Source: Sphingomonas swuensis (GTDB lineage Bacteria; Pseudomonadota; Alphaproteobacteria; Sphingomonadales; Sphingomonadaceae). From it: DNA of 64,000 bases. The notes below the pieces were generated by a model. That model was given only the letters and a program-made list of their open reading frames with translations. It did not search any database and was not told the DNA's origin. Each line of letters opens with the position of its first letter. Position 1 is the stretch's first letter. The DNA is taken from contig NZ_BAABBQ010000001.1 in NCBI RefSeq assembly GCF_039538045.1, positions 2,192,001 to 2,256,000 on the forward strand, read 5' to 3'. This document shows, piece by piece, positions 1 through 64,000 of this stretch. Position numbers and translations under genes: made by a program.

Positions 1-1
1 G

Positions 2-2077
2 GCGCTGGTGATCCCGCTGTCATTCCTGATGATGGCGATCGGCATGACCCGCTACGGGGTGTCGGGCAACTTGATGAGCCTCGGCGCGCTCGACTTTGGT
101 CTCATTGTCGACGGCTCGATCATCATCATCGAGAACTGCCTGCGAAGGTTAGCAGAACGGCAGCACCGCGAAGGTCGCCTTCTTCAACTCTCGGAGCGGC
201 TGCACGAGGTCTTCGAGGCCGCCAAGGAGATGGTCCGCCCGACCCTTTACGGGCAGGCAATTATTCTTCTCGTGTTCGCGCCCTTGCTCACCTTTACGGG
301 TGTCGAAGGTAAGATGTTCACGCCGATGGCGATCACCGTCATCTTCGCTCTCGTTGGTGCCTTCATCCTCTCGCTGACCTTCGTGCCGGCGATGGTCGCC
401 GTGCTGATTAAGGGCAAGGTTGCGGAGAAGGATGTCGCGGTCATCCGCTGGACCAAGGAACGGTATGAGCCGCTCCTCGGCAAGGTGCTCTCGCGGCCGA
501 AGCCGTGGATTGGCACAGGTTTGGGGGTCTTCGCCCTCGCTGGTGTTCTCTTCACGACCCTGGGTCAGGAGTTCATTCCGCAACTCGACGAAGGCGACGC
601 CTCGGTTCAGGCAATCCGCATTCCCTCAACATCGCTCGATCAATCCCTGGCCATGCAGCTGAGGGTTGAGCGGGCGATCTCCTCGCTTCCCGAGGTTGCC
701 TTCATCTACTCGAAGACGGGCACGGCTGAGGTCGCCACAGACCCCATGCCGCAAAACATCTCGGATTCTTTCGTCATCCTGAAGCCGAGCAAGGAGTGGC
801 CGGAAGGCGTCGACACCAAGGACGAGGTGGTCGAGCGCATCGAGGAGAAGATGGGTTCGCTCACCGGCAATGCCTTCGAGGTCAGTCAGCCCATCGAGAT
901 GCGCTTCAACGAGCTCATTGCGGGCGTTCGGGGGGACGTAGCTATCAAGGTCTTCGGCGACGACCTCGCCAAGCTTGAGACCGTTGCGGCACAGGTCGCA
1001 TCGTCGATCGGCAAGGTTCAAGGCACGGCGGATCTTCGCTCCGAACAGACGGCTGGCTTCCCGACCTTGGAGGTGCTGTTCAACCGCCCCGCCATCGCGA
1101 GCTATGGGCTGACGGTCGACGAGGTTGCGAACACGGTCGCGGCAGCCCTTGGCGGCCGTGAGGCCGGCATCGTCTTCGAGGGCGACCGTCGGTTTGATAT
1201 CGTGGTGCGGCTCGACAACCCGACGCGCGACAATCTCGAAGCCATCGGCGCCCTCCCAGTGATGCTGGAGAACAGCGGTGCCGGAGCTCGGACCTCGGTT
1301 CCTCTTCGCGAGGTCGCCAGCTTCCGCTTCGCTGACGGCGTGAACCAGGTCAGCCGGGAAAACGGACAACGGCGCGTGGTCGTTCAGGCCAACGTCCGTG
1401 GTCGCGACCTCGGCTCCTATGTCGAGGCCGCGCGCGCTGCGGTCGAGCGTGACGTGAAGCTGCCACCCGGCGTCTTCATCGAGTGGGGTGGCCAGTACGA
1501 AAATCTCCAGGCCGCCTCGGCGAGGCTCTCGCTGGTCATCCCGGCGGTGTTCCTTCTGATCTTCGGCATCCTCTACATGGCTCTGCGAAGCTTCAGCTCG
1601 GCGCTCGCCGTCTACTCGGCCGTGCCGCTAGGGCTTGCCGGAGGCGTCTTCGGCCTAGTGCTGTCCGGCTTCCCTTTCTCCATCTCGGCCGCCGTCGGCT
1701 TCATTGTGCTGTCGGGGGTCACCGTTCTGAACGGCCTGGTCGTGATGACCAGTATCCAGCAGCGAATCGGCGCGGGCGAAAGCATCGATGCCAGCATCCG
1801 GGGAGGAATGATGGAACGGGTTCGGGCCGTCCTGATGACGGGTGTCGTCCCGGCAATCGGGTTCGTGCCGATGGCCTTGGCCATGGGCCGTGGTGCCGAA
1901 GTGCAAAAGCCGCTGGCGGTCGTGGTGATTGCCGGTCTGATCGTGGCGACATTCCTCACGCTCTTCGTGCTGCCAGCGATCAGCCACTTCCTTCTGCACA
2001 AGGCTCGGGCCCGCCATGTCCAAGGTGATTACCGCAATGAAGATCCGTTCGGCCGCGAACCGGTCCCGGCGGAATGA
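2..2077 (+). CDS. czcA: Heavy-metal RND efflux pump, CzcA/CusA family (5' end outside window)
   Basis: Inner-membrane, proton-driven pump of the HME-RND family that exports divalent or monovalent metal ions through a tripartite complex. The reading frame is open from the window edge, so the first roughly 350 residues, including the N-terminal membrane helix and first porter loop, are missing. Visible landmarks are the TM4 proton-relay segment (GALDFGLIVDG followed by IIIIEN), the second periplasmic porter region starting near LGQEFIPQLDEGD, and the final helices ending LFVLPAISHF. No frameshift is seen. It sits 17 bases upstream of a DUF305 lipoprotein and just before a CDF exporter, so it is the tail of a metal-resistance operon. 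Whether the substrate is Co/Zn/Cd (CzcA) or Cu/Ag (CusA) cannot be told from this fragment. Confidence 0.92.
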   Translation, partial: ALVIPLSFLMMAIGMTRYGVSGNLMSLGALDFGLIVDGSIIIIENCLRRLAERQHREGRLLQLSERLHEVFEAAKEMVRPTLYGQAIILLVFAPLLTFTGVEGKMFTPMAITVIFALVGAFILSLTFVPAMVAVLIKGKVAEKDVAVIRWTKERYEPLLGKVLSRPKPWIGTGLGVFALAGVLFTTLGQEFIPQLDEGDASVQAIRIPSTSLDQSLAMQLRVERAISSLPEVAFIYSKTGTAEVATDPMPQNISDSFVILKPSKEWPEGVDTKDEVVERIEEKMGSLTGNAFEVSQPIEMRFNELIAGVRGDVAIKVFGDDLAKLETVAAQVASSIGKVQGTADLRSEQTAGFPTLEVLFNRPAIASYGLTVDEVANTVAAALGGREAGIVFEGDRRFDIVVRLDNPTRDNLEAIGALPVMLENSGAGARTSVPLREVASFRFADGVNQVSRENGQRRVVVQANVRGRDLGSYVEAARAAVERDVKLPPGVFIEWGGQYENLQAASARLSLVIPAVFLLIFGILYMALRSFSSALAVYSAVPLGLAGGVFGLVLSGFPFSISAAVGFIVLSGVTVLNGLVVMTSIQQRIGAGESIDASIRGGMMERVRAVLMTGVVPAIGFVPMALAMGRGAEVQKPLAVVVIAGLIVATFLTLFVLPAISHFLLHKARARHVQGDYRNEDPFGREPVPAE

Positions 2078-2094
2078 TGAGGAAAGGTCAACAC

Positions 2095-2433
2095 ATGAAA
2101 GCGGCAACACCAATCGCGTTTGCAGCGCTTCTTCTCGCCGCTTGCGCCCCGCAAGCGCAGCGTGACGAGCAGAAGACGGCGGAGCGAAAGACCGAGACCT
2201 CGCATGGAGGCATGGGCATGACCCTCGATCCGGATAATCCGGACCGGAGCTTTGCGGAGGGGATGATCCCGCACCACCGCGACGCCGTAAAGATGGCCGA
2301 GGCGCAATTGCGCCTCGGCCGGGATCCCGAACTTCGCGCCTTGGCGACGAAGATCATCAAGGACCAGCAAAGCGAGATCGATCAGCTCGAGCGTTGGCTC
2401 GCCCGACCTCAAGATGACGGAAGCAAGCAGTGA
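2095..2433 (+). CDS. DUF305 family lipoprotein (CopM-like)
   Basis: Small periplasmic lipoprotein of the DUF305 family, members of which are often encoded beside copper and other metal-efflux genes and are thought to bind metal. The N-terminus is a lipoprotein signal with lipobox LLAAC at about residues 12-16. The body carries the family signature FAEGMIPHHRDAVKMA followed by a helical stretch with IIKDQQSEIDQL. The start at 2095 was chosen over the in-frame ATG at 2074 because a purine-rich ribosome site (GAGGAAAGG) lies just before it and the signal peptide begins there. It follows the RND gene by 17 bases and precedes the CDF gene by 24, so the three are probably co-transcribed. Confidence 0.85.
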   Translation: MKAATPIAFAALLLAACAPQAQRDEQKTAERKTETSHGGMGMTLDPDNPDRSFAEGMIPHHRDAVKMAEAQLRLGRDPELRALATKIIKDQQSEIDQLERWLARPQDDGSKQ

Positions 2434-2457
2434 TGCACGATCAGCAGGAGAACCAGC

Positions 2458-3363
2458 ATGGCGCATAGTCACGGCGAACATGCCCATAACCATGCGGCAG
2501 GGGCCAACAGCAAGATGCTGGGCTGGGCTCTGGCCCTCACCACCACCTTCCTCGTCGCTGAATTGGTCGGGGCCTACGTCTTCAACAGCCTCGCCCTGCT
2601 GTCCGACGCGGCGCACATGTTCACCGACGCCGCAGCTTTGGCGATTGCATTGGCGGCAGTGAAGATCGGTCAGCGTCCAGCCGACGAGAAACGAACCTTC
2701 GGCTACCGGAGGTTCGAGATCCTAGCGGCCGCCTTCAACGCGCTGCTGCTCTTCGCGGTGGCCGCCTACGTTCTCGTCGAGGGCATCCGGCGGTTCTTCG
2801 AACCGAGCGAAGTGCAGTCGACCGGCATGCTGATCGTCGCTACGATCGGCCTCGTCGTAAACATCATCGCTATGCGCCTTTTGTCGGCTGGCAAGGACCA
2901 GAGCCTGAACGTCAAAGGCGCATACCTCGAAGTCTGGGCGGATATGCTCGGGTCGCTGGGCGTGATCGTCGGTGCTGGCGTGATCATGGCTACCGGCTGG
3001 CAGTGGGTTGATCCACTGGTCGCCATCGGTATCGGCCTGTGGGTCCTTCCTCGTACTTGGATCCTGCTCAAGGACACTACCCGCATCCTTTTGGAAGGGG
3101 TGCCAAGCGGCATCACCCTCGCCGAGGTCCGGAAAGCGATCTCGGATGTCCCTGGGGTGGCCGGCGTCCACGACCTCCATGTCTGGTCGCTCACCAGCGA
3201 TGACAACAGCCTTTCAACGCACGTCGAGCTCAAAGAAGGGGCCGACTTCGAAACAGTGCGGATTGCAATCGCCACCATGCTGCACGACCGGTTTGAGCTG
3301 CAGCACTCCACGATCCAGGTTGAGCGGAGAGAATGTGAGGATGCGAGTGCCCTTCATCCCTGA
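2458..3363 (+). CDS. czcD: CDF-family cation efflux protein (CzcD/ZitB type)
   Basis: Cation diffusion facilitator that exports Zn2+, Co2+ or Cd2+ from the cytoplasm in exchange for protons. The 301-residue length is normal for bacterial CzcD. The N-terminus is His-rich (HSHGEHAHNH), as expected of zinc exporters. TM2 carries the metal-site motif SDAAHMFTD and TM5 carries EVWADMLGS. The C-terminal cytoplasmic dimerization domain contains the family motif HDLHVWSLTS. There are six predicted helices. The position after the RND pump and DUF305 lipoprotein supports a role in multi-metal resistance. Confidence 0.93.
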   Translation: MAHSHGEHAHNHAAGANSKMLGWALALTTTFLVAELVGAYVFNSLALLSDAAHMFTDAAALAIALAAVKIGQRPADEKRTFGYRRFEILAAAFNALLLFAVAAYVLVEGIRRFFEPSEVQSTGMLIVATIGLVVNIIAMRLLSAGKDQSLNVKGAYLEVWADMLGSLGVIVGAGVIMATGWQWVDPLVAIGIGLWVLPRTWILLKDTTRILLEGVPSGITLAEVRKAISDVPGVAGVHDLHVWSLTSDDNSLSTHVELKEGADFETVRIAIATMLHDRFELQHSTIQVERRECEDASALHP

Positions 3364-3428
3364 TCATCGGCACTCGGCGATACCAAGTTCTGACCACTTC
3401 ATCACCGGTGGAGTGAGAAGGAGACCCC

Positions 3429-3716
3429 ATGGTACATCACGGCCGGATCGGCCCGCCGATCTTCACTCCGAAAGGGTCGCTCTACGATGACATTCGGCAG
3501 AGGATTGCCAACGCCGGAGGAGCGATCAGTCGCGAAATGCTCGATCGGGAAATCGCCACCGACGCGTCGTGCTCGGAGCGAATTGCGAAGGTTGGCGGTT
3601 TGCCCTCTCTTCTGACCAACATGCACCATAGTGGGGAAATCACTATGGGGCCGAACACCATCTGCCTTACCGAGCGTGCGAAGCGGAGAATGGCAAAGCA
3701 GGCAGGGACAAAATGA
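3429..3716 (+). CDS. Hypothetical protein, 95 aa
   Basis: Small soluble protein not recognised. It has no signal peptide or membrane segment. The middle (DDIRQRIANAGGAISREM) looks like a compact helical, possibly DNA-binding, fold, but no family can be named. The start ATG follows a GAGAAGGAG ribosome site. Its stop codon overlaps the start of the next small gene in an ATGA junction, so the two are translated together. It could belong to the metal cluster upstream or to the transposition region downstream. Confidence 0.6.
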   Translation: MVHHGRIGPPIFTPKGSLYDDIRQRIANAGGAISREMLDREIATDASCSERIAKVGGLPSLLTNMHHSGEITMGPNTICLTERAKRRMAKQAGTK

Positions 3717-3871
3717 AGCACGACCGTCCTGTTCTCGGAGGCTTTGCAGTTGCCTTGCTAGCGTTGCTGCTGACGCTCGTCGCCTTCGCTGCTTGGCGCG
3801 CTCTCAGCCCAGCGTCATCTGAGACCAACGACGCGATCCTCGACGAGCGTGCCGCGAAGGGCAAGCTTTGA
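3713..3871 (+). CDS. Small single-span membrane protein, 52 aa
   Basis: A 52-residue reading frame starting at an ATGA overlap with the preceding gene, a strong sign of translational coupling. The peptide has a short basic N-terminus (MKHDRP), one hydrophobic helix (about residues 8-28, with ALLALLLTLVAFAAW) and an acidic C-terminal tail ending AAKGKL. No family is recognised. Small membrane proteins of this kind are common beside efflux operons, but that link is inference. Confidence 0.5.
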   Translation: MKHDRPVLGGFAVALLALLLTLVAFAAWRALSPASSETNDAILDERAAKGKL

Positions 3872-3978
3872 AGAAGTTGCGTGATCAAACGGTTATCCTC
3901 GGAACGCTGATTCAAGTCCTTACCTCTCTCGTTCGTTCCCAGCACAACACAAGGCCAGCAAAAGAAGGAAGATCCGGA

Positions 3979-3999
3979 CTCCGATGAACTCCATCGGAG
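3979..3999 (+). promoter_or_regulatory. Hairpin overlapping the ribosome site of the next gene
   Basis: Perfect 8-bp inverted repeat (CTCCGATG and CATCGGAG, 5-base loop). The right arm contains most of the GGAGG ribosome site at 3996-4000, six bases before the ATG at 4006. If it forms in mRNA it would hide the ribosome site; as DNA it could be a repressor operator. Confidence 0.45.
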
Positions 4000-4005
4000 G
4001 AAGAA

Positions 4006-5016
4006 ATGGGCGACGAGATCATCAGGCAGTTGGCGGAGTTACCTCCGCATCTCTGGGCTGAGTCTCTCCGCAGGTTGGAAGTAGTTGACCGTTACCTTGC
4101 CCTCGACAAGCCGACGACGGCTGACGCAGATCGATCGGCTGCTGAGCTCAATCTGGTTCAGCGCAGCTTCTTCCGTCTCGCCGCCGCAGTCCGCGAACTT
4201 CGCGCGGGCGGAACGCCGAAGGTTTCCTCGCAGGGACAGCAAAGCAAACTTCGGCACGACAAGCGGAGCGTCTTGGACGACACCATCACCGATCTTGGTC
4301 CGGGTGCACGTGACAGCGAGATATTCGCCGAATGCAGCCGGCGATGCAAAGAGCAAGGTCTGACGCCGCCTTCGTGGAACGCGGTCCGGACACGCACTGG
4401 CAAGCCAGTGCTGAACCCTGATTTACGGAGTCGGATGCGCCGCGACGCTGATTTCGTCCTCGATGCATGCCCCCTCGACCTGACCGTGCATGTTGCTTCT
4501 GCCGAACCGCAATTGGCCGTGCTCACCGCGATCATCCACGTCGACAGCGGCGAAGTGCTTGGCTTCCACCTCGATGGGCAGCCTGTAGAAACGTCAGCGG
4601 TGGCGCACGCATTTGTGGACGCCATCGATCATCGGAGAAGCGGGCCCCATTCCCGTCACCGGGGTCAACGACTGATCGTCTCGACAGCCCTGCAGTCGCA
4701 CATGTCAGTTGTTGAGAGCCTTGCTCAAGCCGCCAAATTGCGTCTCGACACCACTGCTTCCCTTGGCCTCGCGCCCGGCACTGCGCTGACAAACGCCGTC
4801 GGTCGAAAAATCGGGCGCATTCCGTTTGCGCCGCGAGCCCGAGTGAAGGCTCGTCCTGATCTCGCCGTTCCGCTCCACCACGCTCAAGCAGTTGTGGGCG
4901 AACTCCTTGCCCGACGGTCGCTCGCAGGAGGCCGGCCATGCGCGGGCTTAGTGAGTCCCAAGAACGCCCGGTCCGTGCGTGATCTTGCGCTCGGCATCCT
5001 TGAGGATTGCAGCTGA
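4006..5016 (+). CDS. TnsB/TniA-like protein lacking catalytic residues
   Basis: A 336-residue protein related to the integrase-type transposases of Tn7-like and Tn402-like elements, but apparently not catalytic. The N-terminal helix-turn-helix region (about residues 25-65, with RSFFRLAAAVREL) matches the one in the convergent gene at 4948-6135. A middle domain (DSEIFAECSRRCKEQGL) and an RNase-H-like start (residue 150 on, LDACPLDLTVHV, then HVDSGEVLGFHL) follow the TnsB order. The place of the second Asp reads LIVSTALQSH and the place of the Glu reads NAVGRKIG, so D2 and E are missing. Only the first Asp-like position remains. It is shorter than TnsB (usually about 700 aa) and lacks the C-terminal Mu-type domain. 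The 3' ends of the two genes overlap by 69 bases. Confidence 0.6.
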   Translation: MGDEIIRQLAELPPHLWAESLRRLEVVDRYLALDKPTTADADRSAAELNLVQRSFFRLAAAVRELRAGGTPKVSSQGQQSKLRHDKRSVLDDTITDLGPGARDSEIFAECSRRCKEQGLTPPSWNAVRTRTGKPVLNPDLRSRMRRDADFVLDACPLDLTVHVASAEPQLAVLTAIIHVDSGEVLGFHLDGQPVETSAVAHAFVDAIDHRRSGPHSRHRGQRLIVSTALQSHMSVVESLAQAAKLRLDTTASLGLAPGTALTNAVGRKIGRIPFAPRARVKARPDLAVPLHHAQAVVGELLARRSLAGGRPCAGLVSPKNARSVRDLALGILEDCS

Positions 5017-6135
5017 CGAGTCGTCGAGCGCCCGAAGAAATAACTCCGTCATGCTCCGCATGATCTCGATCAGGCGCTTCCGACGAGCGTCTCGCGACCG
5101 GCCAGCCTTCATCTGTTGAAGAATGCCTTCATTCCACTTCGCAACGGCGTGCCGCACGACCTCTTCAGCCTTTGCAAAAGGCAGAGGGGCGGTCGCAAGC
5201 TGCTCATCGACGAGCTGAGGGTTTGCCGTTGATCGAATTAACAAGGTGTACGGACCCAAGCGGTTGCCGATCATTCGAAAGATGTTTTCACCATGCCTGC
5301 GTGGTCCCCGACCTGACGTTCTCGTTACGCCATAGTCCAGCATGAAACCCGATACATGAGCGTCCTCCGGATAAACCCAGTCGAATTCGCGAACCCGAGA
5401 AGCAACATTCAAGCCGGCGCCAGCAAATTCAGGCACCCGAGACCAGGCATCAACAAGGGCGGACAGTACACCGGATAGCGGGTTGCCTCGTCTGAAAAGC
5501 CCAACACCACCGATAAGCTTGGTTTGCCGATCAATGAGCAGCGTGACGACCACATACTCGACCCCCTCATCGCTCTCACGGGTCAGTGTTATAGCCGATT
5601 GATCCAGAAGCCACTTTTCACCGAAAATGCGTTCGCCGGCGTCCCGCAAGCGGCCTTCGGCGCGAAGAGCTAGCAGACGGCGCCTAATTGCAGCTGTCGA
5701 AGGAGGCTCTACGTTCGCTGCTCGGCAGGCGGCCAGCACTTCATCGACGACGTCCTTCCAGCGCGCATCCTCTTCGGTTTCCAGGATCCGCTCCAAGGTT
5801 ATTTCTGCAACCTTGCCCAAACCATCTGCAGCGGCCGATGCCCGCTGACGCACCCGAAAATTGGGAGCTAACCCGGCCACGGGTCCATGCTCGCGAAACT
5901 TTCGGACCAGCCGGTAGAAATTCCGCTCAGACGTGCCGAGATCCGCCGCCAAGGTGGCGGCATCCGCAGCAGTCGGGCTCGGCATCCCCACGTACTTATC
6001 CATCGCCCTTAGGCGCTGCAGAACGGCCGATTGGCTGACGAGCGGCAGTGCCAAGAGCGTGGCTTCGTTGCTCTCGAAGGTGGCGCGGTCAGCGGAATGC
6101 TTGGCCACGAGTTCAAGGTCGGCTGCCGAGATCAT
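4948..6135 (-). CDS. TnsB/TniA-like accessory protein, probably non-catalytic
   Basis: A 395-residue protein sharing domain order with TniA/TnsB: N-terminal helix-turn-helix (ADLGTSERNFYRLVRKFREHG, about residues 65-85), a second helical domain (VVDEVLAACRAANVEPPS) and an RNase-H-like core. The core keeps candidate first and second Asp (LLDQSAITL and FMLDYGVTR), but where active transposases read G-x-IER the sequence is HGENIFRMIG, with Phe in place of the catalytic Glu. It lacks the Mu-type C-terminal domain. It is divergent from the tns operon across a short region with an inverted repeat, and convergent with its paralog at 4006. Likely roles are target choice, immunity or regulation; an eroded transposase is the alternative. 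Confidence 0.6.
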   Translation of the reverse strand: MISAADLELVAKHSADRATFESNEATLLALPLVSQSAVLQRLRAMDKYVGMPSPTAADAATLAADLGTSERNFYRLVRKFREHGPVAGLAPNFRVRQRASAAADGLGKVAEITLERILETEEDARWKDVVDEVLAACRAANVEPPSTAAIRRRLLALRAEGRLRDAGERIFGEKWLLDQSAITLTRESDEGVEYVVVTLLIDRQTKLIGGVGLFRRGNPLSGVLSALVDAWSRVPEFAGAGLNVASRVREFDWVYPEDAHVSGFMLDYGVTRTSGRGPRRHGENIFRMIGNRLGPYTLLIRSTANPQLVDEQLATAPLPFAKAEEVVRHAVAKWNEGILQQMKAGRSRDARRKRLIEIMRSMTELFLRALDDSSAAILKDAERKITHGPGVLGTH

Positions 6136-6172
6136 GCTGCGACCCTACGCAGGATCAATATGACGAGCAATC

Positions 6173-6265
6173 ATCGTTTTCACATTTTTTGTCAGCAGCG
6201 AGCTTGCGCCCAGCGCAACTCAACCCTAGCTATGGCCACGCACCGACAAGAAAAGTGGAAACGAT
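6173..6265. promoter_or_regulatory. Imperfect inverted repeat in divergent promoter region (candidate TnsB-type binding sites)
   Basis: Two 23-bp arms, 6173-6195 and 6243-6265, match as an inverted repeat at 19 of 23 positions. Read outward-in each contains GACAA, an A-tract, then GTG and AAACGAT. Arm centres are 70 bp apart. They fill the gap between the minus-strand TnsB-like gene and the plus-strand tns operon. Short GACA-containing sites repeated at element ends are typical of TnsB-family transposases, so this may be a transposon end, an autoregulatory operator, or both. Confidence 0.5.
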
Positions 6266-6266
6266 T

Positions 6267-6485
6267 ATGGATGAGCGCTTCATGACAGACACACGGAAGG
6301 GCCAGTCCGAAGTCGCGATCAAGCCGCTCGTTGACGACAGCGCAGATGTCGACTTGTCGGGTCATGGCATGAAGGCTGACGTTCCTCGCCCGGTGATCAC
6401 CGATGCGATGCGGCGGCTCAGCTGGCGGCGGCGGCAGGCTCGTTCCTGGGTGCGCGTGTCCAGCCGTCAGGCTCCGCAGGCATGA
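6267..6485 (+). CDS. Small leader protein coupled to tnsA, 72 aa
   Basis: A 72-residue basic protein, unrecognised. Its stop overlaps the tnsA start in an ATGA junction, so it is almost surely translated and coupled to tnsA. The C-terminal half is Arg-rich (SWRRRQARSW), which suggests nucleic-acid contact. The first ATG (6267) lies two bases after the inverted repeat; a second in-frame ATG at 6282 is an alternative start. No transmembrane segment. It could be a regulator or a target-selection accessory of the element, but this is inference. Confidence 0.5.
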   Translation: MDERFMTDTRKGQSEVAIKPLVDDSADVDLSGHGMKADVPRPVITDAMRRLSWRRRQARSWVRVSSRQAPQA

Positions 6486-7312
6486 GCAGCAACAAGCAAA
6501 ACGACGATATCGTAGCTACACCGGTCGCCACGCACGTCGACCCGCGCTTTGCTATCGCTCGCCAGCTTCTAGATCCTGCAATCACGCCCGATCGTACCCG
6601 TGTGCGTCCGCTCACGAACTTGCCTGAGGCTGGCGACGAACTCGTAACGATGGCTCACATGCATGTAGCCGTCCACGGTGGTTCCTTGCGCACCTTTACC
6701 GGTAACCTCGCTCACGAGAATGGTTGGTGGCCATCGTACAAGCGCCGCCGTCTTCAATACTGGGAAGGCATGACGCAGCGCGCCTACCTCATGCGCTGCG
6801 AGGTAGATCAAGAAGTAGAATGGGCCCAAAGCGAGCGCCGCCGTTTCGAGTTTCCGTTGAATGGCCGGCTCCGTCGCTACACTTGCGACGTCGAGGTCCA
6901 GAAAACGGACGGCTCGGTCGAAATCGTCGAACTCAAGCGTAACGAGCGCGACCTCGAAGACGAAGATTACCGTCATACCCTTGCCGGGGTCGCCGAAATC
7001 TGTCGCCGCTGCGGCTGGACGTTCAAAATTGTTCTGGCGCCCGAGATCTTCGTGTCGCGTCACCACCGTGACAACGTCGAGCTTTTCCAGTCGCGTCGCT
7101 TCGCACGGGTCAGCCCCGATCACATCCGTCGGCTGGATAGCTTCGCTTTGAAATGCGGACTGGTTAGCAGCTACGGAGAGCTCGCCGAGGTCATCGAACC
7201 CGGCTTCGCGCCAGGCGGCATGGCAGTGCTTCAGGCGCTACTCGTCAGAGGTCGCATCAGCATCGATCTCACGCAGCCCATCTTCCACGAGACGCCTGTG
7301 CGTATCGTCTAG
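6482..7312 (+). CDS. tnsA: TnsA-type transposon endonuclease
   Basis: Restriction-enzyme-like subunit of a heteromeric Tn7-like transposase; it cuts the non-transferred strand at the transposon ends so that the element moves by cut-and-paste. At 276 residues it is the expected size. The PD-(D/E)xK core is visible: D136 in YTCDVEV, then E150 and K152 in VELKRN. The central region with an aromatic stretch (GWWPSYKRRRLQYWEG) is common in TnsA N-terminal domains. A C-terminal winged-helix-like part follows (residue 190 on). It begins the tnsA-tnsB-tnsC-tniQ operon, directly coupled to the small upstream gene. Confidence 0.88.
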   Translation: MSSNKQNDDIVATPVATHVDPRFAIARQLLDPAITPDRTRVRPLTNLPEAGDELVTMAHMHVAVHGGSLRTFTGNLAHENGWWPSYKRRRLQYWEGMTQRAYLMRCEVDQEVEWAQSERRRFEFPLNGRLRRYTCDVEVQKTDGSVEIVELKRNERDLEDEDYRHTLAGVAEICRRCGWTFKIVLAPEIFVSRHHRDNVELFQSRRFARVSPDHIRRLDSFALKCGLVSSYGELAEVIEPGFAPGGMAVLQALLVRGRISIDLTQPIFHETPVRIV

Positions 7313-7416
7313 ACCCACCCCATTTCAAGGAGAACCGAGGCGCCTTCGAGCGCGAACTAACCGCTGAGCCCGTCGCTCAGCGGACTGGACAACTATTGCC
7401 TAACAGGGAGAAGGCT

Positions 7417-9606
7417 ATGTCGCATTACAATTACCCTCTGAACACAATCATCGAGATCGATGAGGCGCCTTACAAGTACGTTGGCTTGCCCATGCCGGGC
7501 CGCATTCATCTGATGCACTGCCAAACGGGCCTGCCCTACATCATCGAAGACAAAGAGGGCTTCATGGGGTTGCTGACGCCCGAGGGCTATGATGAGCTGC
7601 TCTTGGAAGGCCGTCTTATCGTACGAGAGACCGAGCGGGCATCGATCGCTCGTAAGATGGCTTCTGAGGCGGAGTGGACGTTCGCTGATTGCGACGAACT
7701 GGACCCCAAGGCCCGCAAGATGCTCGCACAATGCGAGATCCTCGACGATCACGGAGTACCGAATGGCGTCAAGGCGATCGGATTGGCGTTGGGCGATTAT
7801 TGGACGCCTGAGCTTCGCGAAAAGTACGGCGAGCACGACAATCCGCATACCATCAAGCGGTGGCGTACCGACCGTGGTTTCGCAGGCGACCGTAACATCC
7901 GCGACATGGTGCGGATGACCGGCCGGGTCCGCCGCGCTCCCTACTTCGATGACGTACCGCAGGAAGTCCTTCAGAAGGGTGCTCTCCTGAATTGGACGCA
8001 GCAGCTCAGCTACGCGGACGTGACCACTGAAATCAGCAACGAGTTGCGCGACATCAATGCTGGTAACTCGTCGCTCTATCCCAAACCCGAGAAGCCCTAT
8101 CCTATTCCGCACTACGCTACCGTGCGGCGAGCCTGCCGGGCGCTGATTGGGGCCGTTACCCGCGAAGCTCGCGACGGCAAAGCCGCTAGCGACGCCGACT
8201 GGAAGGGTTCAGGCCGCCCGCTGACGGCAAAGCGCGCCCTCGAACTGGCGATCATCGACCATACGCCGATCAACGGGTTCTTCGTTCTCGACCTCGATCA
8301 CGAGATGGTGGCCGGCAAGCCATGGCTGATCGTCATGATTGACGTTCACAGCGAGGTGATTCTCGGCCACGTTATTAGCTACCTCCCACCTTCCTACTGG
8401 ACGGTAGGCGAGGTGCTGAAGCGTGCGAGCCTTCCGAAGCGCCCCCCGCCCAAGCTCATCGAGCGATACCCCATCCTTCGCCGCATCTGCGGCAAGGCGG
8501 CCGAAATCATCGTCGATAACGCAGCTGAGTTCCGGAGCCAGGCGCTCGAAGACGCTGCCAAGGGGGCCGGTTTTGCCGTCCGTCACTGCCCCATCAAGAA
8601 GCCCCGCTACCGCGCGATCGGCGAGCGCATTTTTCCCACGCTGCAAGAGAAAGTCACCAAGCTGATTCCAGGCGGATCGAAGCCCATCGCGCTTGCGCGT
8701 AAGCTCGGCCACGACCCCGAGCAGGAAGCATGCGTCACGGTGCGCGAGCTGGAGGCCTTGGTGAATGCCGCGATCGCGGAATATCACATCTCGACACATT
8801 CCGGCCTCCAAGACCGCCAGCCTGCGCTCGTTTTCGAGAAGAGTGTCGCCAAGCATGGGATCGACTTGATCCACGACCTTGCGGGCTTCCAACGCGAAAT
8901 CATGGATGTGTCACCAGCCGTGCAGCTGTCCAACACCGGCTTGCGGCTCTTCAACCTGCGCTACCACTGCATTCGCGGCGTTCCGAGCTTGCTCGAAGAC
9001 CTCGTTGCCGTGGAACCCCGGCGGCAGTCGCGGGCAGATGCAATCGCCACCGTGAAGGTGAAGTACGACCCTCAAGATATCTCGGTGGTCCACGTCTGGA
9101 ATCGCGTCAAGAAGACTCACACCATCCTTCGCTGCTCGGACGAAACCTATGCAAACGGCATGCCGCTATGGTTTCACAATCAGCTCCTAGAGCGTGCGCG
9201 TGAAGAGGCGGCCGCCTTCAACACAGAGGCAGAGCGGATTGCTTTCCGTTCGCGGCGCATCAAGGCCATTCGCAACATCTCGCCGGAGGCTAAGCATCGT
9301 GAGCGGCTTACGGTCGCACGCCTCTACGAGATCCCGCGTCTCCGGCAGATCACGGGCAACCTCGTCCACCTCCACATGGACGAACCAGAAGCCATTTCTC
9401 TCGACGAGTTCATCGCCCACGACCTCTCAGCAACTACGATGCTGGACGACGAGATTTTGGCTCCTCGACTTCCTGTCGACCAATCTCGCAAGCCGAAGAA
9501 CAAACGGGACCGTCGTGACGCGGGCCAGCCCAGTGAGAGTCAGGAGAGCAAGATGCCTGCCCGTCGCCCCACCCGCACCCGCCGCGTGAGCGGCAGCTAT
9601 GAGTGA
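7417..9606 (+). CDS. tnsB: TnsB-type DDE transposase
   Basis: Integrase-superfamily transposase that binds the transposon ends and joins the 3' strands to target DNA. With the ATG at 7417 it has 729 residues; this start was preferred over the in-frame TTG at 7396 because AGGGAGAAG lies just before it. The catalytic triad is complete: D281 (IIDHTPI), D367 (IIVDNAAEF) and E403 (AIGERIF), the DD35E spacing. N-terminal helix-turn-helix domains precede the core and a Mu-type C-terminal beta-barrel region follows (around VAVEPRRQSR, then KVKYDPQDISVVHVW). The last part is basic and probably binds TnsC. It overlaps tnsC by 8 bases. Confidence 0.93.
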   Translation: MSHYNYPLNTIIEIDEAPYKYVGLPMPGRIHLMHCQTGLPYIIEDKEGFMGLLTPEGYDELLLEGRLIVRETERASIARKMASEAEWTFADCDELDPKARKMLAQCEILDDHGVPNGVKAIGLALGDYWTPELREKYGEHDNPHTIKRWRTDRGFAGDRNIRDMVRMTGRVRRAPYFDDVPQEVLQKGALLNWTQQLSYADVTTEISNELRDINAGNSSLYPKPEKPYPIPHYATVRRACRALIGAVTREARDGKAASDADWKGSGRPLTAKRALELAIIDHTPINGFFVLDLDHEMVAGKPWLIVMIDVHSEVILGHVISYLPPSYWTVGEVLKRASLPKRPPPKLIERYPILRRICGKAAEIIVDNAAEFRSQALEDAAKGAGFAVRHCPIKKPRYRAIGERIFPTLQEKVTKLIPGGSKPIALARKLGHDPEQEACVTVRELEALVNAAIAEYHISTHSGLQDRQPALVFEKSVAKHGIDLIHDLAGFQREIMDVSPAVQLSNTGLRLFNLRYHCIRGVPSLLEDLVAVEPRRQSRADAIATVKVKYDPQDISVVHVWNRVKKTHTILRCSDETYANGMPLWFHNQLLERAREEAAAFNTEAERIAFRSRRIKAIRNISPEAKHRERLTVARLYEIPRLRQITGNLVHLHMDEPEAISLDEFIAHDLSATTMLDDEILAPRLPVDQSRKPKNKRDRRDAGQPSESQESKMPARRPTRTRRVSGSYE

Positions 9607-10579
9607 GGTCAGTCAGATGGCCGAACAGATGAACACCTCGGTCCGGGCCGATAACGGCAAGGAGGGGCGCGCGGAGCGCCCCTCCGAGCGTTCGCGTCGT
9701 GTGGCAGAGGCGCGGGCCTCGTTTCGCGCGATCCGCCTCCCCTACCCTCGGCAGGATGAGCTTGTCGCTGCCCTCGACGAGCTTCGATTGACTGGTCAAC
9801 TCTCGAAGGGGCAGACACAAGGCGGAGTCCGCCTCATCGCAAACACTGGCTCAGGCAAGACGGTCGGAGCTGAGCGTTTCAAAGCCTACGTTGAAGCGGC
9901 TGATGAGCATGCCCCAGGAAGCCAGCCTGTTGTCATCGCGACGGTCGACGGCTCAGGCACCACTCGGTCCATTCCCGCGAGCATCTTGAAAGCCATGGGT
10001 GTCCCACGTCCTGAGCATGGTGCAGAGCCAGTCCTCTGGATGCGGGCCTTCGACGCTCTCGAGCGCTATGAGACACAGTTGCTGATCATCGACGAGTTCA
10101 ACCGCGCGGCTCGCCGGCCGACCATGAGTTCAGCAATCGCGACCGCTCTCCGTGACGTGATGGATCGCGGCATCGTCCCGATGGCGTTTCTGGCTACTGA
10201 GGAAGCACGCGACGTTTTCAAGCGCAGCCCGGATCTTGCCGGTCGATTGGATGCTCCGGTTACCATGGATCCTCTCGATTGGCTTGTGGAGGAGGACAGA
10301 GAGCTGTTCCTTGGCTTCGTTAGCGGCTTAGACGGCGAACTCGTCGATCGAGGCATCCTTCGGCTCTCGTCAGGACTTGCTGAAGAAGCTCTCGCTCGCC
10401 TTCTTTGCGAGGCGTCCAACGGAAACCTTCGCCAGCTCTGCCGCGTCATCGAGACAGCTCTCGCCGCTGCTGTGCGGCGAGACGACGCTGCCATCGGGCG
10501 CGAAGACCTTGCTGACGCAGTTGATGATTGGTCGATCGCCAACCACTGCATCGCCTACAACCCTTTCCGGGCTAAGTAG
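9599..10579 (+). CDS. tnsC: TnsC/TniB-type AAA+ transposition regulator
   Basis: ATP-dependent adaptor that links the target-recognition protein (TniQ/TnsD) to the transposase and sets target immunity. The 326-residue chain has Walker A ANTGSGKT at residues 81-88, Walker B LLIIDEFN at 161-168, and a later sensor region (MAFLATEEARDVF). The C-terminal helical lid contains GNLRQLCRVIETAL, typical of TniB-like ATPases. The start overlaps the 3' end of tnsB. The first 40 residues are polar and probably contact TnsB. TniQ follows after only three bases. Confidence 0.92.
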   Translation: MSEVSQMAEQMNTSVRADNGKEGRAERPSERSRRVAEARASFRAIRLPYPRQDELVAALDELRLTGQLSKGQTQGGVRLIANTGSGKTVGAERFKAYVEAADEHAPGSQPVVIATVDGSGTTRSIPASILKAMGVPRPEHGAEPVLWMRAFDALERYETQLLIIDEFNRAARRPTMSSAIATALRDVMDRGIVPMAFLATEEARDVFKRSPDLAGRLDAPVTMDPLDWLVEEDRELFLGFVSGLDGELVDRGILRLSSGLAEEALARLLCEASNGNLRQLCRVIETALAAAVRRDDAAIGREDLADAVDDWSIANHCIAYNPFRAK

Positions 10580-10582
10580 GCC

Positions 10583-12454
10583 ATGGCGACAGCTAGTCAG
10601 CATGCCCGAGCACCATGGCGCATCGAGGCACCGAAGCCCGTCATCATGGGGGAGTCGCTGGACGGCTACATCGCCAGGGTTGCCGCAGCCAACTGGATCG
10701 AGAATGCCCTAACGATCACGAGCCTGGCTGGCGTGATCTATGGCCATAAGCCGACGTTATCGACGTCGAACTGGGATGGTCTTCCTGTCATTGCCGATTG
10801 CCTGCGCGTCGATGTCGAAGACCTGCAGCTTCGCTCTTATCCGACCGATAATGCCGGGCGCCGTGCGTTCTTTGGGGTGCCCATTCCGCGAAATGATATC
10901 GACATCGCAGTAAGGCGCTTCGCGCCGGCTGCTTTGTCTATCTCGCCCCACCATAGAGCGCTGTGGCAGCTCCGAGCCTTCCCCTTCTGCTGCGAGACAT
11001 GGCAATACCTTGTAGATTGCTGTGCTCGCTGTGAGCGTATCCAGCGTTGGCACCACACCAATGGTGTCGCTCGTTGTGATCGGTGCGTTGAGGATCTCTC
11101 AGCGGTCGAGTCCGACGTCGTACCGAACGAGCTTCGACCAAGCCTTGAGGCGGCCGTAGGCCTGGTCCACCCGGATACCGCTCGCCGGCAGCACAGCCTG
11201 GGTGCACTTCCCGCCGCCTTGCAGCATCTTGGCCTAGCTGAAACGTATGAATTGCTCGTCAGGGTGGCGATCGTCATTCAGCCACGCATCACGCCAGCCC
11301 GATACGGCACGAATGCAAGCTGGAATCAGCCTAAATCTGTGGTGGTCGAAGCCATCGCGGCTGCCTGGAACATGCTTTTGGACTGGCCCCATTCGCTTCA
11401 AGGCCTGATGGCGTACCGGCTAAGCAGCGCATCCACCCGTCATCAAGACGGCAATGGCGGAAGCACAATGCGCTTCCTTCGACTACCCAGTCACGAAGGA
11501 CTTACACGCCAATTACGAGACACGATTGAGCAGTTCCGCTCCTCTATCGATCTCGACGGTCCAAACTCCAGTCATCTGGGCAGGCAGACACTCAGCACTC
11601 AGGATGCGGCGGCTCGCCTCGGATATTCTACCAAGGGCGTCGCTGATCTTCGTAGGCAGGGTGCGCTTGGAACTGTTTTTGCCCTGCATGAGGGTCGGGC
11701 AGCACCCCGTTACGACGCCGCCGAGATTGACGAGTTGGCCGAAATCATTGTGTGCCGGGTTTCATTGGAGAGCGCAGCGTGGAAGCTCGGCATCTCTCAC
11801 CACGGCGTTGAACAGCTGATCGCGATGCAGATGCTGCAAACTCACGGCGATTGCTTCTGCATACCTCGGTATGGCGCTCCGCAGATCGCTGGGCCCGTCC
11901 TTGACGACCTGATCGCGAGGATCGGATCCTCATCCCGATCTTCTCTCGCAAGCGAGCCCATCACGCTGCGAACCGCCGTGGGTTCAATTGGCGGCCGAGC
12001 GAAGCCTTGGGGACCGATCTTCAAAGCCCTGCTTGATGGTGCACTGCCCTTCAAACTCGATCATTGCACTGGGGCACTGACAGAGCAGATTCTTGTAGAC
12101 CACACCTGCATTCGCTTCCTTCGCTCATTTTTCTTCGAAGTTTCCAACTATGAGGGCGCGAAGTTTAGCAACGTGATGTCGCGGCGAGATGCTGGCGAAG
12201 TGCTGAACCTCTCCCCCAAATCCTCCACGCCGCTACTTAAGGGGATGGCATCTGTGCGCGGTGACTCCAAGGCCGTGGACTTCCCGGAAATTGTCAGGCT
12301 CAGCAGAATTCACATCAGCAGCCGCGAAATCGCTCTTCGCCTGGGCATAGCGCCGAAGACGGCGTTTGCCCTAGCCAAGGAGATGATGGTGCCCCTGCTC
12401 GGCCCGGCAGGTTGGTGTCGTGAAGCTGCAGAAAGACAGCTAGGTCTCACCTGA
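10583..12454 (+). CDS. tniQ: TniQ/TnsD-family target-selection protein
   Basis: Target-choice protein of the Tn7-like element. The N-terminal TniQ domain is recognisable (ESLDGYIARVAAANW at about 24-38) and is followed by the zinc-binding region with paired cysteines (FPFCCE near 134, CCARC at 146-150, CDRC at 165-168). At 623 residues it is long enough to be TnsD-like, with two further helix-turn-helix-like parts: AAARLGYSTKGVADLRRQG and, near the C-terminus, EIALRLGIAPKTAFALAKEM. A long C-terminal DNA-binding part suggests recognition of a fixed site rather than an RNA guide; no Cas genes are nearby. The chromosomal target site is not identified here. Confidence 0.85.
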   Translation: MATASQHARAPWRIEAPKPVIMGESLDGYIARVAAANWIENALTITSLAGVIYGHKPTLSTSNWDGLPVIADCLRVDVEDLQLRSYPTDNAGRRAFFGVPIPRNDIDIAVRRFAPAALSISPHHRALWQLRAFPFCCETWQYLVDCCARCERIQRWHHTNGVARCDRCVEDLSAVESDVVPNELRPSLEAAVGLVHPDTARRQHSLGALPAALQHLGLAETYELLVRVAIVIQPRITPARYGTNASWNQPKSVVVEAIAAAWNMLLDWPHSLQGLMAYRLSSASTRHQDGNGGSTMRFLRLPSHEGLTRQLRDTIEQFRSSIDLDGPNSSHLGRQTLSTQDAAARLGYSTKGVADLRRQGALGTVFALHEGRAAPRYDAAEIDELAEIIVCRVSLESAAWKLGISHHGVEQLIAMQMLQTHGDCFCIPRYGAPQIAGPVLDDLIARIGSSSRSSLASEPITLRTAVGSIGGRAKPWGPIFKALLDGALPFKLDHCTGALTEQILVDHTCIRFLRSFFFEVSNYEGAKFSNVMSRRDAGEVLNLSPKSSTPLLKGMASVRGDSKAVDFPEIVRLSRIHISSREIALRLGIAPKTAFALAKEMMVPLLGPAGWCREAAERQLGLT

Positions 12455-12838
12455 GTGATTCAGGTCGCGATCCGGCATACCGGCTTTCCCTTTGGTAGGG
12501 CCGGCAGCCTCGCTCCCTCCAGATGTGTGCCGCAGCTGACACTCGAAAGCTGAAATTACAGCCGGACGCCGAGGCACATCGAGCGCCAGATAAATCGCAT
12601 TGGCAGCAGCGTTCACGGCAGACCAGCGATCATGCTGTCGCTCGCTGCCCAGCCCCTCCCAAAATCCATTAAACGGCCAGAGCGGCAGAACCTTTTCACT
12701 GCCCCTGTGGCGGAGCCACGCAAGGGCCAGCGCGATCCCTCTGCTTCGGCGAACCGGACCCATGTGAGCTGCAGCGGCCGCTTCCTCAATCGTTTCGAGC
12801 GCAAGCTCGCGCAGGTGCTTATCGTCGACTCGCCGCAT
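12440..12838 (-). CDS. Hypothetical protein, 132 aa
   Basis: Minus-strand gene whose 3' end overlaps the end of tniQ by 15 bases. The start at 12838 gives a protein beginning MRRVDDKHLRELAL; an upstream ATG at 12874 is possible. The first half is helical and acidic (ALETIEEAAAAAHMG), followed by WLRHRGSEKVLPLWPFNGFWEGL. No signal peptide, no membrane helix and no family recognised. Composition and the lack of a better frame on the other strand support coding, but it could belong either to the transposon or to the flanking recombinase island. Confidence 0.5.
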   Translation of the reverse strand: MRRVDDKHLRELALETIEEAAAAAHMGPVRRSRGIALALAWLRHRGSEKVLPLWPFNGFWEGLGSERQHDRWSAVNAAANAIYLALDVPRRPAVISAFECQLRHTSGGSEAAGPTKGKAGMPDRDLNHSGET

Positions 12839-13096
12839 GATGCCGTTGAGAACGTATAGAGAACAGAAAGGCAAGCTGCTTAAGCATGCGACTGTCGCGA
12901 TCTCGAACGCCGGTCCTCATTGTACCCGGTGCCGCTCCACCCAGCAGGCCACTGATTTACCCCTCTGTGGCAGGCTCCGTGAGTTCTACCCGTGCGATCG
13001 GCGCAATCGCCTGCAAACGGACGCGGCCCTGGGAGCATCTTTGTGCCAATGATCCTCGTTGCAAAGCAAACAGGCCCCTCTTGTAGGAGCGCAGCT

Positions 13097-14731
13097 TTAG
13101 TGCAGCCTCACATCACGTGCAGAGCTGGGCACCGGTGCTCTGCTTGCTGCCGAGCTAGCCAGCACTGCCGTTTCGAGGGCCTTGCGAGAGCCTCGAATGC
13201 AGACTTCGCCCGCAGCAACGGAAACTTCGTCGACCAGCAGCCTTGTGTAGGCCTGCCGGAGTGCCGGGTTGCCATTGCGGAGGCCTTCCCGCAGCAAAGC
13301 TCCGAATTTCTCCACCAGCTCTGGCGTGATTCGACGGCGATCTGAAGTGAGTTGCCGCTCGAGACTGCAGATGTTGCTGGTCAGGGTTGAGACGCGCTGG
13401 CGATGAAGGGTCAGGCGCTCAGCGAAGTCACGGTCTGAGGGCGAGGCCATCCCCTGCTCGACCAGCTCGTAGAGGCGATTAAGGGCACCTGAGCTGTTGG
13501 TTCTGGCAGAGCGAAGCAGCGCCAGCTCCTCGCGGCGACGAGCGTCGGAAGCGTCGCTCTTCTCGAGGAACGCAGAAAGCAGGTCCGGCAAGCGCTCAGG
13601 AGCCACAATCCTCTGCTCAAGGGCTCCCAGAACAGCGTCGTCCAGCTTCTCCATCCGGATTGCGCCGCCCTTGCAAGCAGTTTCACCCTGCGTGGCTCGG
13701 CGAGAGCAAGCATAGTATCGGTACTGGCCAGACTTGCCGGTACGGATAGTCATGGCCCCACCGCAGCCAAGGCATTTCGCAAGGCCGATCAGCAGCGTGG
13801 GGCCGGAGACAACCCGTGCCGGCGTGCGCCGCGGGTTGCGCTCGGCAAGCCGCGCCTGAACAGTCTGGAAGTCGTCCTCGGCGATGATGACGGGCACAGC
13901 CAGCTCAACCCACTGTTCGCGAGGCCGGCGCTCGCCTGCACGGGAGTCTTTCTGGTTGAAGTAGTGAGTGCCCATGTAGGTGGTGCGGCGAAGGACAGCG
14001 TTCACGTTGGACACGTGGAAGGGCTTACCCCGATACCTGTACCCGCGGCCGTTCAGAAAAGAGACGATCTTCTTGACGCCCAGAGGTCCGCTGGTGCCGT
14101 CACCCTCAAGATAGAGCGAGAAGATGCGACGTATGATCGGGGCTTCAAGTTCATCAATCGCAAGGACCTTCTTGTCCTTGTCGCCCCGTCGCTCGGCCAC
14201 GATCACCTTGTAGCCAAGCGGTGGGCGTGAACCATTCCAGAAGCCCTGCTGCGCGTTGGCGAGCATGGAGCGGCGCACGTGCTTTGCGTTCTCAGCACTC
14301 TGATACTCGTCGAACTTGCTCAGGATTGAGCGCACCAAATCTCCGGTGGCGCCTTCTCCGACATCCTGAGTGATCGAGACCAGTTCGACCTTGGCCTTCG
14401 CAAGCTTGCGTCGGTAGCGTTCGAACTCGAACTGATCGCGGAAGAAGCGGCTGAAGCTGTGGACGATCACAAGATCGTATGGCCGCTCGCGAGCTGTTGC
14501 TGCCTCGATCATTGCCCTGAACTGAGGCCGATGGTCGTCCGTGGCTGATGCCCCGGGCTCACGATAGATCTCGGCAAGGTCGATGCCCCTGCCCTCGCAG
14601 AAGCGGGTGATGGCTCCGACCTGATCAGTCAGGCTGGTTTCGTGCTCTGCCTGGCGGCTCGTGGAAACCCGGACATAGGCGACGGCGCGTAGAGCAGGCC
14701 TGGCGAGAACAGCGGGAAGTTCGGGTGCCAT
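13097..14731 (-). CDS. Large serine recombinase
   Basis: Site-specific recombinase of the large serine family, which integrates or excises phages and genomic islands. The 544 residues contain, in order, the resolvase catalytic domain with nucleophile S23 in AYVRVSTSRQ and the later SRFFRD motif, a Recombinase domain (GYKVI... to about residue 290), a zinc ribbon (CLGCGGAM, then YYACSRRATQGETAC), and a coiled-coil C-terminal part (LERQLTSDRRR). It appears intact. Orientation is opposite to the tns operon, and the size is that of an integrase rather than a small cointegrate resolvase, so it probably serves a separate island. Confidence 0.92.
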   Translation of the reverse strand: MAPELPAVLARPALRAVAYVRVSTSRQAEHETSLTDQVGAITRFCEGRGIDLAEIYREPGASATDDHRPQFRAMIEAATARERPYDLVIVHSFSRFFRDQFEFERYRRKLAKAKVELVSITQDVGEGATGDLVRSILSKFDEYQSAENAKHVRRSMLANAQQGFWNGSRPPLGYKVIVAERRGDKDKKVLAIDELEAPIIRRIFSLYLEGDGTSGPLGVKKIVSFLNGRGYRYRGKPFHVSNVNAVLRRTTYMGTHYFNQKDSRAGERRPREQWVELAVPVIIAEDDFQTVQARLAERNPRRTPARVVSGPTLLIGLAKCLGCGGAMTIRTGKSGQYRYYACSRRATQGETACKGGAIRMEKLDDAVLGALEQRIVAPERLPDLLSAFLEKSDASDARRREELALLRSARTNSSGALNRLYELVEQGMASPSDRDFAERLTLHRQRVSTLTSNICSLERQLTSDRRRITPELVEKFGALLREGLRNGNPALRQAYTRLLVDEVSVAAGEVCIRGSRKALETAVLASSAASRAPVPSSARDVRLH

Positions 14732-14739
14732 GTTACTCC

Positions 14740-14997
14740 TCAGGCGAACAAAGCTAGGATCTGCGGGCCGAAGAAGCGATGAAGCAACTCGACCTCTTCG
14801 TCCATGATGGGGAGGCAGCCTTCAGCTTCAGTGATTGTCTCAGATTGGGTCGTGCGCCCTCGGCAGCTGTCTGAACCATTCACGACAGTGCTCTGCCCGA
14901 AGGCTAAGCGCTTGCTCTCTGGCGCTTTTTTGACGTCCAAACTGCTCTTTGCGACACAGGACACAAGGCTGACCCTCAAAGATGAGGGTTGAGTCAC
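14740..14997 (-). CDS. Possible small gene upstream of the recombinase
   Basis: An 85-residue frame ending eight bases before the recombinase start, with its stop next to the GGAG ribosome site. The C-terminal part (MDEEVELLHRFFGPQILALF) looks protein-like, but the first half is low in structure. A second overlapping minus-strand frame (14840-15022) encodes a Cys-containing segment (CVLCRKEQFGRQK and later RAEHC) resembling a zinc finger. The two may be parts of one frameshifted gene. Low confidence for either. Confidence 0.3.
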   Translation of the reverse strand: MTQPSSLRVSLVSCVAKSSLDVKKAPESKRLAFGQSTVVNGSDSCRGRTTQSETITEAEGCLPIMDEEVELLHRFFGPQILALFA

Positions 14998-15055
14998 ATG
15001 ACGCCAATCTGGTCAGTCGCAACAGACACCTGTTGTAACCGGCGACGTTACAACA
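14972..15055. promoter_or_regulatory. Cluster of short perfect palindromes upstream of the serine recombinase
   Basis: Three perfect dyads lie close together: ACCCTCA/TGAGGGT (14972-14989, 4-base loop), CAACAG/CTGTTG (15020-15035, 4-base loop) and TGTTGTAAC/GTTACAACA (15031-15055, 7-base spacer); the last two overlap. Such nested symmetry suits a repressor operator, or an attachment site for the recombinase encoded 240-300 bases away. Confidence 0.45.
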
Positions 15056-15398
15056 AGGCGGACCTCTAAATTGGCTAGGCCCTCCGATCGTTCAGGCTGC
15101 TTAGCTCAGCTACATCCGCGTCCGAAAAGACCCACTCTCGGACGTTCAAACGTTGATCGACGCTGCCCGTGAGCGGACGTTGGTTCATCGGGACGCGTTG
15201 AGGCCGGCAAGCCCAATGCGCAGCCTGTCCCCTCGTTTTCTCCTCGGCCGCTGTTGGCCTGAGGAGATGAAGCATGGGACATGCAATCTACGATCCCGGT
15301 CAGTAAGCGCAAGCGCCACGAACGGGCTTGCTGAATATTTCGCCACCCAAGTTGACGGTCGGCGCCGGCGATGCGACCTAATGATTGGGGGTAGGCGC
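15056..15398. other. Intergenic region, no gene identified
   Basis: About 340 bases between the palindrome cluster and the Ycf35-like gene. Frames here are open only by chance and none shows protein-like composition. The promoter of the downstream operon should lie here, but no clear -35/-10 pair was identified. Confidence 0.4.
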
Positions 15399-16031
15399 TT
15401 GTCGCACTGTACGCGTTTCCAGTTTAGTTACCGCGACGAAGCCATTGCGGTCGGGGCATTCCGAAGGCTCGGGCTGCGGCCGGAGACGGCGGTCATCTCG
15501 TGGTATGACAGCGACTTGGCCAAGGCCGTTCTGGGGCACATTGGGATCGCTGGAAAGGGCGTGTCCCGGGCTATCTGCGCGCGCCACTCGCCCTTTCAGC
15601 TGTTTCTCGTGCGAAGCGGCAGCGACTTCCAGCTAGTGATCGAAAGCGACGATCGGTCCGCCCTAGCCGACCACGAGCGGGTCGAGGCGCTAGAGGCGGC
15701 ATTCCGCTTCGCTTATCTCGCCGTCGCCGCCGAGCGCACGCTCTGCGCCTCGCTCGATGATGGCGGTGTGCCCTGGACTATGGAGGAGCAGCCTGACGGG
15801 ATGGTCATCCGCTTCGGGCCGGATCTTGCCCGGCGAGTTATCCTTCGCAGCGTCGGCGACCACGTTGAGGAAGAAGTGGCCGGCGTCTTGGGCGGCCGCT
15901 GCGCCGAGCTGACCGCCGAGCTCGAGGACCTGCTGGCGTCGGCTACCGCCGAGCTGCTGACGGAGTGGAAGCCTTCGTACCACGAGACCATCGACGATGA
16001 AGTGGTGCAGGTGCTGAGGCTGGGCGCTTGA
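15399..16031 (+). CDS. Ycf35 (DUF1257)-like protein with DUF2997-like C-terminus
   Basis: A 210-residue protein proposed to be a divergent fusion of two small families. With a TTG start at 15399, preceded by a GGGGGTAGG ribosome site, it begins MSHCTRFQFSYRDE, which mirrors the MSHF start of Ycf35 proteins. The later FQLFLVRSGSDFQLVIESDD and a helical stretch with FRFAYLAVAAE also fit that family. The C-terminal part (VIRFGPDLARRV, then GGRCAELTAELEDLL and WKPSYHE) resembles DUF2997. Longer in-frame starts exist (15381, 15267, 15153) but lack such support. It overlaps the radical SAM gene by four bases (16028-16031). The biochemical role of Ycf35 is unknown. Confidence 0.5.
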   Translation: MSHCTRFQFSYRDEAIAVGAFRRLGLRPETAVISWYDSDLAKAVLGHIGIAGKGVSRAICARHSPFQLFLVRSGSDFQLVIESDDRSALADHERVEALEAAFRFAYLAVAAERTLCASLDDGGVPWTMEEQPDGMVIRFGPDLARRVILRSVGDHVEEEVAGVLGGRCAELTAELEDLLASATAELLTEWKPSYHETIDDEVVQVLRLGA

Positions 16032-16588
16032 AGCTACGGGTGCATTCCCTTTGTCCATCGTCGTTGGCAAACGGCCCCGGCCAACGTTTCGTGGTCTGGA
16101 CACAGGGCTGCGCGCTTGCCTGCGAAGGCTGCTTCAACCCTGACAGCCATGCCAAGGCCAACGGCGAGATCATCGAGGTGCCGGCGCTTGCCAGGCAGGT
16201 GAACGCTTCGGCCCGCGCCTCAGGGCTCCGCGGACTCACGCTGAGTGGCGGGGAACCGCTCGCTCAAGCGCGGGCCGTGGCGCATCTGCTCGACAGGCTT
16301 GACCCCGCTCTCGACGTGCTTCTGTTCACCGGTCACGAGCTTGCCGAGATTCGCCGGAGCAGCGTCATGCGCGCGGTCATTGCCCGTTGCGATGCGGTCC
16401 TAGCCGGCCGCTATTCGGCTGCGAACGACCATCCCTTTGCCGGCAAGTCGCTGCTGCTTCGTGGCGGGCGGATCCGGGCGGACGAGCTTACCCCCCATCA
16501 TATAATCGAACTGGTGGTCGGGACGGGGCCGAATGCAACCGTCACCGGCTACCCACGGAGAAAGACGTGGACTTCTACGAAGAACTGA
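16028..16588 (+). CDS. Radical SAM / 4Fe-4S activating-enzyme-like protein (NrdG-like)
   Basis: A 186-residue protein with the compact activase fold of NrdG and PflA relatives. The radical SAM cluster motif CxxxCxxC is present (GCALACEGCFNP, about residues 28-39) and the SAM-binding motif LTLSGGEPL follows at about 74-82. It is too small for a full radical SAM catalyst and has no glycyl-radical enzyme partner nearby, so the NrdG name should not be taken as anaerobic ribonucleotide reductase activation. Its start overlaps the Ycf35-like gene, and the ATPase gene begins inside its 3' end, which shows tight coupling. Confidence 0.82.
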   Translation: MKLRVHSLCPSSLANGPGQRFVVWTQGCALACEGCFNPDSHAKANGEIIEVPALARQVNASARASGLRGLTLSGGEPLAQARAVAHLLDRLDPALDVLLFTGHELAEIRRSSVMRAVIARCDAVLAGRYSAANDHPFAGKSLLLRGGRIRADELTPHHIIELVVGTGPNATVTGYPRRKTWTSTKN

Positions 16589-18186
16589 AGAGTGCCATCC
16601 GCGCGCGCTACGCGCTCATCCAGATAGTGTCGGCGGAGGAAAGCAGGTCCTTGGCGGACCTCGAGCGGATCGCCAGCGAACTCCAGCACAACCTGCTCGT
16701 TTGGACCTCCACCGAAGGCGTCAAGGTGCGCGGCAAGGTAGCGGGCGAGAAGACCTCGGACCTCCGCGCCGCGATTGACTATTGCGAGCAGCGCGCGCGG
16801 AGCGGCGAGCCGCTGCTCATGGTGTTCGTCGACGCGGACGCCTTCCTGACCAAGACGTCTCCACCCATCTACCGGCGGCGGCTGAAGGAGCTGGCCAACG
16901 CCATCCGGACGCAAGGCTATCGCGCCAACTGCCTGCTTCTGGGCGTGTCAGCAAATCCACCGGAGGACCTGGTCAAGGACGTCGCCTTGTTCGACTATCC
17001 GCTTCCGACGAGGTCACAATTGCAGCAACTGATCGGCGCCTTCGCGAGCGAGCGGGCGGGCGACGAGCGGTTGCGCATCGACTCAAGGCCCGAGACGATC
17101 TCGGCGCTTGTCGAGGCCTCGCTCGGCCTGACGACCATTGAGACGGAGAACTGCCTTGCCCGGGCGCTGGTAGCGACCCGGTCGCTGAATGCCGACACGG
17201 TCGCGATCATTCTGGAGGAAAAGCGGCAAATAGTCCGCAAGAGCGGAATCCTCGAATATGTCGACACCGGCGGCCTGTCGCTGCAGAGCGTCGGTGGGCT
17301 CGAGACCCTGAAGCGCTGGCTGGCGCTCAGGGCCACTGCCTTCAGTCCGGCGGCGAGGGATTTCGGGCTGGCGGCGCCCAAGGGCGTGCTGCTGACCGGA
17401 ATTCCGGGCTGCGGCAAGTCGCTGGTCGCAAAGTGCGTCGCCGCGGCCTGGCAGCTGCCGCTGCTCCGGCTGGACGTCGGCAAGGTGTTCCAGGGACTTG
17501 TCGGCTCCTCGGAAGCCAATGTCCGGCAGGCAATCTCGACCGCGGAGTCGATCGCTCCGGCCGTTCTCTGGATCGACGAGATCGAGAAAGGCCTTTCTGG
17601 GGTCGGCGGATCGGGCGGCGACGGCGGAACGTCGGCGCGAGTGTTTGGAACTCTGCTCACCTGGATGCAGGACAAGAGCGCCCCCGTGTTCGTGATCGCG
17701 ACAGCGAACGACATCGGCGGCCTTCCCCCCGAACTGCTTCGCAAGGGTCGCTTCGACGAGATCTTCTTCGTCGACCTGCCGACTAGAGCGGAGCGGTCGC
17801 AGATCCTAGACATCCACCTCCGGCGGCGCGGACGGGCAGAGGCCGGGCTGGACCTTGAACGGCTCGCCGCCGCGTCCGGCGAGGAGCGGTTCGGTGACGA
17901 GATCAGACTTTCGGGGGCTGAGCTGGAGAGCTGGGTCAACGATGCCTTATTAGAAGCTTGGCGGCGCCACCTCGAGGGTGGTGACTCAATCCTTGGCATG
18001 GGGGATTTCGAGACCACCATCGCGCGGTTGGTGCCTATGGCCAAAATGCGGGCAACGGACATCAGCAAAGTGCGGCGCTGGGCGTCGGAAAATGCGGTGG
18101 CCGCGACCATTCCGGAGCATAGGATGACGGCTCCGGGCGAAGCAAAGGACCGGCAGGCGGTCGGCGGACGCGCGCTGGATTTCTGA
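16567..18186 (+). CDS. AAA+ ATPase, Ycf46-like
   Basis: A 539-residue classic AAA+ protein with a long N-terminal domain and one ATPase module, the layout of Ycf46. A GTG start at 16567 follows ACGGAG and gives MDFYEELKSAIRARYALI, the usual beginning of this family. Walker A GIPGCGKS is at residues 278-285, Walker B VLWIDEIEKG at about 331-340, and the arginine-finger region is LRKGRFDEIFF. The N-terminal half contains a second degenerate nucleotide-fold-like region (MVFVDADAF). The gene overlaps the radical SAM gene by 22 bases and is followed after 30 bases by two membrane proteins. Substrate unknown. Confidence 0.8.
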   Translation: MDFYEELKSAIRARYALIQIVSAEESRSLADLERIASELQHNLLVWTSTEGVKVRGKVAGEKTSDLRAAIDYCEQRARSGEPLLMVFVDADAFLTKTSPPIYRRRLKELANAIRTQGYRANCLLLGVSANPPEDLVKDVALFDYPLPTRSQLQQLIGAFASERAGDERLRIDSRPETISALVEASLGLTTIETENCLARALVATRSLNADTVAIILEEKRQIVRKSGILEYVDTGGLSLQSVGGLETLKRWLALRATAFSPAARDFGLAAPKGVLLTGIPGCGKSLVAKCVAAAWQLPLLRLDVGKVFQGLVGSSEANVRQAISTAESIAPAVLWIDEIEKGLSGVGGSGGDGGTSARVFGTLLTWMQDKSAPVFVIATANDIGGLPPELLRKGRFDEIFFVDLPTRAERSQILDIHLRRRGRAEAGLDLERLAAASGEERFGDEIRLSGAELESWVNDALLEAWRRHLEGGDSILGMGDFETTIARLVPMAKMRATDISKVRRWASENAVAATIPEHRMTAPGEAKDRQAVGGRALDF

Positions 18187-18216
18187 CAGACGAGCGCAAG
18201 AGAGGAGCTGAAGAGG

Positions 18217-19188
18217 ATGCTGGTACTGAATCCGGTTCACGTGATGAGGCGTACACGGAAGGGGGTGTTCTGGGCCTTGGTCGCGGGTGTTGCGGCCTTC
18301 ACGGTCCTCGCCCTGTTTATGGTCGCGGACGAGGGCGGCTGGGTCGCTTGGGCCTGCCTCCTTTTCTTCGGCGGCGGCGGCGCGGTCGTGACCTTCATGG
18401 GCTTGCTGCCGCCGAAACCTTACCAGCCGCGGCGCTCTCTCAAAGGGTGGCGCGGCACTGACAGCAAGATCGTTCTTGGCTACAAGCTGATGATCGTTGT
18501 TGGATTAGCACTCTCCGGTGCCGCCCTGCTCTGGGGCTTTAACTCCGGCTTCAATGCTGGCCTCGCCAAGGGCCTGCTGGGTGGCCTCGGCCTCGCCGGC
18601 TATGCTTACTATGGCCTAATCGCCAAGTCCGCGCACGGCGATGTCGACGCAGCCGCAGTCGGCATTGCCGCGGATCTCGGCGCGAAAGGCCGCAACAGCA
18701 TCTACCTAGCTTACGCCAATTACGGGGCTGATGATCCGCAGGAGCGCAAGGGCAACATGATCTTCCTGGTCGGCGCGGACCGGGTGATCACCTGCCATCA
18801 TGACGGCCACGACTGGCGTTCGACCGAGCAGCCGTTCGACCGCATCCATGCGCTCGGTCTTCGCCAGACCGAGCAGCACGAGAGCTGCATATACCTCGAA
18901 TTTGAGGATGGCACGTCGACCCTCATCACCCTCGACCCCGCGCTAATCATGACCACCGAGCCGCGGACCTTCATCCGTTCGCTGCTCGAGCTGATTGACC
19001 ATTGGGCACTGGACGGGGCTGCGACTCCGGCTGCGGCGTCGCGTCGCCGGGTGGTGACGGACATGGGCAGTGAGGGGGAGCGAAAGCCCGAACTGGTTGG
19101 CCAGGCGCAAGGCATCGCGTTCGCCACGCCGATCATTGAGGAAATCTCCCCCAGCTTCTCACCCACGGCCAGAAGGCTTGAGGTCTGA
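18217..19188 (+). CDS. Membrane protein, first of two tandem paralogs
   Basis: A 323-residue protein with about four hydrophobic helices in the first 140 residues (including WALVAGVAAFTVLALFMV and WACLLFFGGGGAVVTFMG), then a soluble domain of about 170 residues with NSIYLAYANYGADD and a C-terminal PELVGQAQGIAFATP segment. A strong GAGAGGAG ribosome site lies before the ATG. The next gene has the same layout and shared motifs (MLVLN start, IYLAYAN.GADD, TTEPRTF.RS), so they arose by duplication. No known family recognised. The gap of 30 bases to the ATPase gene suggests one operon. Confidence 0.75.
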   Translation: MLVLNPVHVMRRTRKGVFWALVAGVAAFTVLALFMVADEGGWVAWACLLFFGGGGAVVTFMGLLPPKPYQPRRSLKGWRGTDSKIVLGYKLMIVVGLALSGAALLWGFNSGFNAGLAKGLLGGLGLAGYAYYGLIAKSAHGDVDAAAVGIAADLGAKGRNSIYLAYANYGADDPQERKGNMIFLVGADRVITCHHDGHDWRSTEQPFDRIHALGLRQTEQHESCIYLEFEDGTSTLITLDPALIMTTEPRTFIRSLLELIDHWALDGAATPAAASRRRVVTDMGSEGERKPELVGQAQGIAFATPIIEEISPSFSPTARRLEV

Positions 19189-19239
19189 GTCCTGCGGAGC
19201 TCGACGGGTCGGGCGAAGGACGGGGCAGGGGGACGAATA

Positions 19240-20187
19240 ATGCTGGTGCTGAACGATCTGCAGGTCATCCGGCTGCTCGCCCCGGCAAGGTACCGAAAGT
19301 TCTGCATCGGCTTCCTGTCGATCGCGGCATTGGCCGCCCTCTTCGTTCTCGGCGGCGGCGGCTTTTTGTCTTGGGCCTTCCTGCTCGTCTTCGGCGGGCT
19401 CGGGGCAACCTTCCTCATCATCGGGCTGAAGGCGGCGGAGCCCTACCGACCGGGCCAATCCTTTCCCCTGTGGCGCCAGCGAGATGCGCAGATCGCAAGG
19501 GGCTACGATTCCCTGGTGCCCTACGGAATCCTTATTGCCGTCGCCTGCTTCCTCTACATGGCCGTGGAAGGCTTCAGCGTGCTTGCGACCTTCCTGCTCG
19601 TCGCGGGAGCGGGAACTGCGCTCAGCGGGCGCCATCTCAGGATGGTGAAGAAGGTCCATGGCAATGTCGACGCGGCCGCGGTGGATCAGGCACAGAGAAT
19701 CGGGGAGCGGGCCGCCAACCGCATCTATCTCGCCTACGCTAATTTTGGGGCCGACGATCGGGAGGAGCAACACGGCAACATTCTTTTCTTGGTCGGGGCC
19801 GACCGGATGATCCATGGCCTGCACGATAACCGCGAGTGGCATATGGCGGAATGGGGCTTCGACGAGATCGGAGCGCTCGGCCTGCGGCTGGTGAACGCCC
19901 AGCTGGCGCACATCGTAGTGGTCCACCGCGATGGAAGGCGGATACAGGTACTAATCGATCCGGTACACATCCAGACCACCGAACCGAGGACCTTCGTCCG
20001 CTCGTTCATCGAGCTGATCGATGACTGGTACAGCGGCGGAGCCCAAGACAAGGCGCTGCCGTCCGCCCGAAGGCGCATTGTGGCCGACGTCGAGACCAAG
20101 CCTGCGGAGCTGGTGGGACAGGCCCGGGAGCTCGACTTTGCGGCTCCGCTGATCAAGCGGGCAGCCTCCAGGCCGTTGGAACTCTGA
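19240..20187 (+). CDS. Membrane protein, second of two tandem paralogs
   Basis: A 315-residue paralog of the preceding protein: four N-terminal helices (for example FLSIAALAALFVLGGGG and FGGLGATFLIIGLK), the soluble block NRIYLAYANFGADDREE, the segment TTEPRTFVRSFIELIDDW and the tail PAELVGQARELDFAAPL. It lies 51 bases downstream and has its own GGGG ribosome site. The pair might form a hetero-oligomer in the inner membrane, serving or served by the AAA+ ATPase. This is inference from synteny; no homolog of known function is recognised. Confidence 0.75.
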   Translation: MLVLNDLQVIRLLAPARYRKFCIGFLSIAALAALFVLGGGGFLSWAFLLVFGGLGATFLIIGLKAAEPYRPGQSFPLWRQRDAQIARGYDSLVPYGILIAVACFLYMAVEGFSVLATFLLVAGAGTALSGRHLRMVKKVHGNVDAAAVDQAQRIGERAANRIYLAYANFGADDREEQHGNILFLVGADRMIHGLHDNREWHMAEWGFDEIGALGLRLVNAQLAHIVVVHRDGRRIQVLIDPVHIQTTEPRTFVRSFIELIDDWYSGGAQDKALPSARRRIVADVETKPAELVGQARELDFAAPLIKRAASRPLEL

Positions 20188-20196
20188 GCCTAGCTG

Positions 20197-20216
20197 ACGG
20201 GTCTCGCGCCCGTTTT
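20197..20216 (+). terminator. Probable intrinsic terminator after the membrane-protein pair
   Basis: Five-bp stem ACGGG/CCCGT with a 7-base loop followed by TTT, nine bases after the stop of the second paralog. It marks the likely end of the 15.4-20.2 kb operon. Confidence 0.5.
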
Positions 20217-20290
20217 GCTCCGCTTGCGTCAGCATTCGCGTGCCGAGAGCTTTGCCTGTGCAACTAAGATGGGCGCTAAGCTGACAATTT

Positions 20291-20367
20291 CGTCCACCTG
20301 AACGAACGTCTTCTATGTGACAGTGCCAACCCGAAAGCTGCCTGTCCGCTTGCCACCACGAGCAGAC
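20291..20367 (+). repeat. Long intergenic repeat, family 2
   Basis: About 77 bp that aligns closely with 49828-49904: both begin GTCCACCTG.ACGAACG, share GAAGCTGCC or AAAGCTGCC in the middle, and end GTCCGCTTGCCACCA then AGCAGAC. No coding potential. Confidence 0.6.
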
Positions 20368-20468
20368 CCTAGGGTCAGGTAGCTCTTTTGTCGGAAAGTG
20401 GCCGCCAGGAGACCGTCCGATTCTAACGCGTGGAGGCCGAATGCTGACGCCCGTTCAGCTTAGCGGCT

Positions 20469-20496
20469 ATGTCCGCTTTCGACCCGTTGCGGACAT
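20469..20496. repeat. Short sphingomonad intergenic palindrome, family 1
   Basis: Arms ATGTCCGC and GCGGACAT flank TTTCGACCCGTT. This is the leftmost copy in the window and marks the start of the repeat-rich part. The rest of 20217-20765 holds no recognisable gene. Confidence 0.75.
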
Positions 20497-20765
20497 TGCG
20501 GGTGTAGTCACGTTCATGGCGCATGGCATATGCCGACAAGACTTCACGCAGGTGGGACGCACTAGCAGCGGTAGGCACCCTGCCGACCTTGCGAGCCGCC
20601 TTTGTGGCCTACATGGCTTGCTGGTTGGGGTTGAAGCGTTGGTCGTGCCACCTCCTAGGTGCATCGAGCCTGCCGGTTACGGCATCATGGAATGCTCACA
20701 TTCCGCTCATGTCTTCAGTCGCACAAACAGTCAGATCCGACGTCGCGTAACAAAGGACAGGTCGG

Positions 20766-21680
20766 ATGCTGCAACTCAAGGACTTCAGGGTTAAGTGGCG
20801 CTGGGTCTTCGCCAGTTTTCTTGCAATAGGTCTGGTGACCGCGCATCAATTCTGGAAAGCAGCCAGCTACGATGGCGGGCAGCAGGCGGTTGCCCCGTTC
20901 CGTATCGCCGGCAATCTCTACTACGTCGGGGCGAACGACGTGACCGCCTTCCTGATTACAGGTCCGCAAGGACACGTACTGATCGACGGTGGCTATCCGG
21001 GCACGGCGCGGCTGATCATTGCGAGCATCAAGAAGCTTGGCTTCCGTATCGAAGACGTCAGACTCCTGCTCAACTCACACGGGCATTTCGACCATGCCGG
21101 TGGGCTCGCCGAACTCAAACGAGCGAGCGGCGCGCAACTGTGGGTCAGCGAAGGCGACGCCGATGCGGTGGAGAGTGGAGGGGCCGCGGACCAGTCGTCA
21201 GGTCCGCTAAGATTCCTCGCGGCAAGCGGGCTCCTCGCTTTTCCAGGTGCTAAGGTTGATCGAAGGATCGCTGATGGCGCGATCGCAAGTGTCGGTCCGG
21301 TGAAGCTCACGGCGCATATCACGCCCGGGCACACGCGCGGTTGCACCTCTTGGTCCTTTCCGGTGCGGGATGCCGGGCGCGACCTGCTCGCGGTAAATAT
21401 CTGCAGTCTCAGCCCGTCGCCGTTTGAGCCAATTGGCAGGAGAGGCGATTACCCCGGCGTCAAGCAGGCCTTCGGGCAGAGTCTAGGCCGGCTGAAGGCC
21501 CTGCAGGCGGACATCTACCTGACGCCGCATGCCCGTGACTTCGGACGCTGGCGCAAGCTTCAGGAGAGGCAGGCTGGCACGGACCCTGCCAAGCCGTTCA
21601 TTGATCCCGAGGGGTATCAAGCAGCCCTGGCAAAGGCAGAGACCAAGTTCGCGCGTTACCTGAACGAGCAGCTCAACTGA
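20766..21680 (+). CDS. Subclass B3 metallo-beta-lactamase
   Basis: Periplasmic zinc enzyme of the B3 metallo-beta-lactamase group, which hydrolyses penicillins, cephalosporins and carbapenems. The 304 residues start with an N-terminal hydrophobic signal (VFASFLAIGLVTA). Zinc ligands are all visible: HGHFDHAGG (H, H, D, H of HxHxDH), then the His in TPGHTRGCTSW, and the His in LTPHARDFG. The B3 landmark is the use of TPHARDF rather than a Cys ligand. No mobile element is directly adjacent and repeats lie on both sides, so it is probably a resident chromosomal gene. Activity on carbapenems is predicted only. Confidence 0.85.
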   Translation: MLQLKDFRVKWRWVFASFLAIGLVTAHQFWKAASYDGGQQAVAPFRIAGNLYYVGANDVTAFLITGPQGHVLIDGGYPGTARLIIASIKKLGFRIEDVRLLLNSHGHFDHAGGLAELKRASGAQLWVSEGDADAVESGGAADQSSGPLRFLAASGLLAFPGAKVDRRIADGAIASVGPVKLTAHITPGHTRGCTSWSFPVRDAGRDLLAVNICSLSPSPFEPIGRRGDYPGVKQAFGQSLGRLKALQADIYLTPHARDFGRWRKLQERQAGTDPAKPFIDPEGYQAALAKAETKFARYLNEQLN

Positions 21681-21727
21681 TCTCTTGTGGAGCCGCCTAT
21701 CAATGCGAGGCAAACAGCCAATCGCCG

Positions 21728-21791
21728 ACGTCCGCTTCCCACCCATTCCGGTCATCATTTTCAATGTCTGCTTTCCACCCAAAGGAGACAT
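21728..21791. repeat. Two tandem family 1 palindromes
   Basis: Copies at 21728-21754 and 21764-21791, nine bases apart, both in the orientation CCGCTT-then-CCACCC. The arms have one to three mismatches. Confidence 0.65.
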
Positions 21792-21816
21792 CCGGTTATG
21801 AGCGGTTGGCCCTGTT

Positions 21817-22395
21817 TTAATTTGAATTGCCGTCGTTGTTCTTCTGCGCAGCCGCACACCAGATCGGCTCGGTTTCACGCTGAACGACATTGGCGAACTC
21901 CGCCCGCTTTGAAGCGGCTATTGAGCGAGCTTTGTCGGTGATCCTTCGCGCAAAAGCTTCGCAGAAACCGCCGAGCAAAAGGCTGCCGCCAATGCAGGCA
22001 TCAAGTGCGCCGAGTACCGGAAGAGGGACGGACAAGAGAGCAGCATGAGCAGGTTCGACGTTCAGCAGGTTATCAAGCCTCCTTGCTGAGTGTTGTCTGA
22101 CTGTCTCCTCGAGCACTATCGTCCCCCAGTCGCCAGTCGCCATCCTCTCGAGGTATGGTTGCGCGCAAGATATGCCGAGACTCACGTCGAGCATGCGTTC
22201 CTCTTCGGGGACCAAGATCAATCCGACTGGAAGCGGGTAGATGCGATCATACATGCGCGCAGCGACGCTGGACGCCGTGTTCCCATCAGCCGCTTCATTC
22301 CAGAACAGAGTGGATGCTGAGCCAGCCAAGGGCGGCCCGACCATTGCGCCTAGGAGCAGCAAGCCCGCAACGCCAAATAGTCTTCGCTGACGCAT
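21817..22395 (-). CDS. Hypothetical secreted or periplasmic protein, 192 aa
   Basis: Begins MRQRRLFGVAGLLLLG, a standard Sec signal peptide, probably cleaved after a small-residue stretch near residue 27 (AGSAS). The mature part has one Cys pair candidate (GISCAQPYLERM and DACIGG) and ends in a basic helix. No family recognised. It stands alone between repeats; no operon partner is evident. Confidence 0.6.
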   Translation of the reverse strand: MRQRRLFGVAGLLLLGAMVGPPLAGSASTLFWNEAADGNTASSVAARMYDRIYPLPVGLILVPEEERMLDVSLGISCAQPYLERMATGDWGTIVLEETVRQHSARRLDNLLNVEPAHAALLSVPLPVLGALDACIGGSLLLGGFCEAFARRITDKARSIAASKRAEFANVVQRETEPIWCAAAQKNNDGNSN

Positions 22396-22478
22396 CTACG
22401 CCATCCCCTGCTCGGCGGGCTGGGAGATCAGCACGCCTCGAAATCCCGAATCGACCCATTGCGGACAGTAGGACGAAT

Positions 22479-22802
22479 CTAATCGCCGTCAGGCCGTTTT
22501 CTCCCAGTCCAAAGACCAGCGAGAATGTATCCGGTCCCTCCACCCAGTCCTGCGGGAATGGTGGCCAACAGTCCGAAGGCCCCGATCATCACTGGCCCTG
22601 CGCCGTCACAGCCAGGCGCACAGGAACTTGCCAGATAGTAGGCAAGGCCAAAGCTCGCGAGCAAGGTCATCACCACAGGGAGCATGATCGAAAGGCAGCC
22701 CGCCTTGGCCGAGTAGCTTTCGGCACGCTGTCCGAAGACGACATTGGACGCGGAGGCTATTGCTGCTGCGACGAGAAACAAGGCCGTAAGCGCGAGCCAC
22801 AT
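22479..22802 (-). CDS. Small membrane protein, 107 aa
   Basis: Starts at MWLALTALFLVAAAIASAS and has three hydrophobic segments (the N-terminus, IMLPVVMTLLASFGLAYYL, and GAFGLLATIPAGLGGGTGY). The frame stays open upstream to 23027, but that part is only translation of the intergenic palindrome (peptides such as CPHWVESG), so the later ATG was chosen. No family recognised. Confidence 0.55.
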   Translation of the reverse strand: MWLALTALFLVAAAIASASNVVFGQRAESYSAKAGCLSIMLPVVMTLLASFGLAYYLASSCAPGCDGAGPVMIGAFGLLATIPAGLGGGTGYILAGLWTGRKRPDGD

Positions 22803-22824
22803 GTTGATGGCATAGACTTGCCGA

Positions 22825-22889
22825 AGTCCGCTTTCCACCCAATGCGGACATCCAAGAAGGACATCTGAGTTCGACCCATTGCGGACGTT
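22825..22889. repeat. Two family 1 palindromes
   Basis: Copies at 22825-22851 and 22861-22889, nine bases apart, in the same orientation (CGACCC or CCACCC in the loop strand). The second arm pair is eroded. Confidence 0.6.
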
Positions 22890-22912
22890 CTGTGGCAGCT
22901 TACCATGGTAAG

Positions 22913-23323
22913 ATGGGCTTCGTAGCTGACACTGACGACAAGGTCGTAGATCGCGAACGCAATCTGAGTCTTGAGTTGAGGGGCGGGCGCTTCGACGAGA
23001 ACTACGCCGTGTTTCGCTTTGCAGCACCTGATTGCGAGTTCTCGGTCCCCTTACACTACAATCGGATCGGCTTGAGATTTGTTCATCCAGAACCGACCTC
23101 CAAAGAGCCGTTCAGCGTATCATGCTATCCAAATGCTCGCATCGAGTTGGGGCTGCTTCCGTTCAAGTCAGCGGTCGGGCACGGCGAGCCGGACAGCTAC
23201 GCAGCCGACGTGTTGTCAGCCCTCACCTGCTTCTACAGCTACGGGGGGCGTTATCGCGGACCTGTGTATCTCCTGGGTTTTGGCAAAGAACCATTGCTTC
23301 TTAATCCTGTGGACAATCCTTAG
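22913..23323 (+). CDS. Hypothetical protein, 136 aa
   Basis: Soluble protein without signal peptide; beta-rich with NYAVFRFAAPDCEFSVPLHY and a C-terminal SYGGRYRGPVYLLGFG. The start may be the ATG at 22913 or a GTG at 22892; the 14-bp palindrome CTTACCATGGTAAG (22899-22912) lies between them. No family recognised. Its promoter must lie in the repeat-filled gap upstream. Confidence 0.5.
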   Translation: MGFVADTDDKVVDRERNLSLELRGGRFDENYAVFRFAAPDCEFSVPLHYNRIGLRFVHPEPTSKEPFSVSCYPNARIELGLLPFKSAVGHGEPDSYAADVLSALTCFYSYGGRYRGPVYLLGFGKEPLLLNPVDNP

Positions 23324-23340
23324 CGCACACCTTAGCCGAA

Positions 23341-23393
23341 GGTCCGCTTTCCACCCAAAGCCGACAGTCCGCTTCCGACCCATAGCAGACATT
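23341..23393. repeat. Two adjoining family 1 palindromes
   Basis: Two partly eroded copies back to back (GTCCGCTTTCCACCC..., then GTCCGCTTCCGACCC...GCAGACAT), directly after the stop of the preceding gene. Confidence 0.6.
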
Positions 23394-23400
23394 TAGACGC

Positions 23401-23892
23401 CTAGCCGGGGCGCTGAAACTCGAAGTCAGCCTGAAGGTGTGGCCTCCACCGTTCGTGGTAGGAACGGAGCTCTTGCCGCACCAGCTCTCCGCTTGCTCCT
23501 CGAACCTCGGGTATTAGCCCAGGGACTAGCTCATTCTCATCAGCCCAACCCCAAGCGGCCATTCGCTTGACGTAGATGTGGACTGAAGCAGCGCAACCTG
23601 CGTTCGTCAGGACTTGCCTGAGGCATATGCCTGACACGAACATCAATCGGTCTGTGTGGCTTAGAGCGACCGCGACTTCATCGAGCCGGATTGCGGTAAC
23701 GTACCGCCTCAGGTCACGGGTAAGAGCGTTATCCAGATCGAAGGTGGAACCGCCCACTCTGTCGGCTAGTGCTTTGCTGAGGGTGGTTTTGCCACTCCCG
23801 GTCCACCCATCGATCCCGATGATGGCGGCTGCCCCCAGCCTCTCCATTAAGGCATGAGCAAGGGCATCCAGATCAGCAAAGACGTGCGGCAC
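23401..23892 (-). CDS. P-loop kinase-like protein (uridine kinase/ATPase-like)
   Basis: A 163-residue protein with a clear P-loop, IGIDGWTGSGKTTL, near the N-terminus, typical of small nucleoside or uridine-kinase-like NTPases. The later HTDRLMFVSGICLRQVL matches the second strand region of such kinases. A GTG start at 23892 is proposed; further upstream the frame is only repeat sequence. Substrate unknown. The protein may act on a small molecule or nucleotide; no operon partner is seen. Confidence 0.6.
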   Translation of the reverse strand: MPHVFADLDALAHALMERLGAAAIIGIDGWTGSGKTTLSKALADRVGGSTFDLDNALTRDLRRYVTAIRLDEVAVALSHTDRLMFVSGICLRQVLTNAGCAASVHIYVKRMAAWGWADENELVPGLIPEVRGASGELVRQELRSYHERWRPHLQADFEFQRPG

Positions 23893-23917
23893 CCATGCAC
23901 AATCGGTCCTAGTGCCA

Positions 23918-23945
23918 ACGTCCGCAATGGGTGGAAAGCGGACAT
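23918..23945. repeat. Family 1 palindrome, good copy
   Basis: ACGTCCGC and GCGGACAT arms around AATGGGTGGAAA; opposite orientation to the copies at 22.8 kb. It sits just upstream of the kinase-like gene start. Confidence 0.7.
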
Positions 23946-24075
23946 AAACCGGCTTCGTTACGGCCCTCAGTCGCAATGTGCCATTGGTCGAATTCCTTGG
24001 CTCGTCTGACAGACGTTGCTCGTCGGCAGGGTTGGCTCGGCTAAGCTTCCGTTCTCTCGCCAAAGGAGCAGGGGC

Positions 24076-24414
24076 ATGATTCGCAACCCTTTTCTTCAAA
24101 CCAGGCACTCGGAGACGGGCGGACGCGGTCTCGTTCTCGGCCTCGTTGCGCTAGTCTTCGGCCTTGCTCTGCTAATCGCCAGTAGCCCAATTGGCTCGTC
24201 GTTGGGCGTGCCGGTCGAGGCACGGTCTGGTCTTCGTTTGTCTGCGGGGCTCCTTGGCTTTGTCGCTGCGGCATTCCTGTTCGGCCGGTGCTTTGGCCGC
24301 ACCAACAGCGCACGCGAGCGGGTGAAGCATCTTGTTGGCTCCGCTATCCTTTCGGCTGCCGCCACTTTGTTCCTTGCTGGCTTCCTCGACGGCCTGCTCG
24401 GAGCGGCACGATGA
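24076..24414 (+). CDS. Small membrane protein, first of four coupled genes
   Basis: A 112-residue protein with three predicted helices (GLVLGLVALVFGLALLI, SAGLLGFVAAAFLFG and SAILSAAATLFLAGFL). CAAAGGAGCA precedes the ATG. Its stop overlaps the next start (ATGATG junction). No family recognised. It belongs to a run of four genes of similar size and topology (24076-25410), each overlapping the next by four bases, with no repeats between them. Confidence 0.65.
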   Translation: MIRNPFLQTRHSETGGRGLVLGLVALVFGLALLIASSPIGSSLGVPVEARSGLRLSAGLLGFVAAAFLFGRCFGRTNSARERVKHLVGSAILSAAATLFLAGFLDGLLGAAR

Positions 24415-24752
24415 TGGCCGGCTACCGCTCGGATCCTGGCGCGACTGCGACTCCGGCGGAGGGGCGCTTCGCCTTCGCGGCCGTCGCTATCGCGCTGCTG
24501 ACGGCGTTCCTGGCGCTTCTCGACGCGGGCGTCTTTCCTTCGCTGAGCGCCTGGCAAGACAAGTTCACCACTGTCGGACCCCTCATGTGGATCTTCGCGG
24601 GCATTATGTGGCTGCGGGCCAGCCAGCCGCAGCCCGACGATCGCCTTAGCCCCCGCGCAGCCCGTCGCTGGGCGATCGCATACACCATCCTCGGCGTTGT
24701 CATCACTCCTCTCCCACTCGGCAGCGACCTGCTGCTGGAGATCGCGCGATGA
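24411..24752 (+). CDS. Small membrane protein, second of four coupled genes
   Basis: A 113-residue protein with three hydrophobic segments (FAFAAVAIALLTAFLALL, VGPLMWIFAGIMWL, AIAYTILGVVITPLPLG). The N-terminus is polar (MMAGYRSDPGATATP). The start is fixed by the four-base overlap with the gene before and the end by an ATGA overlap with the next. Unknown function. Confidence 0.65.
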   Translation: MMAGYRSDPGATATPAEGRFAFAAVAIALLTAFLALLDAGVFPSLSAWQDKFTTVGPLMWIFAGIMWLRASQPQPDDRLSPRAARRWAIAYTILGVVITPLPLGSDLLLEIAR

Positions 24753-25096
24753 GTTACCGCACCTCCTCCTACGATCCGCGGGCGACGACGCTGGGCCCGC
24801 CAGCGCGCCCTTATAATCGGACGCAATGGTTCGGCGTTTCCCTCGACACCGTGGGCGCCATCGTCATCGGTCTGTACTGGGCCGGACAGGTTGGCTGGAT
24901 CGAACCCGTGCTTGGCAGCCCGGCCCCCGGTTTCCTGCTGCTTGGTGCGGGCGCGATCCTCCTCCACTCGCGCCGCGGACCCGGCCGCGTGATGACGAGG
25001 GCCGAGCAACGGCAGGGCCTATGGTGGGTATTCGGCAGCTTGTTCGTCGGCGGGCTCATCGTTGCCGCGATCGTCCTCATCGCTGGCGTCTCGTGA
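24749..25096 (+). CDS. Small membrane protein, third of four coupled genes
   Basis: A 115-residue protein with a polar N-terminal 25 residues and three helices (DTVGAIVIGLYWAGQVGW, GFLLLGAGAILLHS, FGSLFVGGLIVAAIVLIAG). A short basic loop (RRGPGRVMTRAEQR) lies between helices two and three. The stop overlaps the GTG start of the next gene. Confidence 0.65.
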   Translation: MSYRTSSYDPRATTLGPPARPYNRTQWFGVSLDTVGAIVIGLYWAGQVGWIEPVLGSPAPGFLLLGAGAILLHSRRGPGRVMTRAEQRQGLWWVFGSLFVGGLIVAAIVLIAGVS

Positions 25097-25410
25097 CCCC
25101 CTGGCAGCCCTCGCGTCGCCACCGCGCCCTCGCCACGGTCCTGGCGCTCGCCCTGGCCCTTGGCGGTGCCGCGCTGACCCTTTGGCTCGGCGTTGCCGGC
25201 AGCCGCACCTTCGCCGATCTCGCCGGCCGCGACGGCGTTCAGATCAGCCCCATCTCGGGCCTGCTGCTGGTCGTCGCGTCGCTGCTCCTCATGTTGGCTC
25301 GTCAGCAGGAGGCAAAGAGGCAGGGCGCCGCCGCAGTTCTCAAGCTTTTCGCCGTCGCCCTGGCGCCGACCAGTCTAATGTTCCTGGCCCTGCCCTTCTT
25401 CGTCGGCTGA
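25093..25410 (+). CDS. Small membrane protein, fourth of four coupled genes
   Basis: A 105-residue protein starting with GTG inside the stop of the preceding gene. Three helices are visible (LATVLALALALGGAALTLWL, SGLLLVVASLLLMLA, KLFAVALAPTSLMFLALPF). The loop between helices two and three is basic (ARQQEAKRQG). Last gene of the run; followed by a family 1 palindrome at 25471. Confidence 0.6.
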   Translation: MTPWQPSRRHRALATVLALALALGGAALTLWLGVAGSRTFADLAGRDGVQISPISGLLLVVASLLLMLARQQEAKRQGAAAVLKLFAVALAPTSLMFLALPFFVG

Positions 25411-25470
25411 CCTGCACTTCCGCTTTCGCGGACACGGCGCAGAAGAGCGAGGACACGCGCTGACGCGCTC

Positions 25471-25498
25471 ATGTCCGCTACGGGTGGAAAGCAGACAT
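25471..25498. repeat. Family 1 palindrome
   Basis: ATGTCCGC and GCAGACAT arms, one mismatch. It lies between the convergent ends of the four-gene run and the VOC gene, where it could act as a bidirectional terminator. Confidence 0.7.
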
Positions 25499-25502
25499 TT
25501 CG

Positions 25503-25859
25503 TCAGTTTTGGATGAGGCGAACGAGCGTTCCGTCTAGATCGACCATGTAGGCGATGGTTTTACCGCTATCTTCTTCGGTTGGCGGATGAAGGCGAGGCC
25601 ACCCCCAACACTGCTCTGGCAATCCAGCAGCTTTGCAGATTTCGTAGAGTTCTTGCATGTCATCTAGACGCAGGCAGCAGCTAAAGTTGCCCGTTGCAGG
25701 GTCCAGATCCGGATGAGGAAAGAACTCCAGCGTCGAGCCGCCGCGCTTCAGGATCATCCACCCGTCGTCACGCCAGCCCTCGTCGAAACCTAGCTTCCGA
25801 TAGAACTGCGATGTCGCTTCGAAGTCCCGGCTCGGCAGGTTCGGCGTCGCGTGATCCAT
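25503..25859 (-). CDS. VOC-family bleomycin-resistance-like protein
   Basis: A 118-residue single-domain protein of the glyoxalase/bleomycin-binding (VOC) superfamily, similar in layout to Ble proteins that sequester bleomycin. The typical opening TPNLPSRDFEATSQFYRKLGF is present, followed by MILKRGGSTLEFFPHPDLDP and a C-terminal MVDLDGTLVRLIQN. VOC proteins of this type bind drug without metal. Other possibilities are a lyase or small-molecule binding role. Start is well placed, preceded by GGGAGAC on the minus strand. Confidence 0.8.
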   Translation of the reverse strand: MDHATPNLPSRDFEATSQFYRKLGFDEGWRDDGWMILKRGGSTLEFFPHPDLDPATGNFSCCLRLDDMQELYEICKAAGLPEQCWGWPRLHPPTEEDSGKTIAYMVDLDGTLVRLIQN

Positions 25860-25960
25860 CTAGCGGTCTCCCTGAGTAGCATAACGCCCGCTCCTCCTTG
25901 ATCGCAATGGGGGCGACTGTCGACGTTGCTCAAGCCTACCCTGACATCTAGAGCAGCGGC

Positions 25961-26317
25961 ATGAAGTTCTCGGAAACAACTTTCGCTGCGATTGCGGCGG
26001 CAACCGGCCTTGGAGCTACAACCGCAGGCGCGGCATGCTGCGTGCTTCCGTTGATGCTCGCCGGTGTCGGCGTCGGCGCGGGCGCCTTGACGCCGATGGT
26101 GCCATTCCATTGGCCACTGTCGGTCATCGCTCTTGTTGCGGTCGCGACTGGATGGTTTCTTTATCTGCACCGCCGTCGGGCATGTGCCGTGGGCGTTGAT
26201 TGCGCGCCTCCATCGAAAACGACGTTTCTGCTTTTGATAGTGGCCTCGCTTCTCGTGGTCATTGCAGCGGCGTGGCCGTTCATTGAAGCGCCGCTCACGA
26301 AAGTAGTTGGCACATGA
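25961..26317 (+). CDS. MerT-like mercuric ion transporter
   Basis: A 118-residue inner-membrane protein resembling MerT, which carries Hg2+ into the cytoplasm. The first helix contains the adjacent Cys pair (GAACCVLPLMLAGVGVG), as in MerT. A loop with HRRRACAVGVDC provides the second Cys pair, followed by a third helix (LLLIVASLLVVIAAAWPF). It is coupled by ATGA overlap to a GDCCVxC-domain protein. No merA, merP or merR is visible within this window, so a classic mer operon is absent. Confidence 0.75.
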   Translation: MKFSETTFAAIAAATGLGATTAGAACCVLPLMLAGVGVGAGALTPMVPFHWPLSVIALVAVATGWFLYLHRRRACAVGVDCAPPSKTTFLLLIVASLLVVIAAAWPFIEAPLTKVVGT

Positions 26318-26541
26318 CTCTTCTAGCATCGACACTCACCTGCCCTGAATGTGGGGGAGCTTCCACCGACGAGATGCCCACCGACGCTTGTCAGTTTTTC
26401 TACGATTGCAAGCATTGCAGCGCCGTCCTTCGCCCACTCAAGGGCGATTGCTGCGTTTACTGCTCATACGGTGACGTTCCATGCCCGCCCATACAGGAAG
26501 CACGGGAGACCGGGGTTGCAGGCTGCTGCTCACCTTCCTGA
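26314..26541 (+). CDS. GDCCVxC-domain protein
   Basis: A 75-residue Cys-rich protein with the family hallmark GDCCVYCSYG, followed by DVPCPPIQ. Two further Cys pairs (CPECGG near the N-terminus and CKHC) suggest metal binding. Some family members carry selenocysteine; here all positions in the motif are TGC or other Cys codons. It overlaps the MerT-like gene by four bases and probably assists metal handling. The family's biochemical role is not established. Confidence 0.8.
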   Translation: MTLLASTLTCPECGGASTDEMPTDACQFFYDCKHCSAVLRPLKGDCCVYCSYGDVPCPPIQEARETGVAGCCSPS

Positions 26542-26568
26542 TGTCCGCTTCGGGTGGAAAGCGGACGT
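26541..26568. repeat. Family 1 palindrome
   Basis: ATGTCCGC and GCGGACGT arms around TTCGGGTGGAAA. It starts at the last base of the stop codon of the GDCCVxC gene. Confidence 0.7.
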
Positions 26569-26589
26569 TTGCTCTGTCAGAGAAAAGTC

Positions 26590-27030
26590 ATGGGTTACCG
26601 GGAGTCTCATGAGACGGAGGAGAATGGGCCTGAACCGGCAGAAGGTTTTGCCCGCGTAGGTTCTGATGAGGAGTCCACTGCAATCGAAGAAGCGAGGCTG
26701 TTCGCGAAAGTGGGCTACTATGCAGTTCCAGTAGCGCTGATCCACTTCGGCCTCCTTTACACCGTTCTTCGAGGCGCACTCGATCTCGACATTCCGGACT
26801 TCACAACGAGCAATCCACTCCTGATATGGCTGTGGCTCAACGGCGCTGCCGTTGCTCTCGCAATCTGGTTTTGGAAGCGCGGTCATTTTCCTATCCGCCA
26901 GGGTCTTTGGCTTCGCGGGCGGACCGCCAAGTTGCTAATCGTTCTCTGGCTGGCGCTCTCCATCGCGTGGTTCACACTGCCCGCCGTGCTGCGCAGGCTG
27001 GGCGAGGTGCTTCTGACAAGAGATTGGTAA
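26590..27030 (+). CDS. Hypothetical membrane protein, 146 aa
   Basis: Polar acidic N-terminus of about 38 residues, then three hydrophobic segments (YYAVPVALIHFGLLYTVL, LLIWLWLNGAAVALAIWFW, LLIVLWLALSIAWFTLPAVL). The ATG at 26590 was chosen because the frame upstream (26554) is repeat-derived. No family recognised. Confidence 0.55.
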   Translation: MGYRESHETEENGPEPAEGFARVGSDEESTAIEEARLFAKVGYYAVPVALIHFGLLYTVLRGALDLDIPDFTTSNPLLIWLWLNGAAVALAIWFWKRGHFPIRQGLWLRGRTAKLLIVLWLALSIAWFTLPAVLRRLGEVLLTRDW

Positions 27031-27033
27031 TTG

Positions 27034-27060
27034 ACGTCCGCAATGCGTGGAAAACGGACC
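27034..27060. repeat. Family 1 palindrome, eroded copy
   Basis: ACGTCCGC at the left; the right arm reads ACGGAC. It follows the preceding stop codon by three bases. Confidence 0.55.
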
Positions 27061-27143
27061 TAGTGTCTGTCTTGAGCAACCGGCTATGCTTGTGCTGACG
27101 CCAGCGTGCTATTGAGGCAAAAGCAAGTAGCGAAAGACGATTT

Positions 27144-27341
27144 ATGCGAGGCTGCGCTACAGTTGGGCTAGGTCTACTTGTGCACGCAATCGTTCTCTCG
27201 CAGATTGTCGACGGCGAGATAAAGCTGCGCCGGAGCACCATAAGCGCGGCAGAGGATCCTCTGCTGTTTTGGGTCGAGGCAGCTTTCTTAATCCTATTGG
27301 GCTCTATTCTGATCTATCGCGGGCTGAACGATCGCCACTAA
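27144..27341 (+). CDS. Hypothetical membrane protein, 65 aa
   Basis: Short protein with two hydrophobic helices (TVGLGLLVHAIVLSQIV and FWVEAAFLILLGSILIY) separated by a basic loop. ATG follows an AGCGAAAGACG stretch with a weak ribosome site. Composition supports coding, but length makes it uncertain. No family recognised. Confidence 0.45.
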   Translation: MRGCATVGLGLLVHAIVLSQIVDGEIKLRRSTISAAEDPLLFWVEAAFLILLGSILIYRGLNDRH

Positions 27342-27379
27342 GGCCAAAGCTCAGATGGTGCACCGCCTCCTGATTAGAG

Positions 27380-27407
27380 TTGTCCGAATTGGGTCGAAAG
27401 CAGACAT
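27380..27407. repeat. Family 1 palindrome, eroded copy
   Basis: TTGTCCGA and GCAGACAT arms around ATTGGGTCGAAA. It lies between convergent genes. Confidence 0.55.
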
Positions 27408-27412
27408 TAGCC

Positions 27413-27862
27413 TCAGAAGGGTGCGGGCACTTTGTATGTCATAGACACTTGTTCGATGTCGCCGTTGAAGCCCAGAACCACCTCTATATCCCAGTATAGC
27501 TGACCCAGTCCCTTTGGTGCGTAGGCAAGTTTGAAAGGCTGCCAAAGACGATTGTCGGTGCGGACTCTTTCTATCTTCCAAACTTTGTCAAAGGGCACCC
27601 CTAAGAAAGCCTCGCGCGGTGAGATTCTTGCAGCTTCAGACGAGGCAACCGAGCCAGCCAAGAGTTCAAAGGTTTGGACTTCGCCTGCCGATAATCGCCT
27701 CTGCGCGTCCTTTACTTTGGCGAGTAGTGAATCGGCCTCGGGCGACCCTAAGCCACTAAGCTGGCGAGTGGCCGGAGGAGCAATCACGGGCGTGCGCTGC
27801 GCATTGCCGACAGCGCAATGAGCAGACATCAACACGAATGCCAGAAGTTGCAACGGACGCAT
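27413..27862 (-). CDS. Hypothetical secreted protein, 149 aa
   Basis: Signal peptide MRPLQLLAFVLMSAHCAVGNAQ; the mature protein has a helical centre (ADSLLAKVKDAQRRL) and a beta-rich C-terminus (GQLYWDIEVVLGFNGDIEQVS). A second ATG in frame at 27880 (MVEKRAM) is a possible start. Farther upstream the frame reads through palindromic repeats, giving the repeat peptide RFRPIADI, so it is not part of the gene. No family recognised. Confidence 0.6.
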   Translation of the reverse strand: MRPLQLLAFVLMSAHCAVGNAQRTPVIAPPATRQLSGLGSPEADSLLAKVKDAQRRLSAGEVQTFELLAGSVASSEAARISPREAFLGVPFDKVWKIERVRTDNRLWQPFKLAYAPKGLGQLYWDIEVVLGFNGDIEQVSMTYKVPAPF

Positions 27863-27887
27863 GGCCCTCTTCTCAACCATCTGCTGA

Positions 27888-27939
27888 ATGTCCGCAATGG
27901 GTCGAAAGCGGACTGTCGGCTTTGGGCGGAAATCGGACT
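27888..27939. repeat. Two adjoining family 1 palindromes
   Basis: Copies at 27888-27913 and 27914-27939 in the same orientation, the second with eroded arms. Confidence 0.6.
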
Positions 27940-28112
27940 TTCGACCAAGGCTTGTAAGCGCAGCTTCCGACATACGCGATGAATCTCTAGCGAGCGGTAG
28001 GGATGCAGATGTGCCGCAGTTGCGCAGGATCGATGCATGTCGCGGGCAAGTCAATTGCAGCAAGCAGCGTAGTGGCTAAGCATGCTACTCACCAACCCGT
28101 AGGAGAAGTGGA

Positions 28113-28529
28113 ATGCGTTCTTTCTTATTAGCTTGGCTTCTCCTCTCGTCCATACCTGCATACGCCAGCGATGGATGGGTCGTCTTACCAAATGGTCAAA
28201 AGGTTGGTGTCGACCAAGCATACAGGAAGAACAACCAAATCAGAGTTTATGGGCAAGGACGCTCCGGCATGAGCGTGAAGTTAGTTCAGCAAGGTGTGCT
28301 CATTCGCATGGCGGAACTTGCTCATGCCAAAAGCATGCCTCGGATGGCCGTCATTAAGGTCAGCGATTGTGGCTATCGAGGCAACTTCGCTCAGTGCCGC
28401 ATCGTGGGACAGATGCTTGCTGAGGGCGAAAACGCTTCGCCCGAGGGAAGGAACGAGATCGTTTATTTCAGGGTGGCCGACGTCCTTTCCGGAACGATGG
28501 TCGAGGAAGGTCGCACTCCAGCACGATAG
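28113..28529 (+). CDS. Hypothetical secreted protein, 138 aa
   Basis: Starts with signal peptide MRSFLLAWLLLSSIPAYAS. The mature chain is about 119 residues with one Cys pair (SDCGYRGNFAQCR) that probably forms a disulfide in the periplasm. An AGGAGAAGTGG ribosome site precedes the ATG. No family recognised and no operon partner: repeats flank both sides. Confidence 0.6.
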   Translation: MRSFLLAWLLLSSIPAYASDGWVVLPNGQKVGVDQAYRKNNQIRVYGQGRSGMSVKLVQQGVLIRMAELAHAKSMPRMAVIKVSDCGYRGNFAQCRIVGQMLAEGENASPEGRNEIVYFRVADVLSGTMVEEGRTPAR

Positions 28530-28581
28530 CAAGGTCCGCGACCGAGACGAGCCGCCGAGTTCAGAACCGAGGACGCTCGTT

Positions 28582-28605
28582 CTCGGAGGCCATGCCGCCT
28601 CCGAG
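28582..28605. terminator. Strong hairpin after the secreted-protein gene
   Basis: Perfect 9-bp stem CTCGGAGGC/GCCTCCGAG with a 6-base loop, 52 bases past the stop. No T-run follows, so it may stabilise the transcript end rather than terminate. Confidence 0.4.
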
Positions 28606-28644
28606 TAATCGTGAACGGTAAAAGCGAACATGCGCCGCGCTTTG

Positions 28645-28697
28645 ATGTCCGGAATGGGTCAAAAGCGGAATGTCCGCTTTGGGTGGAAAGCGGACAT
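28645..28697. repeat. Two family 1 palindromes, one near perfect
   Basis: The copy at 28670-28697 has matching arms ATGTCCGC and GCGGACAT around TTTGGGTGGAAA, the cleanest in the window. An eroded copy abuts it at 28645. Confidence 0.75.
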
Positions 28698-28722
28698 GAG
28701 CAGGTAGCTCGCAAGGTTACCC

Positions 28723-29073
28723 TCAATGAGCTTCTACATTCCTTCCTTGCAGACGGTCGTTCCTTATCCGTTCAAGCAGACGAAGGAAGCTTGGCTTGGC
28801 TTGCGCCTCGAAGAATCTGGTTAGGTGGGCAGCCTGTTCGGGCGCAAACTCCCGCGCAACAGCAGCATCACGCTGCTCGCGGAGCGCTCTGCAACCCGCC
28901 ACCGCCTCAGAGTAGACTGCATCGTCAGTGGCTGAGGTCTTGGTAAGACGCACAGCAAAACCGGCCATGCACCGGTCGTGCGCTTGAGCAATCACCATCG
29001 CACTGGTTCGAGCAGCGTCCGTATGTTGGGCCATGATTACTGCCGCAACAGCAAGTGAAGCCATGAGCATCAC
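28723..29073 (-). CDS. Hypothetical secreted protein, 116 aa
   Basis: Begins MMLMASLAVAAVIMAQ, a short signal peptide. The rest is helical with two Cys residues (HDRCMAGFAVRL and VAGCRALREQRD), a four-helix-like pattern. No family recognised. Confidence 0.5.
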   Translation of the reverse strand: MMLMASLAVAAVIMAQHTDAARTSAMVIAQAHDRCMAGFAVRLTKTSATDDAVYSEAVAGCRALREQRDAAVAREFAPEQAAHLTRFFEAQAKPSFLRLLERIRNDRLQGRNVEAH

Positions 29074-29125
29074 GCAAGCTCCGATGATTGAACGGACATT
29101 CTTGCAGCCGCAACGGCTTAGCGCA

Positions 29126-29153
29126 ATGTCTGCAATGGGTCGATTCCGGACAT
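29126..29153. repeat. Family 1 palindrome
   Basis: ATGTCTGC and CCGGACAT arms around AATGGGTCGATT. Confidence 0.6.
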
Positions 29154-29242
29154 TAGCAACATAGCTGAACGAGGGTCCGCTTAGGGATCCGGCAGCGCCG
29201 CTCCGGAACGACTGGCATGGGCGCTAAGCCGCTCCTACCCTC

Positions 29243-29310
29243 CGCATGAACGAACGTCGGCTCTTCGCCCGCATCCACCAAGAGCGGCCGTTCCGCTTTC
29301 CACCACCTTT
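29243..29310 (+). repeat. Family 2 repeat, divergent copy
   Basis: Contains CATGAACGAACGTCGGCTCTTCG, here shortened: ATGAACGAACGTCGGCT, then GCGGCCGTTCCGCTTTCCACCACC further on. Related to the copies at 20.3, 33.2 and 49.8 kb. Confidence 0.45.
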
Positions 29311-29605
29311 CGCCCTTCACGGCATCGGTCGACATGCAGCGCTGAGCTGAGGGCTCAAGCCCAGCGAACAAGATTACGTCTCTGGCCCCGACATGCGCCT
29401 CCGGGCAAGCTCACACCGTCCGCACGGTACCGCCGTCGATGATGAACTTGGCGCCGTGGGCGGCGCGACGTGCGGATGTTTGTCCGTGAACTTCTCTTTG
29501 CCTCAGGGGCGCTGGTCGGCGCACATTGTCCTTTTGCAGTCGCAAACGTAACGACTTCGGCGCCTTTGAGCTAGCCTGTTCAAGGCCATCGCCGACCAAG
29601 TCGCC

Positions 29606-29987
29606 TTGGCCCGGCAGCATTCAATTGCCTTCAACGCGCTGAAGCTCAGCGAAGACAGGCTGCGAGTGGCTATGACCGGCGCTATGGCTGGCAGATGGAA
29701 GCTCGATCACAAAACCAATGTCGCGCACCTCCCAAAAATGCATCATCATGCTTGGACTTACCGAAGATCACGATGGACTGGTCAGCAACGCCGATTGGCG
29801 AGAACTTCTGCACGCCGAGGACTGGATCAAGGCGGACGAGGTAGTTCAAAAGACAAATACCTCGGGCGAAGCCTATATCCCGGCGACGATCGAGACCTAT
29901 CTCCTCGCCGCCCTCGCCGCTCAGGAGTGCCTCCTGCTCGGTGACTTCCTCGCCCGCCTCGATCAGCGCTGCCGGCCGATCTTCTGA
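29606..29987 (+). pseudogene. Frameshifted PAS-domain sensor fragment
   Basis: Two overlapping frames together read as one PAS domain. Frame one gives LKLSEDRLRVAMTGAMAGRW; the next frame continues with MLGLTEDHDGLVSNADWREL and HAEDWIKADEVVQ, the usual order of a PAS domain in a sensor kinase. A frameshift near 29730 splits it, and neither kinase nor other output domain follows. It is a remnant of a sensor gene whose other parts are gone. Confidence 0.5.
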
Positions 29988-29994
29988 CCGTCGG

Positions 29995-32832
29995 CTACCT
30001 GGCCGCTGCAGCCGCCGGCACCACCGACAGCTTCCACGACTTGTTCGGCGCCAGAAATCGCCGCGCCGCCGCCTGCAGGTCGGCCGGAGTGACCGCCTCG
30101 ACCAGCCGGATCTGGCTCTCGATTCGCGGCGCGACTCGCGGGTTGGTCGCCAGCCCGTCGAGCACGCCCAGCCAGTAAGCGTTGGTCGTCCGGCTCTGCG
30201 TGAGTCGCTCGACAAGCGGGCGCCGCGCGCGCAGCAGTTCGTCGGCGGTCACCGGTCGCGCCGCCAGTTCTCCCGCGATCGCCTGCGCGTCGCTAAAGAA
30301 TTTCGGCAGCGCCGCCGGCGGCGCTTCCATCACCGCGAATATCAGGCCGTAATTGTCCCACACGTCCGACATCTGGCTAACCGCGCCCGGGCTGTAGGTC
30401 GCGCCCTGCTCCTCGCGCAGCTTGGCGGTCAGGCGCAGCTGATAGATTTCCGCTAGCACGCTCATCGTCCGCGCGGTCTTGAGGTCGACGTCGAGCCCCT
30501 GCGTGCTCCACGCGATCAGCCCCGCCGCTTGGTCGGCCCGCCCGCCATGGGTCAGAACCATCGGCTGCGCGGTCGGCGCGGGGAGACGCGGCGCCAACGC
30601 GGCATTCTTCGCCGCCCGCCGCGCTGGCAGCGCCCCGAAGGTCGCCGCGGTCTGGCGGATTGCCTCGTCGACGGTGACATCGCCGACGATGATCACCTCG
30701 ATTGGATCGTTCGCCAGCGCCGACCCCAGCAGCGCCTTCAGATCCTCGACCGTGAAGGCCGCGAATTGCTCGCGCGTCGGGGTCGCCCAGCGCTTGTCGC
30801 CGGCCCGCAGCAAGCTCTGGAGGTCGCGCTCCAGCACCCCGCCCGGGCTCGCCGCATAGCGGTCGAGAATCGTCCCGCCAAGCGGTCGGACCGGGTCCCA
30901 CCCCGCCGCGCGCCAGCCCGGATCGGTGATGCTCGCCGTCAATAGCTGCATCTGCGTAGCGAAGTCGGCGGCGCGCGTCGTCCCGTCGAAGCGGAAGCCA
31001 TTGTCCTCGATCCCGAACGCCACCGCCGCCTGGCGGCCGGCCAGCGCCTGCGCCGTGTCCTCGGCGGTGATCTTGCCGAGCCCGGCTCCTGCCAGCGCAC
31101 CCAAAGTGAGCATCACGCCCGGCACCGCGCGATCGGTTGGCAGATCGAGCCGCCCGTCGCCGACCAGCGCCCGGACCAGGATCTGATCCTTGCTCGCCGC
31201 ATTCGGCCGCACCGTGAGCCTTACGCCATTGGCAAAGGTGACCGCCGTCGCGCCGAGCGCCGGAAACACGCGCCGCGACGCGACCTTCCCGGGCGTCCCG
31301 AAGCTCTGATACGGCCAGGTCGCTGCCGCCCGCTCGACCGGCGCGGCGACCGCCACTTTGGTGGAGGATTGCAGAGCCGCCAGCACCGCTTCCTTGCCGC
31401 CCGCTACCGCGCTCGGCGCCGTGACCTGAGCCAGCGGCCCCGTTCCGGCGAACGCGCCACGCACAGCTTCCTGCACTATCGCTGGGGTCAGCCCTTTCAC
31501 CGCTTCCTCGAACATGGCGAGGTCGTCGGCCGGCGTGGTGACGATCGTATCGTCGGCGAGCGAGGCGATCTTCCCCTCCGCCAGCGCCACGTTCGTGCGC
31601 GTTGCCGCCCCGCCGACCGCGTTGGTCAGCCCACCTCGCACCGCCGCAATCACCTGGTCGAGCTCGGGCTTGGTCGGACCATATTGCACCAGCCGGCGCT
31701 GCTCCTGTTCGATTGCGGTCAGCCCCCCCTGCCAGCCGCCGGGCGCCGTGATTGCGAAGATCTGCGTATAGTCACCGCTGTCCGCCTCTTGCGAGGCCAT
31801 CGCCTGCGCGCCGAGGAAGGGCGGATTGGGGCTCGTCGCGAGCCGCTGCAACCGCTGGTTTAAAACCCCGAGCCCCATCAGCTCACGAAGATCGGCTATC
31901 CGCTTCGCACGTGTGTCGGGCGAAAGGTCGGCCGGGCGAACCCACAGCAGGCTCGACACGTTCGGAAATCCCGGGTCGACCAGCACGTCGGCGGCCGACG
32001 CGGTACGCGCCTGCGGCTTGCCCTGATTGGCCTGCACACCCGCCGCACCTTCGCCCTTCCAGTCGCCGAAGCCGGCCCGGATCTTGCGCTCGAGCTCGGC
32101 CGGATCGACGTCGCCGACCGCGACGATGGTCGTATTTTCGGGTCGGTAATAAGCGTTGTAATAGGCCACCATCCGCTCGCGGGTGACGGTCCTGATGACG
32201 TCGGTCAGCCCGATCGGCAGTCGCTGGCCGAGCCGCTGGCCCGGGAACAGGAAGTTGATCCGCCCGATAAGGGCACGGATCTGCGGCGTGTCGCGACTGC
32301 GTTCCTCGCTCAGAACGATTCCGCGCTCACGGTCGATAGCCGCCGGGTTGAAGGTCGCCCGGTCGGCTACCTCGCGCATCAGGTACAAGGCTTCGTCGAC
32401 AATTTCCGGCTTGGCTTGCGGCAGGTCGAGCTTGTAGATCGTCTCCTCGAACCCGGTCTGGGCATTAGTGTCCGCCCCGAAGGCGAGCCCTGCCCGCTCG
32501 AGCCGTTTGACCATCTCGCCCTCGGGAACGTTCTTCGTTCCGTTAAACACCATATGCTCGATGAAATGCGCGATCCCGCGGTCCGCTTCGGCCTCATTGA
32601 GCGAGCCGGTCTCGATATGCATCCTGATCACCGCGCTGCCCGGCGGAGTCGCATTGCGGCGGATGGCGAAACGCATGCCGTTCGGAAGTACGCCCGTTCG
32701 CCACGCTGGATCGACGGCGAGCCCGGACGCACTTGGCCACCCCGCCGCCGCCGGCTGCGCCGCCAGCGCTGGAACCGCAGTCCCCGCCAGCAATGAGGCT
32801 GCTAGCAACACTCGTCCGCCCATCATCCGCAT
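29995..32832 (-). CDS. M16-family zinc metallopeptidase (pitrilysin-like)
   Basis: A 945-residue exported peptidase of the insulysin/pitrilysin family. The start at 32832 gives MRMMGGRVLLAASLLAG and a signal peptide ending near AVPALAA; the frame upstream contains no signal and passes through intergenic sequence. The inverted zinc motif HxxEH is present (HFIEHMVFNG, about residues 90-94), with the downstream ligand Glu region RGIVLSEER. Two M16 halves are visible, the second (from about residue 500) inactive, as is usual. It probably degrades peptides in the periplasm. Confidence 0.9.
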   Translation of the reverse strand: MRMMGGRVLLAASLLAGTAVPALAAQPAAAGWPSASGLAVDPAWRTGVLPNGMRFAIRRNATPPGSAVIRMHIETGSLNEAEADRGIAHFIEHMVFNGTKNVPEGEMVKRLERAGLAFGADTNAQTGFEETIYKLDLPQAKPEIVDEALYLMREVADRATFNPAAIDRERGIVLSEERSRDTPQIRALIGRINFLFPGQRLGQRLPIGLTDVIRTVTRERMVAYYNAYYRPENTTIVAVGDVDPAELERKIRAGFGDWKGEGAAGVQANQGKPQARTASAADVLVDPGFPNVSSLLWVRPADLSPDTRAKRIADLRELMGLGVLNQRLQRLATSPNPPFLGAQAMASQEADSGDYTQIFAITAPGGWQGGLTAIEQEQRRLVQYGPTKPELDQVIAAVRGGLTNAVGGAATRTNVALAEGKIASLADDTIVTTPADDLAMFEEAVKGLTPAIVQEAVRGAFAGTGPLAQVTAPSAVAGGKEAVLAALQSSTKVAVAAPVERAAATWPYQSFGTPGKVASRRVFPALGATAVTFANGVRLTVRPNAASKDQILVRALVGDGRLDLPTDRAVPGVMLTLGALAGAGLGKITAEDTAQALAGRQAAVAFGIEDNGFRFDGTTRAADFATQMQLLTASITDPGWRAAGWDPVRPLGGTILDRYAASPGGVLERDLQSLLRAGDKRWATPTREQFAAFTVEDLKALLGSALANDPIEVIIVGDVTVDEAIRQTAATFGALPARRAAKNAALAPRLPAPTAQPMVLTHGGRADQAAGLIAWSTQGLDVDLKTARTMSVLAEIYQLRLTAKLREEQGATYSPGAVSQMSDVWDNYGLIFAVMEAPPAALPKFFSDAQAIAGELAARPVTADELLRARRPLVERLTQSRTTNAYWLGVLDGLATNPRVAPRIESQIRLVEAVTPADLQAAARRFLAPNKSWKLSVVPAAAAAR

Positions 32833-33190
32833 CGCCGTCGATTCCCCCGTCAAGGTGGTTGGTTTCACTGACGAACTTTGTGAAAGTCCGGCGAGATGGA
32901 CGCAAGCGACTTCGACCAGACGGCGGAGATGCTCGACCAACGGTAGGGAGGCGACGCCCGGCGCCGACACCCATGCGAGACCGATCTCGGCCACCACCGT
33001 CACCCAAGACTCGACACCCGGGGTCTGCCGACCTCCTTCGACCCATCAGATCCACAGATGACCGGAAGCGGACAGTCCGATTTTGAACGTGATGAGACAT
33101 AAGCGTGTCTGCTGAACGAGTGTCAGCTTTCGCGACGCTGTCGAACGACCTCGAACATTCACAAAGGCCGCATTGCTGCCGCAACGGCGC

Positions 33191-33260
33191 GCCTGAACAA
33201 ATGTCGGCTTCTGCCGATTGCAGCCTGAAAGCGGACCTTCCGCTTCCCACCACCAGCTGA
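33191..33260 (+). repeat. Family 2 repeat, divergent copy
   Basis: Contains GCCTGAACAAATGTCGGCTT and CCGCTTCCCACCACCAGC. It lies in the roughly 500-base gap (32833-33355) between the peptidase and sensor-kinase genes, which otherwise shows no gene. Confidence 0.5.
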
Positions 33261-33355
33261 CCCTTAGCAGGACCGGGGAATCATATTGCGTTTGGCGCAG
33301 GCCTTCCGCCAACCCTCGATAGGTTATAGTCGAAATTGTGATCTCGTCCGGTGAA

Positions 33356-35887
33356 ATGTCTGAGGCCTCGTCGCCTAACGCAAGCCAGCTTGGTCAAAGA
33401 CCAAGTGAATCGATGCTGACTTCGTTTGATTGGTCGGACTTCCCGTTGGGCTCGCCGGACCACTGGCCGAGCGCTTTAAAAGTAGCCTTATCGCTCTGCG
33501 TCGACTCCAGCTTTCCCACGGCGATCTACTGCACGCGTGAGCTCCGCCTCTTTTACAACGATGCCTGGGCTCCGATTGCTGGCGAACGTCATCCTTGGGC
33601 GTTCGGACGTCCCGGCGCCGAGGTCTGGTCCGACATCTGGTCCGTCGTTGGACCGCAATTTGATGAGGTCTGGCGCACAGGGGACGGCTTCGCAGCCTTC
33701 GACCAGATGCTCCCCATGCGCCGCGGCGGGGAGGTGCAAGAAACTTACTGGAATTACAGCTTTACGCCGATCCGCGACGAGAACGGTGAAATCGTCGGTA
33801 TTCTCAATCAGGGAAACGAAACGACAGCACGTGTGGTGGGCGAACGAACCCAGTCGTTCCGTCTCGACTTAGAGCAGGCCCTCAGGAACCTCGACGATCC
33901 CATCAGCGTGATGCGCGTGGCGGCAGAGCGGCTCGGGGCGGCCCTCGACGTTGGCCGGGCCGGCTATGGCGAGATCGACGCCGATGGCGAGATCATCCGT
34001 GTGTCGCGCGACTGGACCAGGTCCACGCCCAGCCTAGCTGGCGAAGCCCGTCTCCTCGATGGGTTTGGAGAAGCAATCGCAGAGGAACTCCGCGCCGGCC
34101 GAACCCTAGTGGTGGACGACAGCACCTCGGACATGCGCGTGGCGGGGGCCGGCGTAGCCGACGCGTGGGCCAGTATCGACCTGCGGGCGATCATCGCGGT
34201 GCCTTTGATCAAGGAAGGCCGGCTGGTCGCCTTCCTTTACGCGCACGAAAGCAAGTTGAGGCATTGGAAAGCGACCGAGATTGCGCTGATGCAGGATGCG
34301 GCCGAGCGCACCTGGGCGGCCGTCGAACGCGCACGGGCCGAGCAGGCGTTGCACGAGTTGAACGAGACCCTGGAAGCACAGGTAGAAGCCCGTTCGGCCG
34401 AGCGCGACCGACTATGGAATCTCTCGCAGGACATGCTCGCGCGAGCGGACTTCACCGGTATGATGTCGGCCGTCAGCCCGGCCTGGACCCAAGTGCTCGG
34501 GTGGACTGAGGCCGAATTGCTCACCCGCGGCTATGCGACTTTCATGCACCCCGACGACATGCCGCCAACGCTGGCGGCGATCGAGCAGATGAGCGCGACC
34601 CGCGAGCCGGCGCGCTTCCAGAACCGGATTGCCACAGCCGACGGCGGATGGAAGCCGATTGAATGGACGGTCGCGCCAGAGGCCGATGGTCAGAATTTCA
34701 TCGCCGTCGGCCGCGACCTCAGCGATGCAAAGAAGCAGGAATCCGAGCTTGCCGCTGCGCAGGAAGCCTTGCGTCAGAGCCAGAAGATGGAGGCGATGGG
34801 TAGCCTTACCGGCGGCGTCGCGCACGATTTCAACAATCTCCTGACCCCGATCATCGGCTCGCTCGACATGCTGGTGCGTAAGGGCATCGGCAGCGAACGC
34901 GAGCGGCGGCTGATCGATGGCGCCCTCCAGTCGGCAGAGCGCGCCAAGACCTTAGTGCAGCGCCTGCTCGCCTTCGCTCGGCGGCAGCCGCTGCAAATGA
35001 CCGCGGTGGATATCGACACGCTCGTCGGCGGCATGACGGATCTGATCGCCTCGACCGTCGGGCCGACCATTGATCTCAGCGTCGACGTGGACCCCGCGCT
35101 TCCTCCCGCCATCGCCGATGCCAACCAGCTCGAGATGGCGCTACTCAACCTGGCGGTGAATGCGCGTGATGCCATGCCAAAGGGCGGTCGGCTCACGATC
35201 GCAGCCCGCAGCGAGGTTATCTCGGCCGGGCATCCATTCGGCCTCGCGCGCGGCGACTATGTCCGGCTGAGCGTCGGCGACACGGGCGCTGGGATGGATA
35301 AAGCGACGCTGAGACGGGCGGTGGAGCCCTTCTTCTCGACTAAGGGCATTGGGAAAGGGACGGGCCTTGGCCTTTCCATGGTGCATGGCCTTGCCGCGCA
35401 GCTCGGCGGCGGGCTGACCATCGACAGCACTCCGAACGAGGGGACCGACGTCACCCTCTGGCTTCCCCTCAGCGCAGAGCCCGCGAAGGGTCAGGCGCCG
35501 TCGTCGAGACCGGCACAGACACCGCTGGTGCGGGGTACCGTGCTTCTGGTCGACGACGAAGATCTGGTGCGGATGAGCACCGCCGACATGCTCATCGATC
35601 TCGGGTTCGATGTCGTCGAAACGACTTCAGGCAATGAAGCGCTGACGCTGCTCGACACCGGGCAGGTCCCCGACCTTCTCGTTACCGATCACCTCATGCC
35701 CGGACTCAGCGGCGCCGACCTTGCGAGCTTGGCGCGCGCGCGGATCCCCGGACTGCCAGTGCTGATCGTATCAGGATACGCGGAAGTCGATGGCATCTCG
35801 CCTGACCTCCCCCGCCTGACGAAACCTTTCCGCAATGCTGATCTTGCGGCGCACTTGGCAAAAATCCTGCCGGTCAGCGGTAGGTGA
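33356..35887 (+). CDS. Hybrid sensor histidine kinase (PAS-GAF-PAS-HisKA-HATPase-REC)
   Basis: An 843-residue soluble hybrid kinase. In order: an N-terminal PAS-like domain (about 15-150, TAIYCTRELRLFYNDAW), a GAF domain (about 170-320), a coiled linker (ALHELNETLEAQVEARSAER), a PAS domain (about 360-470, MLARADFTGMMSAVSPAW), HisKA with the phospho-acceptor His in GGVAHDFNNLL, an HATPase domain with the N box NLAVNARDAM, GDTGAG and GTGLGLS, and a C-terminal receiver (LLVDDEDLVRMS, phospho-acceptor Asp in LLVTDHLMPG). No membrane helix. GTG at 33338 is an alternative start. Input signal unknown. Confidence 0.92.
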   Translation: MSEASSPNASQLGQRPSESMLTSFDWSDFPLGSPDHWPSALKVALSLCVDSSFPTAIYCTRELRLFYNDAWAPIAGERHPWAFGRPGAEVWSDIWSVVGPQFDEVWRTGDGFAAFDQMLPMRRGGEVQETYWNYSFTPIRDENGEIVGILNQGNETTARVVGERTQSFRLDLEQALRNLDDPISVMRVAAERLGAALDVGRAGYGEIDADGEIIRVSRDWTRSTPSLAGEARLLDGFGEAIAEELRAGRTLVVDDSTSDMRVAGAGVADAWASIDLRAIIAVPLIKEGRLVAFLYAHESKLRHWKATEIALMQDAAERTWAAVERARAEQALHELNETLEAQVEARSAERDRLWNLSQDMLARADFTGMMSAVSPAWTQVLGWTEAELLTRGYATFMHPDDMPPTLAAIEQMSATREPARFQNRIATADGGWKPIEWTVAPEADGQNFIAVGRDLSDAKKQESELAAAQEALRQSQKMEAMGSLTGGVAHDFNNLLTPIIGSLDMLVRKGIGSERERRLIDGALQSAERAKTLVQRLLAFARRQPLQMTAVDIDTLVGGMTDLIASTVGPTIDLSVDVDPALPPAIADANQLEMALLNLAVNARDAMPKGGRLTIAARSEVISAGHPFGLARGDYVRLSVGDTGAGMDKATLRRAVEPFFSTKGIGKGTGLGLSMVHGLAAQLGGGLTIDSTPNEGTDVTLWLPLSAEPAKGQAPSSRPAQTPLVRGTVLLVDDEDLVRMSTADMLIDLGFDVVETTSGNEALTLLDTGQVPDLLVTDHLMPGLSGADLASLARARIPGLPVLIVSGYAEVDGISPDLPRLTKPFRNADLAAHLAKILPVSGR

Positions 35888-36008
35888 GACGAAGTTTGAT
35901 GGACACAGCAAAGTCGGTTTCATTGCAATCCGCTCATGAATGGAAGTCTTGTGGGCAGCGGGTTCCAGTCGCAGTGATAGCTTCGGGCGCATCGCCGTCA
36001 TCTTGCTC

Positions 36009-36076
36009 CGCCTGAACGAACGGCAGTCAATCGGCCTTCTCAACCTAAAGCCGTCGGTCTGCTTCCCACCAATTAG
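36009..36076 (+). repeat. Family 2 repeat, divergent copy
   Basis: Contains GCCTGAACGAACGGCAG, TCGGCCTTCTCAACC and GGTCTGCTTCCCACCA. The remaining part of 35888-36287 holds no recognisable gene. Confidence 0.5.
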
Positions 36077-36287
36077 TTGCGTTATCTTGAGGCGAATGAT
36101 CGACGTCCGTGTTGAGATTGAACTCTAGTGTAGGTTCTGAAACAGGCGGTAGCCGTGCCAGATCGCGCATGGGCGAAGCACGAGCATGATAATCGACGTT
36201 GCCGCTTGGCATCCAAGCAAACAATTTTCGCGGAAGCCCTGGCCAGTATGACTTTCAACAAGGCTTGAAGAAACAGTGGGCCAAAGA

Positions 36288-38879
36288 TTACTGGCGAGGG
36301 ACTATTCCGATCATTGCACTTACCGCGCGAGCTACGTTCTCAAGCGTGTAAGGCTTTTGAACGATGAGCTGGTTGCGGTGCTCCATCGGCAACTGCGCCT
36401 GCTCACCATAGCCTGTAGCGAACAGGAACGGGATGCCGAGCTCCAGCAAGCGGTCCGCCACAGGGAAACTGTTGCGGTCGCCGAGATTGATGTCGAGCAT
36501 CGCAATGGCCGGGCGATGGGCGTCGATCGCGTCCAGAGCGACTTCGGCCGTGGCGGCCGTGGTGATGTTCTCCGCACCGAGGCGCTGCAGCACATCCTCC
36601 GCATCGAGCGCGATGATCAGGCTGTCCTCGACGAGCAGCACGTCCAATCCTTCCAGCATGCGCTCCGGAGGCTCGGTCGGATGACCGTAGGCTGGCCGTG
36701 GGTAGCGAATAGGTGATCCGGCGATCGACTTTGGCTGTTCCGACACGTGGCGCGCCGGAATGCGAAACGAGGCAGTGACGCCTTCCGGCGCATAGTCGAC
36801 GGTGGCCGATCCGCCGAGATCGTAAGGGACGGACTTGCCGATGATCGTCGTCCCGAAGCCCTTGCGCGTTGGCGGCGCGACGGGCGGGCCCCCTCGTTCC
36901 TCCCAGGTCAGCACGAGATCGCCGGCATCATTGCGGTCCCATGCGATCGACACCTGCCCATCTCCGGACAAGCTGCCATATTTGGTCGAATTGGTGATCA
37001 GCTCATGGAGCACCAGCGCCATGGTCGAGAAGGCTTGCGGGTTGAGCATGACCGGCTCACCGGACACGATGATTCGCTCCTTGGGCTCGATATAGGCGCG
37101 CGCCTCCGCATCGATCAGGGCGCGCAGCGGTGCCGGCCCCCAATGATCGTCGGTGATCTGATTGTGCGCTCTCGCAAGGGCGTGGATGCGGCCATCCACC
37201 AGCGCCACGAAGTCCTTCACCGCCGGATCGGAGGGCTGCGACTGGCGAATAAGCCCGCGGATCACGCCAAGGATATTGCGAACCCGATGATTGAGTTCGG
37301 CGATTAGGAGCTCCTGCCGTGCGCTTGCCCTTTGGCGTTCGGCCGAGGCATCGTCGGCAAGCCTCAGCACGACCTCGATCAGCGTCGCGCGAAGGGTCTC
37401 GGCGACGCGCACCTCCGAGGGTGAAAATGGCTGCGAGCGCCCGCGAACAAGCTCCTTCCACTCGGCAAAGCTCTCGCGGGGAGTCAGCCTTGGACCGTTG
37501 GGACCGAATTCAACCGGTTTATGCGGATCGCCGGCCCAGCGCACGGAGCGGACGAGCTCGGAGCGGAACAGGACGACATAGTCGCGCGGCGCTCGCGAAA
37601 TCGGGATCGCGAGAAGGCCTGCTGCAAGGGAGGTAAAGGCCTCGGCTCCATCGATAAGCGAGGAGATCTGATCGGTCGCATAGACTTTGCCCGAGGCGGT
37701 CCCATTGAGCGCGCGGACGATCTTCCGGAAATCGTCGGCTTCCGGCGTCAGGCCCGAAAAGGCGAAACTTCCGTTGATCCACACCCCGACACCATCGGCC
37801 GGAATGGCATTGGTAAGGATATCGGCAAGCCAGTCCGGGTCCTTGAGGAGCGTTTCGTCCGATGCGACGGCACCAAGCAACTGATCGGAAATATCGCGGG
37901 CGCGCCGTTCATAGATAACGGTCGCCTGTCGTTCGAAGCTTTCAAGGCGCATCGAGAACATCTGCGCAAAAAGCTCGGTGATCGAACGCCGCTCGAAGGA
38001 TGGGCAGCGCGGCGAATAGTGGTGGCAGGCAAACAGGCCCCACAACTTGCCGTCCACCAAGATCGAGATCGACATGGAGGCATCGACCCCCATGTTCTTG
38101 AGATATTCGATATGGATCGGCGACACGGATCGAAGCGTCGACAAGGAAAGATCGAGCGGCGCGCCATGCTCGTCCAGCGTGGGGACGATCGGCACCGGCT
38201 CGGCGTTCACATCCGCAATCACCCGGAGGAGATTGCGCTCGTACAGCTTGCGGGCCTGCACGGGAATGTCGCTGGCCGGATAGCGAAGGCCAAGAAATCG
38301 CCCGAGGCCGCCGCGGACGGCCTCGGCCACGACTTCCCCGGAACCATCGGGCGCGAACCTGTAGACCATGACCCGGTCGAAGCCGACAAGGGCGCGAACT
38401 TGCCGTGCCCCCTCGCGGAAAAAGGTCTGGAGATCGGCGCACTGATCGAGCCGGGAGATCATAGAGCGCACCGTACCGCTGGCATCGCTCGGCTCTCCCG
38501 AAGCCGGCTCGCATTCGATCACAACCTGCCCATTGGTGATATGGATCGAAATGTCGAAGGGCTTGCCGTCTTCCAGAAGAACGCAGCCGAACATTCGTTC
38601 GGTGGCGTCGGGTCCACGAAGCATGGCCGTCCGGTTGCGCAGGTCGTGCATGACCTTGGGCGACAGGAACGTGGATAAAGGCTCGCCAATCAGTTGCTCG
38701 GGCGAGCGGCCCAGATACTCACCGACATTTGCCGATGCGCGCGCCACGATCCAGTCGGCCGTCAGCGCCAGCAAGAACCCGATCGGTTGGATTGCGCCGA
38801 GAATGTGGATCGGCTCGCGGTCGCAATTGGTCAGGTCAACAGGTTCTGGATTAGGCAACATCAGTAATCCTTCTGACAC
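36288..38879 (-). CDS. bphP: Bacteriophytochrome hybrid kinase (PAS-GAF-PHY-HWE kinase-REC)
   Basis: Red/far-red photoreceptor of 863 residues binding biliverdin. The bilin-attachment Cys is C19 (LTNCDREPIH). The GAF domain carries RYPASDIPVQARKLY and the PHY domain follows (tongue region with LVRSVRWAGDP). The output is an HWE-type histidine kinase (ELNHRVRNILGVIRGLI, then TMALVLHELITNSTKYG) rather than a standard HisKA. A C-terminal receiver follows (LLVEDSLIIAL; Asp in MLDINLGD). An in-frame ATG at 38861 is an alternative start. It overlaps the heme oxygenase gene by 29 bases. Confidence 0.94.
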   Translation of the reverse strand: MSEGLLMLPNPEPVDLTNCDREPIHILGAIQPIGFLLALTADWIVARASANVGEYLGRSPEQLIGEPLSTFLSPKVMHDLRNRTAMLRGPDATERMFGCVLLEDGKPFDISIHITNGQVVIECEPASGEPSDASGTVRSMISRLDQCADLQTFFREGARQVRALVGFDRVMVYRFAPDGSGEVVAEAVRGGLGRFLGLRYPASDIPVQARKLYERNLLRVIADVNAEPVPIVPTLDEHGAPLDLSLSTLRSVSPIHIEYLKNMGVDASMSISILVDGKLWGLFACHHYSPRCPSFERRSITELFAQMFSMRLESFERQATVIYERRARDISDQLLGAVASDETLLKDPDWLADILTNAIPADGVGVWINGSFAFSGLTPEADDFRKIVRALNGTASGKVYATDQISSLIDGAEAFTSLAAGLLAIPISRAPRDYVVLFRSELVRSVRWAGDPHKPVEFGPNGPRLTPRESFAEWKELVRGRSQPFSPSEVRVAETLRATLIEVVLRLADDASAERQRASARQELLIAELNHRVRNILGVIRGLIRQSQPSDPAVKDFVALVDGRIHALARAHNQITDDHWGPAPLRALIDAEARAYIEPKERIIVSGEPVMLNPQAFSTMALVLHELITNSTKYGSLSGDGQVSIAWDRNDAGDLVLTWEERGGPPVAPPTRKGFGTTIIGKSVPYDLGGSATVDYAPEGVTASFRIPARHVSEQPKSIAGSPIRYPRPAYGHPTEPPERMLEGLDVLLVEDSLIIALDAEDVLQRLGAENITTAATAEVALDAIDAHRPAIAMLDINLGDRNSFPVADRLLELGIPFLFATGYGEQAQLPMEHRNQLIVQKPYTLENVARAVSAMIGIVPRQ

Positions 38880-39423
38880 TCATCTGCTGCCCACTGCGTT
38901 CAAAAAGAGCAAACACCGATCGTGCAGCTTCTATGGCCTGATCGATGGCGTGTGAATCGCGGAGATCCTCGTCAAGCGTTTCGACTATGGTGCGCCAGGC
39001 GCCCGGATAGTTGCTCGAGAGAAAGGCGACCGGAAGGTGGCTCGGCACTTGCCGGCGCAGCAATGCCGCACCCAGCCGCGGTCCTTCGAGCACATAGGCA
39101 CCACCCAGGAGGGCAGGCGTGCCGTTCAGCGTCGGTGCGTCTTCGCCGCTCGGGAGCTGCTGGCCGAGTTTTCTCAGATCTTGTGCGATGAGGTGCGACC
39201 GTCGCCGGCTCGGCCAGTCGCCAAGCACCGCGGCGATGCCGCCTTCCTCGAGGCTCCGCTCTGCCGGCAGAAAGGCGGTCGCCTGGGCCACCAGAAATCG
39301 CTCGTACCCAATTCGGCTTCCAAGATCGGCGCCCGAGAAGAGCGCGTCCACGCGCTCATGGCAATCGGCAGTGCCGTCCCTGAGCCGCCGACGGGCGATT
39401 TGTTGAATGAAGCGAACCATCAT
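38851..39423 (-). CDS. bphO: Bacteriophytochrome heme oxygenase
   Basis: A 190-residue heme oxygenase that converts heme to the biliverdin used by the phytochrome encoded just downstream. The proximal-His region near the N-terminus is TADCHERVDALFSG. A second landmark is the heme-contact helix with LLGGAYVLEGPRLGAALL. The start ATG at 39423 (or 39420) was chosen because sequence further upstream is Arg/Ser-rich and unlike the family. Overlap with bphP indicates translational coupling. Confidence 0.9.
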   Translation of the reverse strand: MMVRFIQQIARRRLRDGTADCHERVDALFSGADLGSRIGYERFLVAQATAFLPAERSLEEGGIAAVLGDWPSRRRSHLIAQDLRKLGQQLPSGEDAPTLNGTPALLGGAYVLEGPRLGAALLRRQVPSHLPVAFLSSNYPGAWRTIVETLDEDLRDSHAIDQAIEAARSVFALFERSGQQMSVRRITDVA

Positions 39424-39611
39424 CCAGACTGGCTTAAAGGAAGAGCTGCGCACCCGACAGCACCAGCTCCGCCGAAAGGCTGACCGGTGGGAGGTGAAAC
39501 ACCTCGGTTGAAGATCAGACACTTAGAATGCGATTGAGGATCGGATGCAAGCGATAGCCGGTGCCGCTCCTGCGGGCCTGCCTGACCATCGGCTCCGACC
39601 CGTGGCCGCGA

Positions 39612-40091
39612 CTAGCTCTTCCTTTTCGACAGGATGGCGCCGAGCCGGGCGGCACAGCGATTCAGCAGATCAACTGTTTCCGTTGCGCTCAGCACGCGTT
39701 CTTCGGGATCGATCGCGCAAAGCGTGCCGTAGAAGCTTCCATCGCTCAACACGATGGGTACGGAGGCATAGCTTTCGAAGCCGAACATCATTGGAACCGG
39801 ATGGGTGCGCCATTCCGGATCATCGGCCACCCGGTCAATGATGATCGCCTTGCCGCACTGCCGAATATCGTCGCAGATCGTCTTCTTTACGTCGAGTTCG
39901 TCACCCGGATTCAACCCGAACGCGATGCGATCGAGGACTTGCGCAGCAACCCAGCGCGACTCCGTTACCCGCGCAACGGCAATAAAGCCCATGCGCGTGG
40001 TGTGGCAGACCTCGAGCAAGATCGCCTCGATTTCCGCATCACGGCCTTCAACAGCGACCTGCACAGCGAAGTCATCTTTCACATCGAACAT
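39612..40091 (-). CDS. GAF-domain protein
   Basis: A 159-residue protein made of a single GAF domain: TTRMGFIAVARVTESRW, then DPGEELDVK-like NPGDELDVKKTICDDIR, and YASVPIVLSDGSFYGTLCA. Such proteins resemble the GAF input domains of sensor kinases. It lies on the same strand as bphO-bphP, about 190 bases upstream. It may modulate the light-signalling pathway, bind a small ligand, or act as a stand-alone sensor; no output domain is attached. Confidence 0.8.
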   Translation of the reverse strand: MFDVKDDFAVQVAVEGRDAEIEAILLEVCHTTRMGFIAVARVTESRWVAAQVLDRIAFGLNPGDELDVKKTICDDIRQCGKAIIIDRVADDPEWRTHPVPMMFGFESYASVPIVLSDGSFYGTLCAIDPEERVLSATETVDLLNRCAARLGAILSKRKS

Positions 40092-40284
40092 TCTGCACAA
40101 TAGATGATGCCTTCGCAACCAGCCGGCATACGCCTCTTCTCACATCTTCCTTCCGTCCCGAACGAACTAACTGTGACTACTCGAACTAGAAGAAGCTCGA
40201 ACGGGCATAGCTGCATAAGCAGCCGCTTTATGGCGCCGGAGGTGTGATCGGCTGGCCGTTTAAGCCGCTGACAGTGACGTCGAC

Positions 40285-40360
40285 GCCGAATGAACAGGTG
40301 TCCGCTTTGCCCTCAATCCACTCGCAAGCTGCCGGTCTGCTTTCCACCACAAGCGGACCT
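40285..40360 (+). repeat. Family 2 repeat, divergent copy
   Basis: Contains GCCGAATGAACAGGTGTCCGC, given here in part as GAATGAACAGGTGTCCGC, then CAAGCTGCCGGTCTGCTTT and CCACCACAAGCGGACC. It lies in the 40092-40788 gap. Confidence 0.45.
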
Positions 40361-40578
40361 GAGGCGGATCACAGAAGGTCGGCTCAGGGATCTGCGGCCT
40401 CCGGCATGAGCGATTGGGTGCGGCAAAAAGATGGGGCCCTAGGTGCGTCTAAATGCGTCACTGACCCCTGCCCTTTTTCCTCTGCCTACGCTCTTGCGTC
40501 AAAACCGACACGAAAAGCACGCGGGCGAGGCGCGGGGCCAAGCGCCGCGCGCCAGGTCTTGCCCCAGTCGCCTGCGGT

Positions 40579-40760
40579 TTACTTTCGGAGTTTCGACGTG
40601 ATCGCCGCTGCTTGACGGGTCACGCCCATGATGCGCAACTGATCGTAAAAGGTGGCGGCAAGCGGAAGGACGGGATCTAGTTGGCGACCCAAAGAAGCCG
40701 GCGCTAAACGGTGGGCCACTTCAGGCAGATTTCCCGTGTCGCAGGCGCAACGCTCGGAAC
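40579..40760 (-). pseudogene. Possible C-terminal gene fragment
   Basis: A minus-strand stretch encodes a protein-like end, GNLPEVAHRLAPASLGRQLD, then ATFYDQLRIMGVTRQAAAI, and a stop after TSKLRK. Upstream the frame runs into the antisense of the response-regulator gene and shows no start. It looks like the surviving tail of a lost gene; the family is not recognised. Confidence 0.25.
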
Positions 40761-40788
40761 GGCTTTTGCGCCGCGCAGTTCGGGTACG

Positions 40789-41166
40789 ATGACAATTTCT
40801 AACCCCAAGGAAGTTCTCGTCGTTGAAGACGAGCCCCTCGTCAGGATGGTCGCTGCAGATGCCCTCGTCGATAAGGGCATCATGGCCTGGGAGGCGGCAG
40901 ATGCAGAAGAAGCGCTGCACGTTTTGGGTGAGCATCCCAGCATTGGCCTGGTGTTTACCGACGTAAGCATGCCGGGCAAAATGGACGAACTTGGGCTGGC
41001 TTATGAGGTAAGCCTCCGACGCCCGGACGTGTCACTAATTGTTACGTCTGGCGCGGTGACCATTGCCGATGAAGACTTACCTGACCACGGGAGCTTCCTG
41101 CCGAAGCCGTACCCAACTGAGCGCCTTGTAAGCATCGTAGCAAGGAAGCTCGATACAGAAACTTGA
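40789..41166 (+). CDS. Single-domain response regulator (receiver only)
   Basis: A 125-residue CheY-like receiver domain. Acidic pocket EDE is in LVVEDEPLVRM; phospho-acceptor Asp in LVFTDVSMPGKMD; the conserved Thr or Ser in IVTSGAV; and the Lys in FLPKPYP. No output domain. The ATG at 40789 was chosen over an upstream in-frame ATG at 40711 because the extra part is unlike receivers. Receivers of this size act as shuttles in phosphorelays; HWE kinases, such as the nearby phytochrome, commonly pair with them. Confidence 0.88.
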   Translation: MTISNPKEVLVVEDEPLVRMVAADALVDKGIMAWEAADAEEALHVLGEHPSIGLVFTDVSMPGKMDELGLAYEVSLRRPDVSLIVTSGAVTIADEDLPDHGSFLPKPYPTERLVSIVARKLDTET

Positions 41167-41357
41167 AGTTTAGCTCGCCGACCATTGTGACCGCCATTGG
41201 GCCGATTGCGGCTGGTCCGGCTCTCGGGGAAATAGCTTAAACATATACGAGTTTTGGGTCTTACCGGCTGGCGCTCATAGGTGCGGGTGTGTAACTCTTG
41301 CAACTAAGCGCCACATCGCACGCTGACCTCCATCATCCACAGCAAAGGTGATGAGTG

Positions 41358-41495
41358 ATGCGTCTGTTCGTTGCGGTACTGGCTTTGGCCATTCCTGGCT
41401 TCGCTGCAATCAGTCTGTCTCAGACACCGATACTGCCACCACAGATTGCCTCGCCAACTCAGACCCAGCTTCCAGACGATGGTTTTGGGTATTAG
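41358..41495 (+). CDS. Small secreted peptide, 45 aa
   Basis: Very short gene: MRLFVAVLALAIPGFAAIS is a convincing signal sequence, followed by a Pro/Gln-rich tail ending DDGFGY. AAAGGTGATGAG lies before the ATG. Nothing else fits the frame on either strand. The mature peptide would be about 25 residues. Unknown function; coding is plausible but unproven. Confidence 0.35.
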   Translation: MRLFVAVLALAIPGFAAISLSQTPILPPQIASPTQTQLPDDGFGY

Positions 41496-41628
41496 TAGTT
41501 CAGCGCTCCCTGCAGGTCAGATTAGTTTCGGCTAGGAGTTGCAAGAAGTGGCGGCAATTGGCCGAATGCGGATCGTCCGCTTTCTGCGTTGATCGAGCAC
41601 AAGCCGACCTTCACCGCTGCGCCGTTCC

Positions 41629-42153
41629 TCAGGTTTCGCGAACGCGGTGCCGAAGCTGGCCAAGAACCGATCGCAGGCGACTGCCGTCCTTCTCTAACGA
41701 TGCCAAAATCGCGGCGGCCTCGGTCTGCTCCGTCACGAACAAGTCCCGAGACGCCCGGCCTGTCCGAAGCGCGAGGACGCGAGAGACGAGGTGCCACTGG
41801 CCTCGATGATCGAGCGTCACGGTGAACACGCCATGCGAGATCTGGGTCCGGAACCCGTCGTGTTTCCGGAACTCGGCCACAGCCTGAGCAACGGCCGTGC
41901 CCTCGTCCGCAAACGCGCCGCCGGCACCTATTGCGTGCGAAAGGGCATCGTAGCGCTGGCCGACCAGGTGAGGCAATTTGAGCGAAGCGCCGCGCCCCTT
42001 GACCGCCGCCAAGACAAGCAGGGTCTCTGTGACCGCCGCCTCACTTCGAGCGAACACGTCGAGGCACCGGCCCCGCCACGCCGCGGCAGCGTCTCGAGCC
42101 GCCTCGAATGGGATTCGCGGCAGGGCTGTCTCGATCGAGGAAATCGCGTTCAT
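41629..42153 (-). CDS. Hypothetical protein, 174 aa
   Basis: Mostly helical, soluble protein; starts MNAISSIETALPRIPF and includes AVTETLLVLAAVKGRG and DALSHAIGAGGAFADEG. No signal peptide and no recognised family. The reverse strand is also open but has a less protein-like composition. Stand-alone. Confidence 0.6.
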   Translation of the reverse strand: MNAISSIETALPRIPFEAARDAAAAWRGRCLDVFARSEAAVTETLLVLAAVKGRGASLKLPHLVGQRYDALSHAIGAGGAFADEGTAVAQAVAEFRKHDGFRTQISHGVFTVTLDHRGQWHLVSRVLALRTGRASRDLFVTEQTEAAAILASLEKDGSRLRSVLGQLRHRVRET

Positions 42154-42367
42154 CGGTCCGCGTTAGACGCGACACCATTTATTTCGCGTAAGCAGCGAGG
42201 AGAGTTTGTCGCATCATGACGGCTGGCTTTGGCCGAAACCGGAACGACCGGTCTTCGCTGGTAGGTCGCGAAAGCGGCCGCTGGTTCATCGGTGGGGCTA
42301 ATGTCGCTTTCGACCTCAAGCGGACATCGAAGATAAGCTTTCCAGCCAGCCACGCTGGCACCACGCA

Positions 42368-43126
42368 TTATTCCTTTCGATCTCCGCCCAGTTCGAAGAC
42401 CCGAGCGTTGTCGCGCCTGTTTGGCGGAGTGCGAAGCCAATCGACGAGTTCGCGAACCGAGGCACTTGCAGTTTTCCATGCCATAGACCCAGGCGGATTG
42501 GCTCTCGACCAGGGATAGATGGCAACCAAATGGTCTTGTTTCACGACGATGTAAGCCGATGGCGAACTGGGGGTCGGCCAATCGATGATTTGTTCGCTGA
42601 ACTCGCGACCTGTACTGGCCTGAGGATCGGTCACGCCTCTCGGCCGTGCAATCCGAATATTCGCGATCGCGGATGTCGACGCTAAATTTGGACCAACCCA
42701 AAGCGGAGCATTCGACCTTCGAACGACCACATTGAACCATAGGTCGAAGATCGCCCGCTTGCTGACGAACCTGTGGACCACCCCGGGGCACTCGGACTTG
42801 CCGAGGTCCGGATCGTACATACCGATGCTCGATGAGCTCGATCCGTTGGTCTCGGTGTCGACGTTCATCTGACCGAACCAGGCCCGCGGAACGTATAGTT
42901 TCACATCATCGACTTGCAGGATCCGCACATCGTCGATCCGGCCGTCTTTGAGCGTGAGATTCCTGATCTCCCTCGTCTGGGGGCAATCTGGCGGCTGCGG
43001 CGGAGGGTTGGCCGTCCGCCGGTCTCCCGCCCAAGGGTCGTGGCCTGCGGACTGACTGCAAGATGCAAGCACAATGGTGGCGGCAGCCGCCGCGACCCGT
43101 CCGCGCTTGAAGGGCTCTGCTCGCAT
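42368..43126 (-). CDS. Hypothetical lipoprotein, 252 aa
   Basis: Lipoprotein signal MRAEPFKRGRVAAAAATIV with lipobox LASC at about 20-23. The mature part is rich in Pro and polar residues, with KLYVPRAWFGQMNVDTETNG and SAYIVVKQDHLVAIYPWS. No family recognised. It lies 152 bases upstream of nothing co-directional but forms part of a dense envelope-protein region (42-50 kb). Confidence 0.6.
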   Translation of the reverse strand: MRAEPFKRGRVAAAAATIVLASCSQSAGHDPWAGDRRTANPPPQPPDCPQTREIRNLTLKDGRIDDVRILQVDDVKLYVPRAWFGQMNVDTETNGSSSSSIGMYDPDLGKSECPGVVHRFVSKRAIFDLWFNVVVRRSNAPLWVGPNLASTSAIANIRIARPRGVTDPQASTGREFSEQIIDWPTPSSPSAYIVVKQDHLVAIYPWSRANPPGSMAWKTASASVRELVDWLRTPPNRRDNARVFELGGDRKE

Positions 43127-43278
43127 CACAGTCGACTAGCGGAACAATCCTAACGTCCACTTTCAACCCGAGACCGATGTTCGAAGTCTCGCGCTGAGGG
43201 GAACGGACAACCGATCAGATGACCAAGCTCAAGGTTCCGCCAGCGGTCCTGCAGTGCCCTGTCGGTGCGCTATGTCGG

Positions 43279-44043
43279 TCATGGCTTCTGGTCGAGGATG
43301 AATGCCGAGGCAGTCAGCAGCTGCTCGGGTGGGATTTCGCTCAGTGGCTTTCCAAAGGTTCGTTCCCTTTCCAAGTCACCTTGCAGCGTGGCAATCCAAG
43401 GCAGCACATTGAGGATTGTGAGATTCACGTCCTCATCGGTACCGACCACCTTGATTGATACGAGATCAAAGCCCTTTCCGAAATATCTATCGAACTCGCC
43501 CGGCTTGACCTGCCGCACCGTGTGCGGGTCAGCAATGTCATCGAAGTAGACGAGCATCGGCGGCCCGAGCGACGAGGGCGGGATCTTGCCGCCATTTCCG
43601 TCACGCTGCCAGATGACATTGGGCCTTCTGCTGATGCGAATTTCGCTGAAACGTCTCTCATCATACGCGTCACGATCTGCCGGCATGACGGGTTTGTCCT
43701 CATCTGCTTTACCGGACCAGTCGAAGGCCAGGATCGCGTCCGCCAGCCAATCCACGTGCGTTTCCGACCTCAAAGTCATAAATACCGTCTTGCCCGGCAG
43801 AAGTGCGATTGGGACCGCTTCACCCCGCATCGTGTAGCCGCGCGGGGGACGCCGGTACGTGACTTCCTGAATCCGAGAAAACGTCTTCAAGCCTTGAGGT
43901 GTCTGGACCTCGGCAACTAAGCGATAGCGGATCGGCGGGTAAGTGGACGGTGGCAGCCTGCATCCAGCAAGTGACGTGCAAAGCAAGACGGCGAATGTCG
44001 TGAATAGCCATCCGCGACCGAGGATCTGTCTTAATTCCGGCAA
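43279..44043 (-). CDS. Lipoprotein of a local three-member family (member A)
   Basis: A 254-residue lipoprotein with signal LFTTFAVLLCTSLAGC. A TTG start at 44043 follows a run of seven G, a plausible ribosome site; an ATG at 44145 is an alternative. The mature protein shares three blocks with the genes at 44377 and 47166: RYRLVAEVQTPQGLKTF, MRGEAVPIALLPGKTVFMTL and PMLVYFDDIADPHTV. It lies back to back with member B, 333 bases apart. The family is not known to me; a cell-envelope role is inferred from the lipid anchor only. Confidence 0.6.
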   Translation of the reverse strand: MPELRQILGRGWLFTTFAVLLCTSLAGCRLPPSTYPPIRYRLVAEVQTPQGLKTFSRIQEVTYRRPPRGYTMRGEAVPIALLPGKTVFMTLRSETHVDWLADAILAFDWSGKADEDKPVMPADRDAYDERRFSEIRISRRPNVIWQRDGNGGKIPPSSLGPPMLVYFDDIADPHTVRQVKPGEFDRYFGKGFDLVSIKVVGTDEDVNLTILNVLPWIATLQGDLERERTFGKPLSEIPPEQLLTASAFILDQKP

Positions 44044-44193
44044 GCGCTTAGTCCCCCCCCCAAAGTCTCTGATCCTGACAAACCTGACCTTACGATTCGT
44101 GAATCCTCTCAATTCAACGAGATATCGTCGGGCGCCCGAGAGCAAACGTCATTATCCTGTTGGCTAGAGCTGCCATCTAGTGAGCCTCAGCGA

Positions 44194-44218
44194 ATGTCCG
44201 CTTTCGACCAAATGCAGG
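44194..44218. repeat. Family 1 palindrome, partial copy
   Basis: ATGTCCGCTTTCGACC is intact on the left; the right arm is reduced to ATGCAGG. It sits between the divergent lipoprotein genes A and B. Confidence 0.5.
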
Positions 44219-44376
44219 CCTAGCGCAGGTGGCTCGCGCTCAAATGCTCAGAGCTGCTCTCTGAAATATCGCGTGCCGGCGACCGCTCCATCTTGGAAAT
44301 GGTAAGGCCTGCCTACTAAGCTACCGCCGGAATTTCCTATTTTTGTGCATGATGAATCGGTGCAAGCTCTCGAGGC

Positions 44377-45048
44377 ATGATGCGGCGGCTATCCATCCTG
44401 ATCATGGCCGGGCTCTTCTTCGCTGTATCGGGATGCGATGCGGACAAGCGCACGCGCTACAAGATGACCGTGACGGTCGAGACACCGTCGGGTCCAAAGA
44501 CGGGGTACGCAGTCCGAGAGGTCCGCTTCATCCCGAAGAGCGGCACCTTTTTCGGCGAAGGAGGGTACACCTGGAAGCTTCGGGGAGAAGCGGTCCAGAT
44601 CGACGTCGCGCCGGGCAAGACCGTCTTCGCCTTGTTGAGGAGCCAACAAGGGGACTTGGATTATGCCGCTTCGACTATTTGGGATGTGCTGAAGAGATCG
44701 GGTCCGAGCCACGACAAAGTGGAGTTGTGGCCGAGGGTGCCGGAGGGCTCGGGGGATGCACCGCTTTACCTGCCGATGTTCGTGACCTTCCATGATAACT
44801 CAAACGCCAAAACCGTCCAGCAGCTCATGCCGAATGACTTTGCCGCCGTCCTGGGCTCGGGGTATCAATTGAAGAGCGTCAGCGTTGAAGCTGTATTCGA
44901 TAGAGTCACTATCACCATCGGCGACAGACTGCACAGGCTCGGCATTCAAAGGGGCCGAGAGCTCGATTCCCATTTCGAACCTACACCCACACCGACCCTT
45001 GCGCAGCAGCTGCGTTCCTATGATTTCACGCGAGGGCTCAATCCCTGA
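44377..45048 (+). CDS. Lipoprotein of a local three-member family (member B)
   Basis: A 223-residue lipoprotein: signal MMRRLSILIMAGLFFAVSGC. It shares with members A and C the opening strand RYKMTVTVETPSGPKTG, the block LRGEAVQIDVAPGKTVFALL and the later PMFVTFHDNSNAKTV. A second in-frame ATG at 44380 is possible. The domain reads as an all-beta fold with a helical insert (YAASTIWDVLKRSG). No matching domain name recognised. Confidence 0.65.
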   Translation: MMRRLSILIMAGLFFAVSGCDADKRTRYKMTVTVETPSGPKTGYAVREVRFIPKSGTFFGEGGYTWKLRGEAVQIDVAPGKTVFALLRSQQGDLDYAASTIWDVLKRSGPSHDKVELWPRVPEGSGDAPLYLPMFVTFHDNSNAKTVQQLMPNDFAAVLGSGYQLKSVSVEAVFDRVTITIGDRLHRLGIQRGRELDSHFEPTPTPTLAQQLRSYDFTRGLNP

Positions 45049-45235
45049 CCTGAAGGCTCTCACCGACTTCGAAAGAAAAGTCCGATGCCTACCTGACGCA
45101 TTAAGAATTGCCCGGTCGCCCCATAGCAAGCGACCGCGATATTACGCCTGCTTAGCTAGCTGAGCGTTCCGCAAGGTAAGAGAGCGAACAGGCCGCACCG
45201 CAGGCAATCGTCCCGCTCGATGCAAGTAGCGAAGC

Positions 45236-46039
45236 TCATTGGCGAAGATCCCGCGTCAGGATGGAATGCACCTCGACGTGAGACGCATCATCGATCGCGA
45301 CCTGAAGGCGGAAGGTCGCATGTCCCGCACCTCGATCTGCGGGCAGCTGCTTCCAGGAGTCCAGCTTGGAGAGCGCCAGAATGCCCCCCCAGAAAAGATC
45401 AGCTGGTGGAATATCGCTTCTCGAAGCCAGAATATCGAGTTTCTGAATACTTGTCTGTATGGTAGAGGTGCTCGCACAGACCGTGCAGACGGCAACATCG
45501 TCTTCGGACATCACTTTAGCCGAAAGACGTACTAATTTTTTTTCGTTTTCGGACCAGAAATCCTGAACCTGCCCGTGAAATCGTCCGTACATCTGCCATC
45601 GTTTGATCAGATAATCGGGGAACGGCATTGTCGTCTTGCCTGGCGTGATTGCTTCGTCGTGCCAGAAGCCGATGTGGTAGTCCGTGTAGGAGTCGCTATA
45701 TGCCCCGTTTATTGAAACCCTAAGCTTGGCGCGGGCGAGAAACACCGCGCTCACTCCTTGCTCGAATTCGTGACGCAGCTCACGAGCGGCGCGGGTTATG
45801 AACGGCGGGATGTCTGCTCCGAACTTGGTGTCTTCTAGGGACAAAGATTTGATCTCCGGTGTTTCTTCAAATCCGTCAAACGCCGGTGATCCAAGCGGGA
45901 CGATGATTGAGACATCGTGAATGTGTCGCCTATGAACGCTGAGGCGACGACGACAGGGCAACCGTGTCCCCAGCAAGGGGCCGTGTATGTAACGACTTTC
46001 CGGCTTTGACCGATCGACTGATTGGAGCTCGTCAAGCAA
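45236..46039 (-). CDS. Hypothetical protein, 267 aa
   Basis: Unrecognised. It has no clear signal peptide with the ATG at 46039; the first 40 residues are basic and the true start may be later. The body is mixed alpha/beta with YHIGFWHDEAITPGKTTMPF and a C-terminal HATFRLQVAIDDASHVEVH. It is divergent from the gene at 46070, 30 bases away, so the two share a promoter region. Confidence 0.5.
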   Translation of the reverse strand: MLDELQSVDRSKPESRYIHGPLLGTRLPCRRRLSVHRRHIHDVSIIVPLGSPAFDGFEETPEIKSLSLEDTKFGADIPPFITRAARELRHEFEQGVSAVFLARAKLRVSINGAYSDSYTDYHIGFWHDEAITPGKTTMPFPDYLIKRWQMYGRFHGQVQDFWSENEKKLVRLSAKVMSEDDVAVCTVCASTSTIQTSIQKLDILASRSDIPPADLFWGGILALSKLDSWKQLPADRGAGHATFRLQVAIDDASHVEVHSILTRDLRQ

Positions 46040-46069
46040 ATCGCAAGGGGTGAGGGCTATCCCTTCGTC

Positions 46070-46546
46070 ATGGTAACTCAGCGGCGACGCCTTCTCTTCA
46101 TCGGCTTTGTGATCCTCCTATTCGTGATGATCGCGATGGCGGGGCTTACCTTGTCCGGCAGCTTCAATGCCGAGATGAGCACCAAGCGCGGACCGGGTGG
46201 CCCTTTGCAGCTTGGTGTCAAGGGAAGCTTGGGCGAGCGCTCGGCGAAAGTCGAAGGCGCCGACATCGACGATCTCGCGGACGCCTCGCAGGCACTCTCG
46301 ATGCCGGCTGTGAAGTCGGGCTATGCGCCAACCCTGGTCACCGCGCCCTATGCAGGACCGACCGAAGAAGAGCGGACCTTGCTCGCCGAGACGCGAACGA
46401 TCTTCGCTGAACGGTGGCATGAGATCCGCGACCAGACGGGGATGGATACGCCCATGCCCGACATCCGGCTTCCGGCGCGGCACCTGACCAAACGCGAGAA
46501 GGCGGACATGAGGGCGGCGATCCAAGCGATCAAGAATGAACGATAG
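46070..46546 (+). CDS. Hypothetical membrane-anchored protein, 158 aa
   Basis: One N-terminal helix (LLFIGFVILLFVMIAMAGLT) then a polar exterior part, ending with a helical segment (HLTKREKADMRAAIQAI). ATG at 46070 was preferred to a TTG at 46022, which would add an unlikely N-terminal tail. Overlaps the next gene by 11 bases, so they are co-translated. Unknown family. Confidence 0.6.
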   Translation: MVTQRRRLLFIGFVILLFVMIAMAGLTLSGSFNAEMSTKRGPGGPLQLGVKGSLGERSAKVEGADIDDLADASQALSMPAVKSGYAPTLVTAPYAGPTEEERTLLAETRTIFAERWHEIRDQTGMDTPMPDIRLPARHLTKREKADMRAAIQAIKNER

Positions 46547-47087
46547 GTCCCCCCGCTCGATCGGCGGCGCAATCCTTGTCGTCCTTTTCCTGACCGGATG
46601 TCGCGCGTCCGAGCCCCAACAGCCCTTATCGCAACGGGCGGCGCGAGAACCTGGGACGTTCGAACCGATCACCATAGTCAATGAGCGCGATCCCGACCCG
46701 ACTGACTCTCGCTGGCTGCCTCACCTTCGCGAAAAGGATTGCGAACGCTTCGATCCTACGGTCGTCGACCTTACGGAAGCGATCGGCCAGTTACGCGACA
46801 AGGATGTCGGCGCTGTCGGTTACATGGGACCTTCGCGCCTCGACGCCGCCCTCGTGGAAGGGTTCAATGAGTTGGTCGACTACCGCCTCGGTGTCACGGC
46901 TCAAACGCGGCCAACGCCCGCGTCGGACACCGACCCGGCCGACGGCGTAGCCATCTCGTCGGTGTACGTAGAAATGCCAATGCGGCCGCTGACTAACGCC
47001 GAGCGCCGGACCTACTGCCGCGTCATCATGCGTTCGCGGCGGACGCGTGAGGCTTTCAAGGCCTACGAGCGAAGCGTGGCTAGCTAA
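46536..47087 (+). CDS. Hypothetical lipoprotein, 183 aa
   Basis: Lipoprotein signal with lipobox LTGC (IGGAILVVLFLTGC). The mature part starts with a polar linker and ends with helical VEMPMRPLTNAERRTYC; the penultimate block ...RPLTNAERR... resembles the end of the preceding protein (LTKREKAD), so the two might be distantly related or interact. The start lies within the end of the upstream gene, frame-shifted, showing coupling. Confidence 0.6.
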   Translation: MNDRSPRSIGGAILVVLFLTGCRASEPQQPLSQRAAREPGTFEPITIVNERDPDPTDSRWLPHLREKDCERFDPTVVDLTEAIGQLRDKDVGAVGYMGPSRLDAALVEGFNELVDYRLGVTAQTRPTPASDTDPADGVAISSVYVEMPMRPLTNAERRTYCRVIMRSRRTREAFKAYERSVAS

Positions 47088-47165
47088 GTCCGCCAAGCGA
47101 GTTACGCTCGGTGGTGCTGGTGCTTTAAAGTGCTCATTCGGCGAGAAAGCCGTTCTTAGAAAAGC

Positions 47166-47903
47166 TTACGGACCTTTCTCGCCTTCTCTGAAGTCGTTGC
47201 GGGAGAGATTGCCCGCAAGCGATTGGAAGAACGGGTTGCGCATGATGCCTCCATTTAGCGACATCTGTGCTTTATGAGTCGCAGCCCATCGCCGCCAAAA
47301 CCGATCCGGTAGTCGGCTTTCAAGTCCTTCGGTTACCGCCGCATCCGTCACCTCCACCGCCATGCCTCGGAGCCGCACTCCCGCCCCAAAGTGAGCGGCT
47401 AGTTGGCTAGGCTCCACACGGGTGATTGAGGCGGGGTCCGCCGGATCGCGAAAGGTTACCAGGAGAGGATAGAGATGGGCTGGCAACTCCAGCTTTACCT
47501 TGGCTTCCTTCGCCGCCGCTCGCGCTTCCATGACATCCATTGCCGAAGTATTACCCCCCGCGCTCGACGACCCTCTGCCGCGTAGCGCTTCCCACAGGAG
47601 CCGCGTTTGATAGCCGCTGGCATCGCCCAGGCCGCTATCCGCTGGACGTAGCAGTGCATACAAGGTGCGCCCTCCGGGAAGATCCACGGCCACGGCCTCG
47701 CCCTTCAGCCGGAACCGCGTGCCCGAAGCATCGCCCCAGCTTTTGCCCTCTTCTACTCGTGTCTCGATCACCGAGCTGCCCTCGCGAATGCCAGCAGGCG
47801 TATCCACGTTCACCGTGATCCGGTGCCGCAACTTGTCAGATGGGTAAAGCAGTCCGCAGGCGGACAAGAGCAGCGCCTCCGATATTGCCATCCAACGCCA
47901 CAC
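47166..47903 (-). CDS. Lipoprotein of a local three-member family (member C)
   Basis: A 245-residue lipoprotein with GTG start preceded by GAGGAG: signal WRWMAISEALLLSACG. Shared blocks with members A and B: RHRITVNVDTPAGIREG, LKGEAVAVDLPGGRTLYALL and PLLVTFRDPADPASI. It lies convergent to the gene pair at 46070-47087, three kilobases from members A and B. The repetition of one family within 4.6 kb suggests local duplication and divergence. Confidence 0.65.
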   Translation of the reverse strand: MWRWMAISEALLLSACGLLYPSDKLRHRITVNVDTPAGIREGSSVIETRVEEGKSWGDASGTRFRLKGEAVAVDLPGGRTLYALLRPADSGLGDASGYQTRLLWEALRGRGSSSAGGNTSAMDVMEARAAAKEAKVKLELPAHLYPLLVTFRDPADPASITRVEPSQLAAHFGAGVRLRGMAVEVTDAAVTEGLESRLPDRFWRRWAATHKAQMSLNGGIMRNPFFQSLAGNLSRNDFREGEKGP

Positions 47904-48281
47904 GGTCAGAACTCCTCGCCTCTACGCATCTGTGGCATTCAAATATTAACGGGCCTGTGTTTGTCCGATTGCTTCGGGCAAGGAAAGCAAAGGGGCCCCG
48001 AAAGCCTTTCTTGGGAAAATCGCTTCTTAGCGCGAAGAGTGTCCGCTTAGGGGTGTCGGCGGCAATTGTCGGAGCGTCAGAAATGGGTGCTGAGCCGACT
48101 AGCTGGAACTGGCCGTCAGCAGACCGTCCAACCTTCGCGGCCATTTCGCGAAAGCGGTCGCTTGCTCATCGGTCATGCGGATGTCTGCACTCGACACATT
48201 GCGGACGCTTCCAGCCTGAAACATGATGGTGCCGCGAAATTGGGGGAAGAACGGGCGAATGACCGAATATAGGCCGAGCTT
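47904..48281. other. Intergenic region with repeat fragments
   Basis: About 380 bases between the divergent genes for lipoprotein C and the 458-aa protein. It carries eroded repeat pieces (for example GACACATTGCGGACG near 48179) and no protein-like frame. Confidence 0.4.
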
Positions 48282-49658
48282 TTGAGTATTGTCAGCGCGA
48301 GCCCTGCGCCAAGCTTGTTCGATCCGACTCTGCCATTCGACCTGGCGCTTGTTCTAGGCATCGGCATCGTGGAATGCTTGCTGTCCTACTTCTTGGCGAG
48401 AAAGCTTCTCAGAGGCGCGGCGGCGCTATCGCTCAGCCTGATCATTGCTTGCAATATTGTAGCAGTAGCGTGGCTCCGACCGGAGCGCCATGAAGTGGTC
48501 GCCGTGCTGGCGGGCATTTTCCTGATCGCTTGCTGCATCTTCGGTTGGACCAAAGGTCATCACGTCCAGACAAGGGGGATGAGGCTATTAGCATGGGCAT
48601 CGGCTCTTGGCCTTGCGTCGGTTGCCTTCACGGCCTTGGCATACCCCGACATTCTCAGAAAATACGTGAGATGGCGCGCTTACGACGCGCATGAAAAGGT
48701 CCGGCTTGAGTCAGCTGAGGCCAGTGCAAAGCATTGTCTTGTCGAACTCGCTCAACGCGACCCCCGGGCAGATGCCGAACAAGATTTCGCCAGAGGTGAC
48801 GCAACACCAATCGGCGTCACCTACTGGCCAGATGAGCCGCCGGGCCCGGACACCAGCTATCCCCTCGCATGTGAGCATTTCGGCGCCGAGTATCGGCAGA
48901 CCGGAAAGTGGTTCACTTACACCAGTGAAGAAAGTTCAATGTTGCTGAGCCGCCCGCCCAGCCACCACTTATGCCGGCACGAAGCTGACAAATATGTCGA
49001 GATCTACAATCAAAGGATGATTGATCTCGCACCCGTAGCTGTTGGCAAATTCTGCCGGGACCTGAGGCTAGCGGACTCTCCACGCTTGGGAAGTGCCGCT
49101 GTGGCCGTCCTCGGCACCGCCAGAGACAAGCGCGAAACCATCAACGGCGTCGCATATCGAACGGAATCTTACTTTGTCGTTGATACCCGCTTCGGCCCCG
49201 TCCTCGTGACGAGAAGCTATCCTCCCGACTCACTTCCCTATTGCAACGACTGCCTAAAAGGCGTCGGCGTCGCCTACCTCAGGGAGAAGGGAAGTTGGAT
49301 CACAGCCAGGCGCCGCTGGCCGTTGGTTTGGCCAACTGGCGCGAACGCGAAACGAGGGGAGCTTATTTCGAACGGTTCGTCATTAAACGATCAGCTAACC
49401 ACCTATCCCCTCATCGGCGTGCGTAGCAGTCGCTCCAGTGGGAACGCAAAATGTCCGTGGGTGACATACATAGAGTTGCGACCCGAAGGGCCGATGGATC
49501 GTGGCACGATCTATGTCCGTGCCAGACCTGGGTGGTATGCAAACGTCGAGCGCGACCATTCATTTGATATCGTCGTCGACGGCACCGACATCCGAGACCA
49601 TTACGAATTGCGCAACGGGCACTTCGTTGGGCCGAGTCCAAGTCAGCTCAAATGCTAG
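48282..49658 (+). CDS. Hypothetical polytopic membrane protein with large exterior domain, 458 aa
   Basis: TTG start at 48282. The N-terminal third has four helices (LALVLGIGIVECLLSYFL, LSLSLIIACNIVAVAWL, VVAVLAGIFLIACCIFGW, LLAWASALGLASVAFTALAY), then a soluble domain of about 320 residues with several Cys (KHCLVEL, LPYCNDCLKG, CPWVTYIELRP). Domain architecture resembles envelope proteins of unknown function. Stand-alone gene; no family recognised. Confidence 0.6.
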   Translation: MSIVSASPAPSLFDPTLPFDLALVLGIGIVECLLSYFLARKLLRGAAALSLSLIIACNIVAVAWLRPERHEVVAVLAGIFLIACCIFGWTKGHHVQTRGMRLLAWASALGLASVAFTALAYPDILRKYVRWRAYDAHEKVRLESAEASAKHCLVELAQRDPRADAEQDFARGDATPIGVTYWPDEPPGPDTSYPLACEHFGAEYRQTGKWFTYTSEESSMLLSRPPSHHLCRHEADKYVEIYNQRMIDLAPVAVGKFCRDLRLADSPRLGSAAVAVLGTARDKRETINGVAYRTESYFVVDTRFGPVLVTRSYPPDSLPYCNDCLKGVGVAYLREKGSWITARRRWPLVWPTGANAKRGELISNGSSLNDQLTTYPLIGVRSSRSSGNAKCPWVTYIELRPEGPMDRGTIYVRARPGWYANVERDHSFDIVVDGTDIRDHYELRNGHFVGPSPSQLKC

Positions 49659-49827
49659 CGTCAGCCTTCCACCCATAACGAAGGTTCGGCCAGCCAACTT
49701 GGCGCGATCTCGTGAATGTAAACATTTGGTCGGAATTGGTCATTCACCGTTTTCTGAATGAACGGCCCCTTCTTGGCGTCCGAACTGTGGCCCTGATCGT
49801 CCGCAATGGGCGCTGAGCCGACGTGTT

Positions 49828-49904
49828 GGTCCACCTGCACGAACGGCAGCTTATCGGCATTGCTCACCCAGAAGCTGCCAGTCCGCTTGCCACCATCAGC
49901 AGAC
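49828..49904 (+). repeat. Family 2 repeat, good copy
   Basis: Close match to 20291-20367 over the full length (see that entry), in the same orientation relative to plus strand. The rest of 49659-50129 holds family 1 repeats and no gene. Confidence 0.6.
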
Positions 49905-50000
49905 GGTTGGTGAAAGCCGGCCTGACCGTCGGCAAGTGGCCGGAAGCGGCTGTCAGGCGCTAGGCAGGCCGACGCGGCCGCTCGTTAAGCTAGAGAGCGA

Positions 50001-50066
50001 ACGTCCGCTTACGACCCAGAGCGGACATTCCTGCCTAGCGTCTGCTTTCGACCCATTGCAGACATT
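50001..50066. repeat. Two family 1 palindromes
   Basis: Copies at 50001-50028 and 50038-50066, nine bases apart, same orientation, arms with one or two mismatches. Confidence 0.65.
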
Positions 50067-50129
50067 CAAGCAATCCGGTTCCGCATCGTGTAGGCGTGAG
50101 CCGCCGCCTTGCTCTCTGGGACCAAAAAC

Positions 50130-50678
50130 GTGACCATTCTTGCCGCTCTGGCCGTGAAGAACACCGTGCATTTCGGCTACAACGACGGTCACACCGTGGG
50201 CGACACGCCGATGCCGGGAGAAGGCTATCCTTGGGTGTGGCTCGGTCCTTGGCTCTTGGGGGTATCTGGCTCTTCGGCAGCGTTCGCCATCCTCTGTCAG
50301 CACCGTGAGCGTTTCGCAGACGGATGCGAGAGCATCGAAGCTCTGGTTCTCAGGATACGGCTTGTGCTTTCCGAGAGCGGCATCGGGCAGAAAGACGATG
50401 ACGAGGTAGAGTTTCGCTTTGGTGTCTGGTGCCTTCTCCTTCATCCAAGAGGTGAGGTCTGGGACTTAGACGATGCGTTGGCTTACTCGCGCATTCCCGA
50501 AGACACACTCTGGGCACGCGGCTCAGGCAGCGACTATGCACTTGGCGCTGAGCACGCTTTAAAGTCCTTTCAGGTGCTTGCCCCTGAGAGGGTGCGGGCA
50601 GCGGTCGAAGCCGCGATTGCTCTGGACCTCTATTGCTGCGGTTCAGGTCACGTTGACGTGCTGAAGGAGCACGTTTGA
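50130..50678 (+). CDS. HslV/proteasome-like Ntn-hydrolase homolog
   Basis: A 182-residue protein with the layout of the HslV peptidase and other proteasome-beta relatives. With a GTG start at 50130 it begins M-TILAALAVKNTVHFGYND, so Met removal would expose Thr as the N-terminal nucleophile, as in HslV. The later GSGSDYALGAEHAL matches the HslV motif GSGG.YA..AARAL, and AVEAAIALDLYCCG matches the following helix. The Lys of the usual MKGN-type segment is not evident (MPGEGYPW), so activity is uncertain. No hslU ATPase is adjacent. It stands alone between repeats. Confidence 0.6.
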   Translation: MTILAALAVKNTVHFGYNDGHTVGDTPMPGEGYPWVWLGPWLLGVSGSSAAFAILCQHRERFADGCESIEALVLRIRLVLSESGIGQKDDDEVEFRFGVWCLLLHPRGEVWDLDDALAYSRIPEDTLWARGSGSDYALGAEHALKSFQVLAPERVRAAVEAAIALDLYCCGSGHVDVLKEHV

Positions 50679-50701
50679 CCCAGCTTATCGGCAAGTCGAT
50701 G

Positions 50702-50729
50702 ATGTCCGCTTTCCACCCATATCGGACAT
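50702..50729. repeat. Family 1 palindrome
   Basis: ATGTCCGC and TCGGACAT arms around TTTCCACCCATA. Confidence 0.7.
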
Positions 50730-50764
50730 TGCGTCATCCTCGCCTGGCAGCATAGCTAGCGGCC

Positions 50765-51442
50765 GTGAGCGCCCTCGACCTTGATGATTTCTCCCGTGCG
50801 GGGGCTCAGCGTTTTCCGGGTGCGCTGCATCCATGCCTCTCGGATCTGCTGCAGGTACTAGAGCCGATTGGAGCCACCGCAGCAGGAATACGCCTCCACC
50901 AAGTTGAGGGCCTCAGTGCGTTTTTGGAGACCACCGGGTGCATTGGAGCGCTTGCGAGCGCGATCCTTGGTCAGGAGGCGCGACCGGTCAGGGCCATTCT
51001 GTTCAACAAGTCTCCCGAAACGAACTGGGCTCTAGGCTGGCACCAGGACCGAACCATCTGCGTGAAAGAGCGACGGGAGGCGCCGGGCTTTGGTCCCTGG
51101 ACCATCAAGGCTGGAATGGTTCACGTGGCACCGCCAATCGAGCTTCTTGCTGGGATGGTGACGCTGCGAGCACATCTGGATGATGTTCCCGCGACGAACG
51201 CGCCTTTGATAATCGCGCCGGGATCGCATCGGCTTGGGCGGATACCTGAGAACCAGATCAGCGCCGTGGTCGACGAGTGTGGAACGTCCATATGCGTTGC
51301 AGATGCGGGCGACGTGTGGCTCTACTCCACGCCCATCCTGCACGCTTCCGACGCCGCCGCGTCTCCAAGAAGCCGACGCGTGTTACAGGTCGACTATGCC
51401 GCCGCTCGGCTGCCTCATGGGCTAGAGTGGCTGGGCATCTAA
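50765..51442 (+). CDS. Phytanoyl-CoA dioxygenase (PhyH) family protein
   Basis: A 225-residue Fe(II)/2-oxoglutarate-dependent oxygenase-like protein. Iron ligands are in GWHQDRT (HxD) and ILHASD, with a 2-oxoglutarate-binding Arg candidate in RRVLQVDY. The central segment PLIIAPGSHRLG is the PhyH family signature. The substrate is unknown; the family hydroxylates many small molecules. It is flanked by palindromes on both sides, so it is a stand-alone gene. Confidence 0.82.
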   Translation: MSALDLDDFSRAGAQRFPGALHPCLSDLLQVLEPIGATAAGIRLHQVEGLSAFLETTGCIGALASAILGQEARPVRAILFNKSPETNWALGWHQDRTICVKERREAPGFGPWTIKAGMVHVAPPIELLAGMVTLRAHLDDVPATNAPLIIAPGSHRLGRIPENQISAVVDECGTSICVADAGDVWLYSTPILHASDAAASPRSRRVLQVDYAAARLPHGLEWLGI

Positions 51443-51470
51443 TGTCTGCTTTGGGTGGAAAGCGGACGTT
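51442..51470. repeat. Family 1 palindrome
   Basis: ATGTCTGC and GCGGACGT arms around TTTGGGTGGAAA. It starts inside the TAA stop of the PhyH gene and lies between convergent genes. Confidence 0.7.
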
Positions 51471-51480
51471 CGGGATCGCC

Positions 51481-52173
51481 TTAATCTTCAAGTCGTAAGA
51501 GACGCTTCCAAGCTTGGACAAAGATCGATCCGGCCGCCGGATCGTAGAGTATGTCGCCGTGACTCATGACCACGCGCTTGACGTCTCGTGCAGTCACCCA
51601 ATCCAAGAGGCTAATGAGGGATGCTAGGTTCTTGATTGAGAAGCGGTGGTAGAAGGCAACGTCCGGCTTGCCGTAGCAGCCAACGAGTTTGAACCACATG
51701 TTCTCAGCCGGAAACTGCCTTCCTGCGTAGTTGTAGAGGAGGTCAGCGGTTATCAAGGTCGCGGAAGGCGCGTGATAGAGAATAGTCTCGCGCAACCCGT
51801 GACCAGTGACCGTGAATTGCTCGACATCTGAAGCGAAGCGGGTCGTCTCCGCAATCACTTCAGCGCCGTGGATTTTGCCGATCTTATCTTCGAGACCTAG
51901 CGGAACATGGATGCGGGCGTCGGAGAACAATTCCGCACAATCTCGCAAGAACATGTGATGATACAGGTTCGGCGCAATGATCGCGCTGACCGAGCCAAGT
52001 GTCGTGAGCTCCCCCGCAAGTTCCTCGGTGAGCCTCACTGGCGAATAGAGCATCAACCCGCTCTTCGTGCGGATGATCGTCATCCGGAGGCTGCCTTTGC
52101 AGCCCAAAGCCCTGAAGTAAGAATCCGTTGTCCAAATGCCGTCGGCTATTCTTCTGATGCACGGATTAAGCAC
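51481..52173 (-). CDS. DUF4336 family protein (metallo-hydrolase-like)
   Basis: A 230-residue protein resembling the DUF4336 family: IADGIWTTDSYFRALG, RMTIIRTKSGLMLYSPV, then IIAPNLYHHMFLRDCAELF and LITADLLYNY. The fold is that of the metallo-beta-lactamase superfamily but with altered metal ligands. A GTG start at 52173 was chosen because the upstream frame is repeat-derived (RFRPIADI). Role unknown; stand-alone. Confidence 0.7.
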   Translation of the reverse strand: MLNPCIRRIADGIWTTDSYFRALGCKGSLRMTIIRTKSGLMLYSPVRLTEELAGELTTLGSVSAIIAPNLYHHMFLRDCAELFSDARIHVPLGLEDKIGKIHGAEVIAETTRFASDVEQFTVTGHGLRETILYHAPSATLITADLLYNYAGRQFPAENMWFKLVGCYGKPDVAFYHRFSIKNLASLISLLDWVTARDVKRVVMSHGDILYDPAAGSIFVQAWKRLLRLED

Positions 52174-52207
52174 GAACCAAGCATAGGCCTTCCTGTGTGA
52201 GCAGCCA

Positions 52208-52233
52208 ATGTCTGCAATGGGTCGGAAGCGGAA
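52208..52233. repeat. Family 1 palindrome, rightmost copy
   Basis: ATGTCTGCAATGGGTCGG on the left and AAGCGGAAA on the right. Beyond this point no copy was found up to 64 kb. Confidence 0.55.
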
Positions 52234-52412
52234 AAGCGTCTCGCTGAACGAACGACCGCTTCCTGATACCTGATCGGTCGATTTGAACGACCGCAATGGG
52301 CGCTAAGCAGACGCTAGCGGGTCAACTGAACGGAAATAGTCCAATGATCAGAGTGCCCAACTCTGTCATGTCGGGTGCGCCATTCACCGCCAGTGACGGA
52401 TCGAACCGCCGG

Positions 52413-54794
52413 CTAGAAGGAGCAGTCCACGCCCGCCGGAATGTCCTGCCGCGCGATTTTGGCGATGCGCAGGGTCAGCGGTCCGGCGCTGGTGATCGAC
52501 AGCGTGCGGCCGTTGCCGGGCGCGCAGGCCCCGGTGACGATCATCTCGCGCCAGCCCTTGCCCGCCGAGGTGGTCAGTCCGGCGGTGATGTCGAGCGCCT
52601 TTCCGCCGGTGGTCAGCGTGACAGGCGCGGTCGGAGCGTTGGCCAGTTCGTAGACAAGGCGGAAGCCGCCGGTGGCGCGGCCCTGGTCGGTGAGCGTCAG
52701 GGTCGATCCCGGCGCGAAAACGATCTCGCGCGCGTCTTCCTGACGATTGCGATCAATGCCGCGAGCGGTGATCCCGCCACCCGTGCCACGCAGGCCTGGC
52801 AGCGCGACATCGCCGCCGCGCGCGGTGATTCCGGCCCCAAGCCGGCCGAGATCGAACCAGTCGGCGGAGCGGGCGTCGAGGATGGCGCAGCTTTCGGACA
52901 GTCTGGCGACGGGCGCCGACTGGTTCAGCGAGAGCCCGTAGCCACGCTGGAAGAGTGCGCCGTCGGGGCCGTTCACTGGCTGCCCGGTGCAGGAGGCGGG
53001 CCAGCTGAACGAAAGGCGCCCGGTCGCGGGACGACGGCCGTAGAGGACGTCGGCGATCCCTGCCCCTTCGCTGCCCGGAAGCCAGCTTGCGACGAAGGCG
53101 TCGGCGGCGTTCATCTCGCGGTTCATCCACAAGGGCCGGCCCGATAGGAAGACGGCGACGGTGCGGATCCCGGCGGCGCGATACTTGCGCAGAAGGTCGA
53201 GACCCTCGCTGTCGGCGAAGACCATGTCCTTCCGGTCGCCGGCGAACTCGGCATAGGGCTTCTCGCCAAACACCACGATCGCGACGTCGGGCTTGGCATC
53301 GAAGCGGCCGTCGGGCGACAGGGTGGCCGAGCCTCCGGCTTCGGTCGCAGCGGCCTTGAGACCCGCCCAGATCGAGGTCGCGCCGGGGAAGCACGCGTTG
53401 GTCAGGTCCTCGCCGCCCTGCCAGGTCAGCGTCCACCCGCCCGCGGCCTGCGCGATGTCGTCCGCGGCACGGCCCGCGACGAGGATCGAGGCACCGGGCT
53501 TGAGCGGGAGCACCCCGTCGTTCTTGAGCAGCACCTGGCTCTTCGCCACCGCTTCGCGCGCGATCGCGCGGTGGGCCGGCGACCCGAGAAGGGCGAGGTC
53601 ACCGCCATGCACCCGCTGCGACGGCCGCTTGGCGCCGGCATCGAGCAGGCCGGCACGAATTTTCATTCGGAGGACGCGACCCACCGCCTCGTCGAGCCGC
53701 GCCATCGGGATGGTGCCGTCCTTGACCTGTGCCAGCAGGCTGGCGTGCAGCGCTTTGGCGTCGTCGGGCACCATGTAGATGTCGAGCCCGGCAAGCAGCG
53801 CCTGCGGGCAGTTGCTGTTGGTGCAGCCCGGAATCTGCGCATGCCCGTTCCAGTCGCCGACGACGACCCCGGTGAAGCCCATCCGACCGCGCAGCAGGCC
53901 GGTCAGGAGCGGCTTGTTGCCGTGCATCTTGGTGCCGTTGATCGAGTTGAAACTCGCCATCACCGCCTCGACCCCGGCGCCGATCGCCGCCGGATAGGGC
54001 CGAGCGTGGATCGCCTCGAGCCGGGCGATGTCGCCGTCGACATTGCCCTGGTCGACACCCTGCGTCGTCCCGCCGTCGCCGAAGAAATGCTTCGCGGTGG
54101 CAAGGACATGACCCTGGCCGATACGGCCTCCGGGTTCGGCCTTGCCCTGCAGACCGTGGACCAATGCCGCGCCCATCTCGGCGGCGATGGCGGGATCCTC
54201 CGAATAGCTCTCGTAGGTCCGTCCCCAGCGGTCATCCTGCGCGACCGCGACGGTCGGCGAGAAGTTCCAGTCGATGCCGGTGGCGGCGATCTCGGCCGCC
54301 GTCGCTTCGCCGATGCGGCGGACGAGGTCGGGATCGCGCGCCGCGCCGAGCCCGATGTTGTGCGGGAAGATCGTCGCGCCGACGACATTGGTATGACCAT
54401 GGACCGCGTCGGTGCCCCAGATCGCGGGGATCGCGGGCTCGCCATTGGCAAGCGGCGCGGTCGATGCGTCCCACATCTCGTCGGCAAGCTTCAGCCAGTC
54501 GGACGCCGGTGCATATTCGTTGCCGTACGGACCGCCGTTGCCGCCGTTGAGGTAGCTTCCGTAGCGGTACGTCCGCATCTCCTCGGGAGTGACCGAGTTG
54601 ATCTGCGGCTGGATCAGTTGGGCGACCTTGCGCTCGAGCGACATGCGCGACAGCAGAGCAGCGATCCGTGCTTCGTCGCTCTCCGTCGCGATCGGCGTCG
54701 GTGCCGGCCCGGCACCCATGGGTTCGACAGCGCCAATGGTCGCGCAGCCGGCCAGAACACCGGTCCACGCCGCTGCGGCAAGGAGCTTCGTCAT
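52413..54794 (-). CDS. Glycoside hydrolase family 3 beta-glucosidase, lipoprotein
   Basis: A 793-residue exo-acting beta-glucosidase that releases glucose from beta-glucan oligosaccharides. The lipoprotein signal MTKLLAAAAWTGVLAGC places it in the periplasm or at the outer membrane; an upstream ATG at 54818 is possible but would weaken the signal. Both GH3 domains are present: the (beta/alpha)8 barrel with the nucleophile Asp in FTGVVVGDWNGH and the KHF motif (TAKHFFGDG), and the C-terminal sandwich (LLKNDGVLPLKP). A third C-terminal domain (about residue 620 on) is typical of ExoP-like enzymes. It is the last gene of the minus-strand glucan cluster, with a LacI-type operator just before it. 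Confidence 0.93.
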   Translation of the reverse strand: MTKLLAAAAWTGVLAGCATIGAVEPMGAGPAPTPIATESDEARIAALLSRMSLERKVAQLIQPQINSVTPEEMRTYRYGSYLNGGNGGPYGNEYAPASDWLKLADEMWDASTAPLANGEPAIPAIWGTDAVHGHTNVVGATIFPHNIGLGAARDPDLVRRIGEATAAEIAATGIDWNFSPTVAVAQDDRWGRTYESYSEDPAIAAEMGAALVHGLQGKAEPGGRIGQGHVLATAKHFFGDGGTTQGVDQGNVDGDIARLEAIHARPYPAAIGAGVEAVMASFNSINGTKMHGNKPLLTGLLRGRMGFTGVVVGDWNGHAQIPGCTNSNCPQALLAGLDIYMVPDDAKALHASLLAQVKDGTIPMARLDEAVGRVLRMKIRAGLLDAGAKRPSQRVHGGDLALLGSPAHRAIAREAVAKSQVLLKNDGVLPLKPGASILVAGRAADDIAQAAGGWTLTWQGGEDLTNACFPGATSIWAGLKAAATEAGGSATLSPDGRFDAKPDVAIVVFGEKPYAEFAGDRKDMVFADSEGLDLLRKYRAAGIRTVAVFLSGRPLWMNREMNAADAFVASWLPGSEGAGIADVLYGRRPATGRLSFSWPASCTGQPVNGPDGALFQRGYGLSLNQSAPVARLSESCAILDARSADWFDLGRLGAGITARGGDVALPGLRGTGGGITARGIDRNRQEDAREIVFAPGSTLTLTDQGRATGGFRLVYELANAPTAPVTLTTGGKALDITAGLTTSAGKGWREMIVTGACAPGNGRTLSITSAGPLTLRIAKIARQDIPAGVDCSF

Positions 54795-54823
54795 TTGCGT
54801 CGTCACGCTACCACCCACCCTGT

Positions 54824-54837
54824 GAGAACGTTCTCAA
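54824..54837. promoter_or_regulatory. LacI-type operator upstream of the GH3 gene
   Basis: Perfect 14-bp palindrome TGAGAACGTTCTCA, overlapping the stop codon of the MFS gene and 30 bases from the GH3 start. The GAACGTTC core recurs at 61622 and 61643 next to the receptor gene, and a LacI regulator lies in the same cluster. It suggests that GH3 also has its own regulated promoter. Confidence 0.75.
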
Positions 54838-56066
54838 TTAACGGTCTCGCATGCGTCCCGGGCCTTTGCAAGCGGTGAAGAAAGGTTGGGCATGCGCAGC
54901 AGCAGCAGGGTCGCCGCGAGGGCGAAAACGGCGAGCGCCAGGAACAGGCCGGTGAAGCCGAAGGCCGGGACCAAGGCAAGGGTCAGCCAGGGCATGACCA
55001 GCGAAGGCCCGGTGTTGGTCAGGTTGAACAGGCCGAGGTCGCGTCCGCGATGCCTGGCGCGGGGAAGGACACGGAGCGTCTGCGCGCTGTGCAGCGAGAG
55101 GAAGATCGACGCCGAGAGGCCGAACAGGACATAGCCGGCCAGGGCCGCCTCAAGCCCGGGCGCCGCGGCCATCACGGAGAGACCCAGCGCCGCGCCGGCG
55201 GCACAGAGGGTGAGCGGCGCGAATGGACGGTCGTGGCGGTCCGCCCAGCGCCCGGCCAGCAATGCCAGTGGCACCGCACCGAGGAGGATGAGCCCGAAGG
55301 TCTGCGCGACCCGGGCATCGGTCATCTCCGGGTCGATCGCCCGAAACCAGAAGAAGAGGAAGGCGAACAATGCGGCTTCCGAGACCTGCACCAGCAGCCG
55401 CGCAAGCCACATGCGGACGACCTCGCCATGGGGTTGCGCATCCGACTGCTCGATCTCCTGCTCGCGGGCGAGCCCGGCGATGGTCCGGGGCCGACCAAGC
55501 AGCAGGACCGGCATCACACAAAGCACCACCAGTCCCGCGACCAGCCACAGCCGCGCGTCAGCCGAGGCGAGTCCCGGAAGCGTGACCAGCACCCCCGCTG
55601 CCGCTCCCGCCGCCGGGGCGAACGCCAGCAGCCCGCCGAGCCGACCCTTCTGCGCATCGGGGACATGGTCGCCGGCCCAGGCCGCGAGCGGCGCCAGCAT
55701 CATGTTCAGCGCAAGCTGCCAGCCGACCAGAAGGACGATGATCGCAGCCGGACTTCGGGCGAAACCGAAGGCGCCGAGCAGGAGCGAGGAGGCCAACAGC
55801 CCCGCCGCGATCCACGGCGCCCGGCGCCTCGTCCGGTCGCTCGCCCAGCCGAAGGCGATGTTGGAGAGACTGGCCGCGATCGCCCCGAAGAAGGTCGCAT
55901 AGGCGAGCCAGGCGACGTCGTCGTTCCCCGCCATCGCAGTCACGCGCATCGGCAGGAGGATGGTCAGGAAGGGGACGTAGGCGATCGAGCCGCCTGCGGA
56001 GGCCAGCGCATAGAGCCACAGGAAGCGCCGCGATTGGAGCGCGCCGGCTTCGTCCTCAGCCGGCAA
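54834..56066 (-). CDS. MFS sugar transporter
   Basis: A 410-residue transporter with about twelve helices, of the major facilitator superfamily. The short basic loop after helix two (GWASDRTRRRAPW) is the family signature region. It probably imports glucose or glucan oligosaccharides across the inner membrane. Its start overlaps the end of the LacI gene by 11 bases and its end overlaps the operator before GH3. The substrate is inferred from the cluster. Confidence 0.9.
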   Translation of the reverse strand: MPAEDEAGALQSRRFLWLYALASAGGSIAYVPFLTILLPMRVTAMAGNDDVAWLAYATFFGAIAASLSNIAFGWASDRTRRRAPWIAAGLLASSLLLGAFGFARSPAAIIVLLVGWQLALNMMLAPLAAWAGDHVPDAQKGRLGGLLAFAPAAGAAAGVLVTLPGLASADARLWLVAGLVVLCVMPVLLLGRPRTIAGLAREQEIEQSDAQPHGEVVRMWLARLLVQVSEAALFAFLFFWFRAIDPEMTDARVAQTFGLILLGAVPLALLAGRWADRHDRPFAPLTLCAAGAALGLSVMAAAPGLEAALAGYVLFGLSASIFLSLHSAQTLRVLPRARHRGRDLGLFNLTNTGPSLVMPWLTLALVPAFGFTGLFLALAVFALAATLLLLRMPNLSSPLAKARDACETVN

Positions 56067-57114
56067 GCGGCGCGGGTCCGGTCGAGCCTCGTTCGATCAG
56101 CTTCGCGGGGACGATGACCGGCAGGTGCGGCAGCTCCTCGCCCCGCGAGGCGGCAATCAGCAGCTCGACCGCGCGCGACACGGTTTCCGCGATCGGCTGG
56201 TCGATCGCCGTCAGCGGGGGATTGGCGAAGGTCGTCACCGGAGTGTTGTCGAAGCTGATCAGCGAGAGGGTCTCGGGAATGGCGATGCCCATCTCCTCGG
56301 CGACGTCGCGGGTGGCGAGCGCCATCTGGTCGTTGCTGGCGATGATCGCGGTCGGACGGCGCTCGAGCGCGAGCAGCGAACGCGCCGCGGCAAGCCCGGA
56401 CTCGTAGCTGAAGTCGCCGCGGACGCAGAGCCCGTCGAGCGGCAGCGAGGCGTCGGCCATGGCCGAGCGCCAGCCGGCCTTTCGCCACTCGCTCAGCGAA
56501 TATTCCTTCGACCCGGCGATGAAGCCGATGCGCTCGTGACCGAGCTCAACGAGCCGGCGCGTGGCGTCGCGCGCTGCATCCTCGTCGCCCATGACGAGCG
56601 GAATGCCCCCTGCCTTCCCCTTGGACCCGATCCTCGCGAAGGGGACGCGACGGCTCTGGAGGAAGGCGGTGATCTTCGGATTGTCCGAGTGCGGCGGAGT
56701 GAGGATCACCCCGTCGGGCTGGAGTGCGGCGAGCGTCGCGGTAAGCTCGCGCTCGACATGGTCGTCGTGCGTGTCGACCAGCTCGAACAGCATCCGGTAG
56801 CCGTGCTCGGCGCACTTCAGCATGCCGCCCAGAAGCATCTGGTCGACCCAGTCCGAGCCCTGTCGCGCGCGCCATGCCTCGATCGTCCGGTCGCGGTCGT
56901 TGAGGGTCAGGATGAGGTAGGAGCGCGACCCGCTCATCCGCTGCGCAGCGATGGACGGGCTGTAACCCAAGCGGTCGATCGACGCCTGCACCCGCCCGCG
57001 CATCTCCTCGCGCACGTTGGGCTCGGCGTTGATGACCCGGCTTACCGTTTGAAGCGAGACTCCGGCGTCTGCGGCGACATGCTTGATCGTGACGGCTTGG
57101 CGCCTTCTCGGCAT
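56056..57114 (-). CDS. LacI-family transcriptional regulator
   Basis: A 352-residue regulator, with N-terminal helix-turn-helix (TIKHVAADAGVSLQTVSRVI, about residues 9-28), hinge helix and a periplasmic-binding-protein-like sensor domain (for example TAIIASNDQMALATRDVAEE). Likely represses the locus through GAACGTTC-core palindromes (54824, 61621, 61642) and is released by a glucan breakdown product. It sits between the GH16 and MFS genes; the start is four bases from the GH16 stop, showing co-transcription and likely feedback control. Confidence 0.93.
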   Translation of the reverse strand: MPRRRQAVTIKHVAADAGVSLQTVSRVINAEPNVREEMRGRVQASIDRLGYSPSIAAQRMSGSRSYLILTLNDRDRTIEAWRARQGSDWVDQMLLGGMLKCAEHGYRMLFELVDTHDDHVERELTATLAALQPDGVILTPPHSDNPKITAFLQSRRVPFARIGSKGKAGGIPLVMGDEDAARDATRRLVELGHERIGFIAGSKEYSLSEWRKAGWRSAMADASLPLDGLCVRGDFSYESGLAAARSLLALERRPTAIIASNDQMALATRDVAEEMGIAIPETLSLISFDNTPVTTFANPPLTAIDQPIAETVSRAVELLIAASRGEELPHLPVIVPAKLIERGSTGPAPLAG

Positions 57115-57118
57115 CGGG

Positions 57119-58162
57119 TCAGCGGTCTCCCTGGCAGGACCGTCCGCTAGTCCCGTCGGGCCGGCATTGCCAGACCCGGACCCAGTCGACCTTCATCGTC
57201 TGCGGCCAGATGGTCGAGTCGACCCCCTTGAGCCCGCGCTCCTCAGCAAGGCCGCCACCTACGGCGAGGTTGAGGATCAGGTGGAAGGGGCGATCGAATG
57301 GCGCGTCGGGCCTCTTCGAGGCCGCGCTCCACCAGTCGCCCCGGCGCTTGGTCGCGAACACCCGCCCGTCATAGGTCCAGTCGATCCGGCCCGGCGCCCA
57401 GACGATCCCGTAGGTGTGGAAGCCGTCGAGCACGTCAGGCGCATTGGTCTCGGTGCTGTTGAGGGCATTGGCCGGCCACTTGCCACCGAAGTGGAGTGTT
57501 CCGAGGATCGTATTCTCTCGCCCGCCGGGGCAGTCGGCGCAGGTCACCCCGAGATTGACCGCCTCGAGGATGTCGATCTCGCCCGACGAAGCCCAGGGGC
57601 CGTAGGTGTGGTCCTCAGGCAGCATCCAGACCGCCGGCCAGGTGCCCTGCCCGGCCGGAAGCTTGGCCCGCACCTCGATCCGGCCGAAGGTCCACGACGC
57701 CTTGCCGCGGGTCACCATCCGCGCCGACGTATAGTCCTTGGTCGCCTCGGCCGCCTCGCCGCTCGCCGGACGCATGTGCGCCGGGACCGCGGGACCGGTG
57801 AAGCGCTCCTTGCGCGCGGTAATGGTGAGGAAGCCGCCGCCGACCGCGGCATTCGCCTTGCGGTCCGTATAGCATTGCCGCTCGTTGTTGCCCCCGCCCC
57901 AGCAATCCCTGTCGAAGTCCCACTTGGCGCGATCGACCGAAGAGCCGTCGAACTCGTCCGACCAGACCAGTTGCCAGCCACGCTCGCGACCCGGCTCGCG
58001 GGTCGTCCCCGGCGCCGGCATTGCGACCTTGGCGATTGTCTTGGGCGGACTCGTGGGACCGAGCGGGGCCGTGGTCGGGGCAACCGGGATCGTCTGCCCG
58101 TTGGCGGCGGCACATCCCGTCACCGCCAGCGCGGCAAGCATCATGGCTGGGCGCAACATCAT
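57119..58162 (-). CDS. Glycoside hydrolase family 16 beta-glucanase, lipoprotein
   Basis: A 347-residue endo-acting GH16 enzyme, probably a laminarinase-type beta-1,3(4)-glucanase. Lipobox TGC near the N-terminus (MMLAALAVTGC), then a Pro/Thr-rich linker and the GH16 domain starting at GWQLVWSDEFDG. The catalytic motif ExDxxE is visible in SSGEIDILEAVN (nucleophile and acid/base Glu). Conserved aromatic residues follow in FHTYGIVWAPGRIDW. It makes oligosaccharides for import by the TonB receptor and cleavage by GH3. It lies between the receptor and the regulator on one strand. Confidence 0.93.
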   Translation of the reverse strand: MMLRPAMMLAALAVTGCAAANGQTIPVAPTTAPLGPTSPPKTIAKVAMPAPGTTREPGRERGWQLVWSDEFDGSSVDRAKWDFDRDCWGGGNNERQCYTDRKANAAVGGGFLTITARKERFTGPAVPAHMRPASGEAAEATKDYTSARMVTRGKASWTFGRIEVRAKLPAGQGTWPAVWMLPEDHTYGPWASSGEIDILEAVNLGVTCADCPGGRENTILGTLHFGGKWPANALNSTETNAPDVLDGFHTYGIVWAPGRIDWTYDGRVFATKRRGDWWSAASKRPDAPFDRPFHLILNLAVGGGLAEERGLKGVDSTIWPQTMKVDWVRVWQCRPDGTSGRSCQGDR

Positions 58163-58191
58163 ATAGCCATTCCCTTCAGGCGCTAAGGCTG

Positions 58192-58223
58192 GGAGCGCGG
58201 GAGGAACGTTCCCCCCGCGCTCC
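58192..58223. terminator. Long near-perfect palindrome between receptor and GH16 genes
   Basis: A 32-bp palindrome pairing at 15 of 16 positions, arms beginning GGAGCGCGGG and ending CCCGCGCTCC, with centre GGAACGTTCC. It lies 11 bases past the receptor stop. It could lower read-through from receptor to GH16 or protect the receptor mRNA; its centre resembles the LacI operator core. No T-run on either strand. Confidence 0.55.
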
Positions 58224-58234
58224 TTGCAGGACGA

Positions 58235-61200
58235 TCAGAAATCGAACCGCGCGAGGAAGGTATAGCGCCGATCGTTGCGGAAGGCCGAGCGAGTCACCCG
58301 GTTGCCATCGAAGTCGATGACCTGGGTCGTCTGGGTCACCTCGTCGAGGAGATTCACGCCCTGCACGCCGAGCTTGATCCGCTTGTTGAGCGAATAGAAG
58401 AGCGACGCGTCGAGCTGACCACTCGCTTCCTGCCAGATCGGCGAGAAGGGGAAGATGTCGTCGCGCGGCGTGATCAGGAAGTCCGACCGCCAGTTGTAGG
58501 CGGTACGGGCGGCGAACTTGCCCTTCTCGTAGAACAGCACGGCGTTGACCGTGTGCTTCGAGATTCCCGCCAGCGGCTGCTGCGAGGCGAACGAGCTGCG
58601 GGTGGCGCCGCCGACCTGCGTGTTCTTGAAGTCGCCGCCGTCGACATAGGTGTAGGTCAGCTGGGTACCGAGGCCGCTGAGCAGGCCGGGCAGCTTGTCA
58701 TAGACCTGCTGGTAGGCGAGTTCGAAGCCCTTGAGCTTGCCGCCGCTGCTGTTGATCGGGCCGTTGACCTCGACCGGGATGGTCGTCCCGTTCGGGCTGG
58801 TGAAGGTCTGCAGGTCGACGCCGCCGTTCACGATGCCCTTGATGTCCTTGTAGAACAGGGCGCCGGTCAGCGAGCCTACCCGCGCGAAGTACCATTCGAG
58901 CGAGAGGTCGTAGTTCCACGAGGTCACCGGACGGACGTTGCGGTTGCCGGTGAACAGCTGGAACAGCGGACCGTTGGCAAGCGTACCCGACGAGCGCAGG
59001 TCGTTGGTGTTGTCGCTGATCCCGCCGCCCGAGGAAAAGAGGTTCAGCTCGGGGCGGGAGATGCCCTTCGACACCGCCACCCGGATCAGCCTGCCGCGAC
59101 CGAAGTCGAACTTGGCATTGAAGCTCGGAAGCCAGTGATCGAAGGTGATCGCCCGGTCATCGTTGAGGAACTCGCCGGTAAAGGCGTTGGCGAATTCCTG
59201 CTGCCGCGCCGGCGTCAGGCTGCAGTAGCCCGGCAGCGACTGCCCCGGGGGCGTCTGGTTGCAGGAAGCGAGGATCTCGGCGACCTCGACCTTGCCGTTC
59301 TGGTTGCCGCCCGGCCCGTTGTCGAACGAGAAGCCGTTGGGGAAGCCGATCAGGCCGGTCGTCTTGACCCGGGTCTGGACGTAGCGGACGCCGAAGTTGC
59401 CATCGACCTTGATGCCGCCGCCGAGGTCCCCGCCATAGTCGACCCGGCCGTAAGCCGCCTTGGTGACTTCGCCCACCTCGGAGATTTCCGGCGGGCAGAA
59501 GGGCGTGCAGGCGACCGTGGTGCCGTCGATCTGGGTGTAGGAACGCCCCTGCACGCCGAAGAACGGGTTGGGGGTCTGCGAGAAGGTGTTGATCGCCCCC
59601 GCCTGCTGCTTCGAGATGCCGGCGAGATACTCGCCGAGGAAATCGTCGCCGCCGAAGAAGAAGGCCGAGCCGCCCGGGATCGGGATCGGCACGTTGCCGC
59701 GCTGAAAGCGGTCGCCGAACGGGCTGCGGGTCTGCGAATAGGTCGGGAAATCGTCCACGAATGCGCCGCCGGCGATCGCGAACTCCTGCCCCGGAAGGCC
59801 GGTGTAGAAGCGGCCCGGGACGAACGGGCAGTTGGGCCCGGCATTCCACGGAGCGCAGCCGGCGCGGCCGGCCCACGGCGCGGACAGGTTGCCCCAGGTG
59901 CTGAAGTTGGTGTTGCGGGTGGTGCGATCGCGGTCGGCCCAGCGCGCGCCGAAGCGGACGTTCTTGAGGAAGCCCGTCTCGCTGAGCTCATAGTCGCCAT
60001 CGACACGCAGGGTGTTCATCTTGGCGTCGTTCTTCTCGATGCTGTCGAGAAGGAACCAGTAATAGGTGTAGAAACCGCTCGAGAAATAGTCTGCGGGCGA
60101 ACCCTGCGGCGCGAGGAAGCTGATCTCCGGGGTCTTGCCGGTCGCATCGATCGCGACGTCGGCCCAAGTGCTCATCGCACCGATCACCGAGTTGCGGCTA
60201 AGATCCGACTTGACCCGCTGCGCCTCGAAGTTGAGCCGAAGCCGATCGGTGACGTTCCACTTGGCGTCGAACGAGAAGTCCTCGGTCGTGCCCTTGGCGT
60301 CGCGCTGGAAGCGCAGGCTCTCAAGAGGGATTCCGCCCCGCCCGAACGGGTTGGCGTAGGCATCGCCCGGGCGCTGGGTCAGGATCCCGCTCTGGAAGAC
60401 CCCGTTGCTGTCGAACTGCCAGGTGCTTCCGGCGCGCGGGACCGGGAACAGGGCATCGTCGTTGACCAGCGCGAGCAGCGCATATTCATCGGTGAAGAAG
60501 CTGGTCTTGGAACGCAGCCACTCGCCGGTCGCGATGAACCTGCCGTCCGGCGATTCCCACTGCACCGTCGCATTGTAGGCGCGGCGCTTGCGGTCGAGTT
60601 CGGTGGTGCGGACACCGGCGCCCTTGGGGGCGACCACGGTGCCGGGCGGCGGGAAATTCGCCTCGGTAAAGTTGGGGGTGTCGCCGAGCCCACCCGACGT
60701 GGCCGACTGAACGCGCAAGCACGGCCCGTCGAGCGTCTGCGCACGATAGCAGGGATCGGTCAGCTGCGACGCATCGGTGCGCGAAATGAGCTCGGAGTCG
60801 GCAAAGCCGATCTGCAGCCCGAAGGTGCCGATCTTGGTGTCGAAGGTGTTGGAGGCGAGGAAGGAAACACCCGGCGTCCACTTCCGCGCCATGTCGCCGT
60901 AATTGGCCTCGACCGTGCCGGCGATATGGAAGCCACCCTTGTCGAGCGGCTTGCGGGTGACGAGGTTCACCGTCCCCGAGATGCCGCCGTCGATCATGTC
61001 GGCAGTGACGTTCTTGAAGACTTCGACCCGGCCAAGCAGCTCGGGCGAGACGTCGTTGAAGCTCAGCTCTCGCCCGCCGGTGGCGGAGAAGATGTCGCGG
61101 CCGTTGAGTTCGGAGCGGACGAACGGAAGGCCGCGCAGGATGACGCCCGTGCCCTCGACCGAGAAGCGGTCGGGATCGCTCGTCTTTTCGAAACGGCCGA

Positions 61201-61543
61201 TGTTGATTCCGGGAACGCGCTGCAGCGCTTCGGCGACCGAGCGGTCCGGAAGTGCGCCGATGTCCTCGGCGGTGATGACGTCGACCACGGTGTCGGCGCG
61301 CTGCTTGCGCGACTGCGCGCTGCCGAGCGCGGCGCGGAAGCCGGTGACGACGATTTCTTCGCCGTTCGCGTCTTTTTCCGGAGGCGGAGTCGTTGCTTCC
61401 TTCTCTTCCTCGGTCGGAGGAGTCTTGGCCGGCGCCTTCTGCTGGGCGAAGGCGGGCTGCGCCGCCATCAACGCCAGAGCCGAAGCACTGGTGAGAGCGC
61501 AAAGACGGCTTGCACCAAAGCCGATCCGATGACGACGAACCAA
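58235..61543 (-). CDS. TonB-dependent receptor (carbohydrate type)
   Basis: An 1102-residue outer-membrane receptor that takes up oligosaccharides with TonB energy. A TTG start at 61543 follows GGGGGAGG and gives MVRRHRIGFGASRL and a signal peptide ending AAQPAFA; an upstream ATG at 61588 lacks such support. Next come a Pro/Glu-rich linker, a TonB-box-like EEIVVTGF, the plug domain (TAEDIGALPDRSVAEALQRV) and the beta-barrel ending FLARFDF with terminal Phe. Its large size is typical of the sphingomonad and caulobacterial sugar receptors. Two LacI-type boxes lie 80-110 bases upstream. Confidence 0.93.
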   Translation of the reverse strand: MVRRHRIGFGASRLCALTSASALALMAAQPAFAQQKAPAKTPPTEEEKEATTPPPEKDANGEEIVVTGFRAALGSAQSRKQRADTVVDVITAEDIGALPDRSVAEALQRVPGINIGRFEKTSDPDRFSVEGTGVILRGLPFVRSELNGRDIFSATGGRELSFNDVSPELLGRVEVFKNVTADMIDGGISGTVNLVTRKPLDKGGFHIAGTVEANYGDMARKWTPGVSFLASNTFDTKIGTFGLQIGFADSELISRTDASQLTDPCYRAQTLDGPCLRVQSATSGGLGDTPNFTEANFPPPGTVVAPKGAGVRTTELDRKRRAYNATVQWESPDGRFIATGEWLRSKTSFFTDEYALLALVNDDALFPVPRAGSTWQFDSNGVFQSGILTQRPGDAYANPFGRGGIPLESLRFQRDAKGTTEDFSFDAKWNVTDRLRLNFEAQRVKSDLSRNSVIGAMSTWADVAIDATGKTPEISFLAPQGSPADYFSSGFYTYYWFLLDSIEKNDAKMNTLRVDGDYELSETGFLKNVRFGARWADRDRTTRNTNFSTWGNLSAPWAGRAGCAPWNAGPNCPFVPGRFYTGLPGQEFAIAGGAFVDDFPTYSQTRSPFGDRFQRGNVPIPIPGGSAFFFGGDDFLGEYLAGISKQQAGAINTFSQTPNPFFGVQGRSYTQIDGTTVACTPFCPPEISEVGEVTKAAYGRVDYGGDLGGGIKVDGNFGVRYVQTRVKTTGLIGFPNGFSFDNGPGGNQNGKVEVAEILASCNQTPPGQSLPGYCSLTPARQQEFANAFTGEFLNDDRAITFDHWLPSFNAKFDFGRGRLIRVAVSKGISRPELNLFSSGGGISDNTNDLRSSGTLANGPLFQLFTGNRNVRPVTSWNYDLSLEWYFARVGSLTGALFYKDIKGIVNGGVDLQTFTSPNGTTIPVEVNGPINSSGGKLKGFELAYQQVYDKLPGLLSGLGTQLTYTYVDGGDFKNTQVGGATRSSFASQQPLAGISKHTVNAVLFYEKGKFAARTAYNWRSDFLITPRDDIFPFSPIWQEASGQLDASLFYSLNKRIKLGVQGVNLLDEVTQTTQVIDFDGNRVTRSAFRNDRRYTFLARFDF

Positions 61544-61620
61544 GTGAACCTCCCCCTTGCCATAAGGCACGTTACGGGGAGCACACACCCCCGTAGCAAC
61601 TTACTGGATAACTCGACGCG

Positions 61621-61651
61621 TGAACGTTCTCAACTAAATAATGAACGTTCA
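61621..61651. promoter_or_regulatory. Two LacI-type operators between receptor and halogenase genes
   Basis: TGAACGTTCTCA at 61621-61632 and TGAACGTTCA at 61642-61651 share the GAACGTTC core. Their centres are 21 bp apart, two helical turns, so bound dimers would sit on the same DNA face. They lie in the divergent 61544-61710 gap and could control both genes. Confidence 0.7.
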
Positions 61652-61710
61652 CATCTTGCCTCCCGCCTACCCTTCGGCGAAGCCTAGCGGATTGGGTGGG
61701 AGGAGTGGTC

Positions 61711-63219
61711 GTGAAGCCTATTCGACAGATCGTCATCGTTGGCGGCGGCACCGCCGGGTGGATGGCAGCCGCCGCCCTGTCGCGCCTGCTCGAGGGCAAC
61801 GACCTTTCGATCACCCTAATTGAATCCGAGGAGATCGGCACGGTCGGGGTCGGCGAGGCGACCATCCCGCCGTTCGTCGAGTTCAACCAGCTGCTCGGGA
61901 TCGACGAGCGCGAGATGATGGCGGCGACCCAGGCGACCTTCAAGCTGGGCATCCAGTTCGTCAACTGGGGCAAGCAGGGCGACAGCTACATCCACCCATT
62001 CGGCGCCTACGGCTATCCGATCGACGGAGTCGGCTTCCAGCAGCATTGGCATCGCGCCCGCACACTCGGCGACCCGCGTCCGATCCAGGTCTTCAACCTC
62101 GAGACGATGGCGGCCTATTTCGGAAGGTTCGCGCGCACCGAGGACTATCGTCGCGACGATCTGCCGCCGGTCAATTATGCCTACCACATCGACGCGTCGC
62201 GCTACGCCCGCTTCCTTCGCGGATTCGCCGAGAAGCGCGGAGTTGTCCGCCGCGAAGGACGGGTCTCGGACACTGCGCTCGACGGCGAGAGCGGGTTCGT
62301 CGATTCGGTGACGATGCAGGACGGGACGGTGGTCTCCGGCGACCTGTTCGTCGATTGCTCGGGCTTTCGCGGACTGCTGATCGAGCAGGCGCTCAAGACC
62401 GGATACGAGGACTGGCGCCACTATCTACCCTGCGACCGCGCGGTCGCCCTGCCCTGCCTTCGCGAGGACGGCTCGCCGCCCGCTCCGTTCACCCGCGCGA
62501 CCGCCCATTCGGCGGGATGGCAATGGTGCGTCCCGCTCCAGCAGCGCAACGGCAACGGCCATGTCTATTGCAGCGAGTATCTGTCCGACGACGCGGCGCT
62601 CGAGACGCTCACCGGAAACCTCGCGGGCAAGCCTCAGGCCGACCCCAACTTCCTTCGCTTCACCACCGGCCGGCGTAAGAAATTCTGGAACGGCAACGTC
62701 GTCGCTTTGGGCCTTGCCGCCGGCTTCATGGAGCCGCTCGAATCGACCTCGATCCACCTCATCAACACCGGCGTGAACAAGCTCATCTCCCTGCTTTCGC
62801 TGAAGGGCATCACGCCGGTCCAGGAAGAAGCGTTCAACCGCCTCACGACCAAGGAATATCTGCGTATCCGCGACTTCCTGGTGCTCCATTACAATGCGAC
62901 CGCGCGCACCGATTCCGACTTCTGGAATCACGTTCGGACGATGGACGTGCCCGACACGCTGACCGAGAAGGTCGAGCTGTTCCGGATGAACGGCCAGATC
63001 TTCCGCGAGGAGGACGAATTGTTCACCGAGACCAGCTGGGCAGCGGTGATGATGGGCCAGGGAATCGGGATGGAAGGGCATAACCCGATGGCCGCGCGCA
63101 TCCCCCAGGGCAAGCTTCGGGGTGAGTTCGACGAGATCGAGAAGTCGGTGCGCTACGTCGTCGAGCGCATGCCCGGCCACGGCGAGTATCTGGCGCAATA
63201 TTGCCCGGCAGCCGCGTAA
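61711..63219 (+). CDS. Tryptophan-halogenase-like flavoprotein
   Basis: A 502-residue protein of the flavin-dependent tryptophan halogenase family. Start GTG at 61711 follows GGGAGGAG. The FAD-binding motif GGGTAGW is at about residues 12-18 (IVIVGGGTAGWMAAAAL), followed by VGVGEATIPPF. The family WxWxxP motif is present as GWQWCVPL. The FMEPLESTSIHLI block is also typical. Such genes commonly stand next to TonB receptors of sugar loci in sphingomonads, xanthomonads and caulobacters, where true tryptophan halogenation is not established. The role here, perhaps with the receptor, is unknown. Confidence 0.9.
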   Translation: MKPIRQIVIVGGGTAGWMAAAALSRLLEGNDLSITLIESEEIGTVGVGEATIPPFVEFNQLLGIDEREMMAATQATFKLGIQFVNWGKQGDSYIHPFGAYGYPIDGVGFQQHWHRARTLGDPRPIQVFNLETMAAYFGRFARTEDYRRDDLPPVNYAYHIDASRYARFLRGFAEKRGVVRREGRVSDTALDGESGFVDSVTMQDGTVVSGDLFVDCSGFRGLLIEQALKTGYEDWRHYLPCDRAVALPCLREDGSPPAPFTRATAHSAGWQWCVPLQQRNGNGHVYCSEYLSDDAALETLTGNLAGKPQADPNFLRFTTGRRKKFWNGNVVALGLAAGFMEPLESTSIHLINTGVNKLISLLSLKGITPVQEEAFNRLTTKEYLRIRDFLVLHYNATARTDSDFWNHVRTMDVPDTLTEKVELFRMNGQIFREEDELFTETSWAAVMMGQGIGMEGHNPMAARIPQGKLRGEFDEIEKSVRYVVERMPGHGEYLAQYCPAAA

Positions 63220-63360
63220 GAGAGGCCACTCACGCTGGGCGGCATGCCCGCCTGGCTCTTGCACGAAAGTTTTACGGTTCCGGCGTTTCGCCACATGGCA
63301 TTGTAACGGCACCATTCGCCATCTGACCTTCCGTCGGCCACCCGGCCCCCGGAGTCCACG

Positions 63361-64000
63361 ATGCGTGTTTTCGATCACCTGACCACGGCTGCGATCCTTG
63401 CCGCAGCCTTTCCCCTGCGGGCCGCGGCCCAAACCCCCGGGGAGCCCACAAAGCCTCCGCTGAGCGTGACCGGCGGCACCAGCCTCGTGTCGCAATATCG
63501 GTTCCGCGGCATTTCGCTTTCGGACGAGAAAGCCGCCGTCCAGGGCACGATCAACCTCACCCATCGGAGCGGCGCCTATGCCGGTGCTTGGGCGTCGTCG
63601 CTCGACGGCTTCGGCGAGCTTGGCGGGTCCAATCTCGAGCTCGACCTCTACGGCGGCTACAAGCTTCCGGTCGGCAAGGCGACGCTCGACGCGGGCCTGC
63701 TCTATTACGCTTACCCCGGCAGCAAGGGCGGCACGTTCGAGTTCTTCGAGCCCTACGCCAACGTCAGCTTTCCGGTCGGACCCGCGACCACCAAGGTCGG
63801 CGCGGCCTTCGCGCCTGCGCAGAAGGCGATTGGTGGCAACAGCAACCTCTACCTCTTCAACGACACCAGCCTGCCGATCGCGGGCACCCCGGTCAGCCTG
63901 ACCGGCCACGTCGGTTGGTCGAAGGGCGACACCACGCTGACTCCGGGCGGAAGCTACCTCGACTGGTCGCTCGGCGCGGCCGCGAGCTGGCGGAATCTCA
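63361..64000 (+). CDS. TorF-family putative porin (3' end outside window)
   Basis: Outer-membrane beta-barrel protein with signal peptide MRVFDHLTTAAILAAAF...AAAQ. The mature start LSVTGGTSLVSQYRFRGISL, with SQYRFRG, is the hallmark of the TorF/Gcw_chp family, followed by regular beta strands (LELDLYGGYKLPVG). The frame is open to the end of the window (about 213 residues). ATG follows GGAG. Its place next to the glucan cluster suggests outer-membrane passage, but the family is general and the substrate is not known. Confidence 0.85.
   Translation, partial: MRVFDHLTTAAILAAAFPLRAAAQTPGEPTKPPLSVTGGTSLVSQYRFRGISLSDEKAAVQGTINLTHRSGAYAGAWASSLDGFGELGGSNLELDLYGGYKLPVGKATLDAGLLYYAYPGSKGGTFEFFEPYANVSFPVGPATTKVGAAFAPAQKAIGGNSNLYLFNDTSLPIAGTPVSLTGHVGWSKGDTTLTPGGSYLDWSLGAAASWRNL

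What the first reader, a model, noticed from the sequence alone, without database searches (positions are those of the whole stretch)
15399..20187. Ycf35/DUF2997-like + radical SAM + Ycf46-like ATPase + twin membrane proteins: candidate uncharacterised system
Ycf35 and Ycf46 are conserved proteins of cyanobacteria and plastids with no known reaction. Here divergent relatives occur in a non-photosynthetic bacterium in a tight operon (4- and 22-base overlaps) with a NrdG-like radical SAM protein and two paralogous membrane proteins of an unrecognised family. A terminator ends the operon and a mobile-DNA region precedes it. A plausible model is ATP-driven remodelling or modification of a membrane complex using SAM radical chemistry.
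Basis: partly seen in the sequence, partly recalled or inferred. Interest (0 to 1): 0.8.

Follow-up and report, generated by a model that had tools for sequence, protein, structure and literature searches.

The report
Tail-tagged radical-SAM and ATPase machine
A horizontally acquired gene cluster encodes an ATP-driven ring protein, a radical-chemistry enzyme and membrane proteins, three of which end in the same short tail; the same tail marks unrelated proteins in matching clusters across many phyla, which points to an undescribed protein machine built on two long-unexplained chloroplast protein families.

Summary
The five-gene operon is real. Gene 1 is a fused DUF1257(Ycf35)-DUF2997 protein; then come an intact NrdG/PFL-AE-like radical SAM protein, a Ycf46-like AAA+ ATPase and two paralogous membrane proteins with a predicted PH-like domain. 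The membrane family recurs beside the ATPase and radical SAM genes, in shuffled order, in Pseudomonas, Prevotella, Brevibacillus and a Synergistaceae bin.

The ATPase and both membrane proteins end in one short tail, R-x-[LIV]-[DE]-[FLIVY]-COOH. In related loci 131 of 2326 called genes end this way (1.4 expected; seven control motifs give 1-4). Bearers are unrelated: ATPases, TM-PH, TM-helix-hairpin-helix, ankyrin, MORN, TPR and Mrr-nuclease-domain proteins. In 14 genomes a stringent form of the tail ended 20 real genes, all inside the cluster. Tail and radical SAM gene go together across loci (56/4/13/56), but a tree-aware test lacks power and exceptions exist. The host genome has no detected glycyl radical enzyme for the activase-like protein.

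Best reading: an ATP-driven, membrane-anchored radical-SAM machine whose own proteins carry a C-terminal address tag, probably read and perhaps modified by the radical SAM enzyme. The chemistry is inferred, not shown.

The parts
15399..16031 (+). gene 1: fused DUF1257(Ycf35)-like and DUF2997 protein, 210 aa (TTG start; ATG at 15381 possible)
   Evidence: DUF2997 above cut-off; DUF1257 by profile comparison; confident single-chain model, pLDDT 90
16028..16588 (+). radical SAM protein, NrdG/PFL-AE-like, 186 aa, with CxxxCxxC and GGEP
   Evidence: conserved residues
16567..18186 (+). Ycf46-like AAA+ ATPase, 539 aa
   Evidence: relatives beside DUF1257/DUF2997 on cyanobacterial plasmids
18169..18183 (+). 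C-terminal tag of the ATPase (RALDF, after GG)
18217..19188 (+). memA: membrane protein of the TM-PH family, 323 aa
   Evidence: Alignment with memB and distant relatives
19171..19185 (+). C-terminal tag of memA (RRLEV)
19240..20187 (+). memB: membrane protein, 315 aa; model has four TM helices (15-37, 42-63, 82-110, 114-139), PH-like domain 162-264, low-confidence tail 270-315
20068..20082 (+). RRRIV motif in the memB tail, shared with other tagged proteins
20125..20139 (+). internal tag-like copy in the memB tail (RELDF)
20170..20184 (+). C-terminal tag of memB (RPLEL)

Best explanation
The operon encodes a self-contained, horizontally acquired protein machine. A Ycf46-type AAA+ ATPase works with the small proteins DUF1257 and DUF2997 (fused here). 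A NrdG/PFL-AE-like radical SAM enzyme and one to several membrane-anchored or binding-domain partners are tied to it by a common C-terminal tail, R-x-[LIV]-[DE]-[FLIVY]-COOH, which the ATPase itself carries too. The tail is an address used within the cluster. I think it most likely that the radical SAM protein reads it, by a peptide-binding mode derived from the one its activase relatives use on a short R-x-x-G-[YF] loop of their partner (that loop is recalled, not tested), so that the ATP-driven complex is held at the membrane and the tails are bound and possibly modified. Shown by sequence: the parts, their recurrence, the tail, its confinement in the form tested, and its association with the radical SAM gene.
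For: 131 of 2326 genes in 111 related loci plus part of the window end in the tail, 1.4 expected; seven control motifs give 1-4. Bearers belong to unrelated families. 54 of 65 loci with a tagged ATPase hold another tagged ORF. In 14 genomes (about 69 Mb) a stringent form of the tail ends 20 real genes, all in the cluster, and none outside. Tail and radical SAM gene: both 56, tail only 4, radical SAM only 13, neither 56 of 129 loci, Fisher p 5.6e-19; within 73 loci with both DUF genes 51/3/8/11. Radical SAM motifs intact. No Gly_radical (PF01228) or NrdD (PF13597) match in the host genome while control genomes ring.
Against: The locus counts are not corrected for ancestry; the tree-aware test found only 5 independent pairs on supported branches, 2.5 agreeing and 0.6 opposing, no significance, and tail against the two DUF genes did at least as well (2.7 to 0.2); the tail also goes with DUF1257 and DUF2997 in raw counts. 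Exceptions: tagged ATPase without a radical SAM gene within 8 kb in L037, L044, L076, L090; radical SAM gene without tagged ATPase in 13 loci (8 of them with 4 kb on both sides); tagged neighbour but no radical SAM gene in L011 and L125. Internal tag-like copies in 9 of 77 tagged proteins argue against a strict need for the free end. No biochemistry exists.
Confidence: 0.5

Rival explanations
1. Assembly-only tag: the tail is a docking motif bound by the DUF1257/DUF2997 pair or by the ATPase, building a membrane-anchored complex; the radical SAM enzyme acts on another substrate, for example the G-x-x-C site of DUF2997.
For: Internal tag-like copies; tail follows the DUF genes as well as the radical SAM gene on the tree; Gly165 and Cys168 of gene 1 are invariant in 34 aligned DUF2997-containing rows.
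Against: Cyanobacterial plasmid loci with both DUF genes but no radical SAM gene have no tail (L124, L155, L157); among 73 loci with both DUF genes the tail splits 51/3/8/11 with radical SAM.
Confidence: 0.3
2. Degron or extraction signal: the ATPase recognises the tail and unfolds or extracts the tagged membrane proteins.
For: The ATPase is closest to CDC48-type AAA+ proteins and most partners have TM helices.
Against: The ATPase itself carries the tail in 65 loci; untagged relatives of the ATPase are common; no protease in the operon.
Confidence: 0.08
3. Anti-phage defence system whose interchangeable tagged proteins are sensors or effectors.
For: Mobile-DNA context of the window; variable binding-domain partners and one Mrr-type nuclease domain partner; plasmid and viral-contig occurrences.
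Against: PADLOC matches in the operon are generic AAA and radical SAM folds; of 90 neighbours from 23 tagged loci only single ones match most defence models (SspF, SspG and others one each, mads_3 three), and two are phage integrases.
Confidence: 0.1
4. Chance neighbourhood: the radical SAM gene is an ordinary NrdG or PFL activase beside unrelated genes.
For: Best family matches are NrdG and PFL-AE.
Against: Both far below curated cut-offs (79.1 of 126.1; 62.9 of 231.75); no glycyl radical enzyme found in the genome; the same neighbours in many phyla.
Confidence: 0.02

Closest known systems
Cyanobacterial duf2997-ycf35-fed7 cluster (PMC4284462, one passage read) and plasmid AAA-DUF1257-DUF2997 clusters
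   Same: Homologous AAA ATPase with DUF1257 and DUF2997 genes; an iron-sulfur protein gene (ferredoxin 7) beside them in the paper's cluster
   Different: No radical SAM gene within the fetched 6 kb and no C-terminal tail in those plasmid loci; DUF1257 and DUF2997 are separate genes
NrdG and pyruvate formate-lyase activating enzyme
   Same: Same radical SAM subfamily by best match; CxxxCxxC and GGEP motifs
   Different: Below curated cut-offs; no glycyl radical enzyme in the genome; sits in an ATPase/membrane-protein operon
C-terminal sorting tags such as LPXTG and PEP-CTERM (recalled)
   Same: A short conserved C-terminal sequence shared by unrelated proteins and handled by a dedicated machine
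   Different: The motif is the very end of the protein, with no TM helix after it; carried by the ATPase itself; confined to the cluster in the form tested
Radical SAM maturation of peptide tails, e.g. mycofactocin (recalled)
   Same: Radical SAM enzyme encoded beside proteins with a conserved C-terminus
   Different: Bearers are full-size proteins, not short precursor peptides; an AAA+ ATPase is a core part
ComEA-type helix-hairpin-helix proteins
   Same: A frequent tagged partner in other clusters has an HHH_3 domain and N-terminal TM helices
   Different: Far below the comE cut-off (38.7 to 50.3 of 152.35), and tagged; the window proteins have a PH-like domain instead

Membership tests
DUF2997 (PF11211) | Pfam match above curated cut-off | tested here: met
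   26.8 bits, cut-off 24.1; invariant G and C of the G-x-x-C motif kept
DUF1257 / Ycf35 (PF06868) | Pfam match above curated cut-off | tested here: not met
   No match to gene 1 nor anywhere in the genome at E 10
DUF1257 / Ycf35 (PF06868) | Homology by profile comparison, with the MSHxT start | tested here: met
   hhalign probability 93%, E 2.9e-7, aligned from residue 1; so a divergent relative, not a Pfam member
Ycf46-like AAA ATPase | AAA domain, and homology to cyanobacterial AAA proteins beside DUF1257/DUF2997 | tested here: met
   PF00004 116.6 bits; Pseudanabaena plasmid protein 38% identity over 94% of the query, beside both DUF genes. Orthology to plastid Ycf46 itself was not tested
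NrdG (TIGR02491) | Score above equivalog cut-off | tested here: not met
   79.1 of 126.1 bits
NrdG (TIGR02491) | Partner NrdD in the genome | tested here: not met
   No PF13597 match; 6 of 14 control genomes ring
Pyruvate formate-lyase activating enzyme (TIGR02493) | Score above cut-off and a Gly_radical partner | tested here: not met
   62.9 of 231.75 bits; no PF01228 match in the genome
Radical SAM superfamily | CxxxCxxC cluster motif and GGEP | tested here: met
   Both present in the window protein; in 69 aligned relatives chosen for having CxxxCxxC, GGEP is nearly invariant; PF13353 above cut-off, PF04055 below
PH-like domain (memB 162-264) | Seven-strand sandwich with C-terminal helix, matching solved PH domains | tested here: inconclusive
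IetAS anti-phage system | IteA equivalog score | tested here: not met
   53.7 of 510 bits; PADLOC IetA match E 8.4e-16 covers only the AAA domain
LPXTG/PEP-CTERM-like sorting signal | Motif followed by a TM helix and basic end | tested here: not met
   Direct reading: the motif is the last five residues; defining features recalled

The most novel reading that the evidence does not exclude
The C-terminal tail is the substrate of a new protein modification: an ATP-driven Ycf46/DUF1257/DUF2997 engine presents the tails of its own ATPase and of interchangeable membrane partners to a radical SAM enzyme, which modifies the R-x-[LIV]-[DE]-[FLIVY] end (for example at the penultimate acidic residue, which sits where activase relatives take a hydrogen from glycine; that comparison is recalled). 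This would be a new class of radical-SAM protein-tailoring machine, and chloroplast Ycf46/Ycf35 would be the stripped-down form of its engine.
Probability: 0.3. Interest if true: 0.93.

Novelty: categorically new. Interest (0 to 1): 0.82.

Why it matters
Ycf35 and Ycf46 are conserved in cyanobacteria and algal plastids, and to my knowledge (recalled) have no known reaction. Finding their relatives in widespread clusters with a radical SAM enzyme and a shared C-terminal tag gives a concrete, testable handle on the module. A short cluster-specific tail that joins unrelated proteins to one ATPase/radical-SAM core would be a new way of addressing proteins, and possibly a new post-translational modification.

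Tried and rejected
Rejected: an ordinary NrdG/PFL activase. A known PADLOC system. A tail arising by chance or composition (control motifs). A genome-wide set of tagged proteins: in 14 genomes no gene outside the cluster ended in the stringent form; that DNA pattern misses variants with E, L, Y or V ends and some codons (one of the 14 genomes gave no match although its ATPase is tagged), and it also admits Ser at one place. In the own genome a narrow pattern gave 6 matches: one is the ATPase end, three end in TGG and are no stops, one lies in a 49-residue stretch, and one ends a 137-residue low-complexity open stretch of unproven gene status.

Rows dropped or doubtful: loci L128-L151 have 1.5 kb flanks and were left out of the 2x2 counts; 20 of the 24 non-own phylum places were refetched with wider flanks. 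Of 145 loci with an ATPase, 129 entered the count: loci with a cut ATPase end, or with no radical SAM gene and under 4 kb on a side, were dropped, five of them tagged (L024, L035, L045, L079, L159). Admitting short-flank loci only when the radical SAM gene is present favours the association; with 4 kb on both sides the count is 38/4/8/56 of 106. L038, L078 and L161, counted as radical SAM without tail, have misread or cut ATPase frames. The relaxed tail also admits an end in Y or one extra L (GGRKIDLL). The 84 non-ATPase tagged ORFs include one ATPase (L090) and two likely chance ORFs (L004:9355, L110). One search did not scan L159. The ATPase loci are the best 80 of 579 found in the genome scan, so they lean towards near relatives. 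Two of 71 radical SAM candidates (L127, L158) lack the CxxxCxxC spacing.
Full report
WHAT IS THERE. Five + strand genes lie at 15399-20187. Gene 1 (15399-16031) is a fusion. Its last part matches DUF2997 above the Pfam cut-off (26.8 bits, cut-off 24.1). Its first 146 residues match no Pfam model, but their family profile aligns with canonical DUF1257 (Ycf35) proteins from the initial MSHxT (hhalign probability 93%, E 2.9e-7). The TTG start at 15399 reproduces that conserved start; an ATG six codons upstream is also possible. The radical SAM gene (16028-16588) overlaps gene 1 by 4 bases and keeps CxxxCxxC and GGEP; its only PDB matches at E 0.001 are pyruvate formate-lyase activating enzymes. 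The AAA gene (16567-18186) overlaps it by 22 bases. MemA and memB are paralogues (42% identity).

THE TAIL. Reading the gene ends in these clusters showed a common C-terminus: ATPase GGRALDF, memA ARRLEV, memB SRPLEL; Pseudomonas membrane protein GRRLEL; Synergistaceae ARVIEL; Prevotella helix-hairpin-helix (HhH) proteins GRKLDL and GRSLDL. Over 111 fetched ATPase loci plus part of the window, 131 of 2326 called genes end in R-x-[LIVMF]-[DE]-[LIVMF], against 1.4 expected from the internal rate. Seven control motifs (K, E or D for R; basic or polar residues for the acid; reversed; permuted) gave 1 to 4 of 2326. Among 97 distinct eight-residue ends, position -6 is G in 54 and E in 25, -3 is L, I or V in all, -2 is D in 72 and E in 25, -1 is F 43, L 36, I 11, V 7. 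Further tails end in Y (for example SGRIVDY, QGRVIDY).

WHO BEARS IT. Besides the ATPases, bearers include TM-PH proteins, TM-HhH proteins, ankyrin-repeat proteins, an SH3-MORN protein, GYF-HhH, TPR-HhH and an Mrr-type nuclease-domain protein. One rumen alphaproteobacterial contig (L010) has seven tagged genes besides its ATPase. Of 65 loci with a tagged ATPase, 54 have at least one tagged non-ATPase ORF of 100 aa or more, 84 ORFs in all; of the 11 others, four are cut by contig ends (L009, L045, L079, L159), and L159 was not scanned in that count. Tagged ATPases occur in ten named phyla, one of them archaeal; 14 of the 65 loci are unassigned. In PH-type and ankyrin-type proteins the tail region also carries RRR-type motifs (12 of 77 tagged non-ATPase proteins; 28 of 1696 in all proteins) and in 9 of 77 an internal tag-like copy (94 of 1696).

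CONFINED TO THE CLUSTER. In 14 genomes that hold the system (about 69 Mb) a DNA pattern for GRx[LIV]DF-stop matched 29 times. Twenty matches end ORFs of 170 aa or more, and all twenty lie inside the fetched cluster ranges; nine are not gene ends (two are no stops, seven lie in stretches of 51 aa or less) (ranges). So in this form the tail is an address within the cluster. Other variants were not searched genome-wide. In the own genome a narrower pattern found no other convincing gene end.

WHAT GOES WITH THE TAIL. In 129 loci with a usable ATPase end and context: tail and radical SAM gene 56, tail only 4, radical SAM only 13, neither 56 (Fisher p 5.6e-19); with 4 kb on both sides 38/4/8/56 of 106; within 73 loci that have both DUF genes 51/3/8/11. 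Cyanobacterial plasmids show an untagged form without a radical SAM gene in the fetched stretch: Pseudanabaena, Planktothrix and Trichormus. Against this: L037, L044, L076 and L090 have a tagged ATPase but no radical SAM gene nearby; L011 and L125 have a tagged neighbour without one; eight well-covered loci have a radical SAM gene but no tagged ATPase, though in one (L126) two neighbours end in variant tails. The counts are not corrected for ancestry. On the ATPase tree (tail removed) the tail changes 9 times and the radical SAM gene 10 times; five independent pairs rest on supported branches, on average 2.5 the same way and 0.6 the other, which cannot reach significance, and tail against both DUF genes did at least as well. 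I therefore treat 'the radical SAM enzyme reads the tail' as likely, not shown.

ORIGIN. Among 197 near relatives only the own genome has the ATPase at E 1e-60. Of 398 genomes drawn from the phylum 24 have one at E 1e-50, the own included; among the other places one, partial, is tagged (G340, 61% identity over the C-terminal half). With TniB/TniQ-like genes and a serine recombinase just upstream, horizontal gain is the natural reading.

HOW IT PROBABLY WORKS. Established knowledge (recalled): AAA+ proteins of the CDC48 class form rings and spend ATP to remodel proteins; NrdG and PFL-AE bind a short loop of their partner and abstract a hydrogen atom from a glycine. Here the activase-like protein has no such partner: no Gly_radical and no NrdD match in the genome, while the same searches ring in control genomes. 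Beside it stand proteins with a short R-x-x-acid-hydrophobic tail. My best model is that the radical SAM protein binds these tails, joining the ATPase ring, the DUF1257/DUF2997 pair and the membrane-anchored partners; the ATP cycle then acts on, or presents, what the partners hold. Whether the tail is only held or is chemically altered is the key open point.

WHAT IS KNOWN. Three papers in the library name DUF1257 or DUF2997; one lists the cyanobacterial cluster duf2997-ycf35-fed7 (PMC4284462, one passage read). A paper on red algal plastids associates the presence of ycf35 and ycf46 with habitat (PMC5940233, passages read). No paper held contains both 'radical SAM' and 'Ycf46'; 32 contain 'Ycf46', of which 30 were seen as a listing; further term searches found nothing relevant. 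Subscription papers and bioRxiv as such were not searchable, so 'not described' means not found by these searches. No NCBIfam model reached its cut-off for the ATPase, DUF or radical SAM proteins tested.

DEFENCE? PADLOC finds only generic folds in the operon. Of 90 neighbours from 23 tagged loci, three match a mads_3 model, single ones match SspF, SspG and other models, two are phage integrases, and the Pfam list (first 25 of 86 families) is mostly ordinary metabolism and transport. A defence role is possible but not favoured.

Noticed in passing
window 7396-14731: TniB/TniQ-like transposition genes (and a weak integrase-core match) followed by a large serine recombinase just upstream of the operon, a sign of a mobile island.
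   Followed up: partly
L126 8874-10211 (Paenibacillus polymyxa plasmid): The ATPase is untagged, but the two membrane-type proteins after the radical SAM gene end in SRVIHF and KRVIRL, which look like variant tails in which the acid is replaced.
   Followed up: no
L122 5345-9569 (Treponema succinifaciens plasmid): Radical SAM and tagged ATPase (ends RKLEM) sit next to a gene annotated phage baseplate assembly protein V.
   Followed up: no
L125 5953-9276 (Rhizobium bangladeshense plasmid p7): Phage-like plasmid with ATPase, DUF1257 and DUF2997 but no radical SAM gene nearby; a 220-aa neighbour ends in RRRALDL.
   Followed up: no
L010 240-8166: Seven tagged proteins in a row, four with ankyrin-like repeats by eye (one checked by Pfam), beside a fused DUF1257-DUF2997 gene.
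   Followed up: partly
L065 4299-9338: A run of small tagged helix-hairpin-helix proteins (seven), like a rapidly duplicated partner family.
   Followed up: no
window 20766-21680: A metallo-beta-lactamase-fold hydrolase follows the operon; no sign that it belongs to it.
   Followed up: no
window 15399-16031, residues 162-168 of the product: DUF2997 keeps an invariant G-x-x-C in all 34 aligned rows, with or without a radical SAM gene nearby; its role is unknown.
   Followed up: no
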